64,000 nucleotides of DNA from an uncultured Eubacterium sp. (lineage in GTDB: Bacteria; Bacillota; Clostridia; Lachnospirales; Lachnospiraceae), in assembly GCA_947089855.1 (NCBI GenBank), contig CAMUML010000012.1, forward strand, positions 1 through 64,000, in the 5' to 3' direction. This document shows positions 1-64,000 of the stretch, piece by piece. Position 1 is the first letter of the stretch. Every line of letters begins with the position of its first letter. The position numbers and the translations under genes were made by a program. Under the pieces are notes generated by a model. It searched no databases and was not told where the DNA came from. It saw nothing but the letters and a program-made list of their open reading frames with translations.

Positions 1-70
1 ATTTAACAAAAAAATGCAAAAATTTCATATCCTTTTCATTCATGCGTTTAATCTGGCCATCCCTATCCCA

Positions 71-1273
71 TCACGCAAAAACCCCTTCCAAAAATGCCAG
101 CATATGTTCGCTCCACTCCTGGCAGGAACACCCGTACCCAAGCCCGACCCCGTGGTCGCCGGTAGGGAATACCTCACATACATGCGGTACGCCCGCTTGG
201 GCCAGCGCTGTATCCAAGCGTGTCGTATTGCTAACGGGCACACAGGTATCATCTGCATTGGCAAATGCATAGACAGGTGGATAATCAGATGTAATATGCG
301 ATTCCACAGACAGCTTTTCCCGCAGCCCTGGCTGTCCATTGGTCAGGTTTAAGTAACTCCCTTCATGGTATTCGGACTGGAAGCTAACCACCGGATAAAG
401 CAGGCCAAGCGCATCCGGCCTGGCAGAAACGGCCTGGTATTGTTCCAATACTTTTTGTATCTGTTGTGTACCTGCCCCCTGCTTCTTTAGTTCTTCCAGC
501 ACTTTTGGAGCCAGCTCCTGATAAAGCAACGCTTCGCTCGCACACAAATGCCCGCCTGCGGATGAACCTACAACTGCTATCTGGCTAGGGTTGATGCCGT
601 ATTCTGCTGCGTGGGCACGTACATGCATAATGGCTAATGCCAGATCCATCTGTGGAAGCGGATAGTAATTTGGCGCTATCCGGTTATTTAAAACAAATGC
701 CTTGTAGCCGCCGTCCCGTTCCATCCGCTGTGCCAACTGCACGCCTTCCGAATAGGTCGAAAGCATTTCATACCCGCCGCCGGGGCAGACCACCACCGCC
801 GGAAGCCCATATGGATGGCTTTTTTGCGCTTTGGAAGCAGCGCTAGTTGGATACGGCGGCACAGAACTGCTGCCGGAAGTATGCGCAAATGCGGTATTGT
901 CTACGGCAGGGTCCCCTGTAAACAGCCATACGCCTTGTGCATTATTTAACCCTGCATCGGGGATATACCCGCGGTTGGCCATAAGGTCCCCTGTCTTTTG
1001 GACATCCCACAGCGAAACAAATAAAAACCGCCCGTTTTGCTCCGTTTCCATCAGCAAATCTGCGCATTCGATAAACGCATCGGCTAAAAATGGCTCGCCC
1101 CATTCCATTGTATCTTCCCTTTCAATCTGTTCCATTGTATACTGTGCGTGCTGAGGTGGGATACGTTCCAGCCAGCGGGCAGGGAATAAGTTTGCGGATG
1201 CCCTTTGGACTGGCCCTGTATGTTGGATTTCCTGGAAAGACTGTTTTTTCGTAAACCTTGGTTTATATATCAT
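71..1273 (-). CDS. alpha/beta hydrolase (esterase/lipase-like)
   Basis: A 400-residue protein of the alpha/beta-hydrolase esterase type. It has an oxyanion-hole-like CPGGGYE segment near residue 163 and a GSSAGG nucleophile elbow with Ser238. A candidate acid lies in NADDTCVP (Asp341/342) and a candidate His in GDHG (His374), so the catalytic triad order is intact. No signal peptide or membrane segment is visible, so it is probably cytoplasmic. The first 130 residues precede the hydrolase core and I do not recognise them. The related family hydrolyses acetyl or other short acyl esters, often on plant polysaccharide fragments; the actual substrate cannot be read from the sequence. It is divergent from the CoA-transferase gene, with about 230 bp between them. 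Confidence 0.8.
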   Translation of the reverse strand: MIYKPRFTKKQSFQEIQHTGPVQRASANLFPARWLERIPPQHAQYTMEQIEREDTMEWGEPFLADAFIECADLLMETEQNGRFLFVSLWDVQKTGDLMANRGYIPDAGLNNAQGVWLFTGDPAVDNTAFAHTSGSSSVPPYPTSAASKAQKSHPYGLPAVVVCPGGGYEMLSTYSEGVQLAQRMERDGGYKAFVLNNRIAPNYYPLPQMDLALAIMHVRAHAAEYGINPSQIAVVGSSAGGHLCASEALLYQELAPKVLEELKKQGAGTQQIQKVLEQYQAVSARPDALGLLYPVVSFQSEYHEGSYLNLTNGQPGLREKLSVESHITSDYPPVYAFANADDTCVPVSNTTRLDTALAQAGVPHVCEVFPTGDHGVGLGYGCSCQEWSEHMLAFLEGVFA

Positions 1274-1416
1274 AAGTAAGCCCCTTTCGGTATATTTTAT
1301 TATGTTTATTCTACTACATAATTTCTAAAATGCAATTGCTACCCGTCATTTTCTCTAATTTTCATAAGCAAATTTTATGTATTATTCACAAATTTTTTGT
1401 AGAAAAAAGAAAAAAA

Positions 1417-1445
1417 TTGAAACTAAATAGTAAGCACGCTATAAT
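1417..1445 (+). promoter_or_regulatory. sigma-A promoter of the CoA-transferase gene
   Basis: TTGAAA, a 17-base spacer and a perfect TATAAT lie about 60 bases upstream of the CoA-transferase start, in an A/T-rich stretch. An AAGGAGG ribosome binding site precedes the ATG. Confidence 0.75.
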
Positions 1446-1503
1446 TTAGCATATAAACTAAAAAGCGGAATAAACTGCAAAACATAAGGAGGAATCAGTT
1501 ATT

Positions 1504-3057
1504 ATGAGCAAAGTTTCGATCATTACAGCAAAAGAAGCTGCCAACATGGTTACGGACGGCATGACCGTTACTATGAGCGGGTTTGTTGCCAGCGGCCTGC
1601 CGGAAGCACTGGCAAAAGCGCTGGAAAACCGCTTTCTGGAAACTGGCTCCCCAAAGGGCCTGACCCTGTTTTACGCTGCAGCCCTTGGGAACCGGGATGG
1701 AAGCGGCGCCGACCATTTCGCACATGAAGGGATGACCAGACGGGTGATCGGCGGGCATTGGAATATGGCCCCAAACTTGGGGAAACTGGTACTGGAAAAT
1801 AAAATCGAAGGCTACAACCTGCCGCAAGGTACACTGTCCCAGCTGTTCCGTGATATTGCCGCACACCGCATCGGGACGATCACGCATGTAGGTTTAAATA
1901 CCTTTGCCGACCCACGCATTGAAGGCGGAAAACTAAATAATATTTCCAAAGACAACCTTGTAGAAGTCGTAAACCTGCTGGGCGAGGAAAAACTTTTATA
2001 CAAATCTATCCCCGTTGACCTTGCGCTTATCCGCGGCACCTATGCAGATGAACATGGCAATATTACATTGGAGCGCGAATGTGCGTCCTTAGAAATTACT
2101 TCCATTGCACAGGCAGCCAAAAACAGCGGGGGCAAGGTTATTGTCCAGGTAGAAAAAGTAGTCGCGGCAGGCAGCCTGGATCCAAAACTGGTTAAAATCC
2201 CTGGTATTTATGTGGACGCTGTTGTTGTATGTGAAGATCCAAAAGACCATGAACAATGCGTTGGCTGTGCCTACGACGCATCGATGGCTGGAAATATCCG
2301 CCTCCCGCTGGACAGCCTGGCTTTTCCAAAACTGTCCGCAAAAAAAGTGATCGGGCGGCGTGCTGCGATGGAACTGAAAGAAAATTCCGTTGTAAACCTG
2401 GGTATCGGCATCCCGGAATACATATCAATGGTTGCAAATGAAGAAGGCATCGGCGACTATATGACCCTAACGGTGGAATCCGGCCCAATCGGCGGCATCC
2501 CGCAGGGCGGCCCGAAATTCGGAGGCTCGGTCAACCCGGAAGCGGTCATAGACCAGCCATACCAGTTTGATTTCTATGACGGCGGCGGTGTCGATTACGC
2601 ATTTTTAGGGCTTGCCCAGGCGGACGCATGCGGCAATATTAACGTCAGCAAATTTGGCTCCCGCATCGCTGGATGCGGCGGATTTATTAATATTACCCAA
2701 AATGCCAAACGTGTATTTTTCTGCGGTACGTTTACCGCGGGCGGGCTTGCCGTAGCTTTTGAAGACGGTTCCTTAAAAATCGTACAAGAAGGCAGCCAGA
2801 AAAAATTTATCGAACAGGTACAACAGATTACTTTCAGCGGCGCCTATGCACAGCGCACCGGCCAGCCAGTCCTTTATATTACCGAACGTGCCGTATTTGA
2901 ACTGAAGCAAGATGGTGTTTACCTGACCGAAGTGGCTCCTGGCATCGATGTGCAGACACAGGTCATTGACCAGATGGGATTTACCCCTAAGACGGACGGG
3001 GCGCCAAAATTAATGGATGCCCGTATATTCCGGGAAGAACTTATGGGGCTTTCCTAA
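1504..3057 (+). CDS. pct: propionate/acetate CoA-transferase (acyl-CoA:carboxylate CoA-transferase)
   Basis: A 517-residue protein matching full-length propionate CoA-transferases, in which the alpha and beta halves of the CoA-transferase fold are fused. The N-terminal half carries the GFVASGLPEAL and GLNTFADPR segments. The C-terminal half has NLGIGIPEYI and the active-site block VESGPIGG, in which Glu325 is the expected residue forming the glutamyl-CoA thioester. The family moves CoA between short-chain acids such as acetate, propionate, lactate and butyrate. The acyl-CoA dehydrogenase gene 110 bp downstream on the same strand suggests a shared role in short-chain fatty acid fermentation. 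The substrate range (propionate, butyrate or lactate) is inference. Confidence 0.9.
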   Translation: MSKVSIITAKEAANMVTDGMTVTMSGFVASGLPEALAKALENRFLETGSPKGLTLFYAAALGNRDGSGADHFAHEGMTRRVIGGHWNMAPNLGKLVLENKIEGYNLPQGTLSQLFRDIAAHRIGTITHVGLNTFADPRIEGGKLNNISKDNLVEVVNLLGEEKLLYKSIPVDLALIRGTYADEHGNITLERECASLEITSIAQAAKNSGGKVIVQVEKVVAAGSLDPKLVKIPGIYVDAVVVCEDPKDHEQCVGCAYDASMAGNIRLPLDSLAFPKLSAKKVIGRRAAMELKENSVVNLGIGIPEYISMVANEEGIGDYMTLTVESGPIGGIPQGGPKFGGSVNPEAVIDQPYQFDFYDGGGVDYAFLGLAQADACGNINVSKFGSRIAGCGGFINITQNAKRVFFCGTFTAGGLAVAFEDGSLKIVQEGSQKKFIEQVQQITFSGAYAQRTGQPVLYITERAVFELKQDGVYLTEVAPGIDVQTQVIDQMGFTPKTDGAPKLMDARIFREELMGLS

Positions 3058-3167
3058 AAATAAGTATTGACAAATAACCTGGAATATTTTATGATATGAG
3101 CAAGCTAACAGATAGCACGCTAAATATTAGTTTGTGCAAAAACGAAAATATTACAGGAGGTATTTTT

Positions 3168-4307
3168 ATGGATTTTCAATTATCAGAAGAACGGCTCGCA
3201 CTTCAGCAGACCGTAAGGGAATTTGCAGAAAAAGAACTCGCTCCAGGCGTACTGGAACGTGATGCGTCCAGCGAATTCCCGGTTGATTTGTACAAGAAGA
3301 TGGGGGAACTGGGCATTATCGGCCTTCCTTATCCAAAGGAATACGGCGGCAGCGGCAAGGATTACCTGGATTATGCGATCGCAGTGGAAGAAATTTCCAA
3401 GGTGGATGCATCTGTCGGGATTTCCTATTCCGTCTCCACCTCACTTTATGGCGGCAGCATTGCAAACGGTGGATCTGAGGAACAGAAACGTGAATTTCTG
3501 CCAGATGTATTAAGCGGCCAAAGCTTTGGCGCTTTCGGCCTGACCGAACCGAATGCAGGCTCTGATGCCGGCGGATGCGTAACTACCGCAGAGAAAAAAG
3601 GCGATACCTATGTTTTAAACGGCTTAAAATGCTTTAATACAAACGGCCCGCTTGCTGACCACTTTGCCGTTTATGCCCTGACACAGCCAGAACTTGGCAG
3701 CAAAGGGCTGTCCTGCTTCCACGTGAAGAAAGGTACACCTGGTTTTTCCATTGGCAAGATCGAAGATAAAATGGGGATCCGCTCCGCACAGGTTTCAGAA
3801 CTTGTTTTTGAAAATTGCGAAATACCTGCAAGCGCCTTACTCGGACAGGAAGGCAAAGGCTTTAAAATTGCCATGATGACTCTGGACGGCGGACGTATCG
3901 GCGTTGCTGCACAGGGCCTTGGCATTGCAGAGGGTGCGTTTGAGATTGCGCGCAAATACCTGATGACAAGGGAGCAGTTTAAAAAACCGCTTTACCGCAA
4001 CCAGTACCTTGCATTTAAGATGGCGGAACTGGAATGCGAAATTGAGCAGGCAAAATACATGCTTTACAAAGCTGCACTTGACAAATCGGAAGGGCGTCCA
4101 TATTCTGTCCCGGCTGCAAAAGCCAAACTGGTATGTACCAATGCGGCAATGCATGTTACGACGGAAGCTGTACAGATGCTTGGTGGAAATGGATTTATGA
4201 AAGAATACCATGTAGAACGTATGATGCGCGATGCCAAGATTACGCAGATTTATGAAGGCACAAATGAAATTCAAAAACTTGTTATTAGTGGTGCGTTGTT
4301 CCGTTAA
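3168..4307 (+). CDS. short-chain acyl-CoA dehydrogenase (butyryl- or acryloyl-CoA type)
   Basis: A 379-residue flavoprotein of the acyl-CoA dehydrogenase family. I chose the ATG at 3168 because it follows an AGGAGG site and the family usually begins MDFxLxEE; an upstream in-frame ATG at 3096 adds 24 unrelated residues. Visible hallmarks are FGLTEPNAGSDAGG (FAD/substrate signature) and IYEGTNEIQ near the C-terminus, with Glu363 as the expected catalytic base. It would reduce or oxidise a short acyl-CoA with an electron-transfer flavoprotein partner, but no etfAB genes are in the window. Pairing with a CoA-transferase fits butyrate metabolism or the acryloyl-CoA step of lactate-to-propionate fermentation; sequence alone does not choose between them. 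Confidence 0.88.
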   Translation: MDFQLSEERLALQQTVREFAEKELAPGVLERDASSEFPVDLYKKMGELGIIGLPYPKEYGGSGKDYLDYAIAVEEISKVDASVGISYSVSTSLYGGSIANGGSEEQKREFLPDVLSGQSFGAFGLTEPNAGSDAGGCVTTAEKKGDTYVLNGLKCFNTNGPLADHFAVYALTQPELGSKGLSCFHVKKGTPGFSIGKIEDKMGIRSAQVSELVFENCEIPASALLGQEGKGFKIAMMTLDGGRIGVAAQGLGIAEGAFEIARKYLMTREQFKKPLYRNQYLAFKMAELECEIEQAKYMLYKAALDKSEGRPYSVPAAKAKLVCTNAAMHVTTEAVQMLGGNGFMKEYHVERMMRDAKITQIYEGTNEIQKLVISGALFR

Positions 4308-4333
4308 TGTATAAGTAAATATTCTACATAGAT

Positions 4334-4386
4334 TGGCAGGGGGCTGCTGGCCGGATTTGGGCTGGGGGCTGCCTGCCAGATTTTTT
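4334..4386 (+). terminator. intrinsic terminator after the acyl-CoA dehydrogenase
   Basis: TGGCAGG pairs with CCTGCCA around a G/C-rich loop and is followed by a six-T run at 4381-4386. It lies 27 bases after the stop codon and probably ends the pct-dehydrogenase transcript. Confidence 0.75.
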
Positions 4387-4524
4387 ATTGTTGGAAATGC
4401 CTTGGGGATGGCGATCTTATAGAAGTGACGATATAGTACATTTTGCTTTCTGGTATCGGCCTATAAGGCTGTGGGCAAGTTCTTTATAACTCATGGTAAA
4501 CACTTCCTTTCGATGTGGTATTGA

Positions 4525-4618
4525 TTATACTCACGAACGATAAAGTTTGCCATATGATTCAAGATAATGACGCTCGTGAGTCGGCATTATTTGGCAAACT
4601 TTAGTGTTTGCCAGTATA
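4525..4618. repeat. about 90-bp palindromic repeat, family D, copy 1
   Basis: Inverted arms AAAGTTTGCC / GGCAAACTTT enclose a core containing AAGATAATGACGCTC. Outer TATACT and AGTATA boxes mark the ends. Related copies lie at 16295-16385 and, reversed, at 52498-52575. It sits between the dehydrogenase terminator and the end of the Uma2 pseudogene, leaving no room for another gene in the 4308-4637 gap. Confidence 0.7.
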
Positions 4619-4637
4619 AATAAAAATATTACAGCTT

Positions 4638-5178
4638 TTATATATTCAAGGCTGAAAGGTTGATACAGAACCCAGGATATATACTGACAGGGATGCCATC
4701 AGAAAAAGCGTAGTTTGTGGCGCTTTTATTCTGGAAATCGTAGACAATTACCAGATTTCTTTCATCGTCCACAATCCAATATTCCCGGACTCCTGCGGTA
4801 CGGTATTTAAAAAGCTTTGTGTAATAATCCATAGGGCGGTTACTTGGTGATACGATTTCGATGATCCAGTCTGGAGCTCCAGAACAGCCTTTATCTGTGA
4901 GCTTGTTATGGTCGCAGATCACGCATATATCCGGTTCAACGTAATTTATATCATCTTCATTCAAAAATACGGCGAATGGGGCAAAAAACGGCTCACAGGC
5001 CCCGTCATTTGATATAGGAATCTATGGAAGTAAAAAGTTCCCTGGCTATTGTCTGGTGTTTTCGGCTAGGCGGGGCCATGTAGTATATCTGGCCATCAAT
5101 CAGTTCGGCACGTTTTCCATCCGGCAAAGCATAAATATCATCAATGGTATAGAACCTTTCTTGTGCTAATGCTGACAT
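4638..5178 (-). pseudogene. Uma2-family (DUF820) PD-(D/E)XK nuclease, frameshifted
   Basis: Two consecutive reading frames together make one Uma2-type protein of about 180 residues. The first (5178 to about 5014) begins MSALAQERFYTIDDI after a plausible ribosome site and runs to SIDSYIK before a stop. The second picks up GACEPFFAPFAVFL and continues through EPDICVICD, APDWIIEIVSPSN and REYWIVDD to the stop at 4638. Restoring two A residues in the run at about 5011-5014 would join them as IKNDGACEP. The PD-(D/E)XK core (EPD, then IEIVSPS) lies in the downstream part. The family is common in bacteria and of uncertain biological role. A sequencing error is the alternative to a true frameshift. 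Confidence 0.75.
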
Positions 5179-5309
5179 AATAACACTTCCTTTCTTGTAC
5201 TCTTTCCTTTGTTCAGATAAAGCCCAATACACCTTCTTGACCCTATTCCACATTACATTATAAAGTATAACATGATGCCAATGTAATGTACATGACAAAA
5301 TTATGTACA

Positions 5310-5406
5310 GTTACTATTCACGTAACAGTTCAAGGGTTATCTGAACTGTTACCTATTCACGGGCCAGGAACGCGCATAAACTGCGCATTCCGTGAGAACA
5401 TGATTC
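5310..5406. repeat. truncated GTTAC-ended element (family A), interrupted
   Basis: It begins GTTACTATTCAC, is interrupted by a 31-bp hairpin, then continues with GGGCCAGGAACGCG and the segment ending ATGATTCAG. This matches one half of the full copies at 14997-15140 and 41527-41672. The remaining half is missing, and a family C element begins 9 bases later. Confidence 0.7.
5322..5352. repeat. 31-bp hairpin inserted in a repeat, flanked by 8-bp duplication
   Basis: GTAACAGTTCA and TGAACTGTTAC form a perfect 11-bp stem around a 9-base loop. CTATTCAC occurs directly before (5314-5321) and after it (5353-5360). Removing the hairpin and one CTATTCAC copy restores the family A end sequence seen elsewhere, so it looks like a small insertion with target-site duplication. 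Confidence 0.65.
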
Positions 5407-5414
5407 AGCCAATC

Positions 5415-5574
5415 GTTACTTTTCACACCCCAGCCAGAAAGCGGCTGTGCTGTAAAAAGTAACGGCATCCGGCCCATTGGAAGTTCGCCTTTGGCGAAAG
5501 GCCGGATGCATGACAGGCCGCATTCTTTGGCCCTGACCAGACAGCAGGTGTCTGGTCAGGGTGTGAAAAGTAAC
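5415..5574. mobile_element. 160-bp MITE-like element, family C, copy 1
   Basis: Perfect 15-bp terminal inverted repeats (GTTACTTTTCACACC at the left) bound a 160-bp unit containing two smaller hairpins. AGCCAATC occurs immediately before (5407-5414) and immediately after it (5575-5582), a clear 8-bp target-site duplication. An apparently identical copy lies at 8029-8188. It encodes no protein, so movement would need a transposase supplied from elsewhere. Confidence 0.85.
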
Positions 5575-5613
5575 AGCCAATCAATATTCCGGCAGAAAGT
5601 TCTGTGAATCTAT

Positions 5614-5642
5614 TTGACATTTTTCCATATTTTTTTTATAAT
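5614..5642 (+). promoter_or_regulatory. consensus sigma-A promoter of the MarR gene
   Basis: Perfect TTGACA, a 17-base spacer and perfect TATAAT lie about 40 bases upstream of the MarR start codon. The spacer is T-rich. A strong unregulated core suggests control by a repressor, possibly the MarR protein itself (inference). Confidence 0.85.
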
Positions 5643-5683
5643 AAAACCGGTAAAACAATTTACATAAGGAGGAACGCGCCAGC

Positions 5684-6106
5684 ATGAAGCTGCACGAATG
5701 CATCAATTTCCTTCTCACCATTTCCCAACATACCGTTTCGCAGGCCCTAAACCAGCGGCTTGCACCGTATGGCATTACTCCGTCCCAATATGGCGTCTTA
5801 AACTGCCTGTGGTTAAACGACGGTATCTGCCTACCGCGGCAGATCGCCGAAACGCTGTATTTAGAAACGCCTACCGTCTCCGGTATTTTAGAACGCATGC
5901 AGAAAAAAGGGCTGGTTGACCGGGCGATTAATACGGAAAACCGGAGGGAAATTTTAGTAATTCTTACAGACAAAGGCCGGGCACTGGAAGAACCCGTGCA
6001 AAAGGTTATTGATGAGTTAAACGTAGATGTTTTGAAAAGTTTTTCGAAAGAAGATGCAGATTTTATCCGCAAATCACTGCTTCAAATTGCAGAAAAAACA
6101 TTGTAA
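5684..6106 (+). CDS. MarR-family transcriptional regulator
   Basis: A 140-residue winged-helix protein. Helices leading to YGITPSQYGVLNCLWLNDG and the recognition region LYLETPTVSGILERMQKKGLVDR are followed by the wing with NRREILVILTDKGR, a standard MarR arrangement. An AAGGAGG site precedes the ATG. It converges with the MATE exporter gene, whose stop codon lies 74 bases beyond this gene's. MarR proteins often sense small aromatic or toxic molecules and repress efflux genes, so the neighbouring exporter is a candidate target; this is inference because the two genes do not share a promoter region. Confidence 0.9.
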   Translation: MKLHECINFLLTISQHTVSQALNQRLAPYGITPSQYGVLNCLWLNDGICLPRQIAETLYLETPTVSGILERMQKKGLVDRAINTENRREILVILTDKGRALEEPVQKVIDELNVDVLKSFSKEDADFIRKSLLQIAEKTL

Positions 6107-6127
6107 TGGCTGTTACAATGTTTTTTT
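6098..6127 (+). terminator. terminator overlapping the MarR stop codon
   Basis: ACATTGTAA and TTACAATGT form a 9-bp stem, followed by a seven-T run. The TAA in the first arm is the stop codon of the MarR gene, so coding sequence and terminator overlap. Confidence 0.85.
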
Positions 6128-6179
6128 GCTCTACCGCCGTCTTTTTCGGTTATAGCCCTGCTTTTACCACAATGCGGCA

Positions 6180-7538
6180 TTATCCGTCCCTGCGCGTCAG
6201 GTTCCGGACCCACCGGTAGCTGTTTCCGTAAATAGCTGCTGGGATACATTTAAAATACTGGTCGCTGTTTAGTGACAGCAATACGATAACTGGGGATGCA
6301 TGGAACCAGAATGCACAAGCAAAAGACAATGGAATTACGATTCCCCAAATAGAAACCAGATCCATAACCAGCACATACCTTGTATCCCCGCCACCGCAGA
6401 TTACCCCTGTATTCATGCACATCTGATAGGACATCACAACCAGTACGCTTGCTTCAATTAGGATAAACGTACTCGCCAAGCCCTCCGTTTCCGGTGCAAG
6501 TGTATACAGTCCAAGCAATGGGCCCCGGATAAGGAGCAGCACTATCCCAAGCACGGTCCCAATCCCAAGAAACAATATCTGAAATGTCTTTGTATATTCT
6601 TTGACCTTATCCAAATTTCCATTACCAACTGCTTTACCCGTCAACACCGCTGCCGCGGAAGAAGCGCCCACAGATGTTACTTTTAAAAATAAGAAGATGG
6701 TTGAGGAAATCGAGTGCGCTGCGATTGCATTTGCCGACATATGCCCTAAAATAACCGTCTGCAATGCTGTATTGCATCCCCATAAAAACCCAGTCAGGAT
6801 AATCGGCAGGCTGACCCGTACATAATCCTGGGCTAGCTGCTTTTCCATCTGCAGCAGACCTTTCCACTCTAGATGCAACAGCTTATCTTTGCGCAGGACA
6901 TAAACGCCAACTATAATACATTCTACGATCCGGGCCGTCAATGTCCCAATTGCCGCACCGCGCACACCTAATTCCGGAAAACCAAACTGCCCTTTGATCA
7001 ATACATAATTTATGGAACAGTTTATGGCAAGTGCGATAACCGACACATACAACGCTATTTTTACTTTTTCCACAATCCGCATACTACCTAACAACACGGT
7101 TGTAAAGGCAAAAAACAGGTAGCTAAACCGCACAATGGAAAGGTAGTCCATGCCTTGTGCAACAATCGCCCTATCCGCTGTAAAAATCCCTACGGCTGTA
7201 TGCGGAAACAGGCTGACACAGGCAAACAATACTGCCGCAATCCCCACTGCCGTCCAAAGCGCAACCGAAACCAGCCTACGAACTGGTTCCAGCTTCTGCT
7301 GCCCCCAGTACTGGCTCGCCAGCACAATCATGCCATTGCTGGCCGCATGGACGAGCTGTTGTAAAATAAACTGTATCTGGTTTACTGCTGCCACACCAGA
7401 CAATGCCGTTTCAGAATAACTGCCAAGCATAATATTATCCGCCAAATTGACACTAAGCACTACTGCCTGCTGGAGCATCAACGCGAGTGCCAGCCGGAAA
7501 AATGACTGGTAAAATGATTTGTCTTTGGTAAGTGTCAT
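6180..7538 (-). CDS. MATE-family multidrug/sodium antiporter
   Basis: A 452-residue, very hydrophobic protein with the twelve-helix pattern of the MATE family. The N-terminus has LMLQQAVVLSVNLADNIMLGSYSETALSGVA, matching the first MatE repeat, and ASQYWGQ is the usual motif after helix 2. The second repeat begins around LPIILTGFLWGCNTALQTVILGHMSANAIAAHS. The family exports cationic drugs or metabolites in exchange for Na+ or H+ at the cytoplasmic membrane; the substrate is unknown. The gene converges with a MarR regulator. Its upstream region (7539 onward) is filled by nested inverted repeats rather than an obvious promoter. Confidence 0.9.
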   Translation of the reverse strand: MTLTKDKSFYQSFFRLALALMLQQAVVLSVNLADNIMLGSYSETALSGVAAVNQIQFILQQLVHAASNGMIVLASQYWGQQKLEPVRRLVSVALWTAVGIAAVLFACVSLFPHTAVGIFTADRAIVAQGMDYLSIVRFSYLFFAFTTVLLGSMRIVEKVKIALYVSVIALAINCSINYVLIKGQFGFPELGVRGAAIGTLTARIVECIIVGVYVLRKDKLLHLEWKGLLQMEKQLAQDYVRVSLPIILTGFLWGCNTALQTVILGHMSANAIAAHSISSTIFLFLKVTSVGASSAAAVLTGKAVGNGNLDKVKEYTKTFQILFLGIGTVLGIVLLLIRGPLLGLYTLAPETEGLASTFILIEASVLVVMSYQMCMNTGVICGGGDTRYVLVMDLVSIWGIVIPLSFACAFWFHASPVIVLLSLNSDQYFKCIPAAIYGNSYRWVRNLTRRDG

Positions 7539-7617
7539 GGCTGTACCTCTAAATTTCCTTCGCCCTTTCTGTCCATTGCTTCGCTGACTTTCGGTTTCTA
7601 CTTTTTGTATTCCAAAA

Positions 7618-7938
7618 CGAGTGCTCCATCCGGGCAGAAATTAGAGTTTAGGAACTGTCCCGAAATAAGGATTCTTAAAGAAATAACGTGACATATTGCT
7701 TGTCTTTTTCTCCGATAGCACAAGGCAAAAATTAGTTACATAGCCCGCTATGCGCCTGATTTTTAAGTGGTGCTATCGGAGAAAAAGACAAGGAGGGACA
7801 GTTCCTTAGTGCTGGCTGATCCGCGTCAGTGCAAGTCAAAATTTCGACGGCGAGGTTCCATCAACTAGAAATTTTAATACAGCAATGGCGCGAATCAGGC
7901 TGTAATGAACTCTAATTTCTGCCCGGATGGAGCACTCG
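7618..7938. repeat. large inverted-repeat element with perfect 31-bp arms
   Basis: Positions 7618-7648 and 7908-7938 are perfect inverted copies (31 bp, containing GTGCTCCATCCGGGCAGAAA). They enclose a second inverted-repeat element at 7650-7806. No reading frame of note lies inside. It occupies most of the 835-bp gap between the MATE and uxuB genes, with the family C element at 8029-8188 filling much of the rest. Confidence 0.75.
7650..7806. repeat. nested palindromic element with AGGAACTGTCC ends
   Basis: AGGAACTGTCC (7650-7660) and its inverse (7796-7806) bound an element inside the outer repeat at 7618-7938. A further 22-bp perfect inverted pair, containing TTTTTCTCCGATAGCAC, lies at 7699-7720 and 7770-7791. 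The ends resemble those of the small element at 45168-45233. Confidence 0.65.
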
Positions 7939-8028
7939 GCCTATTCTTATATTTCTTTTTATTCTACCTTACTTTTGGGAATATGGCAACCAATTATGCC
8001 ATAGGATTTTAGGGACGATGCAGGAATG

Positions 8029-8188
8029 GTTACTTTTCACACCCCAGCCAGAAAGCGGCTGTGCTGTAAAAAGTAACGGCATCCGGCCCATTGGAAGTTC
8101 GCCTTTGGCGAAAGGCCGGATGCATGACAGGCCGCATTCTTTGGCCCTGACCAGACAGCAGGTGTCTGGTCAGGGTGTGAAAAGTAAC
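8029..8188. mobile_element. 160-bp MITE-like element, family C, copy 2
   Basis: This reads as identical to the unit at 5415-5574, in the same orientation, with the same 15-bp terminal inverted repeats. CAGGAATG occurs directly before (8021-8028) and after it (8189-8196), an 8-bp target duplication different from that of copy 1. The target is itself a fragment of family A, which continues to about 8240. Confidence 0.85.
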
Positions 8189-8240
8189 CAGGAATGCGCA
8201 TAAACTGCGCATTCCGTGAGAACTTGATTCAGGAGTAAGG
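8189..8240. repeat. fragment of GTTAC-ended family A used as insertion target
   Basis: The segment CAGGAATGCGCATAAACTGC through the GATTCAGGAGTAAGG region matches the distal half of the family A copies. The outer terminus is missing. It lies 130 bases beyond the uxuB stop codon. Confidence 0.6.
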
Positions 8241-8373
8241 AATACCAATCCATAACAAAAGCCGCCTCAAATTAAAAACCTTTTGAGGCAGCCTTCCCAC
8301 TCTCATTTGTAATTGCAAGAAGGAAAATCTGCAACTTAAGTTTAAATTTTCCCGGATCTATTACGAAATGCCT

Positions 8374-9981
8374 TTACACATATTTTTTCAATGTTTCCCG
8401 TACAGCCCCCGGCCCTGCCAGCATTTCATTCAGATAACGGACAACTTCCTGCGCCATTCCAGCATCAAACAGGTTGACGCCAAAAATCTTGCTGTCTTCC
8501 AGCACTGGCTTTAATTCATCCGCGCTTACCGTGGAACCAAGCTTTTGGCCTGCTACATATGGGCGCACCGTATCCAGCAACGGGTCTGGGCTGAGTTCAA
8601 ATGACCCTCCTTCATCATTGATACCTGTTAAATAGCGCAGCCAGCCTGCAAATACAAGCGGGATAAGCTTTAACTGCGTTACATCCAAATCTGGGGATGC
8701 CTGGTAAGCCTTTATGGTTTCGCCGAAACGGATAGCGAGTTTTTGCGACGTGTCCGTTGCGATCCGTTGTGGGGTATCTGGCATAAATGGATTTGGAAAG
8801 CGGACATTGATCACGGTGTCAATAAATGACCTTGGATCTAGGATGCCTGGATTAACCACAACTGGGAGCCCTTCCTGGTATCCTACGGTTTCAATGAGCT
8901 TCTTTAATTCCACATCTTTCATTTCTTCCGAAATCTTTTGATGCCCAAGGATACATCCAAAAATAGCAAGGCAGGTATGCAGTGGGTTTAAGCAGGTGCA
9001 GACTTTCATCTTTTCTACCTTATCCACCGTTTCGCGCTCGGTAAACATCACCCCGGCTTTTTCCAGTGGCGGCCTTCCATTTGGGAATGCATTTTCAATT
9101 ACAAGGTACTCACACTCTTCGGCATTGACAAACGGTGCAACATACGTATTTTTTGACGTAACCACAGGCTCAAGCCCTTCGACGCCGTCTTTTTTTAGGA
9201 TTTCTTCTACGGATGCATCTGGGCGCGGCGTAATCTTATCAATCATGCTCCATGGGAACGATACGTTTGCTTTGTCATTGACATAATTTAAGAATGCCTG
9301 TTCTACTAACCCGTTGGCTGACCATTTTTCTGCAAATGCGCTGATTGCTGCATACAGCTTATCCCCATTATGGGAACAGTTGTCCATGCTCACCATTGCG
9401 ATCGGCTTTGCGCCTGCCTGGAAACGGGCATATAATAAGGAAGCGACTTTTCCGATATAGCTTTTCGGCTTGTCCGGGCCTGCTGCAAAATCGGCTGCTA
9501 CATCCGCAAGCTGCTCCCCTTTGCCGTTTACCAGGCTGTAGCCTTTTTCGGTGATCGTAAAGCTGGCCATCTGCAAGGAATCTTTGGTAAATATTTCTTT
9601 AAGCCTGCCGTATTCCGCATCGTTTTGCGAATCCAACGTATGTGATTCCACAATACTGCCTACAACTGTTTTTTCTACACTGCCATCTGATTTTAATGTC
9701 ACAAGAATACTGTAATCGTCATGTGGGCGGTTCATTTTTTCTACTATCTCATAATCAAACCCTTCTGCCGCAACCAGGCCGGTATCCATTTCTCCGTTAT
9801 TCAAGAGTTTCTGCACTACATTTGCCTGGAACGCGCGGAAGATATTCCCGACCCCAAAATGGATCCATACCGGGTTTTCCCTGGTTGCCTGGGCCACTTT
9901 TGTGCGGTCAAACTTCGGCAATTCAAACCCTGCGGCCTCCCATCCAGCCCTGTCCGCCAATCCTTGTCCATTTAATTTCAT
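8374..9981 (-). CDS. uxuB: fructuronate reductase / mannitol dehydrogenase family
   Basis: A 535-residue NAD(P)-dependent polyol dehydrogenase of the mannitol dehydrogenase family. The start at 9981 follows GGAAAGGAG; an upstream in-frame ATG at 10062 adds 27 unsupported residues. The N-terminal domain contains WIHFGVGNIFRAFQANVVQKLL (dinucleotide fold) and SMDNCSHNGDK. The C-terminal domain contains KVCTCLNPLHTCLAIFGCILG. In this family fructuronate reductase converts fructuronate to mannonate. The uidA and glucuronide-type transporter genes upstream on the same strand make this assignment likely. The uronate isomerase that would link glucuronate to fructuronate is not in the window. A 266-bp gap containing a degenerate repeat separates it from the transporter gene. 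Confidence 0.85.
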   Translation of the reverse strand: MKLNGQGLADRAGWEAAGFELPKFDRTKVAQATRENPVWIHFGVGNIFRAFQANVVQKLLNNGEMDTGLVAAEGFDYEIVEKMNRPHDDYSILVTLKSDGSVEKTVVGSIVESHTLDSQNDAEYGRLKEIFTKDSLQMASFTITEKGYSLVNGKGEQLADVAADFAAGPDKPKSYIGKVASLLYARFQAGAKPIAMVSMDNCSHNGDKLYAAISAFAEKWSANGLVEQAFLNYVNDKANVSFPWSMIDKITPRPDASVEEILKKDGVEGLEPVVTSKNTYVAPFVNAEECEYLVIENAFPNGRPPLEKAGVMFTERETVDKVEKMKVCTCLNPLHTCLAIFGCILGHQKISEEMKDVELKKLIETVGYQEGLPVVVNPGILDPRSFIDTVINVRFPNPFMPDTPQRIATDTSQKLAIRFGETIKAYQASPDLDVTQLKLIPLVFAGWLRYLTGINDEGGSFELSPDPLLDTVRPYVAGQKLGSTVSADELKPVLEDSKIFGVNLFDAGMAQEVVRYLNEMLAGPGAVRETLKKYV

Positions 9982-10103
9982 ATTTAACTCCTTTCCTGCT
10001 GCGGAATGCAGCACTGCTTTATACCTAGATAATATACCAAAAATTACAGCAATTGAAAACATGCTGTTTTGCGTTTTACCTTCGCCTGGAAAACAAAATT
10101 ACT

Positions 10104-10171
10104 TGCAAAGCAAACTTTCCATATCGCCCCGAATTGTTACTATGAGCGGCATCCAGGCCGTGAATAGCAAC
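10104..10171. repeat. degenerate partial family A repeat inside the glucuronide operon
   Basis: GCAAAGCAAACTTTCCATAT, CGCCCCGAATTGTTACTATG and CCGTGAATAGCAAC match the end of family A in reverse orientation, with several substitutions. It lies between the transporter stop and the uxuB start and may affect transcription between them. Confidence 0.6.
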
Positions 10172-10247
10172 AAAAACAAAAGCAGCGGCCACAGGAGCCA
10201 GCCTCCCGCCCTGCCGCTGCTTTCTTTCTATTGTTCCTATCGCTGTA

Positions 10248-11639
10248 TTACCTGCCATGCCGGCGCTGTAGCTCTGCTACATTTGCCTCTACCCTGGATT
10301 TGCTTAAAGGATAAAGGAACATCAGCGCTAATGCGACCGCAGACAGCCCGACTACTGGGATAATGCAGGACAAGTTAAAAATCCCTTTCGTTACGTCTGG
10401 GTCAAAAGCGGTTTTTTGCGAATAGCCGACCATATCAAGCAGCACACCCGTCATACCGGAAGAAAGCGCCTGCCCAACCTTGCGTGCAAATGAATATACG
10501 GCATAGATCGTACCATCCTCCCGTATCCCATTTTTAACCTCCGCATCATCGATAACATCTGTAATCATTGCCCAAATAACTGTATTAAAGAACCCGAGCC
10601 CAATATAGGCCAGCGTATAAAATGCCACATACACATATGGGCTGGACGGGCATATAACAAGGCAAACCAGATAGGAAGCAGCGCCAAATAGGCAGGAAAC
10701 AATGGACAGCTCCTTTTTGCCAAATTTCGTTGACAATTTTACCGCAAGCGGCGCACAAATAGCCAACATTGCTATCGTACCTGTAATCGAAGAAACCGAC
10801 TGTGCCTCTTTTGAGTTATAAAAGTTCGGGAATACATAACCTGCCATACCGCCCATACCAAGCTGTGCTACCAGCAATAAAATGGCTGCTGCGATAATCC
10901 CAAGCAATGCCCGGTTGGAAAAAATACTCCCGATCAGCTTGCCGATGTCCAGTTTCTGGTTGTTGGCCGGAACTTCCACACGTTCCCGTACCAAATTAAA
11001 ACACATCAGGTAACAGATGATCGCACATACACTGAATACACCCGCAATGATCGTCATGCGGCTACCGGAAAGGACTGTCTGCCCATCGACAACTACAAGC
11101 GCTACCATCGGAGTGCCGGCGCCAATCACAAGCCCGGCCAATGTTGCGCCGATTGTCCGCCAAGTAGATAATTCCGCACGTTCTTTTGGATCTGAGGTAA
11201 CTGCGGACGCCATCGACCCGTAAGGGATATTAATGGAAGTATAAAAAATCGAACCCCATAAAATATAAGTAACTACCATCCATACAAGTTTAAACCCGTA
11301 AGCCATATTTGCAAATGCAGATTGGTAGATCAAAAAAGATGCAATTGCCACCGGCCCGCACATACGCTTCAGCCACGGTTTAAACTTGCCGTCCTTTGTT
11401 GGCTTGGAACGGTCTACGATCTGCCCCATTGTTACATCTGTTATAGCATCTACAAAACGCGCTGCCATCATAAGCGCACCTACGGTACCGGCACCAATGC
11501 CCATTACGTCCGTATAAAATTTTAACATAAAGCTGGACGATAGTATAAAGGTAAAGTCATTTCCAAAATCGCCGAACATATATCCCAGCTTGTCTTTCAT
11601 GCCGAATGGCTGGACATTGGATTTTTGCAAGCTAGCCAT
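10248..11639 (-). CDS. GPH-family sugar:cation symporter (glucuronide permease type)
   Basis: A 463-residue transporter of the glycoside-pentoside-hexuronide family in the major facilitator superfamily, with about twelve hydrophobic segments. The family signature DKLGYMFGDFGNDFTF lies near residue 16, and ARFVDAITDVTMGQIVDRSKP follows as the conserved loop after helix 2. It would import glucuronides or related glycosides with Na+ or H+ for the beta-glucuronidase encoded directly upstream. Its ATG overlaps the uidA stop codon by 8 bases (ATGGCTAG), with GGAGGAG placed inside the end of uidA, so the two genes are translationally coupled. Confidence 0.88.
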   Translation of the reverse strand: MASLQKSNVQPFGMKDKLGYMFGDFGNDFTFILSSSFMLKFYTDVMGIGAGTVGALMMAARFVDAITDVTMGQIVDRSKPTKDGKFKPWLKRMCGPVAIASFLIYQSAFANMAYGFKLVWMVVTYILWGSIFYTSINIPYGSMASAVTSDPKERAELSTWRTIGATLAGLVIGAGTPMVALVVVDGQTVLSGSRMTIIAGVFSVCAIICYLMCFNLVRERVEVPANNQKLDIGKLIGSIFSNRALLGIIAAAILLLVAQLGMGGMAGYVFPNFYNSKEAQSVSSITGTIAMLAICAPLAVKLSTKFGKKELSIVSCLFGAASYLVCLVICPSSPYVYVAFYTLAYIGLGFFNTVIWAMITDVIDDAEVKNGIREDGTIYAVYSFARKVGQALSSGMTGVLLDMVGYSQKTAFDPDVTKGIFNLSCIIPVVGLSAVALALMFLYPLSKSRVEANVAELQRRHGR

Positions 11640-13506
11640 TATGACTCCTCCCTTCCGGCAAAGCTACCCCCCCCGCTTTAAAATCAAGCGGAAGGCTTTC
11701 CCAGCGCTGTTTGAGAAGGTAAGCCACATCCTTTGGCTGCCTCTGCCTTGTAAAGACGCCTTTTTTATTTCCATTTACACGCAGGATGCCTTCCCAAGTC
11801 TGAAAATCCGCAAAATTCCAAATCTGTTCGCCTTTTACAAAATCATAGCTGTCAAATATGCTATGTGTCATTTCCAGGTATTCCTTTTGATATTCCTGGC
11901 TCCACATAACGGACGGTAGCTTATGTTCGGATGCTAAGGTATCTGCACCGTATTCGGTAAAAATAAATGGTTTATTTAGGTTTAACGCACGCCAGCTGTC
12001 CATTTCCTTGCGGAACATGGCCTGTGCGTTTACAATCTCATATCCGCCGCTTACATACCAGCCAAAATATCGGTTTAACGCAATGATGTCGCTAAACTGG
12101 TAGCATTTGCACGCGCCTGGCGTAGAATTCATAACCAGCGCAAACGTGCGCGGCCGATGCTGCGGGTCTAATTCGCGTGCTTTTTCAAATACTTCCTTAA
12201 AGTATGGGACAGCTGCCTCATTCGTGGTTTCCGGCTCATTTAAAAGGCTCCATGCAATCACGCACGGATGGTTTTTATCCCTTGCGACCATTTCTTCGAT
12301 TGCCTTTAAGTGTGCCTTTAATAAAATTGGCGTTGTTTCTTTTTCAAAAAATGCCGTTTGCTTCCCTGTGCTTGCTTCCATAAAATTCATCATGCTTGCA
12401 AACAGGCCAACCGCTGCAACTTCATCAATCACCAAAAAACCTTCCCGGTCAGCCATCTGGTAAATTTCCTCGGCATAAGGATAATGGGAGGTCCGGAATG
12501 AGTTGGCCCCAATCCACTTCATCAGCTCAAAATCACGCTTCATAACACCAATATTGAAACCCCTGCCTACAATATCGCTGTCTTCGTGTTTGCCGAAGCC
12601 GCGCAGGTAAACTGGCTTCCCATTTAGCAGGATGTCCGTCCCCTTTACTTCTACCGTCCGGATACCGATTTCTTGTTCATATTCATCCAGTACAAGCGAG
12701 TCGTCCAGTATCTGTACCACCAGACGGTACAAATACGCATTGCGCACCTGCCAAAGCCTGGCATTGCGTACTTCCAAAATGCCGTCTTTGCCTTCTGCGC
12801 TGGCCGCTTCCTCGCCGTTTTCGTCAAACAGGGCCAATTTCACCAAATGCCCGCCATTGGTTTTCACATGGTAAGCAATTTTTGCTGTTTTGGCATAATC
12901 CCCCTCTATGCCCTCCAGCTCATACGTCAAGTCAAAATCAAAGATAGCTTCTGTTGGGACAGACATTAAATATACAGCCCGCTGCAGCCCAGAATAATTA
13001 AAAAAGTCAAAATAAGGCTTGGACATCTTTTTTCCGTTTTCTAGTGTAATTGTCTGTCCGCATGGAATATTGGTTTCCGTCAGCTCATTATTTACTTTGA
13101 CTATCAACTTATTATGGGCGTTATAGCGGACAATTTCCGTCACATCCGCTAAAAACGGCAAAAATCCCCCTTCATGTTCCGTAACTTTTATGCCGTTTAC
13201 ATAAACTTCAGCCCGGTGTGTTGCAGCGCCAAACCGAACCAGTACTTGTCCCCCTTCCCATTCGCTTGGCACAAAGGCATCCGTTTCATACCAGACATCG
13301 CCCGTAAATTCACGGGTATCCTTATCAGTATAAAAATCCTGGAAACTGGCAGGGACTGGGATCCAATCCGCCCCAGGAATCCCGTCCGTCCAGCCTTGCT
13401 GCCTACCGGTACCGTTTTCATCCAGCCGGAACTTCCACATGCCGTTTAACGGCACTGCACGCCTGGATGCAGTTGACTTTGGATAAAGCATCGAATACTC
13501 CAACAT
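11632..13506 (-). CDS. uidA: beta-glucuronidase, glycoside hydrolase family 2
   Basis: About 624 residues and collinear with E. coli GusA. There is an N-terminal sugar-binding domain (LNGMWKFRLDENG), an immunoglobulin-like domain, then a TIM barrel. Counting from the upstream ATG at 13512, the acid/base is Glu426 in NEP and the nucleophile is Glu520 in FTEYG. The N-x-K motif (Asn582, Lys584 in GNKKG) that reads the glucuronate carboxylate is present. A long loop of about 25 residues follows AAVGL, as in Loop-1 gut enzymes that accept small glucuronides. I prefer the ATG at 13506, which is 8 bases after AGGAGG. It hydrolyses beta-D-glucuronides in the cytoplasm; no signal peptide is visible. 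Confidence 0.93.
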   Translation of the reverse strand: MLEYSMLYPKSTASRRAVPLNGMWKFRLDENGTGRQQGWTDGIPGADWIPVPASFQDFYTDKDTREFTGDVWYETDAFVPSEWEGGQVLVRFGAATHRAEVYVNGIKVTEHEGGFLPFLADVTEIVRYNAHNKLIVKVNNELTETNIPCGQTITLENGKKMSKPYFDFFNYSGLQRAVYLMSVPTEAIFDFDLTYELEGIEGDYAKTAKIAYHVKTNGGHLVKLALFDENGEEAASAEGKDGILEVRNARLWQVRNAYLYRLVVQILDDSLVLDEYEQEIGIRTVEVKGTDILLNGKPVYLRGFGKHEDSDIVGRGFNIGVMKRDFELMKWIGANSFRTSHYPYAEEIYQMADREGFLVIDEVAAVGLFASMMNFMEASTGKQTAFFEKETTPILLKAHLKAIEEMVARDKNHPCVIAWSLLNEPETTNEAAVPYFKEVFEKARELDPQHRPRTFALVMNSTPGACKCYQFSDIIALNRYFGWYVSGGYEIVNAQAMFRKEMDSWRALNLNKPFIFTEYGADTLASEHKLPSVMWSQEYQKEYLEMTHSIFDSYDFVKGEQIWNFADFQTWEGILRVNGNKKGVFTRQRQPKDVAYLLKQRWESLPLDFKAGGVALPEGRSHNG

Positions 13507-13612
13507 TCGCATAACCTCCTCGCTTGTTTATTTCGTATTAGACAGTTTACAGCAAAATATGGCTCGAAGTGAGTAGAATTTTTGTGACTATGCGTAATTT
13601 TTTTATAATTTC

Positions 13613-13641
13613 TTGATTCTATCCAAAAATTGTGCGATAAT
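13613..13641 (+). promoter_or_regulatory. promoter of the glucuronide-operon AraC regulator
   Basis: TTGATT, a 17-base spacer and GATAAT lie 38 bases before the regulator's start, in the 173-bp region shared with the divergent uidA operon. I could not identify an equally convincing promoter for uidA. Confidence 0.6.
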
Positions 13642-13679
13642 ATCTATAATTATTACGAAATATAACGAAGGTGAAATCT

Positions 13680-14921
13680 ATGAACTATGAAACAGAACTA
13701 AATTTTTTTCAAAATTTCCTGAAAAACAGCCATATTTCTTGCCACATTATTACAAACCCTCCGGAAGACACCAGCGAATTCGACAACGGACTACGTCACT
13801 TGTTAAACCCAGATGCAGATTTACTAAAAAACCTGTCTTCCTTTTTGAACCTATGCCGGCCAAATACCATTTACCGTCTAATAGACGAATTTATGTGCCG
13901 CTATTTCCTATTCCAGCTTCCGGATACCGAGCCTGTGCTTTATGTCCTGGTAGGCCCATATGCTATGGAACGGTCCGAAAAACGGGACGTACAAAAAATT
14001 TTAGAAAAAAATGCGTTCCCATCCGTTATCGCGGATAAAGTCCGTGAAATATTATATGAAATGCCTGCCATATCAACGGAAAACAGCTTGCTTACCCTGG
14101 TCAATACTTTTGGTGCATATATTTGGGGCGGGATTAACAATTTTTCCCTTCAAGAAGTACATAATTCTGTCTTCTCCGACCTGGACCCTGTTGCAGAACG
14201 GCCAGATTATATGGAACCAATGGACGCATTTTTAAGTATGCAGTTCCTGGAAAAACGCTATTCCGACGAAAACAGGCTCCTAAAGGCGGTTGCCCAGGGG
14301 CAGACGCACAAAGCGGAAATGCTAATTTCCAAATTTTCTTCCATCCATATTGACAAACGCGCCGCTGACCCGATACGGAACTTAAAAAACTACCTAATCG
14401 TCACAAATACACTGCTGCGCAAATCCGCAGAGGCAGGCGCTGTCCATCCGCTCCATATTGACAGCCTATCCTCACGGATGGCTCTGCAGATAGAACAGAG
14501 TACAACCGAGAATGCCCTGTTTAAGCTAGCCAGCGAAATGGTACGCAAATACTGCCTGCTCGTAAAAAACCATTCCATGAAAGGCTATTCGCTGCTTGTG
14601 CGTAAAATACTTGTGCGGATCGACTCGGACCTGACTGCAGACCTTAGCCTAAAAGCACAAGCCGCATTTTTAGACGTCAACCCCAGCTACCTGTCTACGC
14701 TTTTTAAAAAGGAAATGGGTACCACGTTAACCGAATATGTCAACCGCAAACGGATCGAACATGGGATTTTCCTGTTAAATACAACGCAGATGCAGATCCA
14801 GATGATCGCGCAAAATTGCGGTATCCCAGATGTAAATTATTTTACAAAGACCTTTAAAAAACTTGTAGGGCAAACGCCCAAAGAATACCGGCACAATATT
14901 TTACCTTATGCGCGCAGCTAA
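13680..14921 (+). CDS. AraC-family regulator, probable activator of the glucuronide operon
   Basis: A 413-residue protein starting at the ATG at 13680, preceded by GAAGGTG; a GTG at 13671 is the alternative. The last 100 residues form a double helix-turn-helix of the AraC type. LKAQAAFLDVNPSYLSTLFKKE is the first helix-turn-helix, and IQMIAQNCGIPDVNYFTKTFKKLVGQTPKEYR matches the family signature. The roughly 300-residue N-terminal part is soluble, without membrane segments, and I do not recognise its sensor fold. The gene diverges from uidA, so it likely controls the uidA-transporter-uxuB operon in response to glucuronides (inference). Confidence 0.85.
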   Translation: MNYETELNFFQNFLKNSHISCHIITNPPEDTSEFDNGLRHLLNPDADLLKNLSSFLNLCRPNTIYRLIDEFMCRYFLFQLPDTEPVLYVLVGPYAMERSEKRDVQKILEKNAFPSVIADKVREILYEMPAISTENSLLTLVNTFGAYIWGGINNFSLQEVHNSVFSDLDPVAERPDYMEPMDAFLSMQFLEKRYSDENRLLKAVAQGQTHKAEMLISKFSSIHIDKRAADPIRNLKNYLIVTNTLLRKSAEAGAVHPLHIDSLSSRMALQIEQSTTENALFKLASEMVRKYCLLVKNHSMKGYSLLVRKILVRIDSDLTADLSLKAQAAFLDVNPSYLSTLFKKEMGTTLTEYVNRKRIEHGIFLLNTTQMQIQMIAQNCGIPDVNYFTKTFKKLVGQTPKEYRHNILPYARS

Positions 14922-14930
14922 TGATACTGC

Positions 14931-14985
14931 AAACCGCCAGAATGTACCGTAATGTAACCAAGGAAATGCCTGGCTGGCGGTCTGC
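14931..14985. terminator. palindrome after the AraC gene, possible terminator
   Basis: CTGCAAACCGCCAG and CTGGCGGTCTGCAG form a 14-bp stem with one mismatch, starting 10 bases after the stop codon. No clear T run follows, so termination is uncertain. Confidence 0.45.
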
Positions 14986-14996
14986 AGTCAGGTTAC

Positions 14997-15140
14997 GTTA
15001 CTATTCACGGCCTGGGGGCCGCTCATAGTAACCTTTCGGGGCGATATTGGAAGTTTGCTTCGCAAAATCGCCCCTCACTCCTGAATCATGTTCTCACAGA
15101 ATGCGCAGTTTATGCGCATTCCTGGCCCGTGAATAGTAAC
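14997..15140. mobile_element. 144-bp GTTAC-ended MITE-like element, family A, complete copy
   Basis: Terminal inverted repeats GTTACTATTCACGG / CCGTGAATAGTAAC (14 bp, perfect) bound three internal hairpins. One surrounds TTTGCTTCGCAAA, and one pairs AATGCGCAG with its inverse. CAGGTTAC lies directly before (14989-14996) and after it (15141-15148), an 8-bp target-site duplication. It separates the AraC and CPBP genes. Other copies are at 22535-22669, 41527-41672 and, as fragments, 5310, 8189, 10104 and 49946. Confidence 0.85.
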
Positions 15141-15322
15141 CAGGTTACTGTAAATTTAACTGGTGTGCAGTATAGCTCCTTGTTTTTCTGAAATACTTGT
15201 TATATAATAGAAAAACACTAGAGTGTGCTTGGAAAATGCTTTCCGTAAGATGTGCTCCACACTTTGTGGAGAATTTTCAAATATGCTCTAGCATATGATA
15301 GATTCAGGAGGATAAATTCTAT

Positions 15323-16207
15323 ATGAAACGCGTAGGCCAAATTTCTTTTTGCCTGGTTCCGCTCCTTCTTGCACTGGCAATCCAGTTTCTTGTTAGCGTC
15401 CCGGTGTTTGGAATCAGTGCGATGGGTATTATTTTAGACGGTTACCATTCCGGAAATTCCTTTTCCGAAATTTATACACAACTTCTTTCCTTATGGTCGT
15501 CCGGATCCTTTACGGTCTGGCTATCGATGCTGTGTGCCCTGGCTTCCTTATTCCTGTTTGGCTTCTGGTACCGGAAAAAGCTGGCAGTGCATGAGGAGCG
15601 TACTGTGGCAAAATCCGCGTTTAACCTGTGGATCGTATTGTCTTTATTTCTTTTAGCCATTGGGCTTCAATACGTAGTTTCTTATTTCATGAGCTTTATT
15701 GGCGCTTTACGCCCAGACTGGATGCGCTCTTATGAAGATTTGATGAATACAGTTTCGGATACCGGTTCGATTTCTCCGGTTATGGCATTTTATTCATGCC
15801 TGGTTGCGCCTGTTTCTGAAGAACTGCTTTTCCGTGGCGTAACGCAAGGTTATGCAAAAAAAGCCCTGCCTGCCATTGGCGCAGTCTGCCTGCAGGCTGT
15901 TTTGTTCGGTATTTTTCATATGAATATTATCCAGGGGATTTATGCAGCATTCTTAGGCTTATTTTTAGGCTATGTATGTGAAGCGGGCGGTACGATTGCC
16001 ATCCCGATCGTATTCCATGCATTTTTTAATTTTAGTGGGGTATTTTTAAACTCTTTTTTATTTTACCACATCGAACAGCCATTTTTCTTCCTGCTTTGGC
16101 TGACCGTTGGCGTCCTGCTGACTTACGCAGGGATTTTCCTGTTCCAGCACGGGCTGCTGTTGCGCAGCCAGGCTATGCCTGATGATACCAGGATACAGGG
16201 CCAATAG
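15323..16207 (+). CDS. CPBP-family intramembrane glutamic endopeptidase
   Basis: A 294-residue membrane protein with about eight hydrophobic segments. The C-terminal half carries the Abi/CPBP motifs: EELLFRG (Glu166, Glu167, Arg171), FGIFH (His199), and FHAFFNF (His232, Asn236). In this family these residues form the intramembrane active site. Characterised relatives process CAAX prenyl proteins in eukaryotes, or bacteriocins and regulatory peptides in Firmicutes; the substrate here is unknown and no bacteriocin gene is adjacent. AGGAGG stands 13 bases before the ATG. Upstream are paired AGTGTGC/GCTCTAG-type short inverted repeats with no clear promoter. Confidence 0.88.
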   Translation: MKRVGQISFCLVPLLLALAIQFLVSVPVFGISAMGIILDGYHSGNSFSEIYTQLLSLWSSGSFTVWLSMLCALASLFLFGFWYRKKLAVHEERTVAKSAFNLWIVLSLFLLAIGLQYVVSYFMSFIGALRPDWMRSYEDLMNTVSDTGSISPVMAFYSCLVAPVSEELLFRGVTQGYAKKALPAIGAVCLQAVLFGIFHMNIIQGIYAAFLGLFLGYVCEAGGTIAIPIVFHAFFNFSGVFLNSFLFYHIEQPFFFLLWLTVGVLLTYAGIFLFQHGLLLRSQAMPDDTRIQGQ

Positions 16208-16294
16208 CGGATCTGCAGGCAATGTAACGAATGGACAGACTGGATCCGTGCCTGCGGTTAAGATTTTGCCAGTTCCCTCCGATAACCGTTATAG

Positions 16295-16385
16295 TTATAT
16301 TCACAAGCACTAAAGTTTACTAATGTTTCAAGATAATGACGCTCATAAGCCGACGTTATTTAGCAAACTTTAGTGTTTGCCAGTA
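16295..16385. repeat. palindromic repeat, family D, copy 2
   Basis: It shares the AAGATAATGACGCTC core and the GCAAACTTTAGTGTTTGCCA end with the copy at 4525-4618, but has more substitutions in the left arm. It lies upstream of the leader terminator of the EF-hand gene. Confidence 0.65.
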
Positions 16386-16420
16386 TTCTTTGCATTGAGC
16401 ATGGGGAACCAGCCACGGAC

Positions 16421-16466
16421 GGCATACCATTTAGGCGCTTTGCCTAGGATGGATGCCGTTTTTTTT
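16421..16466 (+). terminator. leader terminator/attenuator just before an RBS
   Basis: GGCATACCATTTAGGC pairs with GCCTAGGATGGATGCC and is followed by eight T residues at 16459-16466. The AAGGAGGG ribosome site of the next gene begins about 5 bases later. A terminator in this position would block the downstream gene unless read through, so it may be an attenuator controlled by the leader RNA. I cannot assign a riboswitch class. Confidence 0.6.
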
Positions 16467-16486
16467 GAAAAGGAGGGTATTTCTTT

Positions 16487-17539
16487 ATGATTATCGAATC
16501 GAGCGCAATCAAAATGAATGCGCACCGCAGTTTCCGCTCTTTCACTACTAATCCGGGCCTGATTGGTATCGGCATGTCTGGAGGAACCGAAAAGTTTCTC
16601 CAAACTGCCTTAACGACTGCCCAAAATGCCAATAAAGGCACGGATTCCAACGAAAAGCAGCAGGATTTTTCAAATCCACAAGAAGACTTGATGGCACATT
16701 ATTCGAATAGCCGCAGCATCCGCGGGCTGCGTGTTACTGCGAGCCGTAATACAATGGCTATCCATAAAATCCGCAGCCAATCCATTGGATATATGCTGCA
16801 TCAGCTTTTTTGGGGCAGGAACCGTATCAAAGACCCCATATCCGCCCTATTTGCCGACTATTCCGGCGGCGGACGCTTTTTGTCATTTTCGGGCCGGGCG
16901 CATTACGAATCGGAAGAAACCAGTTTTTCCACACAAGGTACGGTCGTAACAGCATCCGGCAAAGAAATCAGCTTCGAGGTTGGACTTACTATGTCCCGGA
17001 CTTTTTACGAGCAAACAGCTTCTGTAATAGATATGAATGCGCTAAGGCTCACCGACCCGCTTGTTATCCATTTGGACAGCGAATGTGCTGGGGTTTTAGA
17101 CCAGAAGTTTTATTTTGACCTGGATGCAGACGGACATCAGGAACAGATCTCCCGCCTGGATGCTGGAAGCGGTTTTTTGGCGCTCGACAAAAATGGGGAT
17201 GGCATCATTAACGATGGAAGCGAGCTATTTGGCACTGCAAGTGGAAATGGCTTTGCTGACTTGGCAAAATATGACCAGGACGGCAATGGGTGGATTGACG
17301 AAGCGGATGAGATTTTTGACAAGCTGCTTATCTGGCAAAAGGATGAAGAGGGGCATGACGTCCTGCGTGCCTTGGGGGCTGCTGGTGTAGGGGCGATTTA
17401 CCTTGGAAGCGCTGATACGGAATTTTCTATGAATTCTATGGAAGATAATAAGACAAATGCGGTGGTACGCCAGACGGGGATGTTCCTGTATGAAGATGGC
17501 GGGGCTGGGACGATTCAGCAGATTGATATGGCGGAGTAG
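16487..17539 (+). CDS. protein with EF-hand-like calcium-binding loops, function unknown
   Basis: A 350-residue protein without signal peptide or membrane segment. The first 200 residues are unrecognised. The C-terminal third has three Asp/Asn-rich loops of the EF-hand or dockerin kind: DLDADGHQEQI (from 211), DKNGDGIINDGSELF (from 234) and DQDGNGWIDEADEIF (from 263). They are followed by a KLLIW strand. The same arrangement (LNGDGxxxxGSELFG, then DxDGNGWIDExDxxFxxLxxW) occurs in uncharacterised proteins of many Firmicutes and in some large RTX-like proteins (family recollection). Calcium binding is likely; a cellular role cannot be given. AAGGAGGG precedes the ATG. Confidence 0.7.
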   Translation: MIIESSAIKMNAHRSFRSFTTNPGLIGIGMSGGTEKFLQTALTTAQNANKGTDSNEKQQDFSNPQEDLMAHYSNSRSIRGLRVTASRNTMAIHKIRSQSIGYMLHQLFWGRNRIKDPISALFADYSGGGRFLSFSGRAHYESEETSFSTQGTVVTASGKEISFEVGLTMSRTFYEQTASVIDMNALRLTDPLVIHLDSECAGVLDQKFYFDLDADGHQEQISRLDAGSGFLALDKNGDGIINDGSELFGTASGNGFADLAKYDQDGNGWIDEADEIFDKLLIWQKDEEGHDVLRALGAAGVGAIYLGSADTEFSMNSMEDNKTNAVVRQTGMFLYEDGGAGTIQQIDMAE

Positions 17540-17603
17540 GGGCGGCTGGGACGCTGGGAGATGGCAAGATGTTGGGGTTGGCGGCTGGGACGCTGGGAGA
17601 TGG
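17540..17603. repeat. 40-bp direct tandem repeat
   Basis: GGCGGCTGGGACGCTGGGAG occurs twice, at about 17541 and 17581, with a 40-base period. It runs from the stop codon of the EF-hand gene to the family F element. Confidence 0.6.
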
Positions 17604-17827
17604 GGCGGTGGGCGGGCTTCCTGCTCCTATTCCAGAATATTAAGAAGCCCTAAGTATTCTGCATTTACACAATGGTACCGGACGGGCGCGGCACCTTGTC
17701 CGCCCTGGCTGACGCCAGCAGCTACAGGCGCCGCTTCGGCTTCGCCGCCTGGTTATCTAGCAGAATACTAAGGGCTTCTAAATATTCTTCCAACGTCGCT
17801 GGAAGCCCGCCCACCGCCCCATCTCCC
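17595..17827. mobile_element. 233-bp palindromic element, family F, copy 1
   Basis: Perfect 27-bp terminal inverted repeats (including GGGGCGGTGGGCGGGCTTCC) bound a GC-rich interior. AGAAGCCCTAAGTATTCTGC and its near inverse form an inner pair. A diverged, reversed copy lies at 58239-58452. No coding function. The AT-rich stretch from 17828 to 18036 shows nothing else I can name. Confidence 0.7.
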
Positions 17828-18036
17828 GGCTAGTTTTCTCTGGCTTTTCGTAGTTCATAATACACACAGTGGAAAGCAGAGGGATGGTATTAAATACGGC
17901 ATATCAAAAGTTAGCTGTTACGTTTTCATACCTAGTGGATGTTTGAAAATGCATGTAATCGTACATTTTTTCAAAGTAACCCATAAAACAACAAAACTGG
18001 AAAGCTGCTCACTGTATATTGCTTCAAAAAACAGCC

Positions 18037-18265
18037 GCATACAGAAGCCGGGGCTTTCCGGCTATGCTTGCGGAGAAATGCCGGAACCTCTTAGCATTCT
18101 GCCGTTAATCAGAATTTCCGGGCATGGACGCCCGGAAAAGGGGATTGCCGCCACGGACGGCGGGTCAATCCCCGGTTCGTCCGGCTACAATAACTTTGGC
18201 GCAGAATGCTTAGAGGTTGCGGCATTTCGCAGCGGCATAGCCGGAAAGCCCCGGCTTCTGTATGC
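18037..18265. mobile_element. 229-bp palindromic element with 65-bp arms
   Basis: Positions 18037-18067 and 18235-18265 are perfect inverted copies (31 bp, containing ACAGAAGCCGGGGCTTTCCG). The pairing continues inward with few mismatches to AGCATTCTG / CAGAATGCT. The loop contains further hairpins around CCGGGCATGGACGCCCGG. Three imperfect direct repeats of CCGCCACTTTTGTTTCTTTT follow at 18275-18370. A long open frame across this region is an artefact of the palindrome. Confidence 0.7.
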
Positions 18266-18401
18266 AGCGTCCGAACCGCCACTTTTGTTTCTTTTATCTA
18301 TCAACCGTATCCGGACCGCCACTTTTGTTTCTTTTATTAACCGCATCCAGGCCCCCACTTTTGCATACAGGCAGCCGCAAACGACACTTATACAGGATGC
18401 A

Positions 18402-19259
18402 TCATCCATTCATCTTTTGAAGCACCTGTACCGCCGCATCTAAATATGGATTTTCTTTCTCATAAAAAGCCCCTTCATCCGCAGCCTGCGCCATCTGTGG
18501 GTCTAACGGGATCTTGCCAAGCACAGGGATAGCAAGATTTTTTGCTGCTTCATCCACATGGCTTTCCCCAAATAGCTTAATTTCACGCCCGCAATCTGGA
18601 CATTTCAAATAGCTGAAATTTTCTACCACGCCCAGTACTGGAATGTCCATCGCAGCAGCCATACGGAACGCTTTATTTACGATCATCTGCACTAATTCCT
18701 GCGGAGAGGTTACGACTATAATACCATCTACTGGGATTGATTGGAATACGGTTAGCGGGACATCCCCGGTACCTGGCGGCATATCGATGAGTAAATAATC
18801 AAGGCTTCCCCATACTACGTCAGTCCAAAACTGTTTAACAGCACCACCAATTACTGGGCCACGCCAAATAACCGGGTCTTGTGGGTTTTCCATTAAAAAG
18901 CTGATCGAAATGAGTTTTAAACCGTCTTTTGTTTCCGCTGGTAGAATCATCCCTTCTTCATTGCCATATACTTCCCCGCCTACCCCAAACATTTTTGGAA
19001 TGGACGGGCCGGTAATGTCTGCATCCATAATGCCTATCGCATATCCTGCTTTTTTCATAGCACATGCAAGGGAAGCGGTTACAAACGATTTGCCGACACC
19101 GCCTTTCCCGCTTACAATGCCAATGACTTTTTTAATATTCGAATATTTATTTGCCGGTTCCAGCATGCTCTGGCGGCTTTGGCCGGAACTACAGTTTTCC
19201 CGTTGCTGCGGGGAACAGCTTGACGCGCTTGGGCATCCGCTGCATTGACTTTCTGCCAT
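18402..19259 (-). CDS. mrp: Mrp/NBP35-family Fe-S cluster carrier ATPase
   Basis: A 285-residue P-loop ATPase of the Mrp/ApbC family. A cysteine-rich N-terminus (Cys6, Cys9, Cys15, Cys23) precedes the deviant Walker A GKGGVGKS (51-58), then MDADITGPSIPKMFG, LLIDMPPGTGD and a CPDCG pair expected to hold a bridging cluster. Members carry or transfer Fe-S clusters in the cytoplasm. It is the last gene of the nifS-nifU-mnmA-mrp cluster, which fits Fe-S delivery. The intervening 103 bp from mnmA shows no obvious terminator. AAGGAGG lies 9 bases before the ATG. Confidence 0.92.
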   Translation of the reverse strand: MAESQCSGCPSASSCSPQQRENCSSGQSRQSMLEPANKYSNIKKVIGIVSGKGGVGKSFVTASLACAMKKAGYAIGIMDADITGPSIPKMFGVGGEVYGNEEGMILPAETKDGLKLISISFLMENPQDPVIWRGPVIGGAVKQFWTDVVWGSLDYLLIDMPPGTGDVPLTVFQSIPVDGIIVVTSPQELVQMIVNKAFRMAAAMDIPVLGVVENFSYLKCPDCGREIKLFGESHVDEAAKNLAIPVLGKIPLDPQMAQAADEGAFYEKENPYLDAAVQVLQKMNG

Positions 19260-19361
19260 AATAATTTCCTCCTTGCTACATTCACTGTTCTTGTTTCTAA
19301 AAATACCGGTTTCTAGATTTTATAAGGGCACGCTGGTAAATAGTGCTAACCAGATCTGGCA

Positions 19362-20459
19362 TTAGTATACCGTGGACCCACAGATTACCCCACCTGCGAG
19401 CACATAGCCTTGGCCATAAAATACAACGGCCTGCCCTGGCGTGGCTGCCCGCACCGGCTGTTGGAACCGGATACGGACACGGCTGCCGTCTGCGGAAACC
19501 CAAGCAACCCTGCAAGCCTCCCCTACATGGGAATAACGGATCTTTGCCACCATCTCCTGCCCTAATTCAAAATGCGCAGCCGCCATATAATTTATATCCC
19601 GTGCCGTTAACTCCGCCGTCATCAAATCCTCATTAGATCCAACTACAACTTCATTTTCCTTTGCACGGATTTCCTGCACAAATACTGGCCTGCCAAGCGC
19701 CAGCCCAAGGCCCTTGCGCTGCCCGACCGTATAATGGGAAATCCCTTTATGCCGCCCAACCACTTCACCGTCTTTTGTGACAAAGTTTCCTGGCTGTTCC
19801 ACTTCACCGGTTTCACGGCGGATAAAGCCTGCGTAATCGTTATCCGGGACAAAGCAGATTTCCTGGCTGTCCGGCTTATGTGCAACGGGAAGCCCTGCCT
19901 TGGCGGCGGCTGCACGGATTTGTCCTTTGTTATAGTTGCCAAGCGGAAACAGTGTATGGAGAAGCTGGCACTGTGTCAACCCATACAGTGCATAGGTCTG
20001 GTCTTTGCCTTCTGCAGCAGATTGGCGCAGGGCATACCGGCCATTCAAAAGGCGTTCAATCCGTGCATAATGCCCTGTTGCAATATAGTCCGCGCCAATT
20101 TCAAGGCTGCGGCGCAGCAGCGATTCCCACTTTACATAACGGTTGCACGCAATACATGGATTTGGCGTATATCCACGGCGGTATTCTTTTACAAAATAAT
20201 CGATCACATTTTCTTTAAATTCCTGCCGGAAATTCATCACATAATAAGGGATGTCCAAACAGGCTGCAACACGCCGCGCATCTTCTACTGCGCTTAACCC
20301 GCAGCAGCCGCCTTCCTCAGCCGCCTGCTGTGCATCTGCAGCTGGCTGCCATACCTGCATGGTAACGCCAATCACATCATAGCCCTGTTCTTTTAACAGA
20401 TAGGCTGCAACAGAAGAATCCACTCCCCCTGACATGCCGACGACTACTTTTTCTTTCAT
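19362..20459 (-). CDS. mnmA: tRNA-specific 2-thiouridylase MnmA
   Basis: A 365-residue N-type PP-loop enzyme. The start at 20459 gives the usual MKEKVVVGMSGGVDSSVAAYLL opening; a longer frame back to 20522 overlaps nifU. The PP-loop SGGVDS lies at 10-15. TPNPCIACNRYVKW (Cys102) and DSQEICFVPD supply the two catalytic cysteines, and ATGHYAR lies between them. It thiolates U34 of tRNAs for Lys, Glu and Gln using sulfur from a cysteine desulfurase. The insert after VTMQVWQPA is rich in Ala/Gln and ends GGCCG, as in Firmicute homologues. Gene order after nifS and nifU suggests direct sulfur supply. Confidence 0.94.
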   Translation of the reverse strand: MKEKVVVGMSGGVDSSVAAYLLKEQGYDVIGVTMQVWQPAADAQQAAEEGGCCGLSAVEDARRVAACLDIPYYVMNFRQEFKENVIDYFVKEYRRGYTPNPCIACNRYVKWESLLRRSLEIGADYIATGHYARIERLLNGRYALRQSAAEGKDQTYALYGLTQCQLLHTLFPLGNYNKGQIRAAAAKAGLPVAHKPDSQEICFVPDNDYAGFIRRETGEVEQPGNFVTKDGEVVGRHKGISHYTVGQRKGLGLALGRPVFVQEIRAKENEVVVGSNEDLMTAELTARDINYMAAAHFELGQEMVAKIRYSHVGEACRVAWVSADGSRVRIRFQQPVRAATPGQAVVFYGQGYVLAGGVICGSTVY

Positions 20460-20508
20460 TTCTCCATATCCTTTTCTACAGCTTTGGCACTTTTGCAATT
20501 GCCGTATT

Positions 20509-20946
20509 CTATTCCTCTTCAACCGGCTCTTCTGATATATCGGCTTTCGGTGGTTTTAAGCCTTCGATTTCAATCTGGTTTTTCTGAGCATAATCCCACA
20601 AAGCTGCGTGGATCGCTTCCTCTGCCAACAGGGAACAATGTACTTTGACTGGAGGAAGACCATCCAAAGCTTCCATTACTGCCTTGTTGGTAACCTGCAG
20701 TGCCTCATAAATCGTCTTCCCTTTGACCAGCTCCGTCGCCATACTGCTTGTCGCAACTGCCGCCCCGCATCCAAACGTCTTAAATTTGCAGTCTTTTACT
20801 ACTTTTGTTTCTTCGTCAATATCCAGATAGATGCGCATAATATCGCCGCATTTTGCATTCCCTACCGTACCTACGCCGCTGGCATCTGCAATTTCACCGA
20901 CATTACGTGGGTTATTAAAATGATCCATTACCTTTTCGCTATACAT
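20509..20946 (-). CDS. nifU: NifU/IscU-type Fe-S scaffold protein
   Basis: A 145-residue protein of the NifU N-terminal / IscU family. The three cluster-ligand cysteines are present: Cys33 in GNAKCGD, Cys60 in FGCGAA and Cys104 in KVHCS; Asp35 of CGD is also there. The C-terminus has an acidic tail (PVEEE) beyond the usual scaffold. It assembles Fe-S clusters from sulfur released by the upstream-encoded NifS. It reads in the same direction as nifS, which ends 154 bp upstream, and 49 bp before mnmA. Confidence 0.94.
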   Translation of the reverse strand: MYSEKVMDHFNNPRNVGEIADASGVGTVGNAKCGDIMRIYLDIDEETKVVKDCKFKTFGCGAAVATSSMATELVKGKTIYEALQVTNKAVMEALDGLPPVKVHCSLLAEEAIHAALWDYAQKNQIEIEGLKPPKADISEEPVEEE

Positions 20947-21100
20947 TGCTATTTGAACGTTTTCCTTTTATTAACTATAGAAACGTCCCTCCTCCTTCCT
21001 ATCCCTGCCTATTTTATCATACCTTTATGATCAACATTTCCCATCTTTTGCAGCCTGTCATCCACCCACATCAGGAATCCCTGCCATTACAACAAGCTTT

Positions 21101-22321
21101 TTACCCCTTTTCATGGCCCGGCTGTTTTTTTACAAAATCTTCATAGAGCGGCGACATACTGCGCAGGCGTTCTACAATGCCTTTTAAGCAGTCCACCACA
21201 TAATCTACATCTTCTACTGACGTTTCCTCTGATAGCGTAAGCCGCAGCGAACCATGCGCAACCTCATGCGGAAGGCCAATCGCCAAAAGTACATGCGAAG
21301 GGTCTAAAGAACCTGATGTACATGCAGAACCACTGGATGCACAGATCCCTTTTTGGTCAAGCATGATCAGCAGCGATTCCCCTTCAATAAAACGGAAGCA
21401 AAAATTCGCATTGTTTGCCAGACGCTGGATGCGGTGCCCATTCAAACGGGAATATGGGATTTCTTCTAAAACCCTTTTCATAAGATGGTCGCGCACCGCC
21501 GCCATTTTTTGGTTTCTTGCTTCCATACCTTCGGCTGCAAGCTGCGCCGCCTTGCCCATACCCACAATACCTGGGACATTGCTTGTGCCAGCCCTTCTTG
21601 CACGCTCTTGCGCGCCGCCATGGATCAACGGGCCAAGCTTTATGCCATTTCGCATATAAAGGAACCCAACCCCCTTTGGCCCGTGGAATTTATGCGCACT
21701 GGCAGAAAGCATATCAATATTCATTTCATCTACCTGCACTGGCATATGGCCAAATGCCTGTACCGCATCGGTATGGAATAATACGCCGTGCTTTTTCGCA
21801 ATCCGCCCTATTTCCTGTACAGGCTCTACCGTCCCAATCTCATTATTGGCAAACATAATGCTGATCAAAATGGTGTCCGGCCGGATCGCCTGTTCCAGCT
21901 GTTCTAAGGAAATGAGCCCATCCCCATCGACATCCAGATACGTCACCTCATACCCATGTTTTTCCAAATATTCAAACGTATGCAGGACGGCATGGTGTTC
22001 TATTTTGGTCGTAATCATATGCCTGCCTTTGGATGCCAACGCCTGCGCGCACTCTTTGATTGCCCAGTTATCGCTTTCACTGCCGCCTGCTGTAAAATAA
22101 ATCTCATTTGCCTTTGCCCCGATCAGCCCTGCAATTGCCTCCCTAGCCTCTTCTACTGCGCGCTTGCTTACTTGCGCAAACGTATAGACACTATTCGGGT
22201 TTCCATAATTTTCGCAAAAATACGGTTTCATGGCTTCCAATACCTCCGGCTTCACCGCCGTAGTCGCAGCATTGTCAAGATAGATCCATTTCTGGCCCTT
22301 CCCTGCTTTTTGTGCCTCCAT
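21101..22321 (-). CDS. nifS: cysteine desulfurase, NifS/IscS type
   Basis: A 406-residue PLP enzyme of class V. The pyridoxal lysine is Lys211 in SASAHKFHGPKG. The catalytic cysteine is Cys334 in SSGSACTSG, the short-loop (IscS-like) form. YLDNAATT near the N-terminus and HGGAQERARRAGTSN are standard. It removes sulfur from cysteine and passes it to NifU and MnmA. AAGGAGGG lies 10 bases before the ATG at 22321. It is the first gene of the cluster; no IscR-type Rrf2 repressor precedes it, and a family A repeat lies about 210 bp upstream. Confidence 0.94.
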   Translation of the reverse strand: MEAQKAGKGQKWIYLDNAATTAVKPEVLEAMKPYFCENYGNPNSVYTFAQVSKRAVEEAREAIAGLIGAKANEIYFTAGGSESDNWAIKECAQALASKGRHMITTKIEHHAVLHTFEYLEKHGYEVTYLDVDGDGLISLEQLEQAIRPDTILISIMFANNEIGTVEPVQEIGRIAKKHGVLFHTDAVQAFGHMPVQVDEMNIDMLSASAHKFHGPKGVGFLYMRNGIKLGPLIHGGAQERARRAGTSNVPGIVGMGKAAQLAAEGMEARNQKMAAVRDHLMKRVLEEIPYSRLNGHRIQRLANNANFCFRFIEGESLLIMLDQKGICASSGSACTSGSLDPSHVLLAIGLPHEVAHGSLRLTLSEETSVEDVDYVVDCLKGIVERLRSMSPLYEDFVKKQPGHEKG

Positions 22322-22534
22322 GTCTGAAGTCCCTCCTTATTTTTCTATCACGATACTGTAAACTCTACTTTTCCTATTAATCCCCTAGGAATACAGTAGT
22401 ATATTCCGATAAGAAAACGGGAAAACGCTTTTACGCTCCCCCTTACCTATTCATAGTTTCTCTCTAGGACACAACTATTATATCGCATTTTATGGAAAAG
22501 TCAACAGAAAAATGCATTGCCTGGCAGTGAAAAA

Positions 22535-22669
22535 GTTACTATTCACGGCCTGGGGGCCGCTCATAGTAACCATTCAGGGCGATATTGGAAGTTTGCTTCG
22601 CAAAATCGCCCCTCGCTCCTGAATCATGTTCTCACGGAATGCGCAATTTATGCACATCCCTGGCCCGTG
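22535..22669. mobile_element. family A element with altered right end, overlapping a gene end
   Basis: It starts GTTACTATTCACGGCCTGGG and follows the 14997-15140 copy closely, including the TTTGCTTCGCAAA hairpin. The right end stops at GGCCCGTG instead of running to GTGAATAGTAAC. The last 22 bases are the 3' end of the aminotransferase gene on the minus strand. No target-site duplication is visible. Confidence 0.75.
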
Positions 22670-23952
22670 GATTCCAGTAATTTTTCCACGCTAACCAAAC
22701 GGATACAGCATACAAGCGATTCTGCAGCCTGCTTCATTTCCTCTATATCTGGAAAGGTCGGTGCAATCCGGATCGTAGAATCTTTTGGGTCTTTTTTATA
22801 TGGAAACGGCGCACCTGCCGCAGTCAGCGTAATGCCGGCTTGCTTTGCTTTGTCGATAATTGCCTTCGCACAGCCTTCCAAGGATTCAAAACAGATAAAA
22901 TACCCTCCTTTCGGCTTAATCCAAGTCCCAATTTCACGCGGCGCAATTTCCCTGGAAAATATCTCTTCTACGGCTTCAAATTTTGGACGTACTAGTTCTG
23001 CGTGTTTTCTCATATGCGCGCGTACACCGTCCATATCTTTTAAATAATGGGAATGTACCCACTGTTTAATCTTGTCATGGCCGATCGTCTGGATTGACAT
23101 CTGTGCACAGATGCCTTCCCGGTTTGCTTCGGACGCAGCCATTGCAGACATACCCGCACCGGAAAAAGTTACTTTTGATGTGGAGCAAAACTGATAAATC
23201 ATATCTGGATTGCCAGCTTTTTCACATTCCGCCATGATCGGAAGCAGCTCATCACGGTCATCGTCATATAAATCATGTACGGCATAAGCGTTATCCCAAA
23301 AAATGCGGAAATCTTTTGCTGCAGGCTTTAACGCTGCAAACCGGCGCACGGTTTCATCAGAATAGGTAATGCCTTGTGGATTGGAGTATTTTGGCACACA
23401 CCAGATGCCTTTTACCGCTTCATCTTCGCTGACCAGCTTTTCTACCATATCCATATCCGGGCCATCCTGCGTCATTGGGATATTGACCATCTCAATGCCG
23501 AAATATTCGGTAATGGAAAAATGACGGTCATATCCCGGAACTGGGCATAAAAATTTTACCTTATCCAGCTTGCACCACGGCGTGGAGCCTAAAACCCCAT
23601 GTGTCATGGATCGGGCAATCGTATCATACATAATGTTAAGGCTTGCATTGCCATACACAATGACATCTTCCGGCCTGCAGTCCATAAAACCTGCCATCAG
23701 CTTCTTTGCTTCCCCAATACCGTCCATCCCGCCGTAATTGCGGCAATCGGTGCCGTCTTCGGCAATCAGCGCTACGCCGGAATGGATCATATCGTACATA
23801 TCCATTGATATATCCAGCTGCGCTGGCGACGGCTTGCCCCTGGTCAGGTTTAAATCCAGGCCAAGCGCTTTTATTTTTTTATATTCCTCTTCCAGTTCCG
23901 CCTTTTCCCTTAATAATTCCCCGCGGTCCATTTTTAAATATGATTTCATCAT
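22648..23952 (-). CDS. PLP-dependent class I aminotransferase (aspartate aminotransferase subgroup Ic type)
   Basis: A 434-residue aminotransferase. Features are LNLTRGKPSPAQLD near residue 33, DCRNYGG, the substrate/PLP segment FWDNAYAVHDLY, and STSKVTFSGAGMSA carrying the likely PLP lysine. This layout belongs to the MocR-like aminotransferase family that includes subgroup Ic aspartate aminotransferases (family knowledge); the substrate is therefore probably aspartate or glutamate but is not proven. A second ATG one codon downstream sits better after GGAGG. The final residues, STGQGCA, and the stop codon are encoded by the end of a family A repeat, so the natural C-terminus has probably been replaced. 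Confidence 0.85.
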   Translation of the reverse strand: MMKSYLKMDRGELLREKAELEEEYKKIKALGLDLNLTRGKPSPAQLDISMDMYDMIHSGVALIAEDGTDCRNYGGMDGIGEAKKLMAGFMDCRPEDVIVYGNASLNIMYDTIARSMTHGVLGSTPWCKLDKVKFLCPVPGYDRHFSITEYFGIEMVNIPMTQDGPDMDMVEKLVSEDEAVKGIWCVPKYSNPQGITYSDETVRRFAALKPAAKDFRIFWDNAYAVHDLYDDDRDELLPIMAECEKAGNPDMIYQFCSTSKVTFSGAGMSAMAASEANREGICAQMSIQTIGHDKIKQWVHSHYLKDMDGVRAHMRKHAELVRPKFEAVEEIFSREIAPREIGTWIKPKGGYFICFESLEGCAKAIIDKAKQAGITLTAAGAPFPYKKDPKDSTIRIAPTFPDIEEMKQAAESLVCCIRLVSVEKLLESTGQGCA

Positions 23953-24057
23953 TTCCTCCTTCTATTGACAACTGGTCCTGCTATTGCCCCTTGGCTGTTT
24001 TCCTTTGGGCCGACAGCTGATCCGGTTTTACTTATTTTTATTCTAGCTATCCGCTGC

Positions 24058-25398
24058 TTATTGGTGCAGCCCGTCCTTTTTCCATTCTGCAATTTTACGC
24101 AAATATACGCTGATCTGTTTTTCATAGCCATTTTCGGACGGCTGGTAAAATACCGTGCCATCCAGTTCCTTTGGCAGATACGGCTGCGCAACATAATGGT
24201 CTGGGTAATCATGTGCATATTTATAATCGACGCCACGGCCCAGTTTAGCGCTAGACCGGTAATGGGAATCCTGCAAATGCGGCGGAACCGGCGGCGTCTT
24301 TGCTGTACGCACGTTTTCCATTGCATCAAAAATAGCCATGCAGGCGGCATTGCTTTTTGGCGCGCTTGCTACATAAGAAGCTGCCTGCGACAAAATAATC
24401 TGCGCTTCCGGCATACCAACACGTTCTGCTGCCAGCGATGCTGCCACTGCTACCTGCAATGCCTGCGGGTCGGCATTCCCTACGTCTTCTGATGCACAAA
24501 TCATAATCCTTCTTGCAATAAACTTCACATCTTCCCCGGCATACAGCATCCGGGCCAAATAATAGACGGCTGCATCCGGGTCTGAACCACGCATACTTTT
24601 GATAAACGCAGAAATCGTATCGTAATGGTTATCCCCAGTTTTATCATACTGCACAACACGCTTTTGAATACACTCAGACGCGGTATCCAGCGTGATATGG
24701 ATCTTTCCGTCCGCACTGCGCTCTGTAGTCAGCACACCCAGTTCTATCGCCGTCAGCGCTGCCCGTGCATCTCCATTTGCTGCGTCTGCCAAAAAATCTG
24801 CCGCATCTTCGTCCAACACGGCCTGGTAAGCGCCCAGCCCTTTTTCCTGGTCTGCCACAGCGCGCTTCAGTAAGGTTTTAATATCCTCTTTTTCCAACGC
24901 ATAAAGTTCAAATATAACAGACCGGGATAATAATGCCCCGTTTACTTCAAAATATGGGTTTTCTGTTGTCGCCCCGATTAAAATGACCGTCCCGTCTTCC
25001 ACAAATGGGAGCAGGTAATCCTGCTGGCCTTTGTTAAAACGATGGATTTCATCAATAAACAGGATCGTCTTTTTTCCAAACATCCCCTGGTTATTTTTGG
25101 CCTGCCCAATTACCTCTTCCATATCTTTTTTACCGGAAGAGGTTGCATTTAACTGCAAAAACTCCGCGCTGGTCGTATTGGCAATTACTTTTGCCAATGT
25201 TGTCTTGCCGGTCCCCGGCGGGCCATAAAAAATAACAGAACTTAGCTTATCTGCCTTGATTGCGCGGTAAAGCAGCTTATCTTTCCCTATAATATGCTGC
25301 TGCCCGACCACTTCGTCCAATGTTGCCGGCCGAAGCCTGGAAGCCAGCGGAGATTCTGTTTGCTGGTTTAGCCCCCGCATATAATCAAATAAATCCAT
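24058..25398 (-). CDS. rarA: replication-associated recombination protein A (AAA+ ATPase)
   Basis: A 446-residue member of the RarA/MgsA/WRNIP1 family. The start at 25398 follows GGAGGGG; an extension to 25431 is unlikely. Walker A GPPGTGKT lies at 59-66, Walker B/sensor FIDEIHRFNKGQQD follows, then GATTENPYFEVNGALLSR (sensor 1 and arginine finger) and the C-terminal tetramerisation region RGSDPDAAVYYLARML. It acts at stalled replication forks. It reads away from the PBP gene, and its neighbour downstream is the aminotransferase, 105 bases beyond the stop. Confidence 0.94.
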   Translation of the reverse strand: MDLFDYMRGLNQQTESPLASRLRPATLDEVVGQQHIIGKDKLLYRAIKADKLSSVIFYGPPGTGKTTLAKVIANTTSAEFLQLNATSSGKKDMEEVIGQAKNNQGMFGKKTILFIDEIHRFNKGQQDYLLPFVEDGTVILIGATTENPYFEVNGALLSRSVIFELYALEKEDIKTLLKRAVADQEKGLGAYQAVLDEDAADFLADAANGDARAALTAIELGVLTTERSADGKIHITLDTASECIQKRVVQYDKTGDNHYDTISAFIKSMRGSDPDAAVYYLARMLYAGEDVKFIARRIMICASEDVGNADPQALQVAVAASLAAERVGMPEAQIILSQAASYVASAPKSNAACMAIFDAMENVRTAKTPPVPPHLQDSHYRSSAKLGRGVDYKYAHDYPDHYVAQPYLPKELDGTVFYQPSENGYEKQISVYLRKIAEWKKDGLHQ

Positions 25399-25617
25399 GT
25401 CCCCTCCATCCACCCTACCATCAAAAAGCACTTATAGATTTTGCAAGTTTGTTATTCTAATTATGCAAAACTCACCCATATAAGATACTCCATATTTTTA
25501 AAATAATCAAGCAAAATTTGCTATTTTTGGCGTTTTTTATAGAAATTAGAAATTTTAGATAAAAAAAGTCCTTAGTGAATTTGCAAGTTTGATATGTTAT
25601 TTTATGCAGGCAGTGCC
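25399..25617. other. AT-rich intergenic region with direct repeats
   Basis: Upstream of rarA. TTGCAAGTTTG occurs at 25441 and again at 25581, each followed about 15-17 bases later by TTATGCA or TTTATGCA. No gene or clear promoter could be identified. Confidence 0.4.
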
Positions 25618-25722
25618 TCTTGGTTCCCGCTGTCTATGCCTTTCCTGGCTTTCATAAAAGCCAGGCACCGCTCAGGAGGGCTGGCCCTCCATACGGCGTC
25701 CGGCTTTGCCAAATCAACGGAA
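25618..25722. repeat. 105-bp palindromic element at the PBP gene end
   Basis: TTGGTTCC (25619) and GGAACCAA (25711) are inverted ends. Inside, CCTGGCTTT and AAAGCCAGG form a perfect 9-bp stem at 25645-25666, and GGAGGGC / GCCCTCC forms another. The right end encodes the last residues of the PBP (WFR) and its stop codon. It may act as a terminator for the PBP transcript. Confidence 0.55.
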
Positions 25723-27909
25723 CCAATAATCTAATATCTGCCTGTCTTTTTCTACGACATAGCCGCTGCCGCCCCTTCCTTTCACATCTTCTGCCATACT
25801 AAGCAGCAAAAGCGGCTTTTTTTCCTCTTTATCTGCGGTAAATACAGCAAACCAGCCAAGCTCTGTCCCATCCTCGTCTTCCGCAGTCTGTTTGATTTCT
25901 GCCGTACCCGTCTTCGCCGCCAATACCGTTTCTTCCCGGTATGCTTCATGTCCAGTACCATGTTCCGACGCCACGACCTGAATTAATGCATTCTTTAATA
26001 GCTCCGCCTGTTCCGGTACAAACGCTGACGGCAGCCATACCTCCCCGCCAGTAGCCGCCTGGCCGTCCTTGCGGTACAAAAGGAATGGTTTTATTACATC
26101 TCCGCCATTTACAAACCCAGTATACAGCGCCGCCAAGTGGACAGGGTTAACCAATACTTGTCCCTGCCCATATCCGCTATCCGCAAGCTGGATTTCGGAT
26201 TCTATTTTCCCAGAATTGGAATACTGGGATTTTGCCATGGAAAGGTCAAATGGGATTTTTTTATGAAAGCCAAGTTTTTTTAGCTCCTTTTGCAACGCTT
26301 TTTGCCCAATATTCAACGCTGCTTTAGCAAAATAAATATTATCTGAATAAATCAGCGCATTTTCCAGCACAACCGGAGAATACGTATGCAACGTCGTTAC
26401 ATAGTAAGACCCCCAGCTTGCATCTTTTTGCCAGCTAAACCCTACATTCCCGTAATCTTCCTGCGGATTGACCGCCCCAGTTTTTAATCCAATGGCTGCT
26501 ATGATTGGTTTAAACGAAGAACCGGGGCATTGCTTTTGAGTAAACCGGTTATAAATCGGCTTATTTTCATCATTATTCAGCGCATCCCAGTCTTCTTCGG
26601 ACATACCCAGCACAAAATCATTGCTGTCATAAGAAGGCGTACTGACCAGGGCAAGCACTTCCCCCGTATATGGATGCATAGCCACGCTGCATCCCTTGTC
26701 CTCCTGGAAAATTTCGTAGATCTTTTCCTGCAGCCCAGCATCAATCGTCAAATAAATATCTGTACCATCCTGCTTGTCAATGCCCGCAAGCCTGCTTTTC
26801 GTCCGCCCCTCACTGTCTATCAAAAGGATTTCACAGCCATCCCGGCCTTTCAGCTCTTTTTCATACAAACTTTCAATCCCGCTTTTGCCGATCAGGCTGC
26901 TTTCACTGTAGCCTTCCCCTGAATGCTCTTTTAGCTCTTCCGCCGTTACTTGCTGCACATACCCAATTAAATGGGCTGCGGCACGCCCCAGCGGATACTG
27001 CCTTACCTGCGTATCCTGCATTAACAATCCTGGGATTTCTAAAAGCGCAGCATCCCTTTGCATTTTCTGTTCTACATGTTCGCCCGGATCTTCCGTCATC
27101 TGTTCCAGATCCGTCAATTTTTCAACTGTTTTTACCGGCACAAAAGAATCCTCCCGCACCCAGGCCGCATCCAGCTTTTTTTGGATACTCTGTACGGTAA
27201 CACCTAAAATCTCGGCCATCTTTGCAATATCCTGGCTGCTGTCCTTATTCATCCTGCCTGGAACCAGCCCTACGCTGGAAGCGGTACCCTCACCGGCAAG
27301 CAGCCTGCCTTTCCGGTCAAAAATATCCCCGCGGTCTGCCTTTTTCGTAGAAACAAGCACCCGGTCTTTTGCCGTTAGGTCCGGGAAAATCATACTGTCA
27401 TCCCAACTTATCCCATACCGGTGCCCACTCCCGTCTGTATTAGGAAGCTTTCCAAACACGGTCTGGTTCTGAAAGGAAATCTCCCCCGCTACAGTATCCA
27501 TCGTAACCTCATACAAAACCGCGGCCGAATCCCCGCCGCTTTTATCTATGTCCGTATCAATGATGCGCAGGGAAATGTCTTCTGCCTCTATCCCCTGGTA
27601 AATATTTTTATTCCGTTTCGTAAAATCTTTGCGTGAAACCGATGTCCGGCTTTCCTCATCCAACATCTGATACATTTTCTTATACTTCCCTTTTGAAATA
27701 TAAGAATAATACTGTTCCAGCAATGCAGCCGGGTCATCATACACCTGCGTATCCCCGCTATTTTCCTTTTGGGGCATGATCTTCCCACTGATAACCAGAT
27801 AACCCGCCAGTACGGCTATAAGCAAAACGGCTACGCTGCATACCAGTATTCGTTTCTTTTTCTGTATCTGCTGTTTCCTCTCCGTTTTTTTGCTGCTCTC
27901 CCTGCTCAT
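25714..27909 (-). CDS. class B penicillin-binding protein with MecA-type N-terminal domain
   Basis: A 731-residue D,D-transpeptidase. A basic N-terminus and one membrane anchor (residues 20-41) are followed by an NTF2-like MecA_N domain (about 55-170), a PBP dimerisation domain (about 190-350) and the transpeptidase domain. Active-site motifs are complete: SxxK with Ser464 (SSFK), SDN (522-524) and KTG (666-668). This layout is shared with PBP2a/PBP3 of Firmicutes, which crosslink peptidoglycan outside the membrane; that family includes naturally low-affinity enzymes, but resistance cannot be inferred. AAAGGAG precedes the ATG. No SEDS glycosyltransferase partner gene is adjacent. Confidence 0.9.
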   Translation of the reverse strand: MSRESSKKTERKQQIQKKKRILVCSVAVLLIAVLAGYLVISGKIMPQKENSGDTQVYDDPAALLEQYYSYISKGKYKKMYQMLDEESRTSVSRKDFTKRNKNIYQGIEAEDISLRIIDTDIDKSGGDSAAVLYEVTMDTVAGEISFQNQTVFGKLPNTDGSGHRYGISWDDSMIFPDLTAKDRVLVSTKKADRGDIFDRKGRLLAGEGTASSVGLVPGRMNKDSSQDIAKMAEILGVTVQSIQKKLDAAWVREDSFVPVKTVEKLTDLEQMTEDPGEHVEQKMQRDAALLEIPGLLMQDTQVRQYPLGRAAAHLIGYVQQVTAEELKEHSGEGYSESSLIGKSGIESLYEKELKGRDGCEILLIDSEGRTKSRLAGIDKQDGTDIYLTIDAGLQEKIYEIFQEDKGCSVAMHPYTGEVLALVSTPSYDSNDFVLGMSEEDWDALNNDENKPIYNRFTQKQCPGSSFKPIIAAIGLKTGAVNPQEDYGNVGFSWQKDASWGSYYVTTLHTYSPVVLENALIYSDNIYFAKAALNIGQKALQKELKKLGFHKKIPFDLSMAKSQYSNSGKIESEIQLADSGYGQGQVLVNPVHLAALYTGFVNGGDVIKPFLLYRKDGQAATGGEVWLPSAFVPEQAELLKNALIQVVASEHGTGHEAYREETVLAAKTGTAEIKQTAEDEDGTELGWFAVFTADKEEKKPLLLLSMAEDVKGRGGSGYVVEKDRQILDYWFR

Positions 27910-28135
27910 GCTTTCTCCTTTCGTATTATCCGAATGCCAATGAAACCTCTGTTTGGCAGATTTATCATTAGAATTATACCATCATTGTGCAAAAATGGGT
28001 AGCAATTTTTCCGGGCTGCCAATACAAAACAAGCCGCCTTCTGGACGTTTTATACCCAAGGGCTTGGCCACCCATAATCCACACTGTGCAAAATCCTAAC
28101 ATTGTGCTTGTGAAAATACGAAAAGTGCAGACAGC

Positions 28136-28172
28136 AGCCAGGCGGCACCCCGTATTACGGGACTGCCGCCTG
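28136..28172. terminator. hairpin after the deacetylase gene
   Basis: CCAGGCGGCA pairs with TGCCGCCTGC-type sequence, with an inner CCCGTA/TACGGG stem, about 20 bases past the deacetylase stop on the minus strand. The T tract is weak, so it may be a pausing or mRNA-end hairpin rather than a full terminator. Confidence 0.5.
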
Positions 28173-28192
28173 CCAGCAAAATCCATATTTAT

Positions 28193-28927
28193 TTAATCCA
28201 TTACAATCTTATCTACCGTCACAAATTCATACCCTTTTTCCTGCAAACAGTCAATGATACGTAATGCCGCACGGACCGTGGCTGGATATTCGTCGTGCAT
28301 TAAAATAATGCTATTTTCCTCTATTTCCCGAAAAACAGTATTACAAATAAGCGATTCGTCTTTACATGACCAGTCCATCGTATCGATCGTCCACAGCACC
28401 TGGATCATTTCCAGCTGCTTTTCCAGTTGTTTGGAACCACTCCCAAAGGGCGGGCGCATAAAACAAGGTTCTTCCCCTGTATATTTTTCTATCACCTGAT
28501 TTGCTTTTTGTATTTCTTCTATTGCGGCGGTCTGTGTCATATGCTGTATATCTACGTGGTTATACGTATGGTTGCCTATCAAATGCCCTTCCTTTACGAT
28601 CCGCTGCATAACCTCAGGATTTGCTTGTGCTGCTTTCCCTATTACAAAAAACGTTGCCTTCACTCCACGTTCTGCTAGGCCATCTAAGAGCATTGGGGTA
28701 TACTCGGCATCTGGGCCATCGTCAAAAGTCAGCGCTACTTTTTTCTTTTCCTGCAAATCGCCAGCAGGCCCGCCTTCCCCCGCATCTGCATCCTGGCTCA
28801 CGCTGTTTGCGGATGACTCCTGATAATCTGCCTGGCGCATATCTGCTTTTTGCATAACAGCAGACATACCTAGGAACAGAATAATTACAGTAAGTGAAAT
28901 CATAATTCTGGGAATATATTTTTTCAA
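28193..28927 (-). CDS. polysaccharide deacetylase (NodB homology domain), membrane-anchored
   Basis: A 244-residue protein. One N-terminal hydrophobic segment (about 7-26) anchors or exports it, followed by a spacer and a NodB domain from about residue 63. Motifs are TFDDGPD (Asp69, Asp70), HTYNHVD (His120, His124 as metal ligands), RPPFGS, DTMDW and LMHD, so the catalytic set is complete. Relatives deacetylate peptidoglycan or chitin-like N-acetyl groups, and in spore formers PdaA-type enzymes act on the cortex; which applies here is open. It starts 55 bp after clpB on the same strand and may be transcribed with it. Confidence 0.9.
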   Translation of the reverse strand: MKKYIPRIMISLTVIILFLGMSAVMQKADMRQADYQESSANSVSQDADAGEGGPAGDLQEKKKVALTFDDGPDAEYTPMLLDGLAERGVKATFFVIGKAAQANPEVMQRIVKEGHLIGNHTYNHVDIQHMTQTAAIEEIQKANQVIEKYTGEEPCFMRPPFGSGSKQLEKQLEMIQVLWTIDTMDWSCKDESLICNTVFREIEENSIILMHDEYPATVRAALRIIDCLQEKGYEFVTVDKIVMD

Positions 28928-28982
28928 CTGCAGGCTCCAGCCGCTACATTCTTGCTTCTATATATATGCTGCAGATTTTTAT

Positions 28983-31580
28983 TTATACTGCATTTTCACT
29001 GCGCACTGCCTCCAATACACCCCCGGACAGGCGGATCAAAATCGTATCCCCATCCACTACTTCATCGGCGAGGATAATCTTGGCAGCCAGTGTTTCCACC
29101 GATTTTTGCAGGAACCGTTTCAACGGCCTTGCGCCATAAACCGGATCATAGCCGTTTTCCACAACATACCGTTCCGCTTCCGGCGTCAGGGCAATCGACA
29201 GCCCCCTTTCTGCCAGGCGCTTGTTTAAGTCCTCCATCAAAAGGTGGATGATACTGCCGATGTCCTGCGGCGTCAAAGGCTTAAATAAGATAATCTCATC
29301 CAGCCGGTTTAAAAATTCCGGCCGGAAGCTGGCACGCAGTTCATCCATAACAGCCTTGGAACATTCCGGCTGTATATCCCCTTTTTCATCAATGCCTTCC
29401 AATAGATGCATGGAGCCGATATTCGATGTCATAATCAAGATCGTATTTTTAAAATCCACTGTACGGCCTTGTGAATCGGTAATACGCCCGTCATCCAGGA
29501 CTTGCAAAAGCACATTAAACACATCCGGGTGCGCCTTTTCTATTTCATCAAACAATACAACCGAATATGGTTTCCTACGTACTGCTTCCGTCAGCTGTCC
29601 GCCCTCTTCGTAGCCGACATATCCAGGAGGCGCACCGATCAAACGCGATACCGAATATTTCTCCATATATTCGCTCATATCCAGGCGCACCATATTATTC
29701 GCATCATCAAACAAACTTTCAGCAAGCGCTTTTGCCAATTCTGTCTTGCCGACGCCCGTCGGGCCTAAAAACAGGAACGATCCAATCGGCTTGGACGGAT
29801 CCTTAATCCCTGCCTTGGAACGGATAATGGCTTCTGTTACTTTCGTCACACCTTCATCCTGCCCGATGACCCGCCTATGCAGTTCATCGTCCAAATGCAG
29901 CGTTTTGCTGCGCTCGCCCTCTGTTAATTTTGCAACCGGTATACCAGTCCAGCGGGAAATGATCCTTGCTATTTCTTCATCACTGACATTTTCATGCATA
30001 AGCGAAAACGCTTCGCCTTTTACTTTATCCTCCTCTTCGTCCAATTGCTTTTGGATTTCTGGCAGCCTTCCGTACTGCAGCTCCGCAGCCTTATTCAAAT
30101 CATACTGCTGCTTTGCCTGTGCGATCTCTTTCTTTACCTGCTCTAATTCTTCCCGCAGGCCCTGCACCTTTTCAATGGATTTCTTCTCATTGTCCCATTG
30201 CGCCTTTTTCGTCTGAAATGCACCGTTTAATTCGGCAAGCTCTTTTTGCAGATGCTCCAGGCGGTCACGGCTTAACTTATCAGACTCTTTTTTCAAAGCC
30301 GTTTCTTCAATCTGAAGCTGCATCACGCGGCGGTTCAATTCATCCAGTTCCGCCGGCATGGAATCCAGCTCCGTCTTAATCAGCGCGCACGCCTCATCCA
30401 CCAGGTCAATCGCCTTATCCGGCAGGAAACGGTCGGAAATATAACGGTGCGACAAAACAGCTGCGGAAACAAGCGCACTGTCTGTAATCTTAACGCCATG
30501 AAACACCTCATAACGTTCTTTTAGCCCCCTTAAAATAGAAATAGTTTCCTCCACAGTCGGCTCATCCACCATAACTGGCTGGAAACGCCGCTCCAGTGCA
30601 GCGTCCTTTTCAATATACTCCCGATACTCGTCCAACGTAGTCGCACCGATGCAATGCAGCTCCCCCCTGGCCAGCATAGGCTTTAGCATATTTCCAGCAT
30701 CTAAAGCGCCATCTGTCTTGCCTGCGCCTACAATCGTGTGCAGTTCATCGATAAACAGGATAATCTGCCCCTCGCTTTTGCGCACTTCATCCAACACCGC
30801 TTTTAAACGTTCTTCAAATTCCCCCCTGTACTTTGCACCTGCCACAAGCGCACCCATATCCAGTGCAAACAGCCGCTTGTCTTTTAGCCCTTCCGGCACA
30901 TCCCCGCGTACAATCCGCTGTGCGAGCCCTTCAATAACCGCCGTTTTGCCCACGCCTGGCTCGCCGATCAAAACCGGGTTATTTTTCGTTTTACGCGACA
31001 GGATACGGATGACATTGCGGATTTCGCTGTCACGCCCAATCACTGGGTCAGATTTTTGTGCCCTCGCACGCTCAACCATATCATACCCATACTTTTCCAA
31101 CGTATCATACGTAGCCTCCGGGTTATCAGAAGTCACGCGCTGGTTTCCCCGTACAGTCGAAAGCGCCTGCAAAAAACGCTCCCTGGTAATCCCATATTCG
31201 CGGAAAACATCTTTCATTGCCTGGTTCGGATATTTCAGCAGGCTTAAAAACAAATGCTCTACCGAAACATATTCGTCCCCCATCTGCTTCGCTTCATCCT
31301 CTGCGCTGATGAGCACCTGGTTTAAGTGCTTTCCCACATATACCTGTCCACCGCCAGATACTTTTACCCGAGCTTCCAATCGGCGGACCGCGTTATCCAT
31401 AAAATGCTCTTTATTAATTTCCATTTTTTCAATCAGCTTCAAGATTAAGCCATCCTCCTGGCGCAGCAACGCCACTAGAAGATGCTCTTGCTCAATTTCC
31501 TGATTGCCATATTCATATGCCAGTTTTTCACATCCATTTACCGCTTCGATTGATTTTTGCGTAAATTTTTGAATATTCAT
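28983..31580 (-). CDS. clpB: ATP-dependent disaggregase ClpB (HSP100)
   Basis: An 865-residue full-length ClpB. The N-terminal Clp repeats (from residue 1) are followed by the first AAA+ domain with GEPGVGKTA and the [23 protein letters not shown] block. A long coiled-coil middle domain (about 405-525), which distinguishes ClpB from ClpC/ClpA, precedes the second AAA+ domain with [14 protein letters not shown]. It rescues aggregated proteins together with DnaK. Its only visible promoter overlaps a CIRCE operator, so HrcA repression is expected. GGAGG lies 8 bases before the ATG. Confidence 0.96.
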
Positions 31581-31654
31581 ATAATATGCCTCCTTTTCAT
31601 TCCGGGTGTATGGTTAGGATGCCCGGATTAGGGACTTTTGTTTTATCTGAAAGA

Positions 31655-31683
31655 AATATAACACCGATTGTTAGCACTGTCAA
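31655..31683 (-). promoter_or_regulatory. clpB promoter overlapping CIRCE
   Basis: On the minus strand TTGACA (31678-31683), a 17-base spacer and TATATT (31655-31660) form a strong sigma-A promoter. The -35 box lies entirely within the CIRCE inverted repeat, so a bound HrcA dimer would block polymerase. Confidence 0.85.
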
Positions 31684-31697
31684 GAGGTGAGTGCTAA
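31671..31697. promoter_or_regulatory. CIRCE operator (HrcA site) of clpB
   Basis: TTAGCACTG, nine bases, GAGTGCTAA. It matches the CIRCE consensus TTAGCACTC-N9-GAGTGCTAA at 17 of 18 arm positions. The single change converts the last base of one arm and at the same time completes the -35 hexamer TTGACA on the minus strand. Confidence 0.9.
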
Positions 31698-31988
31698 AAT
31701 TGTGTGAAAATTTTATGAAGCGCTGGTTTTAAATATGTATAAACCAAAAAGACTACCAGCAACTGCAGATAGCCTTTTCGATTTTAATGGCTAAGATTGC
31801 CAATTTTAAGCATTTTTTCTTAATATAGTTGCTAGTGTTCCATTTATTGAGTATACTTATATAGGTTCAAACTATTCGTTGGAAAGCCTGATAACCAAAA
31901 TCCGCAAAGCAATAATATAATACCTGTCTGAACTAAATCAAAATATAATAAACCCATTTATAAATCCACACAATGAAAAGAGGCATTT
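31698..31988. other. intergenic region, clpB to vsr
   Basis: A 291-bp A/T-rich stretch between divergent clpB and vsr. GACTACCAGCAACTGCAGATAGCC and nearby sequence show no convincing hairpin, promoter or small gene. Nothing further is supported. Confidence 0.4.
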
Positions 31989-32456
31989 ATGGATACTATG
32001 ACACCTGAACAGCGTAGCCGCACTATGAGCCATATTAAAAGTACGGATACCAAAATTGAACGAATCTTGCGTAAAGCTTTATGGCAGAAAGGATACCGCT
32101 ATCGGAAAAATTATAAAGCCTTGCCCGGTTCCCCGGATATTGCAATCACAAAATATAAAATTGCCATATTTTGCGACAGTGAATTTTTCCACGGATACAA
32201 TTGGGAAATTAAGAAGCAGCAGCTTGGCCAAAACAAAGACTATTGGATCAAGAAAATTGAACGCAATATGGCACGTGACCGTGAGGCTGATTTAAAGCTG
32301 ATCGCAATGGACTGGGTACCCATCCACTTCTGGGGGCAGGACATTCTAAAAAATGTTTCTGGATGTATGAAAGCTATCGATGATTTACGTTTCGAACTGC
32401 AGATGGAATCTTCGAATGGCATCATTGACGTAGGAATGGACTATTTTACAACATAA
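31989..32456 (+). CDS. vsr: very-short-patch-repair endonuclease (Vsr family)
   Basis: A 155-residue Vsr-type nuclease. TPEQRSRTMSHIKSTDTKIE at the start matches the R-S-x-x-M-x-x-I-x-x-x-(D/N)T-x-x-E pattern of the family. LPGSPDIA supplies the metal-binding Asp, FCDSEFFHGYNW replaces the E. coli FTHGCFWH zinc region, and KIERNMARD follows. Vsr nicks beside T:G mismatches created by deamination of 5-methylcytosine and is normally encoded next to a C5 methyltransferase; none lies beside it here. The zinc ligands of E. coli Vsr are not conserved, as in many Firmicute homologues. The start ATG follows a weak AAGAGG site. Confidence 0.88.
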   Translation: MDTMTPEQRSRTMSHIKSTDTKIERILRKALWQKGYRYRKNYKALPGSPDIAITKYKIAIFCDSEFFHGYNWEIKKQQLGQNKDYWIKKIERNMARDREADLKLIAMDWVPIHFWGQDILKNVSGCMKAIDDLRFELQMESSNGIIDVGMDYFTT

Positions 32457-32541
32457 AATTTGTATATTTATAATTTATAGTTGGCCATTTTATAAACAAT
32501 CCTAAATGGCCCAGTCTAATTCAGATGTGATTGCCAAACCA

Positions 32542-32564
32542 CGCATCTGGCACCGCCAGATGCG
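32542..32564. repeat. short perfect palindrome between vsr and dfx
   Basis: CGCATCTGGC and GCCAGATGCG form a perfect 10-bp stem with a 3-base loop, between two convergent genes. There is no T tract on either side. It could be a REP-like unit or a weak bidirectional terminator. Confidence 0.55.
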
Positions 32565-32592
32565 CGTTCGGCTCAAAGTGATTGGCTGCTTT

Positions 32593-32970
32593 TTATTCTG
32601 CTTTCCAAAGGCTGTGCAGATTACAATAAGCGTATACTGCTGTTACCTCATCGCCTTCACAGATAGCAAAACATACTTCTGGCTTATCTCCAGGATGCAG
32701 TACTTTGCGTTGGTTCCCTTGTTTTGTCTGTAAAGATACCCATTCTATGTAATGCTCTGGCATCATAGGATGTTCTGCTGAACCTACGTTTACTTTTACC
32801 AGATTGCCTTCTACCGTGTATACAGGGACATGTTTTTCTACTGCAGCATCTGTTGTCCCAGGAACGATCTCTTTCATTTTCTGGCCGCAGCACATCACCG
32901 GTACTCCAGCATCCTTAACCATTGCTATAATATTTCCACAGTGCTCACAAATATAAAATTTCTGTTCCAT
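32593..32970 (-). CDS. dfx: desulfoferrodoxin (superoxide reductase)
   Basis: A 125-residue two-iron superoxide reductase. Center I is a desulforedoxin-like site with Cys8, Cys11, Cys27 and Cys28. Center II ligands are present: His47 (EKHVP), His67 (EHPM), His73 (EHYIEW), Cys116 and His119 (YCNLHSLW). It reduces superoxide to peroxide in the cytoplasm of anaerobes without releasing oxygen, fed by rubredoxin. It follows the iron alcohol dehydrogenase gene by 59 bp on the same strand, so the two may be cotranscribed. GAGAGGGATGG precedes the ATG. Confidence 0.95.
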   Translation of the reverse strand: MEQKFYICEHCGNIIAMVKDAGVPVMCCGQKMKEIVPGTTDAAVEKHVPVYTVEGNLVKVNVGSAEHPMMPEHYIEWVSLQTKQGNQRKVLHPGDKPEVCFAICEGDEVTAVYAYCNLHSLWKAE

Positions 32971-33029
32971 TTGCCATCCCTCTCTATTCTTTGTTTCGTT
33001 GTTGCCTGGCTGCCCGGCGTTACTTTTTA

Positions 33030-34247
33030 TTAAAAATCTACTTCGGTATCATAATAACAGCACTTTAACAATTTTTCCATTTCTTCCTGGCTTGGCTGGC
33101 GTGGGTTAGAGCCAGTACATGCATCTAAGATAGCGTTGGCTGCAATCTCAGGCAGGCGTTCTAAAAAAACCGCTTCCGGTACAAAGCCCGCCTGCGCCGG
33201 ATAACTGTCCGGACCATAATGCTGGATACAATGAGGGATATTCAGTTCGTCATTCATTTTCCTCAGATATGCGATCAACGCATTGACTTTTTCATCCAGT
33301 GTTGCCCCTTCAAGCCCCATAAAATCTGCAATTTCACCATAACGTTTCTTTGCTTCTTCATTTTTGGCATTAAATGCAATGACTTTTGGCAGATACATTG
33401 CATTGGCTGCCCCATGAATAATATGTGCGCCATGATCGGCAAATGCAGCGCCTGTTTTATGTGCCATTGAATGCACAATCCCAAGAAGTGCATTGGAAAA
33501 TGCCATGCCTGCAAGGCACTGTGCATTATGCATGGACGCACGTTTTTCCATATCACCGTTGTAAGAAGCTACCAAGTTATTTTGAATCATCTTAATCGAA
33601 TGCAATGCAAGCGGGTCTGTGTAATCACAGTGGGCCGTAGATACATAAGCCTCTATGGAATGCGTCATCGCATCCATACCAGTATGTGCAGTTAGTTTCT
33701 GCGGCATTGTTTCTGCCAAATCAGGATCTACAATCGCTACATCTGGTGTAATCTCAAAATCGGCAATTGGGTATTTAATCCCCTTCTGGTAATCGGTAAT
33801 GATCGAAAACGCCGTTACTTCCGTAGCTGTCCCGGATGTAGAAGAAATTGCACAAAAATGTGCTTTTTTCCGAAGGCTTGGAATGCCGAATACTTTACAC
33901 ATATCTTCAAATGTAATATCTGGGTATTCGTATTTAATCCACATCGCCTTTGCCGCATCAATCGGGGAACCGCCGCCCATTGCAATGATCCAGTCCGGCT
34001 CAAACTTTGCCATTGCCTGTGCACCCTTCATAACCGTCTCGACAGACGGGTCTGGTTCAATGCCTTCAAACAGTTCTACTTCCATACCAGCTTCCTTTAA
34101 ATACTGCTGCGCACGGTCTAAAAAACCAAAACGTTTCATCGAACCGCCGCCCACACAGATCATGGCCTTTTTCCCCTGAAATGTCTTTAATGCTTCCAGT
34201 GCGCCTTTCCCGTGGTACAAATCACGCGGTAATGTAAATCTTGCCAC
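33030..34247 (-). CDS. iron-containing alcohol dehydrogenase (group III)
   Basis: A 405-residue Fe-ADH. The N-terminal domain binds NAD(P) (GGGSMKRFGF and AMGGGSPIDAAKAMW). The C-terminal helical domain carries the metal ligands in DPDLAETMPQKLTAHTGMDAMTHSIEAY, GIVHSMAHKTGAAF and HGAANAMYLP. Members reduce butyraldehyde, acetaldehyde or lactaldehyde, or oxidise diols; the exact substrate is not readable, and butanol-dehydrogenase-like is the closest guess. A role in reoxidising NAD(P)H during fermentation is inferred. ATTTAGGAGG-like sequence (minus strand) precedes the ATG. Confidence 0.9.
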   Translation of the reverse strand: MARFTLPRDLYHGKGALEALKTFQGKKAMICVGGGSMKRFGFLDRAQQYLKEAGMEVELFEGIEPDPSVETVMKGAQAMAKFEPDWIIAMGGGSPIDAAKAMWIKYEYPDITFEDMCKVFGIPSLRKKAHFCAISSTSGTATEVTAFSIITDYQKGIKYPIADFEITPDVAIVDPDLAETMPQKLTAHTGMDAMTHSIEAYVSTAHCDYTDPLALHSIKMIQNNLVASYNGDMEKRASMHNAQCLAGMAFSNALLGIVHSMAHKTGAAFADHGAHIIHGAANAMYLPKVIAFNAKNEEAKKRYGEIADFMGLEGATLDEKVNALIAYLRKMNDELNIPHCIQHYGPDSYPAQAGFVPEAVFLERLPEIAANAILDACTGSNPRQPSQEEMEKLLKCCYYDTEVDF

Positions 34248-34454
34248 CTTAAATATACCTCCTGACTGAAATAAAATTATTTAATATCGGTTGCCATCCT
34301 GCTGCCAGTGTACTGGTATAGCGGCTACTTGAAATTCATAGCAATCATAAGCAGCCAGTTCACTAGCCGGATAGTACCTTTCCCTTTATTATAACATATT
34401 TTACCAAATAAGCATCTACTTTTCTACGATATTCCACAAATCCGTAGTTACAGT

Positions 34455-34571
34455 TGTTACTATTCACGGGCAATGTCATTTACTTAAGCGTAACCGTTCA
34501 GATAGGGTGGGCCGCCAGCCAATCACTTTCTTAGCTACATTACTGTAAATTCTGGCAGCCCAAACGGTTAT
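34455..34571. repeat. composite repeat with GTTACTATTCACGG end (family B)
   Basis: GTTACTATTCACGGGCAATG, then GTCATTTACTTAAGCGTAAC and CGTTCAGATAGGGTGGGCCG. The last part pairs imperfectly with CTGGCAGCCCAAACGGTTAT near 34550. Modules AATGTCATTTACTTAAG and CGTTCAGATAGGGTG recur at 51850-51968 in a different relative arrangement. It fills the gap between the Fe-ADH promoter region and the end of metY. Confidence 0.55.
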
Positions 34572-34582
34572 AATGGCATTGG

Positions 34583-35863
34583 TTACGCATCCAAGGCCTG
34601 CGCCAAGTCAGAAATCAGATCCTCCTTGTCTTCCAGCCCACATGACATGCGTACAAGCCCCGCCGGTATACCTGCCGCTGCTAGCTGCGCGTCGCTCATC
34701 TGCCTGTGGGTAGACGATGCCGGATTCAGGCAGCAGGTTCTTGCATCCGCCACATGTGTTTCAATTGCAGCCAGCTTTAAACGCTTCATAAATGCTTCCG
34801 CTGCCGGGCGTCCGCCTTCCAGTTCAAATGACACAACCCCACATCCGCCATGCGGCATGTATTTTTGTGCCAGCCCATAATATTTATCCCCCGCAAGGCC
34901 CGGATAGGTAACATGGGCCACTTTTGGATGCTTCTGCAAAAACTCCGCAACTGCCTGTCCATTTTCCACATGGCGTTGCATACGCACATGCAGGGATTCC
35001 AGGCCAAGGTTCAACAGGAAAGCATTCTGCGGGGACTGGATACTTCCAAGGTCACGCATAAGCTGGGCCGTACATTTATATATAAAAGCGCCTTCTTTTC
35101 CAAATCTTTCTGCATAGGTAATGCCGTGATAGGATTCATCCGGCGTACATAGCCCTGGGAATTTATCCGCATAGGCCATCCAGTCAAACTTCCCGGAATC
35201 TACGACTGCACCGCCTACTGCCGCCCCATGCCCGTCCATATATTTTGTAGTGGAATGCGTTACAATATCCGCACCCCATGTGAATGGACGGCAGTTTACT
35301 GGTGTTGGAAACGTATTGTCTACAATCAGCGGTACGCCATGCGCATGGGCAGCTGCTGCAAATTTTTCAATATCCAGCACGGAGAGGGCCGGGTTCGCAA
35401 TCGTTTCGCCAAAAACAGCCTTTGTGTTTTCCTTAAATGCTGCATGCAGTTCTTCCTCGCTGCAGTCAGGCGCTACGAACGTCGCTTCAATCCCCATTTT
35501 AGCCATTGTCACGGAAATCAAGTTAAACGTACCTCCATAAATAGCGGAAGACGCTACAATATGGCTGCCGGATTCACAAATATTAAACAAAGCATAAAAG
35601 TTTGCCGCCTGCCCGGATGAAGTTAGCATCCCTGCCGTCCCACCTTCCAATGCAGCTATCTTGGCCGCTACATGGTCATTGGTCGGATTTTGGAGCCTTG
35701 TGTAAAAATAGCCTTGGGTTTCCAGATCAAATAATTTCCCCATTTCTTCGCTTGTATCATATTTAAACGTTGTAGACTGGATAATCGGTATCTGGCGCGG
35801 CTCCCCATTACCAGGCGTATAGCCTGCCTGCACACATTTTGTATTTATTTTATAATCGCCCAT
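34583..35863 (-). CDS. metY: O-acetylhomoserine sulfhydrylase / aminocarboxypropyltransferase
   Basis: A 426-residue PLP enzyme of the Cys/Met metabolism family. The start at 35863 gives MGDYKINTKCVQAGYTPGNGEPRQIPIIQSTTF, typical of MetY; a longer frame overlaps gltA. Further marks are YTRLQNPTND, SSGQAANFYAL, and the PLP lysine in THSTTKYMDGHG. It makes homocysteine (or methionine) from O-acetylhomoserine and sulfide or methanethiol. It follows gltA by 35 bp, so it is probably in the marR-gltA-metY transcript. No SAM or T-box element precedes it. Confidence 0.93.
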   Translation of the reverse strand: MGDYKINTKCVQAGYTPGNGEPRQIPIIQSTTFKYDTSEEMGKLFDLETQGYFYTRLQNPTNDHVAAKIAALEGGTAGMLTSSGQAANFYALFNICESGSHIVASSAIYGGTFNLISVTMAKMGIEATFVAPDCSEEELHAAFKENTKAVFGETIANPALSVLDIEKFAAAAHAHGVPLIVDNTFPTPVNCRPFTWGADIVTHSTTKYMDGHGAAVGGAVVDSGKFDWMAYADKFPGLCTPDESYHGITYAERFGKEGAFIYKCTAQLMRDLGSIQSPQNAFLLNLGLESLHVRMQRHVENGQAVAEFLQKHPKVAHVTYPGLAGDKYYGLAQKYMPHGGCGVVSFELEGGRPAAEAFMKRLKLAAIETHVADARTCCLNPASSTHRQMSDAQLAAAGIPAGLVRMSCGLEDKEDLISDLAQALDA

Positions 35864-35898
35864 AAACCTCTTTGTTAACCTCCTGTTATTTATCTGCG

Positions 35899-37224
35899 TT
35901 ATACGCTTATTTCCCGCTTTTCCATTACGCTCATATATGCCGGGCGTATAATCTTGTCCGTACAGATCAATTCTTCCAGCCGGTGCGCACTCCACCCAAC
36001 AATCCTTGCTACCGCAAACATCGCAGTATACAGCTCTTGTGGGATGCCGAGCATTTCATAGACAAATCCGCTGTAAAAATCTACATTCGGGCTGACGCCT
36101 TTAAAAATATTGCGCTTTTCCCCTATTAAAGCCGGAGCCAGGTCTTCAATATTTTGATAAAGCAGCATATCCTGCTGCCTGCCCTTTTCTTCAGCCAGCT
36201 TTTCTACATAATATTTGAATACGCGTTCCCTTGGATCGGACAGCGTATAGACCGCATGCCCCATTCCATAGATTAATTTTTTGCCGTCAAATGCCTCGCC
36301 TGCCAATATCTTGGACAAATATGCCGACAATTCTTCCTTGTCTGCATAATCATGGACATGCGAACGTATATCGGCCATCATCTCCATTACCTTAATATTA
36401 GCACCCCCGTGTTTCGGGCCCTTTAAAGACGACATTGCCGCAGCAATCGTAGAATAGGTATCAGACCCGCTGGAAGTCACCACCCTTGTTGTAAAAGTAG
36501 AATTGTTGCCGCCCCCATGCTCCATATGAAGCAAAAGCGCCGTATCCAGCGTCTTAGCCTCTACCTGGCTATATTGGCGGTCAGGCCGTAACATCATCAA
36601 TATATTCTCAGCCGTCGACAACGCCGGGTCTGGATTGTGTATGATCATGCTGGATTGGTTCTCATAATAATTATACGCATTATAGCCATAAACTGCAAGT
36701 ACCGGAAACTGGCTGATCAGCTGGATGCATTGGCGCAGGCTGTTTTGGATACTTGTATCCATCGCAAGCGCATCATACGAAGCCAAAGAAAGGATGCTTC
36801 TGGTCATCGTGTTCATTATATCTGCACTCGGCTTCTTCATAATGACATCCCTGGTAAAATTGGACGGAAGCTGGCGGTATTCTCCAATAATCTGCATAAA
36901 TTGCTGGTATTCGCTTTCGGTTGGGAACTCGCCAATTAAAAGCAGATATGCGATTTTTTCAAACCCAAGCTCCTCTTTTGCCAGGCTTTGGATCAAATCC
37001 TCCACTTTATAGCCACGGTACCACAATTCCCCGTCACATGGATGCTTCTGCCCATTGATCACCTTTGTAGAAACAATTTTTGATATTTTGGTCAGCCCGG
37101 TCAGCACGCCGTTTCCTTTTTCATCCCGCAGGCCCAGGTTCACGCCATATTCTTCAAACAGCCTCGGTGAAATCATATCGTTCCTGCGGCATGCCTGTCC
37201 TTGTTTTTCCATATAATCATTCAT
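35899..37224 (-). CDS. gltA: citrate synthase
   Basis: A 441-residue citrate synthase. LWYRGYKVEDLI, the active-site region LLHMEHGGGNNSTFTTRVVTSSGSDTYS (catalytic His), GPKHGGAN, KLIYGMGHAVYT and NVDFYSGFVYEMLGIP are all present. The start at 37224 overlaps the preceding MarR gene as ATGAATGA, suggesting translational coupling. An N-terminal stretch of about 40 residues precedes the conserved fold. It condenses oxaloacetate and acetyl-CoA. No aconitase or isocitrate dehydrogenase gene is adjacent; with metY downstream it may serve glutamate or biosynthetic supply (inference). Confidence 0.93.
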   Translation of the reverse strand: MNDYMEKQGQACRRNDMISPRLFEEYGVNLGLRDEKGNGVLTGLTKISKIVSTKVINGQKHPCDGELWYRGYKVEDLIQSLAKEELGFEKIAYLLLIGEFPTESEYQQFMQIIGEYRQLPSNFTRDVIMKKPSADIMNTMTRSILSLASYDALAMDTSIQNSLRQCIQLISQFPVLAVYGYNAYNYYENQSSMIIHNPDPALSTAENILMMLRPDRQYSQVEAKTLDTALLLHMEHGGGNNSTFTTRVVTSSGSDTYSTIAAAMSSLKGPKHGGANIKVMEMMADIRSHVHDYADKEELSAYLSKILAGEAFDGKKLIYGMGHAVYTLSDPRERVFKYYVEKLAEEKGRQQDMLLYQNIEDLAPALIGEKRNIFKGVSPNVDFYSGFVYEMLGIPQELYTAMFAVARIVGWSAHRLEELICTDKIIRPAYMSVMEKREISV

Positions 37225-37750
37225 TGTCGTCGTTTTGCCCAATCGTATCCGCCTCCGTTTCTTCCTGCTCGGCTTCTGCACCCATAACCGTTTCTAATTG
37301 TTTCATAAGCTTTAAAAGCTGGATAAAATTATCCCTGCCATAGCTTGAAATTACTTTTCCATAGTACTTTTTAAGTACTTCTTCCTCTTCTGTCAGCATT
37401 TTCCGCCCAGATTCTGTAATCGTCACATACGTGCCTTCACTTCCATCCCCATCATGTGACCAAACGACCAGCCCACGTTCCTGCAATGCTTTTACCATAC
37501 GGGATGTCTGGCGTATTGACCGCTGCATTTTATCTGCGATGTCCTGCAGGTAAGTCCGGCCAGAATAAATCGCATCATTGCCTGCCTCTTCGATAATATG
37601 CAGTGCGAGATACTCCGGTATGCTTAATTTCTGGAAAAAACTGCGGATACGGCCATTATTCAATAAATATCTGCGGTATGTCAATTCGTGTGACAGCCTT
37701 GCAACATCCGTCTCAATTACGTCAGGTTCTAAAGTTTCCTGTCTATCCAT
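37217..37750 (-). CDS. MarR-family regulator coupled to citrate synthase
   Basis: A 177-residue winged-helix protein. The start at 37750 is 8 bases after AAAGGAGG; an upstream ATG leaves no ribosome site. IPEYLALHIIEEAG, YLQDIADKMQRSIRQTSRMVKALQERGLVVW and the wing YVTITESGRKMLTEEE give a MarR/PadR-like winged helix. The C-terminus is very acidic (EQEETEADTIGQNDDNE). Its stop overlaps the gltA start. It may sense a metabolite and regulate the gltA-metY operon; no operator could be identified. Confidence 0.8.
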   Translation of the reverse strand: MDRQETLEPDVIETDVARLSHELTYRRYLLNNGRIRSFFQKLSIPEYLALHIIEEAGNDAIYSGRTYLQDIADKMQRSIRQTSRMVKALQERGLVVWSHDGDGSEGTYVTITESGRKMLTEEEEVLKKYYGKVISSYGRDNFIQLLKLMKQLETVMGAEAEQEETEADTIGQNDDNE

Positions 37751-37969
37751 ATGGCATCCTCCTTTTTGATATGCAAACGGCACAGCCAGCCGCTGTTTGT
37801 AATATTGGTTGTGAAATTGATACTTAGATTTTATTCATTCTTCTTTGGCAATTCATCCCCTGCCATACATACAGGAAATTTCCTGCCCTTTTATGTAAAA
37901 CAAATGCGAAAGAGGTAAGAATGTGCGATTGTCCTTCAGATAGCTGGTTTACAGCATCGATTCTTCTTA

Positions 37970-37996
37970 TTAGCACTCTTGTGATGCGAGTGCTAA
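37970..37996. promoter_or_regulatory. isolated perfect CIRCE operator
   Basis: TTAGCACTC, nine bases, GAGTGCTAA: a perfect match to both CIRCE arms. It lies 220 bp upstream of the MarR-gltA genes on one side and 273 bp upstream of ddh on the other, with no heat-shock gene in between. A terminator and a strong minus-strand promoter lie just outside it. Confidence 0.9.
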
Positions 37997-38005
37997 CTCC
38001 CGGTT

Positions 38006-38035
38006 AAAAAAATATGCTTCTGGATTTAGAAGCAT
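38006..38035 (-). terminator. intrinsic terminator on the minus strand upstream of CIRCE
   Basis: On the minus strand ATGCTTCT pairs with AGAAGCAT around a 6-base loop and is followed by ATTTTTTT. It stands about 50-80 bases downstream of the promoter at 38094-38121, so it would produce a short transcript or act as an attenuator of the MarR-gltA-metY leader. Confidence 0.65.
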
Positions 38036-38093
38036 CATATAAATCATATGCTGGCTGCTAGTTTGAATTTCTGGACTATTTAGTTTTCACTAA

Positions 38094-38121
38094 TTATAAA
38101 GTAAAATCTGCAAATGTCAAT
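38094..38121 (-). promoter_or_regulatory. strong minus-strand promoter upstream of marR-gltA-metY
   Basis: TTGACA, a 16-base spacer and TATAAT on the minus strand, about 340 bases before the MarR start codon. The long leader contains a terminator and a CIRCE element. Confidence 0.7.
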
Positions 38122-38167
38122 AGAATTTATAGTTTTTTAACAAAATTCTTGCTGGCCTACCTCCCAC

Positions 38168-38196
38168 TTGACTTTCCTCCATCCATAATATATCCT
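38168..38196 (+). promoter_or_regulatory. probable ddh promoter
   Basis: TTGACT, a 17-base spacer and TATCCT, 73 bases before the ddh start codon. The -10 box is weak. Confidence 0.5.
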
Positions 38197-38269
38197 GTCC
38201 TTATAGCCAGGCACACAACTACTATCATTGCGCTGGAACGATTCATTTGAGGAAAAGAAAGGAGCCAAT

Positions 38270-39256
38270 ATGACTATCCGAATTGGAATTTTAGGCTATG
38301 GCAATCTTGGCCGCGGCGTAGAATGCGCGGTCCGCCAGAATGAAGATATGGAATTAGCAGCTGTATTTACGCGCAGGGAGCCTGCACAAGTACCAGTTTT
38401 AACTGCTAATACCCCTGTTTATTCCATCCATGAAATTTTAAAGCACCAAAAAGAAATCGATGTCCTGATCCTTTGCGGCGGAAGCGCCACAGACCTGCCG
38501 GTACAGACGCCGGAATATGTTAAATATTTTAATGTTGTCGACAGTTTTGACACCCACGCCAATATCCCGCAGCATTATGCCAACGTAGACAAGGCGGCAA
38601 AAGAATCCGGCAACATCGGCATTATTTCGGTAGGCTGGGATCCTGGCATGTTTTCTTTAAACCGTGTTTACGCAGATGCCATCCTGCCGGATGGGGCTAG
38701 CTATACGTTTTGGGGCAGGGGCGTCAGCCAGGGGCATTCAGATGCCATCCGCAGGATTAAGGGCGTAGTGGACGCAAGGCAGTACACCGTGCCAGTACCT
38801 GCTGCGTTAGATGCAGTTAGGCGTGGGGAAACCCCAGTACTTTCTACCCGCGAAAAACATACCCGGGAATGCTTTGTAGTTGCAGAACCAGGCGCCGACT
38901 TGGCTGCAATTGAAAAAGAAATCAAGGAAATGCCAAATTATTTTGCAGATTATGATACCACCGTGCACTTTATTTCCTTGGAAGAACTCCGTGCAAACCA
39001 CAGCGGTATCCCGCACGGAGGCTTTGTAATCCGAAGCGGAAAAACTGGCTGGGAATCCGAACATAAGCATGTAGTCGAATACAGCCTGAAACTGGATTCC
39101 AACCCGGAATTTACAGCCTGTGTGCTGGCCGCATATGCCAGGGCGGCATTCCGGTTACACCAGGATGGCATCAGCGGCTGTAAAACTGTCCTGGACATAG
39201 CCCCGGCACTGCTCTGCCGCCATAGTGGGGAAGAGCTGCGCAGGAACCTGCTTTAA
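38270..39256 (+). CDS. ddh: meso-diaminopimelate D-dehydrogenase
   Basis: A 328-residue NADPH-dependent enzyme. The start at 38270 follows AAAGGAG and gives MTIRIGILGYGNLGRGVE, the dinucleotide-binding turn. ILCGGSATDLPVQTPE, FDTHANIPQHY, VGWDPGMFSLNRVYADAILP, TFWGRGVSQGHSDAIRRIKGV and HGGFVIRSGKTG are hallmark Ddh segments. It makes meso-diaminopimelate in one step from tetrahydrodipicolinate, for lysine and peptidoglycan. The gene stands alone between a promoter region and the convergent GH31 gene. Confidence 0.94.
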   Translation: MTIRIGILGYGNLGRGVECAVRQNEDMELAAVFTRREPAQVPVLTANTPVYSIHEILKHQKEIDVLILCGGSATDLPVQTPEYVKYFNVVDSFDTHANIPQHYANVDKAAKESGNIGIISVGWDPGMFSLNRVYADAILPDGASYTFWGRGVSQGHSDAIRRIKGVVDARQYTVPVPAALDAVRRGETPVLSTREKHTRECFVVAEPGADLAAIEKEIKEMPNYFADYDTTVHFISLEELRANHSGIPHGGFVIRSGKTGWESEHKHVVEYSLKLDSNPEFTACVLAAYARAAFRLHQDGISGCKTVLDIAPALLCRHSGEELRRNLL

Positions 39257-39326
39257 GAATAGGCTTGGAAATGCCGTTACGGACGGCGGCGGATAACCAG
39301 TCCGTCCGCTTGCGGCTTTCTCCCCC

Positions 39327-41318
39327 TTATTCTGCCTTTAAAATTCGGATATATTTATCCAGCGAATAATCCTTCGTTTCCCCGTCATCCATATAATATT
39401 CATATGATTTTACGTCGCTGCCGCATGTATAAAGCCGCAGATCCTCAAAATCCACCTCTGCTACATGGCTGCCGCCTTTGGCAAGTGGCAACAGGTAGCC
39501 GTCACGGATAAATACACATACATCCCCAAGCGGCATTTCTACGTATGCCCATCCTTTTTCGTATACGGACCCTTCCAAAACCCCGCCGTCATGGAAACGC
39601 AGCAGCTTCATTGTTTCTGGGAAGTATACGGTCCTGCCGGATGCATTCTGTTCATATACTGGTGCAATCATAATATTTTCCCCAACAAACAGCTGGTCTT
39701 CCACCTGCCTGGCGGTCTGGTCAGACGGATATACAAATCCAAGCGGTGAAAACATCATTGTGGAACGCAGCGCTGCCTTCATAAATTCGCTGTATAGATA
39801 AGGCAGCATACAGTAGCGGGCCGTTAATACATTCTGAAATAGGTTGGTACGTGGAAACCGGTACGCCTCCTGCTGCCTTGTCCCCCGTGCCGCATGGTTG
39901 CGCAGCAGCGGCGTAAATACTCCAAACGACAGCCATCGGATAACAAGGTCTTCTGTTGCATCCCCGCCAAAGCCGCCTATATCTGCTCCTGTATATAAAA
40001 ATCCACACATATTCAGCGATGGCATCATTTTCAAATTCATCAAAAGATGCGACCACCAGGATAAGTTATCCCCCTGCCAAATGCCGGCATAGCGGTGCAT
40101 CCCAATATAAGACGACCGTGAATACATCAGGATCCGTTTTTCCGGTTCCAGCCTTTCAAATGCTTCGGATGCAGAACGGGTCATATAATAGCCAAACAGG
40201 TTGTGTACTTTATCATGGCGTATTTTCTCGCCACGGTAATTATGATAAAAAGAGCGGTAATCTTCCTCATTGTTGGAAACACCGGCAGCCAATGCCTGAA
40301 ATTCAAAGAAGGTATTGACATCCAAATTCTGGCCCTGATAATCCTGCAGTTTTTCAAAAACTTTTTTCAGCCGTTTTTCAGAATAAAAAACCGCCGGCTC
40401 ATTCATATCGTTCCAAAACCCGTCGATGCCTTTATCCAGCAGCACTTTATATTTGTTCCCAAACCATGCCCTTGCTTTGTCGTTCAACATATCTGGAAAA
40501 CAGCATCTGCCAGGCCAAACGCCGACAATAAAATCATTCCCTTCTTCATCTTTGCAAAAATACCCTTCTTTTTCCCCTTCTTCATAGACGTCATACCCTT
40601 CTTCTACTTTCACGCCTGCATCGATGATCGGCACCAGATGGATATGTTCCTGTTTCATTTCTGAAACAAGCTGTTCAAAATCTGCAAACTGCTCCCGGTC
40701 TACCGTAAAGTCTTTGTACCGTTCCATATAATCAATATCCAAGTACACGCTGTCTAACGGCAGCCCCTTTTCCCGGTGGCCTCTGACGACTTCACGTACC
40801 TCATCCGAAGACAAGTAGCTCCAACGGCTCTGTCCATACCCAAAGGCCCATTTCGGAGGGATATAGCTTCGTCCAATCAACTGGCGGAACTCCTGGACTA
40901 CTTGTGCAGGCGTGCTGCCTTCTATTACATACAAATCATAATCTTGGCCCGCCGTAATCCGGAGCAGGTTGTACCTGCTGTAGCCAATGTCAAACGTTAC
41001 TTTGGCCGGGGTATCAATAAACAGCCCTAACTGCTGCCCTTCGCCGCTTAACAGCAAAAAATTATGCGCGCCGTACAGTGACCGTGTCCCTTCGTTATGG
41101 TGCGGGTTATCCGTACAGTTGCTGACATATATCCAGCCACGTTTATTTATCCCCCTTGTATTTTCACCCAGCCCATAGACAATCATATCGTCTGGCATTT
41201 CATACTCCAGCCCGTCTGCCGTCTGTACCAGGGAAAGCTGCTGCTTGTCCTGCTGCGCACCTTTTTCTAAAACTGCTTCTGTCTCAATCGGCGCCCCGAA
41301 TCGGAACCTTTTCACCAT
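39327..41318 (-). CDS. glycoside hydrolase family 31 alpha-glucosidase
   Basis: A 663-residue GH31 enzyme. The start at 41318 follows GGAGG by 9 bases; in-frame codons further upstream lie in non-homologous sequence. A beta-sandwich N-domain (VYGLGENTRGINKRG) leads into the barrel. GFWNDMNEP carries the nucleophile, Asp304, and GIWQGDNLSWWSH the acid/base, Asp417. No signal peptide is present, so it acts inside the cell. The motifs fit alpha-1,4/1,6-glucosidases of gut Clostridia; alpha-xylosidase is less likely but not excluded. It is convergent with ddh, and its upstream neighbour is a family A element. No regulator or transporter is attached. Confidence 0.9.
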   Translation of the reverse strand: MVKRFRFGAPIETEAVLEKGAQQDKQQLSLVQTADGLEYEMPDDMIVYGLGENTRGINKRGWIYVSNCTDNPHHNEGTRSLYGAHNFLLLSGEGQQLGLFIDTPAKVTFDIGYSRYNLLRITAGQDYDLYVIEGSTPAQVVQEFRQLIGRSYIPPKWAFGYGQSRWSYLSSDEVREVVRGHREKGLPLDSVYLDIDYMERYKDFTVDREQFADFEQLVSEMKQEHIHLVPIIDAGVKVEEGYDVYEEGEKEGYFCKDEEGNDFIVGVWPGRCCFPDMLNDKARAWFGNKYKVLLDKGIDGFWNDMNEPAVFYSEKRLKKVFEKLQDYQGQNLDVNTFFEFQALAAGVSNNEEDYRSFYHNYRGEKIRHDKVHNLFGYYMTRSASEAFERLEPEKRILMYSRSSYIGMHRYAGIWQGDNLSWWSHLLMNLKMMPSLNMCGFLYTGADIGGFGGDATEDLVIRWLSFGVFTPLLRNHAARGTRQQEAYRFPRTNLFQNVLTARYCMLPYLYSEFMKAALRSTMMFSPLGFVYPSDQTARQVEDQLFVGENIMIAPVYEQNASGRTVYFPETMKLLRFHDGGVLEGSVYEKGWAYVEMPLGDVCVFIRDGYLLPLAKGGSHVAEVDFEDLRLYTCGSDVKSYEYYMDDGETKDYSLDKYIRILKAE

Positions 41319-41526
41319 TGCCTGTTTCCTCCAATCATTTGAAATTTTTATCGAAATGTACCTGCCTGTTTCCGCCAATTTTCCCGGCTGCAATTGGCTG
41401 GCACCGCCTGTTTTAACGCCTTGCACTGGCGGATTTAGAATACACGAATTATCCGAATTATAGCATGGCTGTTTGGATAACGTCAAGAATCTTAGGAATG
41501 TATTTTTAGATTCTAAGGCCTGGGGG

Positions 41527-41672
41527 TACTATTCACGGGCCAGGAATGCGCATAAACTGCGCATTCCGTGAAAACATGATTCAGGAGTGAGGGGCGATTT
41601 TGCAAAGCAAACTTCCAATATCGCCCCGTATGGTTACTATGAGCGGCCCCCCCCCAGGCCGTGAATAGTAAC
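41527..41672. mobile_element. family A element, reversed copy, with 8-bp duplication
   Basis: This runs from TACTATTCACGGGCCAGG (the first two bases, GT, are missing) to CCGTGAATAGTAAC, in the opposite orientation to the copy at 14997. CCTGGGGG lies directly before (41519-41526) and directly after it (41673-41680). A run of nine C replaces the shorter C run of the other copies at about 41647. It lies between the sigF and GH31 genes. Confidence 0.8.
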
Positions 41673-41721
41673 CCTGGGGGATGGCGGGATGGACGCTGGA
41701 AGGCCGCTTAAAACAGGACAC

Positions 41722-42507
41722 CTACGCCATTGCTTCCTTGCGCATTTTCAACAGCACTTTCTTCTCAAGCCTGCACACCTGCACCTGGCTCATGCCTAGC
41801 TCCTGCGCTGTCTGCGTCTGGGTCTGTTCTTTAAAATAGCGCAGTTCAATCAGCCTGCGCTCACGCTCTTCCAGCCCTTCTAAAAGCTGCCCGATCAACA
41901 TTTCGTCCAGAATTTTTTCTTTTTCCAGATCCGCCTGCCCATGATGCAGTACGCAGCCTTCCGGCTGGCCAGTTCCAAGCGGTGGGCCAGAACCTTTTTG
42001 GGATGCAATCTGGTCGACGAGGTACAATTCGCTTCCGTCAGACTGGTAAACGCTGCGGTATATGGATTCCACTTCCATATTTGCTTCCAGCGCCATTACA
42101 ATATCTTCCCGGCCAAGCCCAGTCGCCTGTACTAGTTCCTGCATCGTTGCTTCACGGCCGTTTTCCTGGCTTATTTTTTCTGCTGCTTTGCGGATACGCC
42201 AGCCATTTTCTTTTAAGCTCCTGCTGACCCGGACCAGCCCGTCATCGCGGAGGAACCGCTTGATCTCGCCGCTAATAAGCGGGACTGCATAAGTAGAAAA
42301 TGCAGTCTCATATGTAACATCAAATTTATCAATTGCTTTGATCAACCCTATGCTGCCAATCTGGAACAATTCTTCCCTGTCATGCCCGCGGTGCTCAAAC
42401 CTTTTGACAATACTTCCTACTAATCCCAGATTTTGCTTGACTAACTCTTCTTTTGCACCCACATCCCCCTGCTGCGCCTGCAGGAGTAAAGCCATTGTCC
42501 CATCCAT
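41722..42507 (-). CDS. spoIIAC: sporulation sigma factor F
   Basis: A 261-residue sigma-70-type factor (start chosen at the ATG at 42507; a TTG at 42528 would overlap spoIIAB). Region 2 has NLGLVGSIVKRFEHRGHDREELFQIGSIGLIKAIDKFD, region 3 begins VSRSLKENG, and region 4 ends GMSQVQVCRLEKKVLLKMR. It directs forespore-specific transcription after SpoIIAA frees it from SpoIIAB. Odd point: between DQIA and LEERE it carries about 24 extra Gly/Pro/His-rich residues (42003 to 41929) absent from B. subtilis SigF, lengthening the linker before region 4. Confidence 0.94.
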   Translation of the reverse strand: MDGTMALLLQAQQGDVGAKEELVKQNLGLVGSIVKRFEHRGHDREELFQIGSIGLIKAIDKFDVTYETAFSTYAVPLISGEIKRFLRDDGLVRVSRSLKENGWRIRKAAEKISQENGREATMQELVQATGLGREDIVMALEANMEVESIYRSVYQSDGSELYLVDQIASQKGSGPPLGTGQPEGCVLHHGQADLEKEKILDEMLIGQLLEGLEERERRLIELRYFKEQTQTQTAQELGMSQVQVCRLEKKVLLKMRKEAMA

Positions 42508-42511
42508 CTTC

Positions 42512-42943
42512 CTAGGCCCCTGCCCCAAACTGCTTTACCATACGCACAGTTGTCCCCTGGCCCGGAGAAGAATCCACCTCCACATCATCCATAAATGCCT
42601 CCATAAATGCAAACCCCATGCCGGAACGCTCCAGCTCTGGGCGTGTCGTAAAAAACGGCTCTTTTGCTTTCGGCACATCCTCAATCCCTTTTCCATAATC
42701 CACTACTTCAATCCGTATCCGCTGCTGCTCTTTGGCACAGGTTAAATATATTTTTCCGATATGGTTTTCGTAGCCATGTATAATCGAATTAGTCACCGCC
42801 TCTGATACTGCAGTTTTAACGTCTGCAAGCTCGTCCAAAGTGGGGTCAAGGTCTGCAAGGAATGCTGCCACTGCCACCCTTGCAAAACCCTCATTGACCG
42901 AATACGAATCAAAGCGGATACTCATCTCATTGCGTCTACTCAT
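42512..42943 (-). CDS. spoIIAB: anti-sigma F factor, serine kinase
   Basis: A 143-residue GHKL-type kinase. DVKTAVSEAVTNSIIHGY is the N box, VVDYGKGIED the G1 box, and RSGMGFAFMEAFMDDVEV the G2 region. It binds SigF and phosphorylates SpoIIAA. Its start overlaps the spoIIAA end by 8 bases and its stop is 4 bases before the preferred sigF ATG, so the operon is tightly coupled. Confidence 0.95.
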   Translation of the reverse strand: MSRRNEMSIRFDSYSVNEGFARVAVAAFLADLDPTLDELADVKTAVSEAVTNSIIHGYENHIGKIYLTCAKEQQRIRIEVVDYGKGIEDVPKAKEPFFTTRPELERSGMGFAFMEAFMDDVEVDSSPGQGTTVRMVKQFGAGA

Positions 42944-43256
42944 TTGCTGCCGCCTCCGTTTCCATCAATTTATGAAGCCCAGAAATCCGGAATATTTTCT
43001 GGATCCGCTCATTCATATGCTGCGCCCGGACGCTGCCCCCGCAGTAATTCATATTCCGGCACCTTCCAATCAGTACGCCGATACCGGAACTGTCCATAAA
43101 CTCCGTCCCAGTAAAATCAAAAATCAGGTTCCTTACCCGGTAGGAATCAATTAGTAGGTCGGCCTCCAAACGCAGCTGTTCGGCACTGTGGTGGTCCAGC
43201 TCCTTTGGCATGGATATAGTAAGGCATCCTGCTTTTAATTCATAATGACATTCCAT
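42936..43256 (-). CDS. spoIIAA: anti-sigma F factor antagonist
   Basis: A 106-residue STAS-domain protein. FMDSSGIGVLIGR contains the serine phosphorylated by SpoIIAB (Ser-Ser pair). ISMPKELDHHSAEQLR begins the fold. It is first of spoIIAA-spoIIAB-sigF, directly after a terminator that closes the upstream TPR transcript. A GCAGGAGGACAGG ribosome site precedes it. I did not find a clear sigma-H promoter. Confidence 0.95.
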   Translation of the reverse strand: MECHYELKAGCLTISMPKELDHHSAEQLRLEADLLIDSYRVRNLIFDFTGTEFMDSSGIGVLIGRCRNMNYCGGSVRAQHMNERIQKIFRISGLHKLMETEAAANE

Positions 43257-43294
43257 AGTTTCCTGTCCTCCTGCTATTTATAATATAACGCCAA

Positions 43295-43330
43295 CAAAAA
43301 AAGATGCCGGCCTGCCTATGGCCAACATCT
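43295..43330 (-). terminator. terminator between the TPR gene and the spoIIA operon
   Basis: On the minus strand AGATGTTGGCC pairs with GGCCGGCATCT around a 7-base loop, followed by seven T residues. It ends transcription from the TPR gene before spoIIAA. Confidence 0.85.
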
Positions 43331-43451
43331 TTCGTATCTCCTTGATCTGCTTATTTTCTTCTTATGTTTTTTAAGGCGCTTAAGCCTATCTGCTGCTATA
43401 TGCCCCTTTTCATTTCTTTATATGGCCATGCTGCTTATATAGCCTGCCATT

Positions 43452-44903
43452 TTATTGTGTTCCGCCTGCAGGCTGCTGGGTACCGGCCTGCGTGCCTCCA
43501 TTTTCCTGCTGCTGGCTGTCCCCAACCATTGGCTGCAGCTGCTGTAGATAATTTTTTGCATTCTGCGCTTTATCCGTATTCGGATACTCGTCTATCACCT
43601 TCTGGTAAAGTTCCACTGCCTTTACATAATCCTGCGTGTTGCGGCATGACTGTGCCAGATAATAGACGGCATCGCCGTTGTGGTACGTATCGTCTGCATC
43701 TACCACTTTTTGGAACAGCTCCACTGATTTCGCATAGTTCCCTTTCCGGTACTCGGAATACCCTTCGTCATATGTAGACTGCAAAAACTTTGCCGTTACA
43801 TCGGTCTGCATGGAATCGTATACTTTCTTCGCCTGTGCATCCAGCTGCCCGGCATCAATCTGTGCGAGCGCCTCTTTTGCAGCATCTACGCCGTCCTGCT
43901 GATAAGACTGGAAGGCGGTCAGCAGCTTGCTGTAGCTGTCCAGACGCGACTTGGACTCCTCGCTATCTTCTTTGGAATCTTTCGCATTTTTTTTATATTT
44001 TGATACTTGCCCTTCCAGATCCTGTATTTCCTGGTTTTTGGAAGCGATTTCATCGCTTGCGTCCGATACCGCTGCATTGACATCTTTTTGCAGGTTCTGG
44101 CGGATACTCGGAACAATTAAAAAATAGGTTGCCGTAACGCCAATAACCAGGCCCACCAGGATATTTAAGATCATCATCCATCCGGAATTGTCCCGCAAGT
44201 TTGTCGGCTGGATAATCGTATCGTTGCCGGTATTGTATTTTACTTTGTTTTCTTTTTTCCTGTGCCTTTTCCCTTTCTCTTCCCTGGCGCCAACTTGTTC
44301 ATCAATTTCTGCTAAATACCGCATGGTCGTCGTATTCCTGCGGTCGATGCGCTCTGCTGCACGCAGCGATTTCCTTGCCAGATCATACTTTTGTTCCCGG
44401 ATATACAAAAGCGCCAACAGCTGGTGCGCTTTTACGAGCTTTGGGTTGGTAGATAATATCTTTTTTAACTGGATCGCTGCAAGGTCCATACTGTCCTGGC
44501 GGCAGTAAACCAGCGCCTGGTTGTACTTTTTAATTGTCTGGTTAATCGTATTTAACAGTGCCGGATTACTCTGCACATCGGACAAGTAGCGGTCTGCGGC
44601 ATTATCCTTTTCCCGGTAGTTTTTGCTTAAGACCCATTCGCTTAATGCAGAAACCGTTTCCCCGATTTCATAATAGATCAGTCCAAGCAGGTTCCTTGCG
44701 TGGATATTTGCTTTGTAGTACTGCAAGCTTGCCTGCAGTGCCTGTACAGCCCCCGATAAATCCCTGACTTTTGCCCGTTCAAGCGCAATATTATAATAGG
44801 CATTGGAAACAGCTATGAGCTTCTTATGCATCTTTACGTTCACCCCGCATTTCGGGCAGGTATCTTCCGGCCCTAAGGGTGCTTTACATTTATAACATTC
44901 CAT
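43452..44903 (-). CDS. zinc-ribbon and TPR membrane protein of unknown role
   Basis: A 483-residue protein. An N-terminal zinc ribbon (CYKC ... CPKC, residues 3-19) is followed by TPR repeats (about 25-215), a basic linker (KRHRKKENKVK), a single membrane helix (about 245-268), a coiled coil (about 270-330), a second TPR set (VELFQKVVDADDTYHNGDAVYYLAQ, VKAVELYQKVIDEYPN) and a Gln/Gly-rich tail. The C-terminal TPRs would lie outside the membrane, like YbgF/CpoB-type units (inference). It is preceded by a 47-residue gene, and a strong terminator follows. The function is unknown; a scaffold at the envelope is plausible. Confidence 0.75.
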   Translation of the reverse strand: MECYKCKAPLGPEDTCPKCGVNVKMHKKLIAVSNAYYNIALERAKVRDLSGAVQALQASLQYYKANIHARNLLGLIYYEIGETVSALSEWVLSKNYREKDNAADRYLSDVQSNPALLNTINQTIKKYNQALVYCRQDSMDLAAIQLKKILSTNPKLVKAHQLLALLYIREQKYDLARKSLRAAERIDRRNTTTMRYLAEIDEQVGAREEKGKRHRKKENKVKYNTGNDTIIQPTNLRDNSGWMMILNILVGLVIGVTATYFLIVPSIRQNLQKDVNAAVSDASDEIASKNQEIQDLEGQVSKYKKNAKDSKEDSEESKSRLDSYSKLLTAFQSYQQDGVDAAKEALAQIDAGQLDAQAKKVYDSMQTDVTAKFLQSTYDEGYSEYRKGNYAKSVELFQKVVDADDTYHNGDAVYYLAQSCRNTQDYVKAVELYQKVIDEYPNTDKAQNAKNYLQQLQPMVGDSQQQENGGTQAGTQQPAGGTQ

Positions 44904-44920
44904 ATCTGCTCCTTCCTGTT

Positions 44921-45064
44921 TTATCTGTTGCGTCTTGCTTCTTTCATCATCTCTTGCAGAATATCTGTCATATCGGTCAGGTCATGGTTATAAATTGCCT
45001 CCTCTGCTTCTTCTACTTCCAAACTTGGCTGAAATTTTTTTAATTCTTCCTCAAAATCTATCAT
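44921..45064 (-). CDS. 47-residue acidic small protein
   Basis: Begins MIDFEEELKKFQPSLEVEEA and ends MMKEARRNR. GGAGG lies 8 bases before the ATG, and the stop is 17 bases before the TPR gene, so it looks like a genuine first gene of that transcript. It is acidic in the N-terminal two-thirds with a basic end and is predicted helical. I do not recognise it; a binding partner of the adjacent TPR protein is a possible role (inference). Confidence 0.65.
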   Translation of the reverse strand: MIDFEEELKKFQPSLEVEEAEEAIYNHDLTDMTDILQEMMKEARRNR

Positions 45065-45167
45065 CTGTAATACCTCCGTCTGATTCCTTAAACGAATCCA
45101 TTATAGCATATCCTGCCTGTTTGTAAAGGAACGGTTATCTTGTTTTTTCTTGTTTTTCTTACAGGCT

Positions 45168-45233
45168 AAGGAACTGCGAAAAAATAACTTTGCAGTATAC
45201 TTGCTAAAGTTATCTTTTCACAGTTCCTAAAGC
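45168..45233. repeat. 66-bp palindromic element with AGGAACTG ends
   Basis: AAGGAACTGCGAAAAAATAACTTT and AAAGTTATCTTTTCACAGTTCCTA-type arms pair over about 23 bases. Its ends match those of the nested element at 7650-7806. It lies in the 305-bp gap 45065-45369, which otherwise shows nothing recognisable. Confidence 0.6.
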
Positions 45234-45369
45234 GTTTAAAAAGCCAAAAGGAACCGGACATTACCAATATGAAACTGATAAAATGTCCGATTCCACATTC
45301 CAATAACCTGCATACATTGCATTTTCTGTAGTGCATAGCAATGAACAAATGCACGCCTACCGGCAACGC

Positions 45370-46764
45370 TTATTCTTCGCCCCAGTCAGAAAGCTTGCGC
45401 ATAACTACCCGTTCCTGCTGCTTTATAAAAATAATATCCTGAAATTCTTCCTTGCACCTTGCGTCGCATGTATCGATGGATACATGTACGCCCGGGTAAA
45501 CCTTTCTGCGGACCTTTACATTTGCACCCCGTCCATTGTCTACCATTGTCTCCAGTTTCCGCAGCGCATCTTCATCTGCTGCTTTGCGCGCCATATCGCG
45601 GACGCGTATCCTTACCAGCTGCACACGCCTTGGATCATCTTTACAGGACTGCCCCGTTTTTTCTTCAAATTCTTCAAATTTTTGCAGGATTGTTTCTGCT
45701 TTTGTAATATTATCTGCCGCTGTTTTAATGCTGTTGACCAGCTCTTCCATCTTCATACGGACTTCCCCGCTGTTGCCTACCAGGACATGCGTCCGTATCT
45801 CTGCGTTATTGCCGATGCTGTTTGCCTCTATCCCGCATACTGCATGGACGCTGCCTCCAATGATGCATCCTTTCTTGCTCATAACATTGGCTTTGCCCTC
45901 GCAGTAGATATTGCTGTTCAAAAAGATGTCAGCTGTAATATCCCCTTTGCAGCGTACCGTTGCAAATTCAAAAAACTTTGCAGATATAGAGCTTTTGGAG
46001 TCGACCACACTCTTACCATTGCCAAGCACGCCGCCAGATACGACAATGTCCTTATTCGCATATATACTGGCCCCTTGCACAACACCATCTATGGTAACCG
46101 TACCAGTCGCACGCAACTCCACATCATACACGCTTCCATGCACGATAATGTCCCCGCGGAACTCGATATTCCCCATATTAGCATCTACATCGCCAGGCAC
46201 TTCAAAGACAGGCAGTATATTTATCTTATCGTTTATTACATCAATTTTGCCAGTAATGGAAGCTACGTAAGTAACACCGTCTTCCAGACAATGGAATCCC
46301 CTGCCGCGCAGCGGCACAAGCTCTTTCCCTGGCCTTGCACGTACTGGCGTGTCTTTGACTGTGTATCCATCCGAACCCTGGATTGCAGGATGATATACTG
46401 CGATTACCTGCCCTTCCGTTACCATTTCAAATAGCTGGATTGCATAGCTGACGGAACCGTCTTCTTTAATCTTTGGCTTCCCGTCAAGCTGGCTTTGGAA
46501 CTTATATTCATAATACCCGTCCACTCCGTCCTGCGGTGCCTTGCCTGATGCGACGGCAATGGGCCGGTCATATATACCAGCCCTGATCATGTTCTGGATC
46601 TCTCCTTGATCAATACCGCTTTTGACTCCGCTGGCAGCCAAGGCTGCCTGGACATCTTCCAAACGATACTTTTGTCCCCCCAAAGGCTCTGGTAAACGCA
46701 GATATGCTGTCATAGCATCCCGACTAAATGTTATTGCTTTTCTGTCAAGTTGTAATGCCTGCAT
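45370..46764 (-). CDS. FapA/DUF342 family protein
   Basis: A 464-residue protein (start at the ATG at 46764, after GGTGG; a GTG at 46782 is possible). An N-terminal region is followed by a central right-handed beta-helix of the DUF342/FapA type, with repeated short turns such as GNIEFRGDIIVHGSVYDVELRATGTVTIDGVVQGA and IYCEGKANVMSKKGCIIGGSVHAVCGIEANSIGNNAEIRTHVLVG. A C-terminal coiled coil (about 345-420) ends it. The family is widespread in Firmicutes and near flagellar or signalling genes in others; the biochemical role is unknown. It is cytoplasmic, and no operon partner is evident. Confidence 0.85.
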   Translation of the reverse strand: MQALQLDRKAITFSRDAMTAYLRLPEPLGGQKYRLEDVQAALAASGVKSGIDQGEIQNMIRAGIYDRPIAVASGKAPQDGVDGYYEYKFQSQLDGKPKIKEDGSVSYAIQLFEMVTEGQVIAVYHPAIQGSDGYTVKDTPVRARPGKELVPLRGRGFHCLEDGVTYVASITGKIDVINDKINILPVFEVPGDVDANMGNIEFRGDIIVHGSVYDVELRATGTVTIDGVVQGASIYANKDIVVSGGVLGNGKSVVDSKSSISAKFFEFATVRCKGDITADIFLNSNIYCEGKANVMSKKGCIIGGSVHAVCGIEANSIGNNAEIRTHVLVGNSGEVRMKMEELVNSIKTAADNITKAETILQKFEEFEEKTGQSCKDDPRRVQLVRIRVRDMARKAADEDALRKLETMVDNGRGANVKVRRKVYPGVHVSIDTCDARCKEEFQDIIFIKQQERVVMRKLSDWGEE

Positions 46765-46923
46765 AACCTTACCACCTTTCACTCCTTATTCATCATCTTC
46801 CTTAAATACCTATTGTATATTCCCACTAATTTTACCATCATTCAAGACAAACTTCAACAAATATTATTTGAAAATATCCGAAAATCCGAAATCTTAGGCA
46901 ATTGTTTGCGTTTACTGCCATAT

Positions 46924-49578
46924 TTATTGCATCTGGGCCAGCCTTTTTCGCACATCTTCCATCATTTTTTCATATCCAGCCAGTTTTTTCTTTTCTTCTT
47001 CGATCTTTTCCTGCGGCGCCTTGCTTAAAAATTTTTCATTATTCAGCATCCCGTGGGAACGTGCCAGCTCTTTTTCCAGTTTGGCCTTGTCCTTATTTAA
47101 CCTTTCGATTTCTTTTTCCTTATCTACTAGTTCTTCCAGCGGCAGATATACTGCTGCATCCAGGACAACCGCAGATACGGCGTCTTTTGGGATACCTGCA
47201 TTGTCCGCCTGTACCGATATTTCCGTTGCACAGGTAAAATTCATATAGGAAGCTTTTGCACACTCCAGCATATCCCGTACCTTTTCATTTGCAGAAACGA
47301 TATACAATTTTGCTTTCCTGCTGTTTGGCACATCCATATCTTTGCGTACCGTGCGCACAGCCCGGACAACATCTTTTACATGCGCCATCATAAGTTCCGC
47401 TTCCCCATCATGAAGGCCTTTGTCATATTTCGGCCACTCTGCCAGCATAATGGATGTTTCCTGCGGATGCAGTGTGCAGTAAATTTCCTCCGTAATAAAC
47501 GGCATAAACGGATGCAGCAGCTTCATTGCTTCGCCAAGCACCATACGCAGCGTCCACAGTGCCGCATTAGCGGACTGTGGCATTTCTTCATATTTATAAG
47601 TGCGCAGCTTTGCCATCTCAATATACCAGTCGCAAAATTCGTCCCATATAAAATCATACACCTTTTGTACCGCAATGCCAAGTTCATATTTATCCATATT
47701 TTCCGACATATCCTGCACAAGCGTATTTAAAAGGGAAATAATCCACCGGTCCGCTGGTTCCAGCTGCCCGCTGGACGGCTGCACTACCGTTTTTCCTTCC
47801 AAGTTCATCATAATAAACCGGGATGCATTCCATATTTTATTTGCAAAATTCCGCGAAGCCTCCACACGCTCCCAGTAAAAACGCATATCATTGCCCGGTG
47901 CATTTCCAGTGATCAGTGTCAGGCGCAGCGCATCTGCGCCATATTTATCAATTACTTCCAATGGGTCAATGCCATTCCCCAAAGACTTGCTCATCTTGCG
48001 GCCCTTTGCATCCCGTACCAGCCCATGTATCAGCACCGTATGGAACGGAGATCTCCCAGTCTGTTCATATCCGGAAAATACCATACGGATTACCCAGAAA
48101 ATAATAATGTCATATCCGGTCACAAGTACGTCGGTTGGATAAAAATACTCCATTTCCTCCGTCTGTTCTGGCCACCCTAACGTAGAAAACGGCCACAAAG
48201 CAGATGAAAACCACGTATCCAGCGTGTCCGGATCCTGTTCCATACCGTTATGGCCACACTTCGGGCAGGAATGTGGCTTATCTTCCGTCTTGGCCACTAC
48301 CATTTCGCCACACTGCGGGCAATAATAGGCCGGAATACGGTGGCCCCACCAAAGCTGCCTGGAAATACACCAGTCCCGGATCCCTTCCAGCCAATGTAGA
48401 TATGTTTTTTCAAAACGCTCCGGCACAAATTTCAAATCCCCATTTTTTATTGCCTGGATCGCCGGTTTTGCCATTTCTTCCATTGAAACAAACCACTGCG
48501 GCTTTGCCATCGGTTCTACCGTTGTATTGCAGCGGTCATGTGTCCCTACTGCATGTTCATGTTCCTTTACTGCTGCCAAAAGGCCCATCGCTTTTAAATC
48601 TTCCACCAGGGCTGCACGGCATTCATAACGGTCCATACCGGCATATTTTCCAGCATTTTCATTCATGGTTGCATCATCGTTCATCACATTAACAAGCGCA
48701 AGGCTATGCCGCCTGCCTACTTCAAAATCATTTGGGTCATGCGCCGGGGTTATTTTCACGCACCCAGTCCCAAATTCCATATCCACATATTCGTCTGCAA
48801 TAACCGGGATTTCCCTGTTTACTACCGGAAGCACCAGTGTCTTGCCAATAATATCCTGGTAACGCCCATCCTTCGGGTTGACTGCTACCGCGGTATCCCC
48901 AAACATCGTTTCCGGCCGGGTCGTTGCAATCTCTACAAACCTGCCCTCCTCACCAGCTACCGGATAGCGGATATGCCAAAAATGCCCCTTCTGGTCGATA
49001 TGTTCTACTTCGGCATCTGAGATCGAAGTCCCACAGACCGGGCACCAGTTAATAATACGGCTCCCTTTATAAATATAACCTTTTTTATATAAACGGACAA
49101 ACACTTCTTCCACCGCTTTCGAACAGCCTTCATCCATTGTAAACCGTTCCCTCTGCCAGTCTGCGGCCGAACCCATGCGCTTTAACTGGTTTATGATACG
49201 GCCGCCGTACTCTTCCTTCCATTCCCAGGCCCTTTTTAAAAACCCTTCCCTGCCCAGCTCATTTTTGTCAATCCCCTTTTCTTTTAAATCCTGTGTCACA
49301 CGTACTTCTGTCGCAATGGCCGCATGGTCTGTGCCTGGCTGCCAGAGTGCATTGTAGCCCTGCATTTTCTTATAGCGGATCAAAATGTCCTGCATCGTGT
49401 TATCCAGTGCATGCCCCATATGAAGCTGGCCCGTTACATTTGGCGGAGGCATTACGATCGTAAATGGTTTTTTGCTGCGGTCTACTTCCGCATGGAAATA
49501 GCCGTTTTCTTCCCATTTTTTATACAGCCGTTCTTCCATACCAGCCGGGTCATATGTTTTTGCTAATGTCTTACTCAT
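46924..49578 (-). CDS. valS: valyl-tRNA synthetase
   Basis: An 884-residue class I synthetase. The start at 49578 gives MSKTLAKTYDPAGMEERLYKKWEENGYF. The HIGH signature is PPPNVTGQLHMGHAL, and KMSKS appears as GRKMSKSLGNG. The editing domain (TTRPETMFGDTAVAV) and the C-terminal coiled coil typical of ValS (LEELVDKEKEIERLNKDKAKLEKELARS) are present. It charges tRNA-Val. A T-box leader lies directly upstream, so expression rises when tRNA-Val is uncharged. Confidence 0.96.
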   Translation of the reverse strand: MSKTLAKTYDPAGMEERLYKKWEENGYFHAEVDRSKKPFTIVMPPPNVTGQLHMGHALDNTMQDILIRYKKMQGYNALWQPGTDHAAIATEVRVTQDLKEKGIDKNELGREGFLKRAWEWKEEYGGRIINQLKRMGSAADWQRERFTMDEGCSKAVEEVFVRLYKKGYIYKGSRIINWCPVCGTSISDAEVEHIDQKGHFWHIRYPVAGEEGRFVEIATTRPETMFGDTAVAVNPKDGRYQDIIGKTLVLPVVNREIPVIADEYVDMEFGTGCVKITPAHDPNDFEVGRRHSLALVNVMNDDATMNENAGKYAGMDRYECRAALVEDLKAMGLLAAVKEHEHAVGTHDRCNTTVEPMAKPQWFVSMEEMAKPAIQAIKNGDLKFVPERFEKTYLHWLEGIRDWCISRQLWWGHRIPAYYCPQCGEMVVAKTEDKPHSCPKCGHNGMEQDPDTLDTWFSSALWPFSTLGWPEQTEEMEYFYPTDVLVTGYDIIIFWVIRMVFSGYEQTGRSPFHTVLIHGLVRDAKGRKMSKSLGNGIDPLEVIDKYGADALRLTLITGNAPGNDMRFYWERVEASRNFANKIWNASRFIMMNLEGKTVVQPSSGQLEPADRWIISLLNTLVQDMSENMDKYELGIAVQKVYDFIWDEFCDWYIEMAKLRTYKYEEMPQSANAALWTLRMVLGEAMKLLHPFMPFITEEIYCTLHPQETSIMLAEWPKYDKGLHDGEAELMMAHVKDVVRAVRTVRKDMDVPNSRKAKLYIVSANEKVRDMLECAKASYMNFTCATEISVQADNAGIPKDAVSAVVLDAAVYLPLEELVDKEKEIERLNKDKAKLEKELARSHGMLNNEKFLSKAPQEKIEEEKKKLAGYEKMMEDVRKRLAQMQ

Positions 49579-49604
49579 AATATTCGCTGTCCTTTCCAAA
49601 ATTT

Positions 49605-49880
49605 TCGTAATAAAAAAACCCTTCACAGCCATCTGGCTATAAAGGGCGAATGAGCGCGGTACCACCTTTTCTTTCCGGGGCTGTACACTCCCGGGTCTTT
49701 TTGCCTGATAACGCGGACGGGCGGGGCGGCTTACTTTAGTTCAGCTGCCCAGTTCAAAAGCTACCTTCTACCATCCGTCTCCCGGGCCATCTTCCAGCCG
49801 ATGGACGTCCCTCTCTGATGGGCGTAACGGTGTACTCCTCTTTCTCATTACCTTTTACTTGTAAACGCTTTGTAAAATCT
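49605..49880 (-). promoter_or_regulatory. T-box riboswitch upstream of valS
   Basis: On the minus strand the leader contains GAGGAGTACACC near its 5' end, a stem I-like region, the invariant T-box GGTGGTACCGCG (49655-49666), and a terminator made of CCCTT-AGCCA / TGGCT-AAGGG with seven T residues (49612-49646). This is the standard order for a tRNA-sensing leader. GTA in GAAGGTAGC is a candidate valine specifier codon, but I could not fold stem I well enough to be sure. Confidence 0.9.
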
Positions 49881-49886
49881 TTTCTT

Positions 49887-49915
49887 ATCATAAAGAGGTT
49901 TGGGGAAAATGTCAA
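49887..49915 (-). promoter_or_regulatory. valS promoter
   Basis: TTGACA, a 17-base spacer and TATGAT on the minus strand, just upstream of the T-box leader. Confidence 0.85.
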
Positions 49916-49945
49916 GAATTTTTTCTTTAAACTCGCCCTTGTTAT

Positions 49946-49982
49946 GTTACTATTCACGGCCGGGGGGGCCGCTCATAGTAAC
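49946..49982. mobile_element. 37-bp hairpin element with 8-bp target duplication
   Basis: GTTACTATTCACGGCC and GGCCGCTCATAGTAAC with a G-rich loop correspond to only the first 37 bases of the 144-bp family A element. CTTGTTAT lies immediately before (49938-49945) and after it (49983-49990). It is the smallest family A unit and still shows a duplication, 31 bases upstream of the valS -35 box. Confidence 0.75.
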
Positions 49983-50022
49983 CTTGTTATCTCCAGCGCC
50001 CTCTCCGCCATCAAAATGAATA

Positions 50023-50051
50023 TTGAAAAAAACAGCCGCATATGGTATAAT
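50023..50051 (+). promoter_or_regulatory. promoter of a possible small RNA or leader
   Basis: TTGAAA, a 17-base spacer and perfect TATAAT. No reading frame starts nearby; the next gene begins 366 bases downstream, beyond a terminator-like hairpin. Confidence 0.65.
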
Positions 50052-50057
50052 TTGCCT

Positions 50058-50200
50058 TGCAAAAGTAATTTAGCAAGTACTAAAAAACCTTAAATCTAAG
50101 CGGTTTACAACCTCTTTTTCAATATACAATAAAAAGCCATGAATCTTTACGCAAGGCTGGAACGCAGACCGGGTTTGAAAGCCCAAATCTATTTTTTTCG
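50058..50200 (+). ncRNA. candidate small RNA or leader RNA of about 140 nt
   Basis: It is bounded by a strong promoter and by a hairpin (GGGTTTG / CAAATCT) followed by ATTTTTTT at 50191-50198. The 5' sequence GCCTTGC (50054) is complementary to GCAAGGC (50141), so much of the transcript could fold as one long closed structure, as in 6S-like RNAs, but I cannot match a known family. It may instead be the attenuated leader of the hemerythrin-receiver gene. Confidence 0.4.
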
Positions 50201-50416
50201 TGTCAAAATACAAAGCCCGAAATAGCAGGAGCAGCCGTATCGGCCTACAGCCTATCCGGCCGGCCTCCTGGCGGCACAGACTTTCTACATAATTTTGCTA
50301 TCTATATATTCGGCGATTGAATACTGCTCAATAAACCCGATAAACGGCGGGCCAGAAATAAAGGATATTGCGCTGAAATTTTACGCCGTTTATATATAAC
50401 GTTGAAGGAGGATAAA
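50201..50416. other. leader region of the hemerythrin-receiver gene
   Basis: It contains two possible hairpins: AGGAGCAGCCG with CGGCCGGCCTCCT near 50227-50270, and ATAAACGGCG with CGCCGTTTAT at about 50339 and 50382. The second ends just before the GAAGGAGG ribosome site. No independent promoter was recognised. Confidence 0.4.
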
Positions 50417-51793
50417 ATGAACAATCAATTTATGTGGCATGACCGGTACAATATTGGTGTAGATATTATCGACAGGGAACACAAAAAGCTTTTCAGCATT
50501 ATGAACAAACTGCTTGCCTATGGCGAAAATGAAACAAAAAGCGAATGGGTATGCAGGGAAGGGATTAAGTACTTTAAAGAACATGCTATGAAACACTTTT
50601 CAGAAGAAGAAGTTTATATGGCGTCTATTGGTTATAGTGGGTTTGAAATGCACAGGCGCCTGCACGACAGCTTCCGCAAAAAAACACTTCCGGAAATTGA
50701 AAAAGAGCTGGAACAAACCGGTTATTCCCCAGATGCAGTCAAGCATTTCTTAGGCGTATGCGCAGGATGGCTAATGGGGCATACCATGACCGAAGACCGT
50801 GCTATTACCGGCAAAGTGATCAGCAAATGGGTTGACCTGTTGCCGGAAGAAGAGCAATCGGCTATGAAACAGGTCGTTACCCAGCTCCTATACGATTTGT
50901 TCCGCCTTGAATCGCGGTTGATCAGTGATAATTACAGCGGAGAAAAATTTGGAAAAGGCATTTACTACCGGCTTGTCTATGGGGCGCAAAATGGCAAAAA
51001 ATGGGAGTTTATCCTGATATTTGAAGAAAAGCTGCTGGTCAGCACAATGGGCAGCGTGATTGGCTCCAAATCAGAAAAACTAAATGTAATGATGGTGAAT
51101 GCCACACGATATACGGCGCAGCAGTTTTTGGAACGTATCCAGCTACATTTTCCAACAGATGAAGTAATGGAAATACAAGAAGAAAATTTGTTGACCTATG
51201 AACAGTTCCAAAGAATTTTCGCAAAGAACCATCCGCAGTTTAGTTTTTTGTTTGACACAGGAAAGGGCTATTTTGCATATTGTGTTATGGCGCCGCATTT
51301 GCTTCAAGGATCTGCTGGCACTGGCATCAAAGCAGATACGGAATCCGTCGGGCCTGCCATCCATGCAGACAATGCAACTGCAGAAATCCGCCGGTATCTA
51401 AAATCAAACGTGGCTGTCAAGAAAAAACAGGTGCTGGTTGTAGATGATTCCAATATCGTACTGCAGGCTATGAAGCAACTGCTGGGCGGGGACTATGATG
51501 TAGTTTTGGCCAACTCTGGCCTATCCGCGATCCGCTCCATGATCTTGCACCGGCCAGACCTGGTATTACTGGATTATGAAATGCCGGTATGCAACGGCAT
51601 GCAGGTATTGGAAATGATCCGTTCAGAAGCCGATCTAGCGGACATCCCGGTTATCTTCCTTTCCGGCACAGTCGATAGGGAACGGATTAATAAGGCACGG
51701 CCTTTAAAACCGGAAGGGTACCTTTTAAAAATGATGAAGCCGGATGAACTCAAAGAGAAAATTGATGATTTCTTCCATGAAAAAACAGCCTGA
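50417..51793 (+). CDS. bacteriohemerythrin-response regulator fusion
   Basis: A 458-residue protein starting at the ATG after GAAGGAGG. Residues 1-135 are a hemerythrin domain with all seven diiron ligands: His22, His60, Glu64, His79, His83, His122 and Asp127 (HxxxE and HTMTED motifs). Residues about 140-300 form an unrecognised alpha/beta region that may be CheX-like. Residues 337-455 are a receiver with Asp343/Asp344, phospho-acceptor Asp386 (LLDYEMP), Ser416-Gly-Thr418 and Lys438. It has no membrane segment and no DNA-binding output. The layout suggests an oxygen or nitric oxide sensor tied to phosphorelay or chemotaxis-like signalling (inference). Confidence 0.85.
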   Translation: MNNQFMWHDRYNIGVDIIDREHKKLFSIMNKLLAYGENETKSEWVCREGIKYFKEHAMKHFSEEEVYMASIGYSGFEMHRRLHDSFRKKTLPEIEKELEQTGYSPDAVKHFLGVCAGWLMGHTMTEDRAITGKVISKWVDLLPEEEQSAMKQVVTQLLYDLFRLESRLISDNYSGEKFGKGIYYRLVYGAQNGKKWEFILIFEEKLLVSTMGSVIGSKSEKLNVMMVNATRYTAQQFLERIQLHFPTDEVMEIQEENLLTYEQFQRIFAKNHPQFSFLFDTGKGYFAYCVMAPHLLQGSAGTGIKADTESVGPAIHADNATAEIRRYLKSNVAVKKKQVLVVDDSNIVLQAMKQLLGGDYDVVLANSGLSAIRSMILHRPDLVLLDYEMPVCNGMQVLEMIRSEADLADIPVIFLSGTVDRERINKARPLKPEGYLLKMMKPDELKEKIDDFFHEKTA

Positions 51794-51835
51794 CTGCTGG
51801 CTTTTATTTTGGACGCCAGATTGTGGGGGATTCCG

Positions 51836-51968
51836 TGTTATACGTTCAGATAGGGTGTTACATTGTGGCCTCCCGGACACCAGATGAGGGGGCGTCCGGG
51901 AGGCCACAATTAACATCGTTCCTGGTTAGGGATTTCTTAAGTAAATGACATTGGCCAGCGAATAGTAA
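51836..51968. repeat. composite repeat with strong inner hairpin (family B)
   Basis: An outer part has CGTTCAGATAGGGTG and CTTAAGTAAATGACATTG ... GAATAGTAAC, modules shared with 34455-34571. The inner part has TTGTGGCCTCCCGGAC and GTCCGGGAGGCCACAA, a perfect 16-bp stem (51863-51909). The hairpin lies 70 bases after the hemerythrin-receiver stop and could terminate transcription, although no T run follows. Confidence 0.6.
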
Positions 51969-51998
51969 CATTGCAACAAAGGCTTGCAATAACAGAAA

Positions 51999-52304
51999 CT
52001 ATTCATCTGTATCCAATGCATCCCAATCTACCTTCGGCGTATATGCGTCAATGTCCCTGGTATGTTTATCAATATCTACGGTATGTTGATCCGCATCGAC
52101 CGTATGCTGATTGATATCGGCCGTATGTTGATCAATATCTACCGTATGTTGATCCGCGTCGACCGTATGCTTCTCAATATCCACCGGCTTTAATACTTGT
52201 GTTTCCTTACCGCTGCCTATCCCGCACCCACTTACAACGGTGCAAGGAAAAAGCACCATTGCTGCTATACAATAGCCCATAACCCCGTTTTTTACTTTTT
52301 TCAT
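51999..52304 (-). CDS. small lipoprotein with heptapeptide His-Asp repeats
   Basis: A 101-residue protein starting at the ATG at 52304, after AAAGGGGATGA. A signal peptide with lipobox VVSGC predicts lipid anchoring at the Cys near residue 27. The mature part holds six consecutive 7-residue repeats of the pattern HTVDxDQ (HTVDADQ, HTVDIDQ, HTADINQ, HTVDADQ, HTVDIDK, HTRDIDA), with a short acidic tail. The DNA repeats are 21 bases long and near identical (about 52050-52180). The His/Asp periodicity suggests metal binding or an extended rod; no family is recognised. Confidence 0.7.
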   Translation of the reverse strand: MKKVKNGVMGYCIAAMVLFPCTVVSGCGIGSGKETQVLKPVDIEKHTVDADQHTVDIDQHTADINQHTVDADQHTVDIDKHTRDIDAYTPKVDWDALDTDE

Positions 52305-52330
52305 TCTATCATCCCCTTTCAATTTATACC

Positions 52331-52491
52331 AGTACACCGTAAAATAAATAACTGGTTATATTGCGCCGGATAAATCTTCGAGAGTGCATGGCAAAAACCG
52401 GAGGTGTACCGGGGTACATTGAGGATTTTTGCCATGTGCTCCCGGAGATTTAGACAAACAAGATGGCCAGTTATTTATTTTACGGTGTACT
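52331..52491. mobile_element. 161-bp palindromic element, family E, copy 1
   Basis: Ends AGTACACCGTAAAATAAATA and its inverse (the arms pair over at least 25 bases) bound a unit with a GTACCGGGGTAC centre. The reverse complement reads as identical to 61152-61312. It begins 27 bases upstream of the lipoprotein start codon and therefore occupies its promoter region. No target duplication could be assigned. Confidence 0.85.
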
Positions 52492-52497
52492 AGTGTG

Positions 52498-52575
52498 CAG
52501 TAAACTTTACCAATTTACGCCGACTCACGAGCGTTACTGCCTCACGCTATATGGCAAACTTTACCGCCCGTGAGT
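52498..52575. repeat. palindromic repeat, family D, copy 3 (reversed)
   Basis: The reverse strand carries ACTCACGGGCGGTAAAGTTT, then ACGCTCGTGAGTCGGC and GGTAAAGTTTAC, matching the 4525-4618 unit with changes. It lies 21 bases past the stop of the ABC permease gene. Confidence 0.6.
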
Positions 52576-52596
52576 ATATCCTGGTTACAGCCGCCT

Positions 52597-55221
52597 TTAT
52601 TCTGCTTCCAGCAGCCGCTCAACAACACTTTCCTTACAGATCTGGTGAAACGATACTGCCGGGGCCACGGCAGCTATGGCCAGCAAAATTGGGAACATAA
52701 CTAAAAATGGCAAGATCTGGAACCGGTATTCAAAAAACATAATTACATTGTTCAATGCATGAAGCACTGCATATGCCAGTAAGCTGCCCACAACCAGGCT
52801 TATCATGCCCGCGACCATAACATAGCAGACCCCCTCGCAGACCACTACGCCCCGCAGCTGGCCCTTTGTCATGCCAATGCTTTGTAACATGGCAAATTCC
52901 CGTTTCCTGGAAATAATTCCAGTAAATACCGCATTGATAAAGTTTAGCATACCGACAAATGCTATTACAATGGACATCGCAATTCCTATCGCAGAAATAG
53001 CCCCGACCATTCCAGAAAACTCCTGCTCCAACGACTGTTTGGATGCATAGCCCATCGCCGTATCCACATTTTCCGTATAATCTTTTAGGGCCGCCTCAAA
53101 TACAGCCTTTTTATCATCCGCAACCTGATAGGACTTTACAAAACAACTGCCGATTGCCTGTTGTGGATCCATTAGTTCTTTTAACGGCAGCACGGCATCC
53201 ATTCCATTCGGGCTGTACCGGCCCATATTCATGCTGGATGGGCAATCTACAATTGCCATTACTTCATATTGTTTTTGAGAAAGGTTCTCATATTCTACAC
53301 CAATGATTTCCCCAGATCCGTCTTTCACATCCCTGCTAACCGTATCTTTGGTAACGCTGCTGACAACTACCTTATCACCAGGATGGTAAATGCTGTCCTC
53401 CGGTTCAAGGATCTCATTGCCATAAAAGCGTCCCAACAGGATATAATCGCCGTTTTGGAATTGATCCACATCCAGGCTGCCTTCCAGCACTTTGATATTT
53501 GAAAACAGGCCGTCGGTATAACCAAAAACATATCCTGCAAACCCTTCTTGTTCCATTGGGTTTCCAATCTGGTCCTCCTGGTACAGTTTCCCCTCCTTCC
53601 CTAACCTTTGCAGTCCCGCCTTTCCTTTTTCGTCCACTACAACCGATTTTCCATAATCAATCCACATTTCGTCGATTTGCTCTATGCCCGGCTGTGATTC
53701 TACAAATTCCACATATTTTTTATCTAGGTCATAATTGCTGCCGGGCGAGCTGCGGAATACATCAGCCCCTGCAATCATCGCATCTCCCGCAATACGTTGT
53801 TCCAAATATTGGCTGATACGGAAGCTTCCAACCCCGGTCATCACCAATATCAGCAAAACCATGCTCATGGATATGGCAAGTACCACAATAACCGTCTTTT
53901 TCTTATTCCTGCCTAGATTGGCAAGCGCCATTGTAATTGGGCTGAACTGGCGCCGCTTACGCCTGGCCCGCTTTTTCCCTTTTACTTCCGTATACTTTAC
54001 CGCTTCGACCGGGGATACGCTCCCTGCGATTTTTCCAGGCTTGCGGCAGCTAAAAAAGATCGTCGCTGCCGAGAATACCGCCCCAAACAGGAAAATAAAA
54101 GGGTCTGGATGCAGCGAAACATCTACCGTCATACCGTTGCTGTTATGCGTTACCCTAGCCACTATCGGTGCCCCGATACAGCCAACCGCATATCCGGCCA
54201 GCAGCCCGATTGGAATACCGGCCACAGAAAGCAGCAGGACCTGGCGCAGAACCAGCCTGGAAATCTGGCGTTTGGTTGTACCGATTGTTTTTAAAAGCCC
54301 ATAAAAACGGATGTCTCCCATAATAGAAATCTGGAAAATATTATAAATAATCAGGTAGCCTGTTAACAGGATTACCCCCAGCGCCCCGCAAAGGATACTG
54401 ATAGAAAAAAGGTCTACCGATTCCAACCGGCCTTGCATATAAGCCCAGTTTACGCCATAATCCAATTCCGTTTCCGGTTCATAGCCCATATTCTGGATCA
54501 CGGAACGCACCTTTTCTTCCAGATTGGATGCATTGTCAAAAAAAAGGTTCACCGATAAAAGCCCTTTGCCATTATCGTCCGGATGTTCCTCGGCCCATGC
54601 CCGGAAATCAGCTTCTGTATAGCCACCTTTTACTTGAAGCCAAAATGGCTCCGATACAAACAGTTCGCTTGCGTGGCTAATGGGGCTCCCTTCATAATAA
54701 CCGCTGACCCGGAATTCTTTTTCCACTGTTTTACCCATAAATGTAAATGTAATAGGAACCGTTTCCCCCAATTCATGTGGAATTTTTAGTTCATCCAGCA
54801 CAAACGTATCAACGACAATGCTGTCCTCTTCTTTGGGCAGGCTGCCTTCTTTTAAAGTAATAAAATAATCTGGAAGGGCTTCTTCAAACGGCATAAACCG
54901 TAATTCTGCCTGCCGTTTTTGGATATTGTCCGCCGTACCAAGGAAAATATCATAGCTGCACCGTTTTACCAGCGGATCTGCCGCTGCCTGCCCATACTGC
55001 TGCATATCGGCGTCTTTTAGCCCCGCGTGGGAACGGGTACCCACTTCACGCATCGTAGATTCCTGCCCAGCCAGAATCATAGCGCTAAATAGGGAAAACA
55101 CGGCAGTAAACAGCATTGCCGTCAAAATAATCGCGCACACGGTAAAAAGGTTGCGGACCCTGTTATTTTTCAAACTGCGCGCAGATAGCCTTCGGACAGC
55201 CGCATGGTTGTTATTTTTCAC
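52597..55221 (-). CDS. ABC transporter permease, FtsX/MacB type
   Basis: About 874 residues; the start is most likely the GTG at 55221, which follows AGGGGG and overlaps the ATPase gene end by 11 bases. A first membrane helix (FTVCAIILTAMLFTAVFSLFSAM), a large outside domain, a three-helix FtsX block (LIIYNIFQISIMGDIRFYGLLKTIGTTKRQI), a fourth anchor plus second outside domain, and a final FtsX block (FVGMLNFINAVFTGIISRKREFAMLQSIGMTKGQLRG) give the ten-helix layout. Such permeases expel or sense antimicrobial peptides in BceAB-like modules, or export lipids or peptides. It is last in the response regulator-kinase-ATPase-permease operon. Confidence 0.88.
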   Translation of the reverse strand: MKNNNHAAVRRLSARSLKNNRVRNLFTVCAIILTAMLFTAVFSLFSAMILAGQESTMREVGTRSHAGLKDADMQQYGQAAADPLVKRCSYDIFLGTADNIQKRQAELRFMPFEEALPDYFITLKEGSLPKEEDSIVVDTFVLDELKIPHELGETVPITFTFMGKTVEKEFRVSGYYEGSPISHASELFVSEPFWLQVKGGYTEADFRAWAEEHPDDNGKGLLSVNLFFDNASNLEEKVRSVIQNMGYEPETELDYGVNWAYMQGRLESVDLFSISILCGALGVILLTGYLIIYNIFQISIMGDIRFYGLLKTIGTTKRQISRLVLRQVLLLSVAGIPIGLLAGYAVGCIGAPIVARVTHNSNGMTVDVSLHPDPFIFLFGAVFSAATIFFSCRKPGKIAGSVSPVEAVKYTEVKGKKRARRKRRQFSPITMALANLGRNKKKTVIVVLAISMSMVLLILVMTGVGSFRISQYLEQRIAGDAMIAGADVFRSSPGSNYDLDKKYVEFVESQPGIEQIDEMWIDYGKSVVVDEKGKAGLQRLGKEGKLYQEDQIGNPMEQEGFAGYVFGYTDGLFSNIKVLEGSLDVDQFQNGDYILLGRFYGNEILEPEDSIYHPGDKVVVSSVTKDTVSRDVKDGSGEIIGVEYENLSQKQYEVMAIVDCPSSMNMGRYSPNGMDAVLPLKELMDPQQAIGSCFVKSYQVADDKKAVFEAALKDYTENVDTAMGYASKQSLEQEFSGMVGAISAIGIAMSIVIAFVGMLNFINAVFTGIISRKREFAMLQSIGMTKGQLRGVVVCEGVCYVMVAGMISLVVGSLLAYAVLHALNNVIMFFEYRFQILPFLVMFPILLAIAAVAPAVSFHQICKESVVERLLEAE

Positions 55222-55909
55222 AGAAAGCACCCCCTTTTTTCGTATCATCCACAATCTTTCCATCTTCCACATGGATTACACGGCTGCAAAGCTGCGCCAG
55301 CGCCTCGTTATGGGTGATCATAACGATGGTCTGGTGGAAACGCTCCCCTGTGAGTTTTAATAGCCCCATTACTTCCTGTGTCGAGCGGCTGTCCAAGTTT
55401 CCAGTCGGCTCATCTGCCAGCAGGATACTCGGCCTTGCCGCCAATGCACGCGCAATCGCCGCACGCTGCTGCTGCCCGCCGGAAAGCTGCCCCGGCAGGC
55501 GGTCTGCCTTATCCGCAATGCCAAGGGTCTGCAAAATAGCGCCGATAAATTTCTGATCCGGTTTCTTGCCGTCCAGTTCCAGCGGCAATACGACATTTTC
55601 ATAAACGCTTAAAATCGGGACCAAATTATAGCTTTGAAATACAAACCCGATCCTACGCCTCCTAAAAATCGTCAACTCTGTTTCATTTAGGCGAAAAATT
55701 TCCTTGCCCGCCACCGTCACCGTCCCGGAGGTCGGATAATCCAAACCGCCCAGCATATGCAGCAGCGTACTTTTTCCAGAACCAGAGCAGCCAACAATTG
55801 CCACCAGCTCCCCTTCTGCAACCTGCAGCGAAACGCCGTCCAGCGCTTTCACCTGCCCCTCCCCGCTGCCATAATATTTTTTCAAGTTATTTGCCTCTAA
55901 AATATTCAA
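55211..55909 (-). CDS. ABC transporter ATPase (MacB/LolD/BceA type)
   Basis: About 232 residues starting at a TTG (55909) directly after GGAGGTTCTAAA; an upstream ATG at 56011 adds residues unlike the family. Walker A GCSGSGKST (40-48), Q-loop FVFQSYNLVP, signature LSGGQQQR, Walker B ILLADEP and switch ITHNEA are complete. It drives the FtsX-type permease encoded next, whose start lies inside this gene. The kinase and regulator genes just upstream point to a peptide-sensing resistance module. Confidence 0.9.
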   Translation of the reverse strand: MNILEANNLKKYYGSGEGQVKALDGVSLQVAEGELVAIVGCSGSGKSTLLHMLGGLDYPTSGTVTVAGKEIFRLNETELTIFRRRRIGFVFQSYNLVPILSVYENVVLPLELDGKKPDQKFIGAILQTLGIADKADRLPGQLSGGQQQRAAIARALAARPSILLADEPTGNLDSRSTQEVMGLLKLTGERFHQTIVMITHNEALAQLCSRVIHVEDGKIVDDTKKGGAFCEK

Positions 55910-56032
55910 TTTAGAACCTCCTGTATCTTTGTTTTCCTGTGATCCTGCCTTTCGGATACATTTACTGTAACAGGAAAATCTGACAGGATACTGACAGCCA
56001 GCCAAAAACATTCTGACAATCTTGCAAGAAAT

Positions 56033-57016
56033 TTAAACTGTATGGTTGTTCAGCAGAAAAAAATGGAACCTGCTGCCCCGGTTTTCTTTTGCATCCACCG
56101 TAAGGTACCCCTGTTCACTCTGCAAAATCAGCTGCGCCAGGTAAAGGCCCAGCCCTGTGCCTTCCTGTGCAGCTGCCTGCTTTCCACGGTAAAAACGCTG
56201 GAATATTTTATTATAGTCCGCTTCTGGTATTCCTGGGCCTTGGTCCTTTATTGTAATCCTGGTATAAAGCTCCATTTTTTCCATACTGATCGTAATCTGG
56301 CTGCCTTTTGGAGCGTATTTGACAGCATTTTCCAGTACGTTGGCCATTGCCTCTGCTGTCCATTTTGGATTATGGTACAATGGTATATCGGCAACGTCCT
56401 CCATCCGGATTTCCATTTGCCTCCTACGGGCCTGCGCATATACCGCCCCGACTGCTTTTGCGATCGTCGGCTTAATTCCAGTACATTCTGCCTGGAACTG
56501 TATCATCCCATTTTCTAGGCGGGATGCTTTTAACAGGCTCTGCAAAAGCCACTGTATGGTAAGCGCCTGTTCCTTTGCATGGGATAAAAACTCCCTCTTC
56601 TGCGGCAAATCCATACCCGTATCCGTATCCAGCAGGTCAAGATCTAAAATAATATTAGCAAGCGGCGTTTTCAGCTGGTGCGACAAATCCGAAAGCAGCC
56701 CCATCACTTCCTGCTTTCCACGGGACGCTTCTTCTTCCCGCCATTTTGCCCTACCCAAAATCTGCTGCATATCGTTTACCAATTTCGATTCCCTAGTTTC
56801 CTGCACATCCAAATTACTGCCTGAGGCGCCTGCATACAGGCCATCCTGATTTTGGAACTGTCCGACCACTAGATCCAGGCTGCGCCACTGCCAAAAAAAC
56901 CAGCCGGCCCATAGCGCCAGTACCAACAGGCTGCAGGCTAAGGAACCGCCTAAAATCCAGCATAATATTTCTAAACGCAACCGTAACACCCCCCCCCTTA
57001 GCCCTATTCTTCCCAT
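56033..57016 (-). CDS. sensor histidine kinase paired with an ABC transporter
   Basis: About 327 residues. One long hydrophobic segment near the N-terminus (about 17-43), no sensory outside domain, then HisKA with LSHQLKTPLANI (His113) and an HATPase_c with NVLENAVKYAPKGS (N box), DQGPGIPE and GTGLGLYLAQ. The lack of a sensor domain is typical of kinases that read an associated ABC transporter. The start overlaps the regulator gene by 13 bases. The alternative GTG start at 56989 follows a run of nine G, and from the ATG at 57016 that run lies in codons 7-10. Confidence 0.88.
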   Translation of the reverse strand: MGRIGLRGGVLRLRLEILCWILGGSLACSLLVLALWAGWFFWQWRSLDLVVGQFQNQDGLYAGASGSNLDVQETRESKLVNDMQQILGRAKWREEEASRGKQEVMGLLSDLSHQLKTPLANIILDLDLLDTDTGMDLPQKREFLSHAKEQALTIQWLLQSLLKASRLENGMIQFQAECTGIKPTIAKAVGAVYAQARRRQMEIRMEDVADIPLYHNPKWTAEAMANVLENAVKYAPKGSQITISMEKMELYTRITIKDQGPGIPEADYNKIFQRFYRGKQAAAQEGTGLGLYLAQLILQSEQGYLTVDAKENRGSRFHFFLLNNHTV

Positions 57017-57675
57017 ATATATCCCATGCCATAAATTGTTTTAATACAATCGCTGCCAATTTTCCTCCGCAGGCGGCTGATATTGACAGAAAGTGTATTT
57101 TCTTCTACAAAATTATTCTTATCGTCCCAAATATGCTGTAATATCTGCTCCTTAAGCAGCACTTGGTTTTTATTTTCCAAAAAATACTGCAAAAGCCGAA
57201 ATTCCGTCAAACTCACATCCAGCTCCTTTCCATTGAGGTACACACGGGCATTGTCTGGATTTAAACAGACGGGCCCAGAGCGCAGTTCTGGCTTGGGCAT
57301 ATGCAGGCTTGCTTTGGCAGCGTGTTTTGCCAACGCTTTTTCGAGGCGGATTTTTAGGATAGAGACTGAAAACGGTTTGGTAATATAATCGTCGGCACCA
57401 CTTTTTAGCCCCATGATTTCGTCGATTTCCATATCCCTTGCCGTAAGCATTAGCACTGGCACATCCGACTCTTTGCGTATGCGGCTGCATAGATCTATCC
57501 CATCCCCATCCGGCAAGTTTAAGTCCAGCAGGACTGCGTCGGGCTGCTCTTTGCAAAAGAGCTCCCAGGCTTTTGCTTTGTTTTCTGCAATGGATGTTTC
57601 GTAGCCTTCTTGTGCCAAGGCGAATGAGATGCCGCGGTTTAAACCGGATTCGTCTTCTACTATTAGGATTTTCAT
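57004..57675 (-). CDS. OmpR-family response regulator
   Basis: A 223-residue protein. The receiver has Asp51 as phosphorylation site (LLDLNLPDGDG), Thr78 and Lys100 (DDYITKPF). The winged-helix DNA-binding domain has LTEFRLLQYFLENKNQVLLKEQILQHIW and SRLRRKIG ... GMGYIWEE. It heads the operon regulator-kinase-ATPase-permease and probably activates transport genes for detoxification. No other target is visible. Confidence 0.93.
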   Translation of the reverse strand: MKILIVEDESGLNRGISFALAQEGYETSIAENKAKAWELFCKEQPDAVLLDLNLPDGDGIDLCSRIRKESDVPVLMLTARDMEIDEIMGLKSGADDYITKPFSVSILKIRLEKALAKHAAKASLHMPKPELRSGPVCLNPDNARVYLNGKELDVSLTEFRLLQYFLENKNQVLLKEQILQHIWDDKNNFVEENTLSVNISRLRRKIGSDCIKTIYGMGYIWEE

Positions 57676-57857
57676 ATTGGGGGGTCCTCCTGTTAAATGT
57701 TGTTTTATTTTTTATGTGTGTTTTGGGTATACTGGACGCTGGCTTAAGTTAATGACTTAAACAATTAATTCATTTTGATTTGGGCAGGACTTTTGACCCC
57801 GGCATCATGACATTGATTTTAACCGGAAACTTTACCCAAATTGCCTAATTATTTAAA
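57676..57857. other. upstream region of the response regulator gene
   Basis: A/T-rich. No promoter could be assigned with confidence, although GGGGTCCTCCTGTTAAATG lies at the regulator start, giving AGGAGGACCCC on the minus strand as ribosome site. Nothing else is seen. Confidence 0.35.
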
Positions 57858-58067
57858 TTGTACAATTATTTGGATTATTTAACAAGACCAAGTATTCCAT
57901 CCAGCATATCAAACGCAGAAACGAAAGTAAAAGAAAAATTAGAGTGTATTTTAAGGGAATTTTTAACGCAGAAATGTCCAGGATTATCACTTGAAACGGA
58001 TTTTTATTACTTTAAACCGAACGAAACCACAAATGCAGCAATTCATCACCATATTATATTTTTATAG
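57858..58067 (+). CDS. short unassigned reading frame, possibly a gene remnant
   Basis: About 69 residues from a TTG without ribosome site: MYNYLDYLTRPSIPSS to AAIHHHIIFL. The composition is protein-like (balanced, with a Lys/Glu helix KVKEKLECILREFL), unlike random frames nearby, but there is no detectable family. Further protein-like text after the stop in another frame (PEKRISWLLIKK) hints at a broken gene. Low confidence. Confidence 0.25.
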   Translation: MYNYLDYLTRPSIPSSISNAETKVKEKLECILREFLTQKCPGLSLETDFYYFKPNETTNAAIHHHIIFL

Positions 58068-58238
58068 AATGTCCAAACACCAGAAAAACGGATCTCCTGG
58101 CTGTTGATAAAAAAGTTGCAGCATTTATATTAAAGTATTTTACCATTGCTAAAAAATCATTGAAAATCAGCCTGCTGCTTTGCCACAATGCCTACTATGA
58201 TACAGCGATACACGTAAAGCCCGTGAAAACCAGCCGGA

Positions 58239-58452
58239 GGAGGGGGTGGCGGGCTGGCTTTCCGCGACGTTGGAAGAACGTTTAGAAGCCCGAAACACAG
58301 GCGGCGCAGCCGAAGCGGCGCCTGTAGCTGCTGGCATTCCGCCAGGGCGGACAAGGTGCCGCGCCCGTCCGGTACCACTGTGTAAATGCAGAATACTTAG
58401 GGATTCTTAACATTCTGGAGTAGGAGCGGAAAGCCAGCCCGCCGCCCCCTCC
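58239..58452. mobile_element. GC-rich palindromic element, family F, copy 2 (reversed)
   Basis: Ends GGAGGGGGTGGCGGGCTGGC and its inverse (one mismatch in 25 bases) bound an interior that matches 17595-17827 on the opposite strand, including GTACCGGACGGGCGCGGCAC. It lies 56 bases past the end of the GH4 gene. Confidence 0.7.
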
Positions 58453-58507
58453 TTCGGCGTCCGCGACACCAATAAACCTTCCTCTTTGCCAAAAGCTGCA
58501 ACATGCA

Positions 58508-59974
58508 TTAAACAGTTATTTTCCTTTTTGCACGCTCCGCCGCCACTTCCTCTACCGATTTTTCTTTCAGCCTTGCAGCCCCCTGATACCCTTCTTTTGT
58601 CGGAACCAGGCTTCCATTTGCAAGGTTTTCTTTGGCTTTGGCAACCGCTTCTTTGTATTGCGGCAGCCATGCTTCCTGTGCCACCAGCATTTCATCTATC
58701 ATCTGCCATACTTCTGGCGGGTTACATACTGCACCCGTCAGCGGATCCATTAAAGCTGCCTGTTTCAAAAGCTGTGCATCCCCATGTACGGCCGCTTCTA
58801 CCGCAAGTTTTTGTACCCAGATAGACTGGGAACATACGGCTGCACATCCCAGTGGAAGGTCGCCGACCTTTGGTACGCTGATGCCGCTGCCGTCTACATA
58901 GCATGGCACTTCTACGACAGATTCATAAGGCAGGTTTGTAATACAGCCTTCATTCATCATATTGAAATGGCCGCGGTAGATTTTTCCCGTCTCTAGTGAT
59001 TCGATAATATACGAGCAATGTTCCTTTCCACGTGCAGAACCGTCCAGTTTTGTAGGCTCTTCTTCTAAAATCTTTGGGTAATCGGTTTCAAACCAGTTGC
59101 GTTCTTCCCTGGATTCCCTTAAATAGCCGCCTGTTTCGCCATTGATCCAGTTGCCCAGGTGTATCCAGTCTTTGATTTCATCTGGACGTTTCCGGTACCA
59201 TGCCACATATTCGGAAAGGTGCCCATTAGACTCGGTGGAATAATAGCCAAAACGCTTTAGCATGTCAATGCGCACTTTCTCTTCTTCCCGGAATTTTTCG
59301 TGTTTTAAAAATCCTGGAAGGATTTGGTCCAATAGCTCCTGCCCATGATGTTTTACTGAAATATACCAGGTCTGATGGTTGATCCCTGCACAGATAATAT
59401 CCAGTTCCTCCCGTGGGATACCGAGCACTTCTGCTATCTGCATTTCCCCGTGTATCTCACCGTGGCATAAACCAATGGTTTTTACTTTTCCGTACCGGTT
59501 GCAGGCCCAGGTTGCCATTGCATTTGGGTTGGAATAATTAAGCATAATGGCGCCTGGTTCGGAAACTTCGCGTATATCTTTGCAAAAATCCAGCATTGCT
59601 GCGATGACCCTCTGGCCATACATAATCCCGCCTGTACACAGCGTATCGCCTACACATTGGTCTACCCCATATTTGAGCGGGATTTCTATATCTGTTTCAA
59701 ATGCTTCCAGCCCGCCAATGCGCACGCAGTTAATAATATAGCGCGCATCTTTAAAAGCTTCCCTACGGTCTGTAGTTGCCTGGATCTTTACTGGGATGCC
59801 ATTTGCATCCAAATCCCTCTGACAAAGCGCCCTTGTCTTTTCCAGGTTATCCGGATTGATGTCGGTAAATGCAATCTCTGCTTCCCGCAGCTTTGGCACT
59901 GACATAATGTCAGTAAATAACGTCCTTGCAAATACAAGGCTCCCTGCTCCGATAAATGCAATTTTAAAACTCAT
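58508..59974 (-). CDS. glycoside hydrolase family 4 enzyme with CHGE motif
   Basis: A 488-residue GH4 protein. The NAD+-binding GAGSLVFARTLFTDI opens it. GLCHGE holds the Mn-ligand Cys170 and His171, INHQTW holds His200, and NYSNPNAMATWA is also typical. GH4 cleaves glycosides by NAD+-dependent oxidation and elimination. The four residues after the conserved Cys track substrate in the family: CHS is usual for alpha-galactosidases and CHG for alpha-glucuronidases, as I recall from the literature. Here CHGE leaves the substrate open, and alpha-glucuronidase is worth testing. An AraC-type regulator gene diverges from it, suggesting local control. Confidence 0.85.
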   Translation of the reverse strand: MSFKIAFIGAGSLVFARTLFTDIMSVPKLREAEIAFTDINPDNLEKTRALCQRDLDANGIPVKIQATTDRREAFKDARYIINCVRIGGLEAFETDIEIPLKYGVDQCVGDTLCTGGIMYGQRVIAAMLDFCKDIREVSEPGAIMLNYSNPNAMATWACNRYGKVKTIGLCHGEIHGEMQIAEVLGIPREELDIICAGINHQTWYISVKHHGQELLDQILPGFLKHEKFREEEKVRIDMLKRFGYYSTESNGHLSEYVAWYRKRPDEIKDWIHLGNWINGETGGYLRESREERNWFETDYPKILEEEPTKLDGSARGKEHCSYIIESLETGKIYRGHFNMMNEGCITNLPYESVVEVPCYVDGSGISVPKVGDLPLGCAAVCSQSIWVQKLAVEAAVHGDAQLLKQAALMDPLTGAVCNPPEVWQMIDEMLVAQEAWLPQYKEAVAKAKENLANGSLVPTKEGYQGAARLKEKSVEEVAAERAKRKITV

Positions 59975-60223
59975 AAAATGGTACCGCCTTTCTGTTTCCT
60001 TCTTTTTATTTATGTTCTGCGCTTATTATAAACACTTATATTTTGAAATGCGCATGGTTTTGCAGCAGGATTATAAAAACGAAAGATATTGCCGCATTTA
60101 TTTTTCTATGTTAGTATATTTGCAAAGGCCTGCGGCCATTTTTCATGTACCAGTGCAAAATAAAGGCAAAATACCACCTGCCAGCCACAGGACGGCTTCC
60201 CTATCGAATGGAAAGGAGCATGT

Positions 60224-61153
60224 ATGCACTTATACGACCCACAAAAACCTTACGCGGCAATCACAGCTTTTTATGCCCTGCCGCTTTCAGAATACCATAT
60301 GCACCCACACAGGCATCCGCGCTGCGAAATTATGTATATTACAAAGGGCTCCTGCTACGTCTATGCCGGCCAACAGGAATTCTGCTTAAAAGAACAGCAG
60401 TTTATCTTTCTGCAGGATGAAGTAAACCATCAGCTTTTGATACCGGAAAACCATCCCTGCTCCCTGCTAAATTTAGAGTTCTCCTGCCAAAAGGAAAACA
60501 CAGGCATTGACCTGTCAAAACTGTACCAGGAAAGCCCCGCCTTTGGTAAATTATGTGCCCTGCCAGAAGCGTATTTTACCGGAACCGACACAGGCAGCCT
60601 GGGATATGCCCTCAAAGACCTGATCGCGCATTTAGAAAATAATACCGATGCCATACACTCCAAAGACCATGCGTTCCTGATCCGCCTCCTGTTTTTCCGT
60701 GCGTTGCTGGAACTCTCCAAATGCGCTGCAAACCAAAGCAAAACTGCAGGCGCAATGGTTTATCTGAAAAAAGCCTGCACCTATATCGACGCACACTTGA
60801 CCGAAGACATCCGCATCCCACTTCTTGCCGCATATACTGGGATCCATAAGTCTTACTTACAGGCACTGTTTTCCAAATATATGCATAGTACAATTACCAG
60901 CTATATTACCCGAAAACGCCTGGAACTGGCTGCCTTCCTTTTAAGCAACAGCGCGCTTTCCATCACAGACATTGCCTTCCAGTCCGGCTACAACAGCCGC
61001 CAGCATTTCGGCAGCACCTTTGAAAAATACTACGGCATGAGCCCCCGCAGCTATCGGCAGCTCCACGGAAAATGCGTAGACCCTTCAACCGGAGAAGACT
61101 ATTACTTCATCGATGAAGATGGATCCTGGACAAATGTTCCATTAAAATACTAG
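60224..61153 (+). CDS. AraC-family regulator with cupin sensor
   Basis: A 309-residue protein starting after AAAGGAG. The N-terminal cupin domain (HMHPHRHPRCEIMYITKGSCYVYAGQQEF) likely binds the sugar ligand. The C-terminal helix-turn-helix pair includes YTGIHKSYLQALFSKY and ITDIAFQSGYNSRQHFGSTFEKYYGMSPRSYRQL. It diverges from the CHGE-type GH4 gene and probably regulates it. The final stop codon, TAG, overlaps the first bases of the 161-bp family E element, so an insertion may have set this end. Confidence 0.88.
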   Translation: MHLYDPQKPYAAITAFYALPLSEYHMHPHRHPRCEIMYITKGSCYVYAGQQEFCLKEQQFIFLQDEVNHQLLIPENHPCSLLNLEFSCQKENTGIDLSKLYQESPAFGKLCALPEAYFTGTDTGSLGYALKDLIAHLENNTDAIHSKDHAFLIRLLFFRALLELSKCAANQSKTAGAMVYLKKACTYIDAHLTEDIRIPLLAAYTGIHKSYLQALFSKYMHSTITSYITRKRLELAAFLLSNSALSITDIAFQSGYNSRQHFGSTFEKYYGMSPRSYRQLHGKCVDPSTGEDYYFIDEDGSWTNVPLKY

Positions 61154-61312
61154 TACACCGTAAAATAAATAACTGGCCATCTTGTTTGTCTAAATCTCCG
61201 GGAGCACATGGCAAAAATCCTCAATGTACCCCGGTACACCTCCGGTTTTTGCCATGCACTCTCGAAGATTTATCCGGCGCAATATAACCAGTTATTTATT
61301 TTACGGTGTACT
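61152..61312. mobile_element. 161-bp palindromic element, family E, copy 2
   Basis: Same sequence as 52331-52491, in opposite orientation, apparently without mismatch. ACTAGTAC occurs at both outer junctions, which may be part of the ends or a target duplication. It overlaps the stop codon of the AraC gene on its left. Confidence 0.85.
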
Positions 61313-61342
61313 AGTACTCCATCCAGAAAACCAATTTATACA

Positions 61343-61385
61343 AAAATTGGCCCTCCAGACACAACATCCGGAAGGCCAATTTTAT
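61343..61385. terminator. bidirectional terminator between convergent genes
   Basis: AAAATTGGCC and GGCCAATTTT form a perfect 10-bp stem, so A and T tracts occur on both strands. It lies between the AraC gene and the convergent GH4 gene at 61440. Confidence 0.75.
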
Positions 61386-61439
61386 CCTTTGAAAACAATC
61401 CCCCACTGGCTGGGGATCAAGTATCTACTGCCTGGGCGC

Positions 61440-62762
61440 TTACCGGTACATCTTCATATAGTCCCCATGCGCCTCCAGCAGCTCATCGCACATACCCACA
61501 ATGTCATCCATACTAAGCTCTGCCGCCGTATGCGGATCCAGCATCGCTGCCTGGTAAATATATTCTTTCTTCCTGGTTGCAGCGGCTTCTATAGCCAAAA
61601 GCTGTACATTGATATTGGTCATATTCATAGCCGCAAGCTGTACCGGAAGCCTGCCGACCCTGCAAGGCGCCACACCGCTGCTGTCCACTAGGCATGGCAC
61701 TTCTACGCAGGCATCCGCCGGAAGGTTTTCGATACACCCTTTATTGACCACATTTCCGCCGATTTTATAAGGCTGGCCGGTAACAACTGCTTCTATAATA
61801 TAGGAAGCATATTCCTTGCTCCGCTCATGTGTAATTTTCCCATCATTCAAGATGTTATTTTTTTCCTCTTCCCATTTTTCAATCTGCTCGATACACCTTC
61901 TTGGATACTCGTCCAGCGGAATATTGTATTTTTCGATTAAATCCGGGTATTTTGCCTTGATAAAAAGTGGGTTGTATTCCGCATTGTGTTCGCTGGATTC
62001 TGTGCAGTAATAGCCAAAACGCTTAATATACTCAAAACGTACCATATCGTTGTGTTTTTCTGATGCATTTTTCTCCGCTGCTTTCCTGCGGATTTCCGGA
62101 TATAGGTCGTTCCCGTCTTTATCATGCAGTGAAAGGAGCCAGCCCATATGGTTGATGCCTGCGATCGTCTCTACGCGCCCTTCCAGCTTATCTTCCATGC
62201 CAAGTTCTTCCAGCAGCGTTTTGGAGCATACCTGCACACTGTGGCACAGCCCGATGGTCTGGACGTTGGTATAGCGCTGCATATACCCGGTCAGTATGCC
62301 CATTGGATTTGTGTAATTTAAAAACAGTGCATCCGGGCACACTTCTTCCATATCCCTGGCAAACCCTTCCAGCACTGGTATGGTACGCAAGCCGCGCATA
62401 ATCCCGCCGATACCAAGGCTGTCTGCGATTGTCTGGCGCAGGCCATATTTTTTTGGAATTTCAAAATCGGTAATCGTACATGGGTCGTAGCCGCCTACCT
62501 GGATGGCATTGACTACAAATGAAGCGCCCCTTAACGCCTCTTTCCGGTTTTCTTCCCCTAAATATGCCTTGATGGAAGCACGGCCTTCATTGACATTTCT
62601 GTTAATTGCATTCAGGATAATTTCCGAATCCGAAAGCCGTTTCGGGTCGATGTCATAAAGCGCAATTTCGCTCCCACAAAGGGCTGGGCTGCACATGCAG
62701 TCGCCAAGTACATTCCTTGCAAAAACTGTGCTTCCTGCCCCCATAAAAGTAATTTTCACCAT
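61440..62762 (-). CDS. melA: alpha-galactosidase, glycoside hydrolase family 4
   Basis: A 440-residue GH4 enzyme. GAGSTVFARNVLGD binds NAD+. GLCHSV contains Cys173 and His174, and INHMGW contains His205. The CHS motif and length are those of MelA-type alpha-galactosidases, which split melibiose and raffinose-type sugars. It is cytoplasmic. GGAGG lies 9 bases before the ATG at 62762. An AraC regulator gene lies 81 bases upstream on the same strand, so the two are probably one transcript; no transporter gene is in the window. Confidence 0.92.
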   Translation of the reverse strand: MVKITFMGAGSTVFARNVLGDCMCSPALCGSEIALYDIDPKRLSDSEIILNAINRNVNEGRASIKAYLGEENRKEALRGASFVVNAIQVGGYDPCTITDFEIPKKYGLRQTIADSLGIGGIMRGLRTIPVLEGFARDMEEVCPDALFLNYTNPMGILTGYMQRYTNVQTIGLCHSVQVCSKTLLEELGMEDKLEGRVETIAGINHMGWLLSLHDKDGNDLYPEIRRKAAEKNASEKHNDMVRFEYIKRFGYYCTESSEHNAEYNPLFIKAKYPDLIEKYNIPLDEYPRRCIEQIEKWEEEKNNILNDGKITHERSKEYASYIIEAVVTGQPYKIGGNVVNKGCIENLPADACVEVPCLVDSSGVAPCRVGRLPVQLAAMNMTNINVQLLAIEAAATRKKEYIYQAAMLDPHTAAELSMDDIVGMCDELLEAHGDYMKMYR

Positions 62763-62843
62763 ATGCGTTTTCCTCCGTTTTTCTAATGTTTAACTTTCCT
62801 TTTTCTAATCCGTCTGATTTGGCTGTATGCAGCTTTTCCTGAT

Positions 62844-63752
62844 TTAGCGTATCCTCCTGCGGTAATCCCCTTTTTTGGATTTAACTACCAGTTCATGTTC
62901 CACTCCCCGGTAAGCCTTTGGGCTCATCCCAAAATGCTGTTTAAAAATCTTGGAAAAAGCTAGCTGGTCGGAATATCCAACCGCATTTGCAATTACGTTA
63001 ATCTGCATATCTGTTTTTTCCAGCAGCGACCGTGCTTTTTCCATACGCAGGTTCACCAGATATTCCTGCGGGGAACAGCCCATTGTCTTTTTAAAACTGC
63101 TGGTCAGGTAGCTGCGGTTAACACCGATATAATCGGCCAGTTCATTGATCTTTATCTTTTTATCATAGTTGCTCGCGATGTATTCCACCGCATATTTTAC
63201 ATAGACAGACCCTGGATATGGATGCATAGCAGCCCCTACGGAATTGCCCCTGTAATCTTTGATCAATTCTGAAAAAAACAGCATCAGAAAACCATTCCTG
63301 CGCAGCTCGTCCGAAAAAGAAAGCTGCCGCGACTCCAGCATTTCATCAATATAATCATTTAGTACCTTAATGCATCCTACTTTCCGCACGGGCATCCGCA
63401 TCGAAAAACCTGCGCTGTTTGCGCATTCGTCTGCTTTTAGGCCAGTGAATCCAATCCACATATAAGACCAAGGGTCTTCCAGGTCCGCTTCATACCACGC
63501 CTCAGTATTGGGCTGGATCATAAAGGCATCCCCAGGCCCTAAATGGTAAACCTTTCCATTTACTTCAAATGTCCCTTTTCCCTCCCTGACAAAATGCAGG
63601 ATATAGGAGGCCCTTAAATTCGGCCCATACCGGTGGCCTGGCTCGCAATATTCCCATCCGCAGTAAATTAGGCATATATCTACGGATTCCTTCTGAAGAT
63701 CTTCCAGACATTTATATTTTGCCGAGCTGGTATATCCTGATACCTGCTTCAT
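62844..63752 (-). CDS. AraC-family regulator (MsmR/RafR type) of the melA operon
   Basis: A 302-residue protein. The N-terminal cupin domain (SYILHFVREGKGTFEVNGKVYHLGPGDAFMIQPN) matches sugar-responsive AraC regulators such as MsmR and RafR. The C-terminal part has YIGVNRSYLTSSFKKTMG and VIANAVGYSDQLAFSKIFKQHFGMSPKAYR. It lies upstream of melA in the same direction. Its ribosome site is unusual: a run of ten G residues (63756-63765, minus strand) three bases before the ATG, instead of AGGAGG. Confidence 0.9.
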   Translation of the reverse strand: MKQVSGYTSSAKYKCLEDLQKESVDICLIYCGWEYCEPGHRYGPNLRASYILHFVREGKGTFEVNGKVYHLGPGDAFMIQPNTEAWYEADLEDPWSYMWIGFTGLKADECANSAGFSMRMPVRKVGCIKVLNDYIDEMLESRQLSFSDELRRNGFLMLFFSELIKDYRGNSVGAAMHPYPGSVYVKYAVEYIASNYDKKIKINELADYIGVNRSYLTSSFKKTMGCSPQEYLVNLRMEKARSLLEKTDMQINVIANAVGYSDQLAFSKIFKQHFGMSPKAYRGVEHELVVKSKKGDYRRRIR

Positions 63753-63898
63753 CTACCCCCCCCCCTTTCTGAAACGGCTTTTTTCCATACTACCCGCCAG
63801 CCCGCAAATTTTATGTCAAAATTGAAACGTTCCACCATTCCCAGTTCCGATACTAGGGCAATCCAACAACAGCCCCCTGTAGTCCATAGCCTTAAGTA

Positions 63899-63948
63899 TG
63901 CCAGACGCCGGATGCCTGGCTAAAAGCCCCGGCATTCGGCGTTTGGCA
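63899..63948. repeat. palindrome near the window end
   Basis: TGCCAGACGCCGGATGCC pairs with GGCATTCGGCGTTTGGCA; the two mismatches are G-T, so an RNA would form an 18-bp stem. No T run follows on either strand. It may be a repeat of the same kind as others in the window or the end of a gene outside it. Confidence 0.5.
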
Positions 63949-64000
63949 AAAATGTATGCTTCTATATCCTATCCCTTTTAATCTGCCACTTTCTTTATCG

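Follow-up and report, generated by a model that had tools for sequence, protein, structure and literature searches.

Probable recent insertions of short gene-less elements with the ends of a divergent IS66-family insertion sequence in an uncultured Eubacterium sp.

Two copies of one non-coding unit, each bordered by its own 8-bp direct repeat, lie close to one end of the window analysed here, a stretch of 64,000 nucleotides from one contig of an uncultured Eubacterium sp. The locus raises the question of how a unit without a gene came to be inserted twice, and from which insertion sequence its ends derive. The evidence makes it very probable that both units are recent insertions of a short, gene-less MITE carrying the ends of a divergent, single-ORF insertion sequence of the IS66 family.

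Identical units with different target duplications

The two units, here called unit A, and their borders are as follows.

5407..5414 (no strand): target duplication AGCCAATC, left of unit A copy 1
5415..5574 (+): unit A copy 1, 160-bp non-autonomous element with ends GTTACTTTTCACACCC / GGGTGTGAAAAGTAAC
5415..5463 (+): mini-hairpin at the end of unit A, with an inverted inner end (GTAAAAAGTAAC) closing it
5575..5582 (no strand): target duplication AGCCAATC, right of unit A copy 1
8021..8028 (no strand): target duplication CAGGAATG, left of unit A copy 2
8029..8188 (+): unit A copy 2, identical to copy 1
8189..8196 (no strand): target duplication CAGGAATG, right of unit A copy 2, inside the tail of an old unit B remnant (8188-8240)

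As the initial annotation had read them, the units at 5415-5574 and 8029-8188 are the same at 160 of 160 bases, and each has a different perfect 8-bp duplication. The inverted ends described there are also present, at a length of 16 bp (GTTACTTTTCACACCC) instead of 15 bp. Neither copy is overlapped by an ORF of at least 100 aa, in agreement with a non-coding unit. The proposed recent transposition is borne out by four copies that are 100% identical, lie on three contigs and each carry a different perfect 8-bp duplication. Perfect duplications flank 10 of the 13 full-length unit A copies, and two others have one with a single mismatch. Relatives of unit A occur in several genomes of the genus; among the matches listed from 13 genomes of the genus, with positions 4700-8700 as the query, no relative has both flanks of the unit A sites.

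Other elements in the window have similar ends.

5310..5408 (-): truncated unit B remnant, split by a 31-bp element
5322..5352 (+): palindromic short form of family E, 31 bp, flanked by the duplication CTATTCAC and sitting within the end of the unit B remnant
10103..10171 (-): incomplete unit B (69 bp at 88% identity)
14997..15140 (+): unit B, 144 bp, duplication CAGGTTAC
22535..22672 (+): unit B without its last bases
41527..41672 (-): unit B with one end eroded (2 bases lost), duplication CCTGGGGG by our own reading at 41519-41526 and 41673-41680
49946..49982 (+): 37-bp short form, the unit B terminal hairpin alone, duplication CTTGTTAT

The units starting at 14997, 41527 and 49946 had already been placed in one GTTAC-ended set, and all three stand with the duplications given above, the second of them minus 2 bases of one end. 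The layout with a terminal mini-hairpin and an inner end, the shorter forms and the 31-bp element at 5322-5352 are observations beyond that annotation. In genome G004 (locus L262), the sequence agrees with the left flank of the 5310 unit B remnant through TGTACA and diverges where GTTAC starts, which supports the 5310 border of this remnant only.

It is also evident that the set is abundant. With up to 2 mismatches the end motif is found 23 times in the window (4.9 expected), and GTTACTWTTCAC has 309 occurrences in the draft genome versus 1 for the reversed control. In stretches fetched from this genome, which were picked by end motif or similarity and cover part of the copies (40 of 219 candidates scored), perfect 8-bp duplications border 83 of 267 inverted-end pairs; scoring took only direct repeats with a length of exactly k at the element borders. 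The same pairs show 0, 0, 3, 2, 0 and 0 direct repeats of 5, 6, 7, 9, 10 and 11 bp, respectively, and shuffled flanks give a mean of 0.68 and a maximum of 3 repeats of 8 bp. Chance is therefore excluded as the source of the 8-bp duplications, and the grouping as one GTTAC-ended set with such duplications was right. Copies without duplications, named earlier as evidence against this reading, do occur: 170 of the 267 pairs lack a duplication, whether perfect or with one mismatch, in a list that mixes whole elements, inner-end pairings and broken copies. In four of the 83 insertions the joined flanks rebuild an uninterrupted older element. The insertions are mostly outside ORFs (6/53 inside, versus 165/265 random positions). 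Exact-pattern scans of viral contigs gave no match; a plasmid collection gave 71 records, every one below 60% identity; and solved structures gave a single match at chance level (E 0.2).

Divergent IS66 elements with the same ends

The initial annotation had left the insertion-sequence family open and suggested a search for insertion sequences whose ends start GTTACT. Such elements were found in related bacteria: they are 2.2-2.4 kb long and combine a divergent IS66 (DDE) transposase with ends of the form GTTACT[T/G]TTCACACC. The family question is thereby resolved in favour of a divergent IS66 subgroup. A genome of the same genus contains one such element, with the ends of unit A and one 575-aa ORF. 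When unit A was compared with seven elements, exactly 16 of 16 terminal bp were identical at both ends in four of them (L109, L160, L162 and L164). The 575-aa protein (L109) matches Pfam DDE_Tnp_IS66 (PF03050; 5.1e-11, 43 bits, cut-off 23.1) and covers positions 1-379 of the 387 in the NCBIfam IS66 transposase model at 120.5 bits; because this score is below the cut-off of 180, we call the partner elements a divergent relative or subgroup of IS66. D330, D382 and E507 are conserved across two divergent and two canonical IS66 proteins, and by our own assignment these residues are the putative DDE triad. For units B, C and E, no intact partner with the same extended ends was found among the elements compared; the nearest to unit B is L176, which shares 15 bp and has its gene split over two frames.

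The end motif flanks the ORF on both sides in 11 of 24 named loci, of which 10 count for duplications since the left end of L176 is a contig end. Three of these 10 have a perfect 8-bp duplication: L162 (CTATTCTT, with an intact 573-aa ORF), L164 (AACATACA) and L165 (GATAGATG), the latter two scored on flanks and not on ORF intactness. The other seven complete-looking loci (L157-L160, L169, L170 and L175) are without one; L157, the same-genus element, has 7 matching flank bases. The ends of canonical 1.8-kb IS66 elements in genome G004 are related (GTAACTGTTCAGCACCCC), and eight of the 12 loci with both ends show a perfect 8-bp duplication.

As a rule, IS66 family ends start GTAA. Partner-element ends start GTTAC and so depart from this start; those of canonical IS66 in G004 start GTAAC. 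GTAAGCG and GTAACCG are given as IS66 ends in passages of PMC12888890. Passages of PMC12898284 describe ISDge4, an IS66 element of the ISBst12 group, which was seen to transpose and has ends GTGACTACTCAGCA/GTAACTGCTCAGCA and an 8-bp duplication; as one of its ends there starts GTGAC, the GTAA rule is not strict. The partner elements share with the ISBst12 group the DDE_Tnp_IS66 domain, the single transposase ORF and the 8-bp duplication, and related ends are found in ISDge4 (GTAACTGCTCAGCA), G004 (GTAACTGTTCAGCACCCC) and unit A (GTTACTTTTCACACCC). They differ from it in starting GTTACT rather than GTAA, in a longer N-terminus and in scoring under the NCBIfam IS66 cut-off. Units A-E differ further, being without a transposase gene.

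Small, mostly intergenic palindromes of high copy number could also be REP/REPIN-like sequences moved by a RAYT (Y1) transposase. REP and REPIN sequences are RAYT-associated, and their mobility is not known to leave a target duplication. The 8-bp duplications at 83 insertions, together with ends common to a DDE element, make this origin extremely improbable.

Folded architecture and short forms

The elements have a common layout: a mini-hairpin forms one end, and an inverted inner copy of that end closes it. Across species, compensatory changes preserve three hairpins of unit A: 16 of 47 pairs are changed on both sides, 93.1% of cells are paired, and the covariation score is reached by none of 500 shuffles. 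The counts for helix 2 are too low, since its register is shifted by one base between species. The alignment (A1) holds 23 of 28 unit A copies plus the window copy, after exclusion of L001 (same sequence as the window copy), L006 and L009 (each the same as a row already included) and, as near-duplicates of L117, L116 and L123; six of 20 fetched stretches held no full unit and were unused. The inner end co-changes with the near end, and not with the far end, in eight of 21 distinct sequences. A main conserved structure in which the two outer ends pair with each other was considered and is not favoured: 93.9% of cells pair in it and none of 500 shuffles reaches its covariation score either, but both sides have changed in only one of 16 pairs, and eight of 21 distinct sequences break the column 6 pair.

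Such compensatory changes, and the position of most insertions outside ORFs, would be expected of functional structured RNAs (regulators, terminators or mRNA stabilisers) repeated by chance, with transposition secondary. G-U states (6 pairs) are no more common than A-C states (9 pairs), so that no strand looks favoured as RNA; few insertions lie between convergent genes (5/45, versus 14/45 between divergent genes), which argues against a terminator role; and nothing at the units scores up to the gathering threshold of any Rfam family. We consider a primary RNA function improbable. Another reading is that the mini-hairpin and the other two hairpins are preserved as DNA structures, either a cruciform or a lagging-strand hairpin, and that the fold is part of IS66-type mobilisation and lets units down to 31 bp move. 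The co-change of inner and near ends fits such fold-dependent mobilisation, which we put forward as a tentative and rather unlikely explanation.

Forms of 31-64 bp, made of such a terminal hairpin, carry duplications too. Perfect 8-bp duplications flank 11 of them and one-mismatch duplications three more (one in family B, eight in C, four in E, plus L216, which resembles joined IS tips), and genome G007 has a 50-bp hairpin of unit A type with a duplication. These forms may transpose independently by using the inner inverted end, a possible route to which we give less than even weight. Family C has inner and outer ends that form direct repeats of nearly the same sequence, spaced 111 bp apart, and a simple deletion following insertion therefore yields an identical product and leaves the duplication in place. 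An outer-type variant at the inner end, as deletions predict, is seen in two of eight short C forms with a duplication and in none of 28 long forms, small numbers in both cases. Inspection by eye, without a tree, does not suggest a single lineage for the short forms. Most likely, the short forms are products of long forms, through use of the inner end or post-insertion deletion between inner and outer ends.

Mobilisation and relation to known elements

No intact copy of the divergent IS66 transposase was found in this genome, which gave one 66-residue match (56% identity) with a stop in frame. The PF03050 matches consist of a single broken gene, located where a contig ends, and a single short fragment. 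A repeated insertion sequence could be missing, because the assembly is 89.7% complete in 101 contigs. Canonical IS66, also searched for with PF03050, was rejected as a direct partner; the 6.5 kb around the C3 copy in this genome, a stretch extending to the contig end, has no end motif of either kind. As no intact transposase was found here, we infer that the divergent IS66 transposase moves the units in trans; a working source would exist, or have existed, in this lineage. The transposase would recognise ends of the form GTTACT[T/A]TTCAC[ACCC] in trans, insert the unit at another site, in most cases intergenic, and generate a target duplication of 8 bp. IS66 family transposition mechanisms are called 'insufficiently characterised' in a passage of PMC12898284.

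Unit A has terminal repeats shared with the larger elements, 160 bp without a transposase gene, and 8-bp duplications as in L162, L164 and L165. Similarly, the bacterial MITEs MITEPsy1, MITECca01 and QMITE1/2 are short, gene-less elements with terminal inverted repeats, target duplications and intergenic copies, and size variants of QMITE1 down to 39 bp are reported in PMC10969869. Their parents are different where the consulted sections name them: ISPsy2 for MITEPsy1 (itself listed, with a query, as IS5) and ISCca4 of IS982 for MITECca01. IS66 does not occur in the main text of the review PMC10969869. The structured repeats of Borrelia plasmids also have compensatory changes in stems, and their authors propose examining one such repeat for a MITE connection; the consulted sections of PMC2674063 describe no target duplication or demonstrated transposase link for them. 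A literature search, covering few subscription papers, returned no recognised description of the present element family. The elements are thus a known kind of mobile DNA, IS66-derived MITEs, with an unusually well conserved folded architecture.

These results give a parent family, divergent IS66, to an abundant group of small elements in intergenic DNA that would otherwise count as anonymous repeats, and several sequence families have one folded layout in common. If the fold matters for movement, the elements would offer a small, testable system for IS66-type transposases acting on very short substrates.

Unit A copies and related families

The initial annotation had described the 160-bp non-coding units at 5415-5574 and 8029-8188 as identical, each with its own perfect target duplication. 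Both points hold: the units agree over all 160 bases, and the duplications AGCCAATC and CAGGAATG are each present on both sides. A search of the source assembly (4.08 Mb, 101 contigs, 89.7% complete; the window is from contig 12) with this sequence, unit A, gave 26 matches, comprising 13 full-length copies, one covering 126 bases out of 160, and 12 shorter pieces, among them several reverse matches of a hairpin within copies already counted. The duplication is perfect at ten of the full-length copies and has a single mismatch at two more. Four of the 13 share 100% identity, and no two of them have the same 8-bp duplication (ATCTGTTT, AGCCAATC, CAGGAATG and AAGAAATA); this bears out the recent transposition that had been proposed. 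Orthologous empty sites for the two window copies were not found among the matches listed in genomes of the genus.

This genome contains 309 occurrences of the 12-base motif GTTACTWTTCAC and one of the reversed pattern. In 12 further genomes of the genus the motif count is high in five (140, 76, 39, 25 and 21 matches) and between 1 and 9 in each of the remaining seven. In stretches around many of the motif's sites in the window's own genome, all pairs of inverted ends of GTTAC/GTAAC type separated by 25-400 bp were then listed. A perfect 8-bp direct repeat borders 83 of the 267 pairs, compared with a mean of 0.68 for shuffled flanks, and 14 more pairs have one mismatch; for other repeat lengths the counts at the borders lie between 0 and 3. 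Similarity grouping gave four main families, A (160 bp), B (144 bp), C (175 bp) and E (136 bp), with like ends and different interiors except for a 15-bp stretch common to B and C. The units at 14997, 41527 and 49946, previously placed in one GTTAC-ended set, all belong to family B. Three 266-bp unit B variants whose second half differs were also seen, all flanked by perfect 8-bp duplications (L090:4767-5032, L094:705-970 and L095:447-712).

Other repeats and features in the window
7618-7938: 31-bp perfect inverted repeats around a second palindrome (7699-7792); another repeat family, without GTTAC ends; 7806-7936 has many 77-91% matches across genus genomes among the matches listed
18068-18235, plus strand: TwoAYGGAY RNA motif (RF01731), 105 bits, inside a region of long inverted repeats
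52039-52185: 21-bp tandem repeat of GTATGTTGATC type, inside minus-strand ORF 51999-52337
52328-52494 and 61148-61316: two palindromic repeats, related to each other and oppositely oriented, each about 167 bp long with arms of 36-37 bp; may be one more MITE-like family
58508-59974 and 61440-62762: adjacent ORFs with several stretches 70-74% identical between them; probably paralogues

Insertion sites and short forms

With genes called by ORF length only, 6 of the 53 insertions flanked on either side by 1 kb or more of sequence lie inside an ORF of at least 120 aa; random positions drawn from these stretches do so in 165 of 265 cases. Where a neighbour was called on both sides (45 insertions), the flanking genes are divergent at 14 and convergent at 5. 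The unit A copy at 8029 borders on a unit B remnant, and the duplicated CAGGAATG forms part of that remnant's sequence. Joining the flanks restores an unbroken older element in 4 of 83 insertions:
a 31-bp element in unit B (window 5322)
two unit B in unit C
a composite in E

Elements of families A, B, C and E carry a small hairpin at one of their two ends; it spans from the outer end to an inverted copy of the end sequence, the inner end. Hairpin-only forms of 31-64 bp are present in the window's own genome, 11 with a perfect duplication and 3 with one mismatch, although one of the 11 (50 bp, locus L216) looks like joined IS tips instead. A 50-bp form of the unit A hairpin, with its duplication, is found in G007, another genome of the genus. 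Among 41 family C terminal hairpins, the body follows in 28 and is absent in 13. Of the 13 without a body, six are flanked by a perfect duplication and two by one with a single mismatch; the other five lack a duplication. The outer-end variant GTGAATAG is at the inner position in 2 of the 8 short C forms with a duplication and in none of the 28 long forms. Such a remnant is expected from deletion between direct end copies after insertion, and therefore independent transposition of 31-64-bp units is not claimed.

Folding of unit A

In an alignment of 24 unit A copies (21 distinct) from five genomes (the window's own, G002, G004, G007 and G009), three hairpins cover most of the unit. Both sides have changed in 16 of 47 pairs of the helices, and 93.1% of the cells are paired, dropping to 34-41% when partners are slid by 1-3 columns. 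The covariation score was reached in none of 500 shuffles, a test in which kinship alone can lift sequences above shuffles without structure, and one of five measures runs contrary (21 further pair types vs 25.1 in shuffles). The inner end is one base off both outer ends in most copies of the window's genome. Eight distinct sequences differ at position 6 in both the near and the inner end (T-A vs A-T), with T in the far end, so that the inner end there follows its pairing partner; this co-change may be one inherited event. A-C is found in 9 pairs and G-U in 6, which gives no sign of selection seeing one RNA strand. Imperfect palindromes can be corrected during replication, and such correction could also produce the paired changes without selection.

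IS66-type partner elements

A transposase-linked insertion sequence with the same ends had been suggested as worth searching for, and IS66-type elements of this kind were found in related bacteria. In G005, of the same genus, the ends bracket 2314 bp carrying one 575-aa ORF. Its protein scores 43 bits against Pfam DDE_Tnp_IS66 (cut-off 23.1); it covers positions 1-379 of 387 of the NCBI IS66 model at 120.5, below the cut-off of 180. As a query against named genomes this protein gave 24 loci, labelled mostly Lachnospiraceae or other Clostridia, and in 11 of them the ORF is flanked on each side by the end motif. Ten of these are testable for duplication, L176 being excluded since its stretch starts at a contig end, and three are perfect.

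IS66-type loci with a perfect 8-bp duplication
L162: Lachnospiraceae bacterium A4, 2304 bp
L164: uncultured Dorea, 2359 bp
L165: Firmicutes UBA5473, 2240 bp

A perfect 8-bp duplication is absent at the other seven (L157-L160, L169, L170 and L175), which may be old insertions, products of rearrangement between copies or metagenome-bin assembly errors. L157 comes from a record labelled Eubacteriaceae bacterium and is apparently the same element as the one in G005, with a 100% identical protein and 7 matching flank bases. Unit A has exactly 16 terminal bases at both ends in common with 4 of 7 elements compared; further in, its longest likeness is to L162, over 18 bp at 94%. In G004 the canonical IS66 elements, 1.8 kb long, have GTAACTGTTCAGCACCCC and GTAACTATTCAGAACCCC as their ends; of the 12 loci with both ends, 8 are flanked by a perfect 8-bp duplication. 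Published descriptions agree with the duplications found here: a table gives the figure 8, read here as duplication length, for two Paracoccus IS66 elements (PMC3281130), and ISDge4, an element of the ISBst12 group, has an 8-bp repeat along with similar ends (PMC12898284).

In the window's own genome, a search for this transposase gave only a 66-residue match at 56% identity with a stop in frame, alongside pieces of other IS66 genes. Because repeats tend to fall in assembly gaps and completeness is 89.7%, an intact copy may have escaped the assembly; a source in this genome may also have since been lost. The 50-bp element at L216:280-329, with the duplication TTAATCAC, has halves resembling the tips of an GTTACTTTTCACACCCACG-ended IS66 element and is possibly the scar of a lost autonomous copy.

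The units are recently active IS66-type MITEs. Their mobility and their IS66 parent family are well supported, and we infer that they are mobilised in trans.
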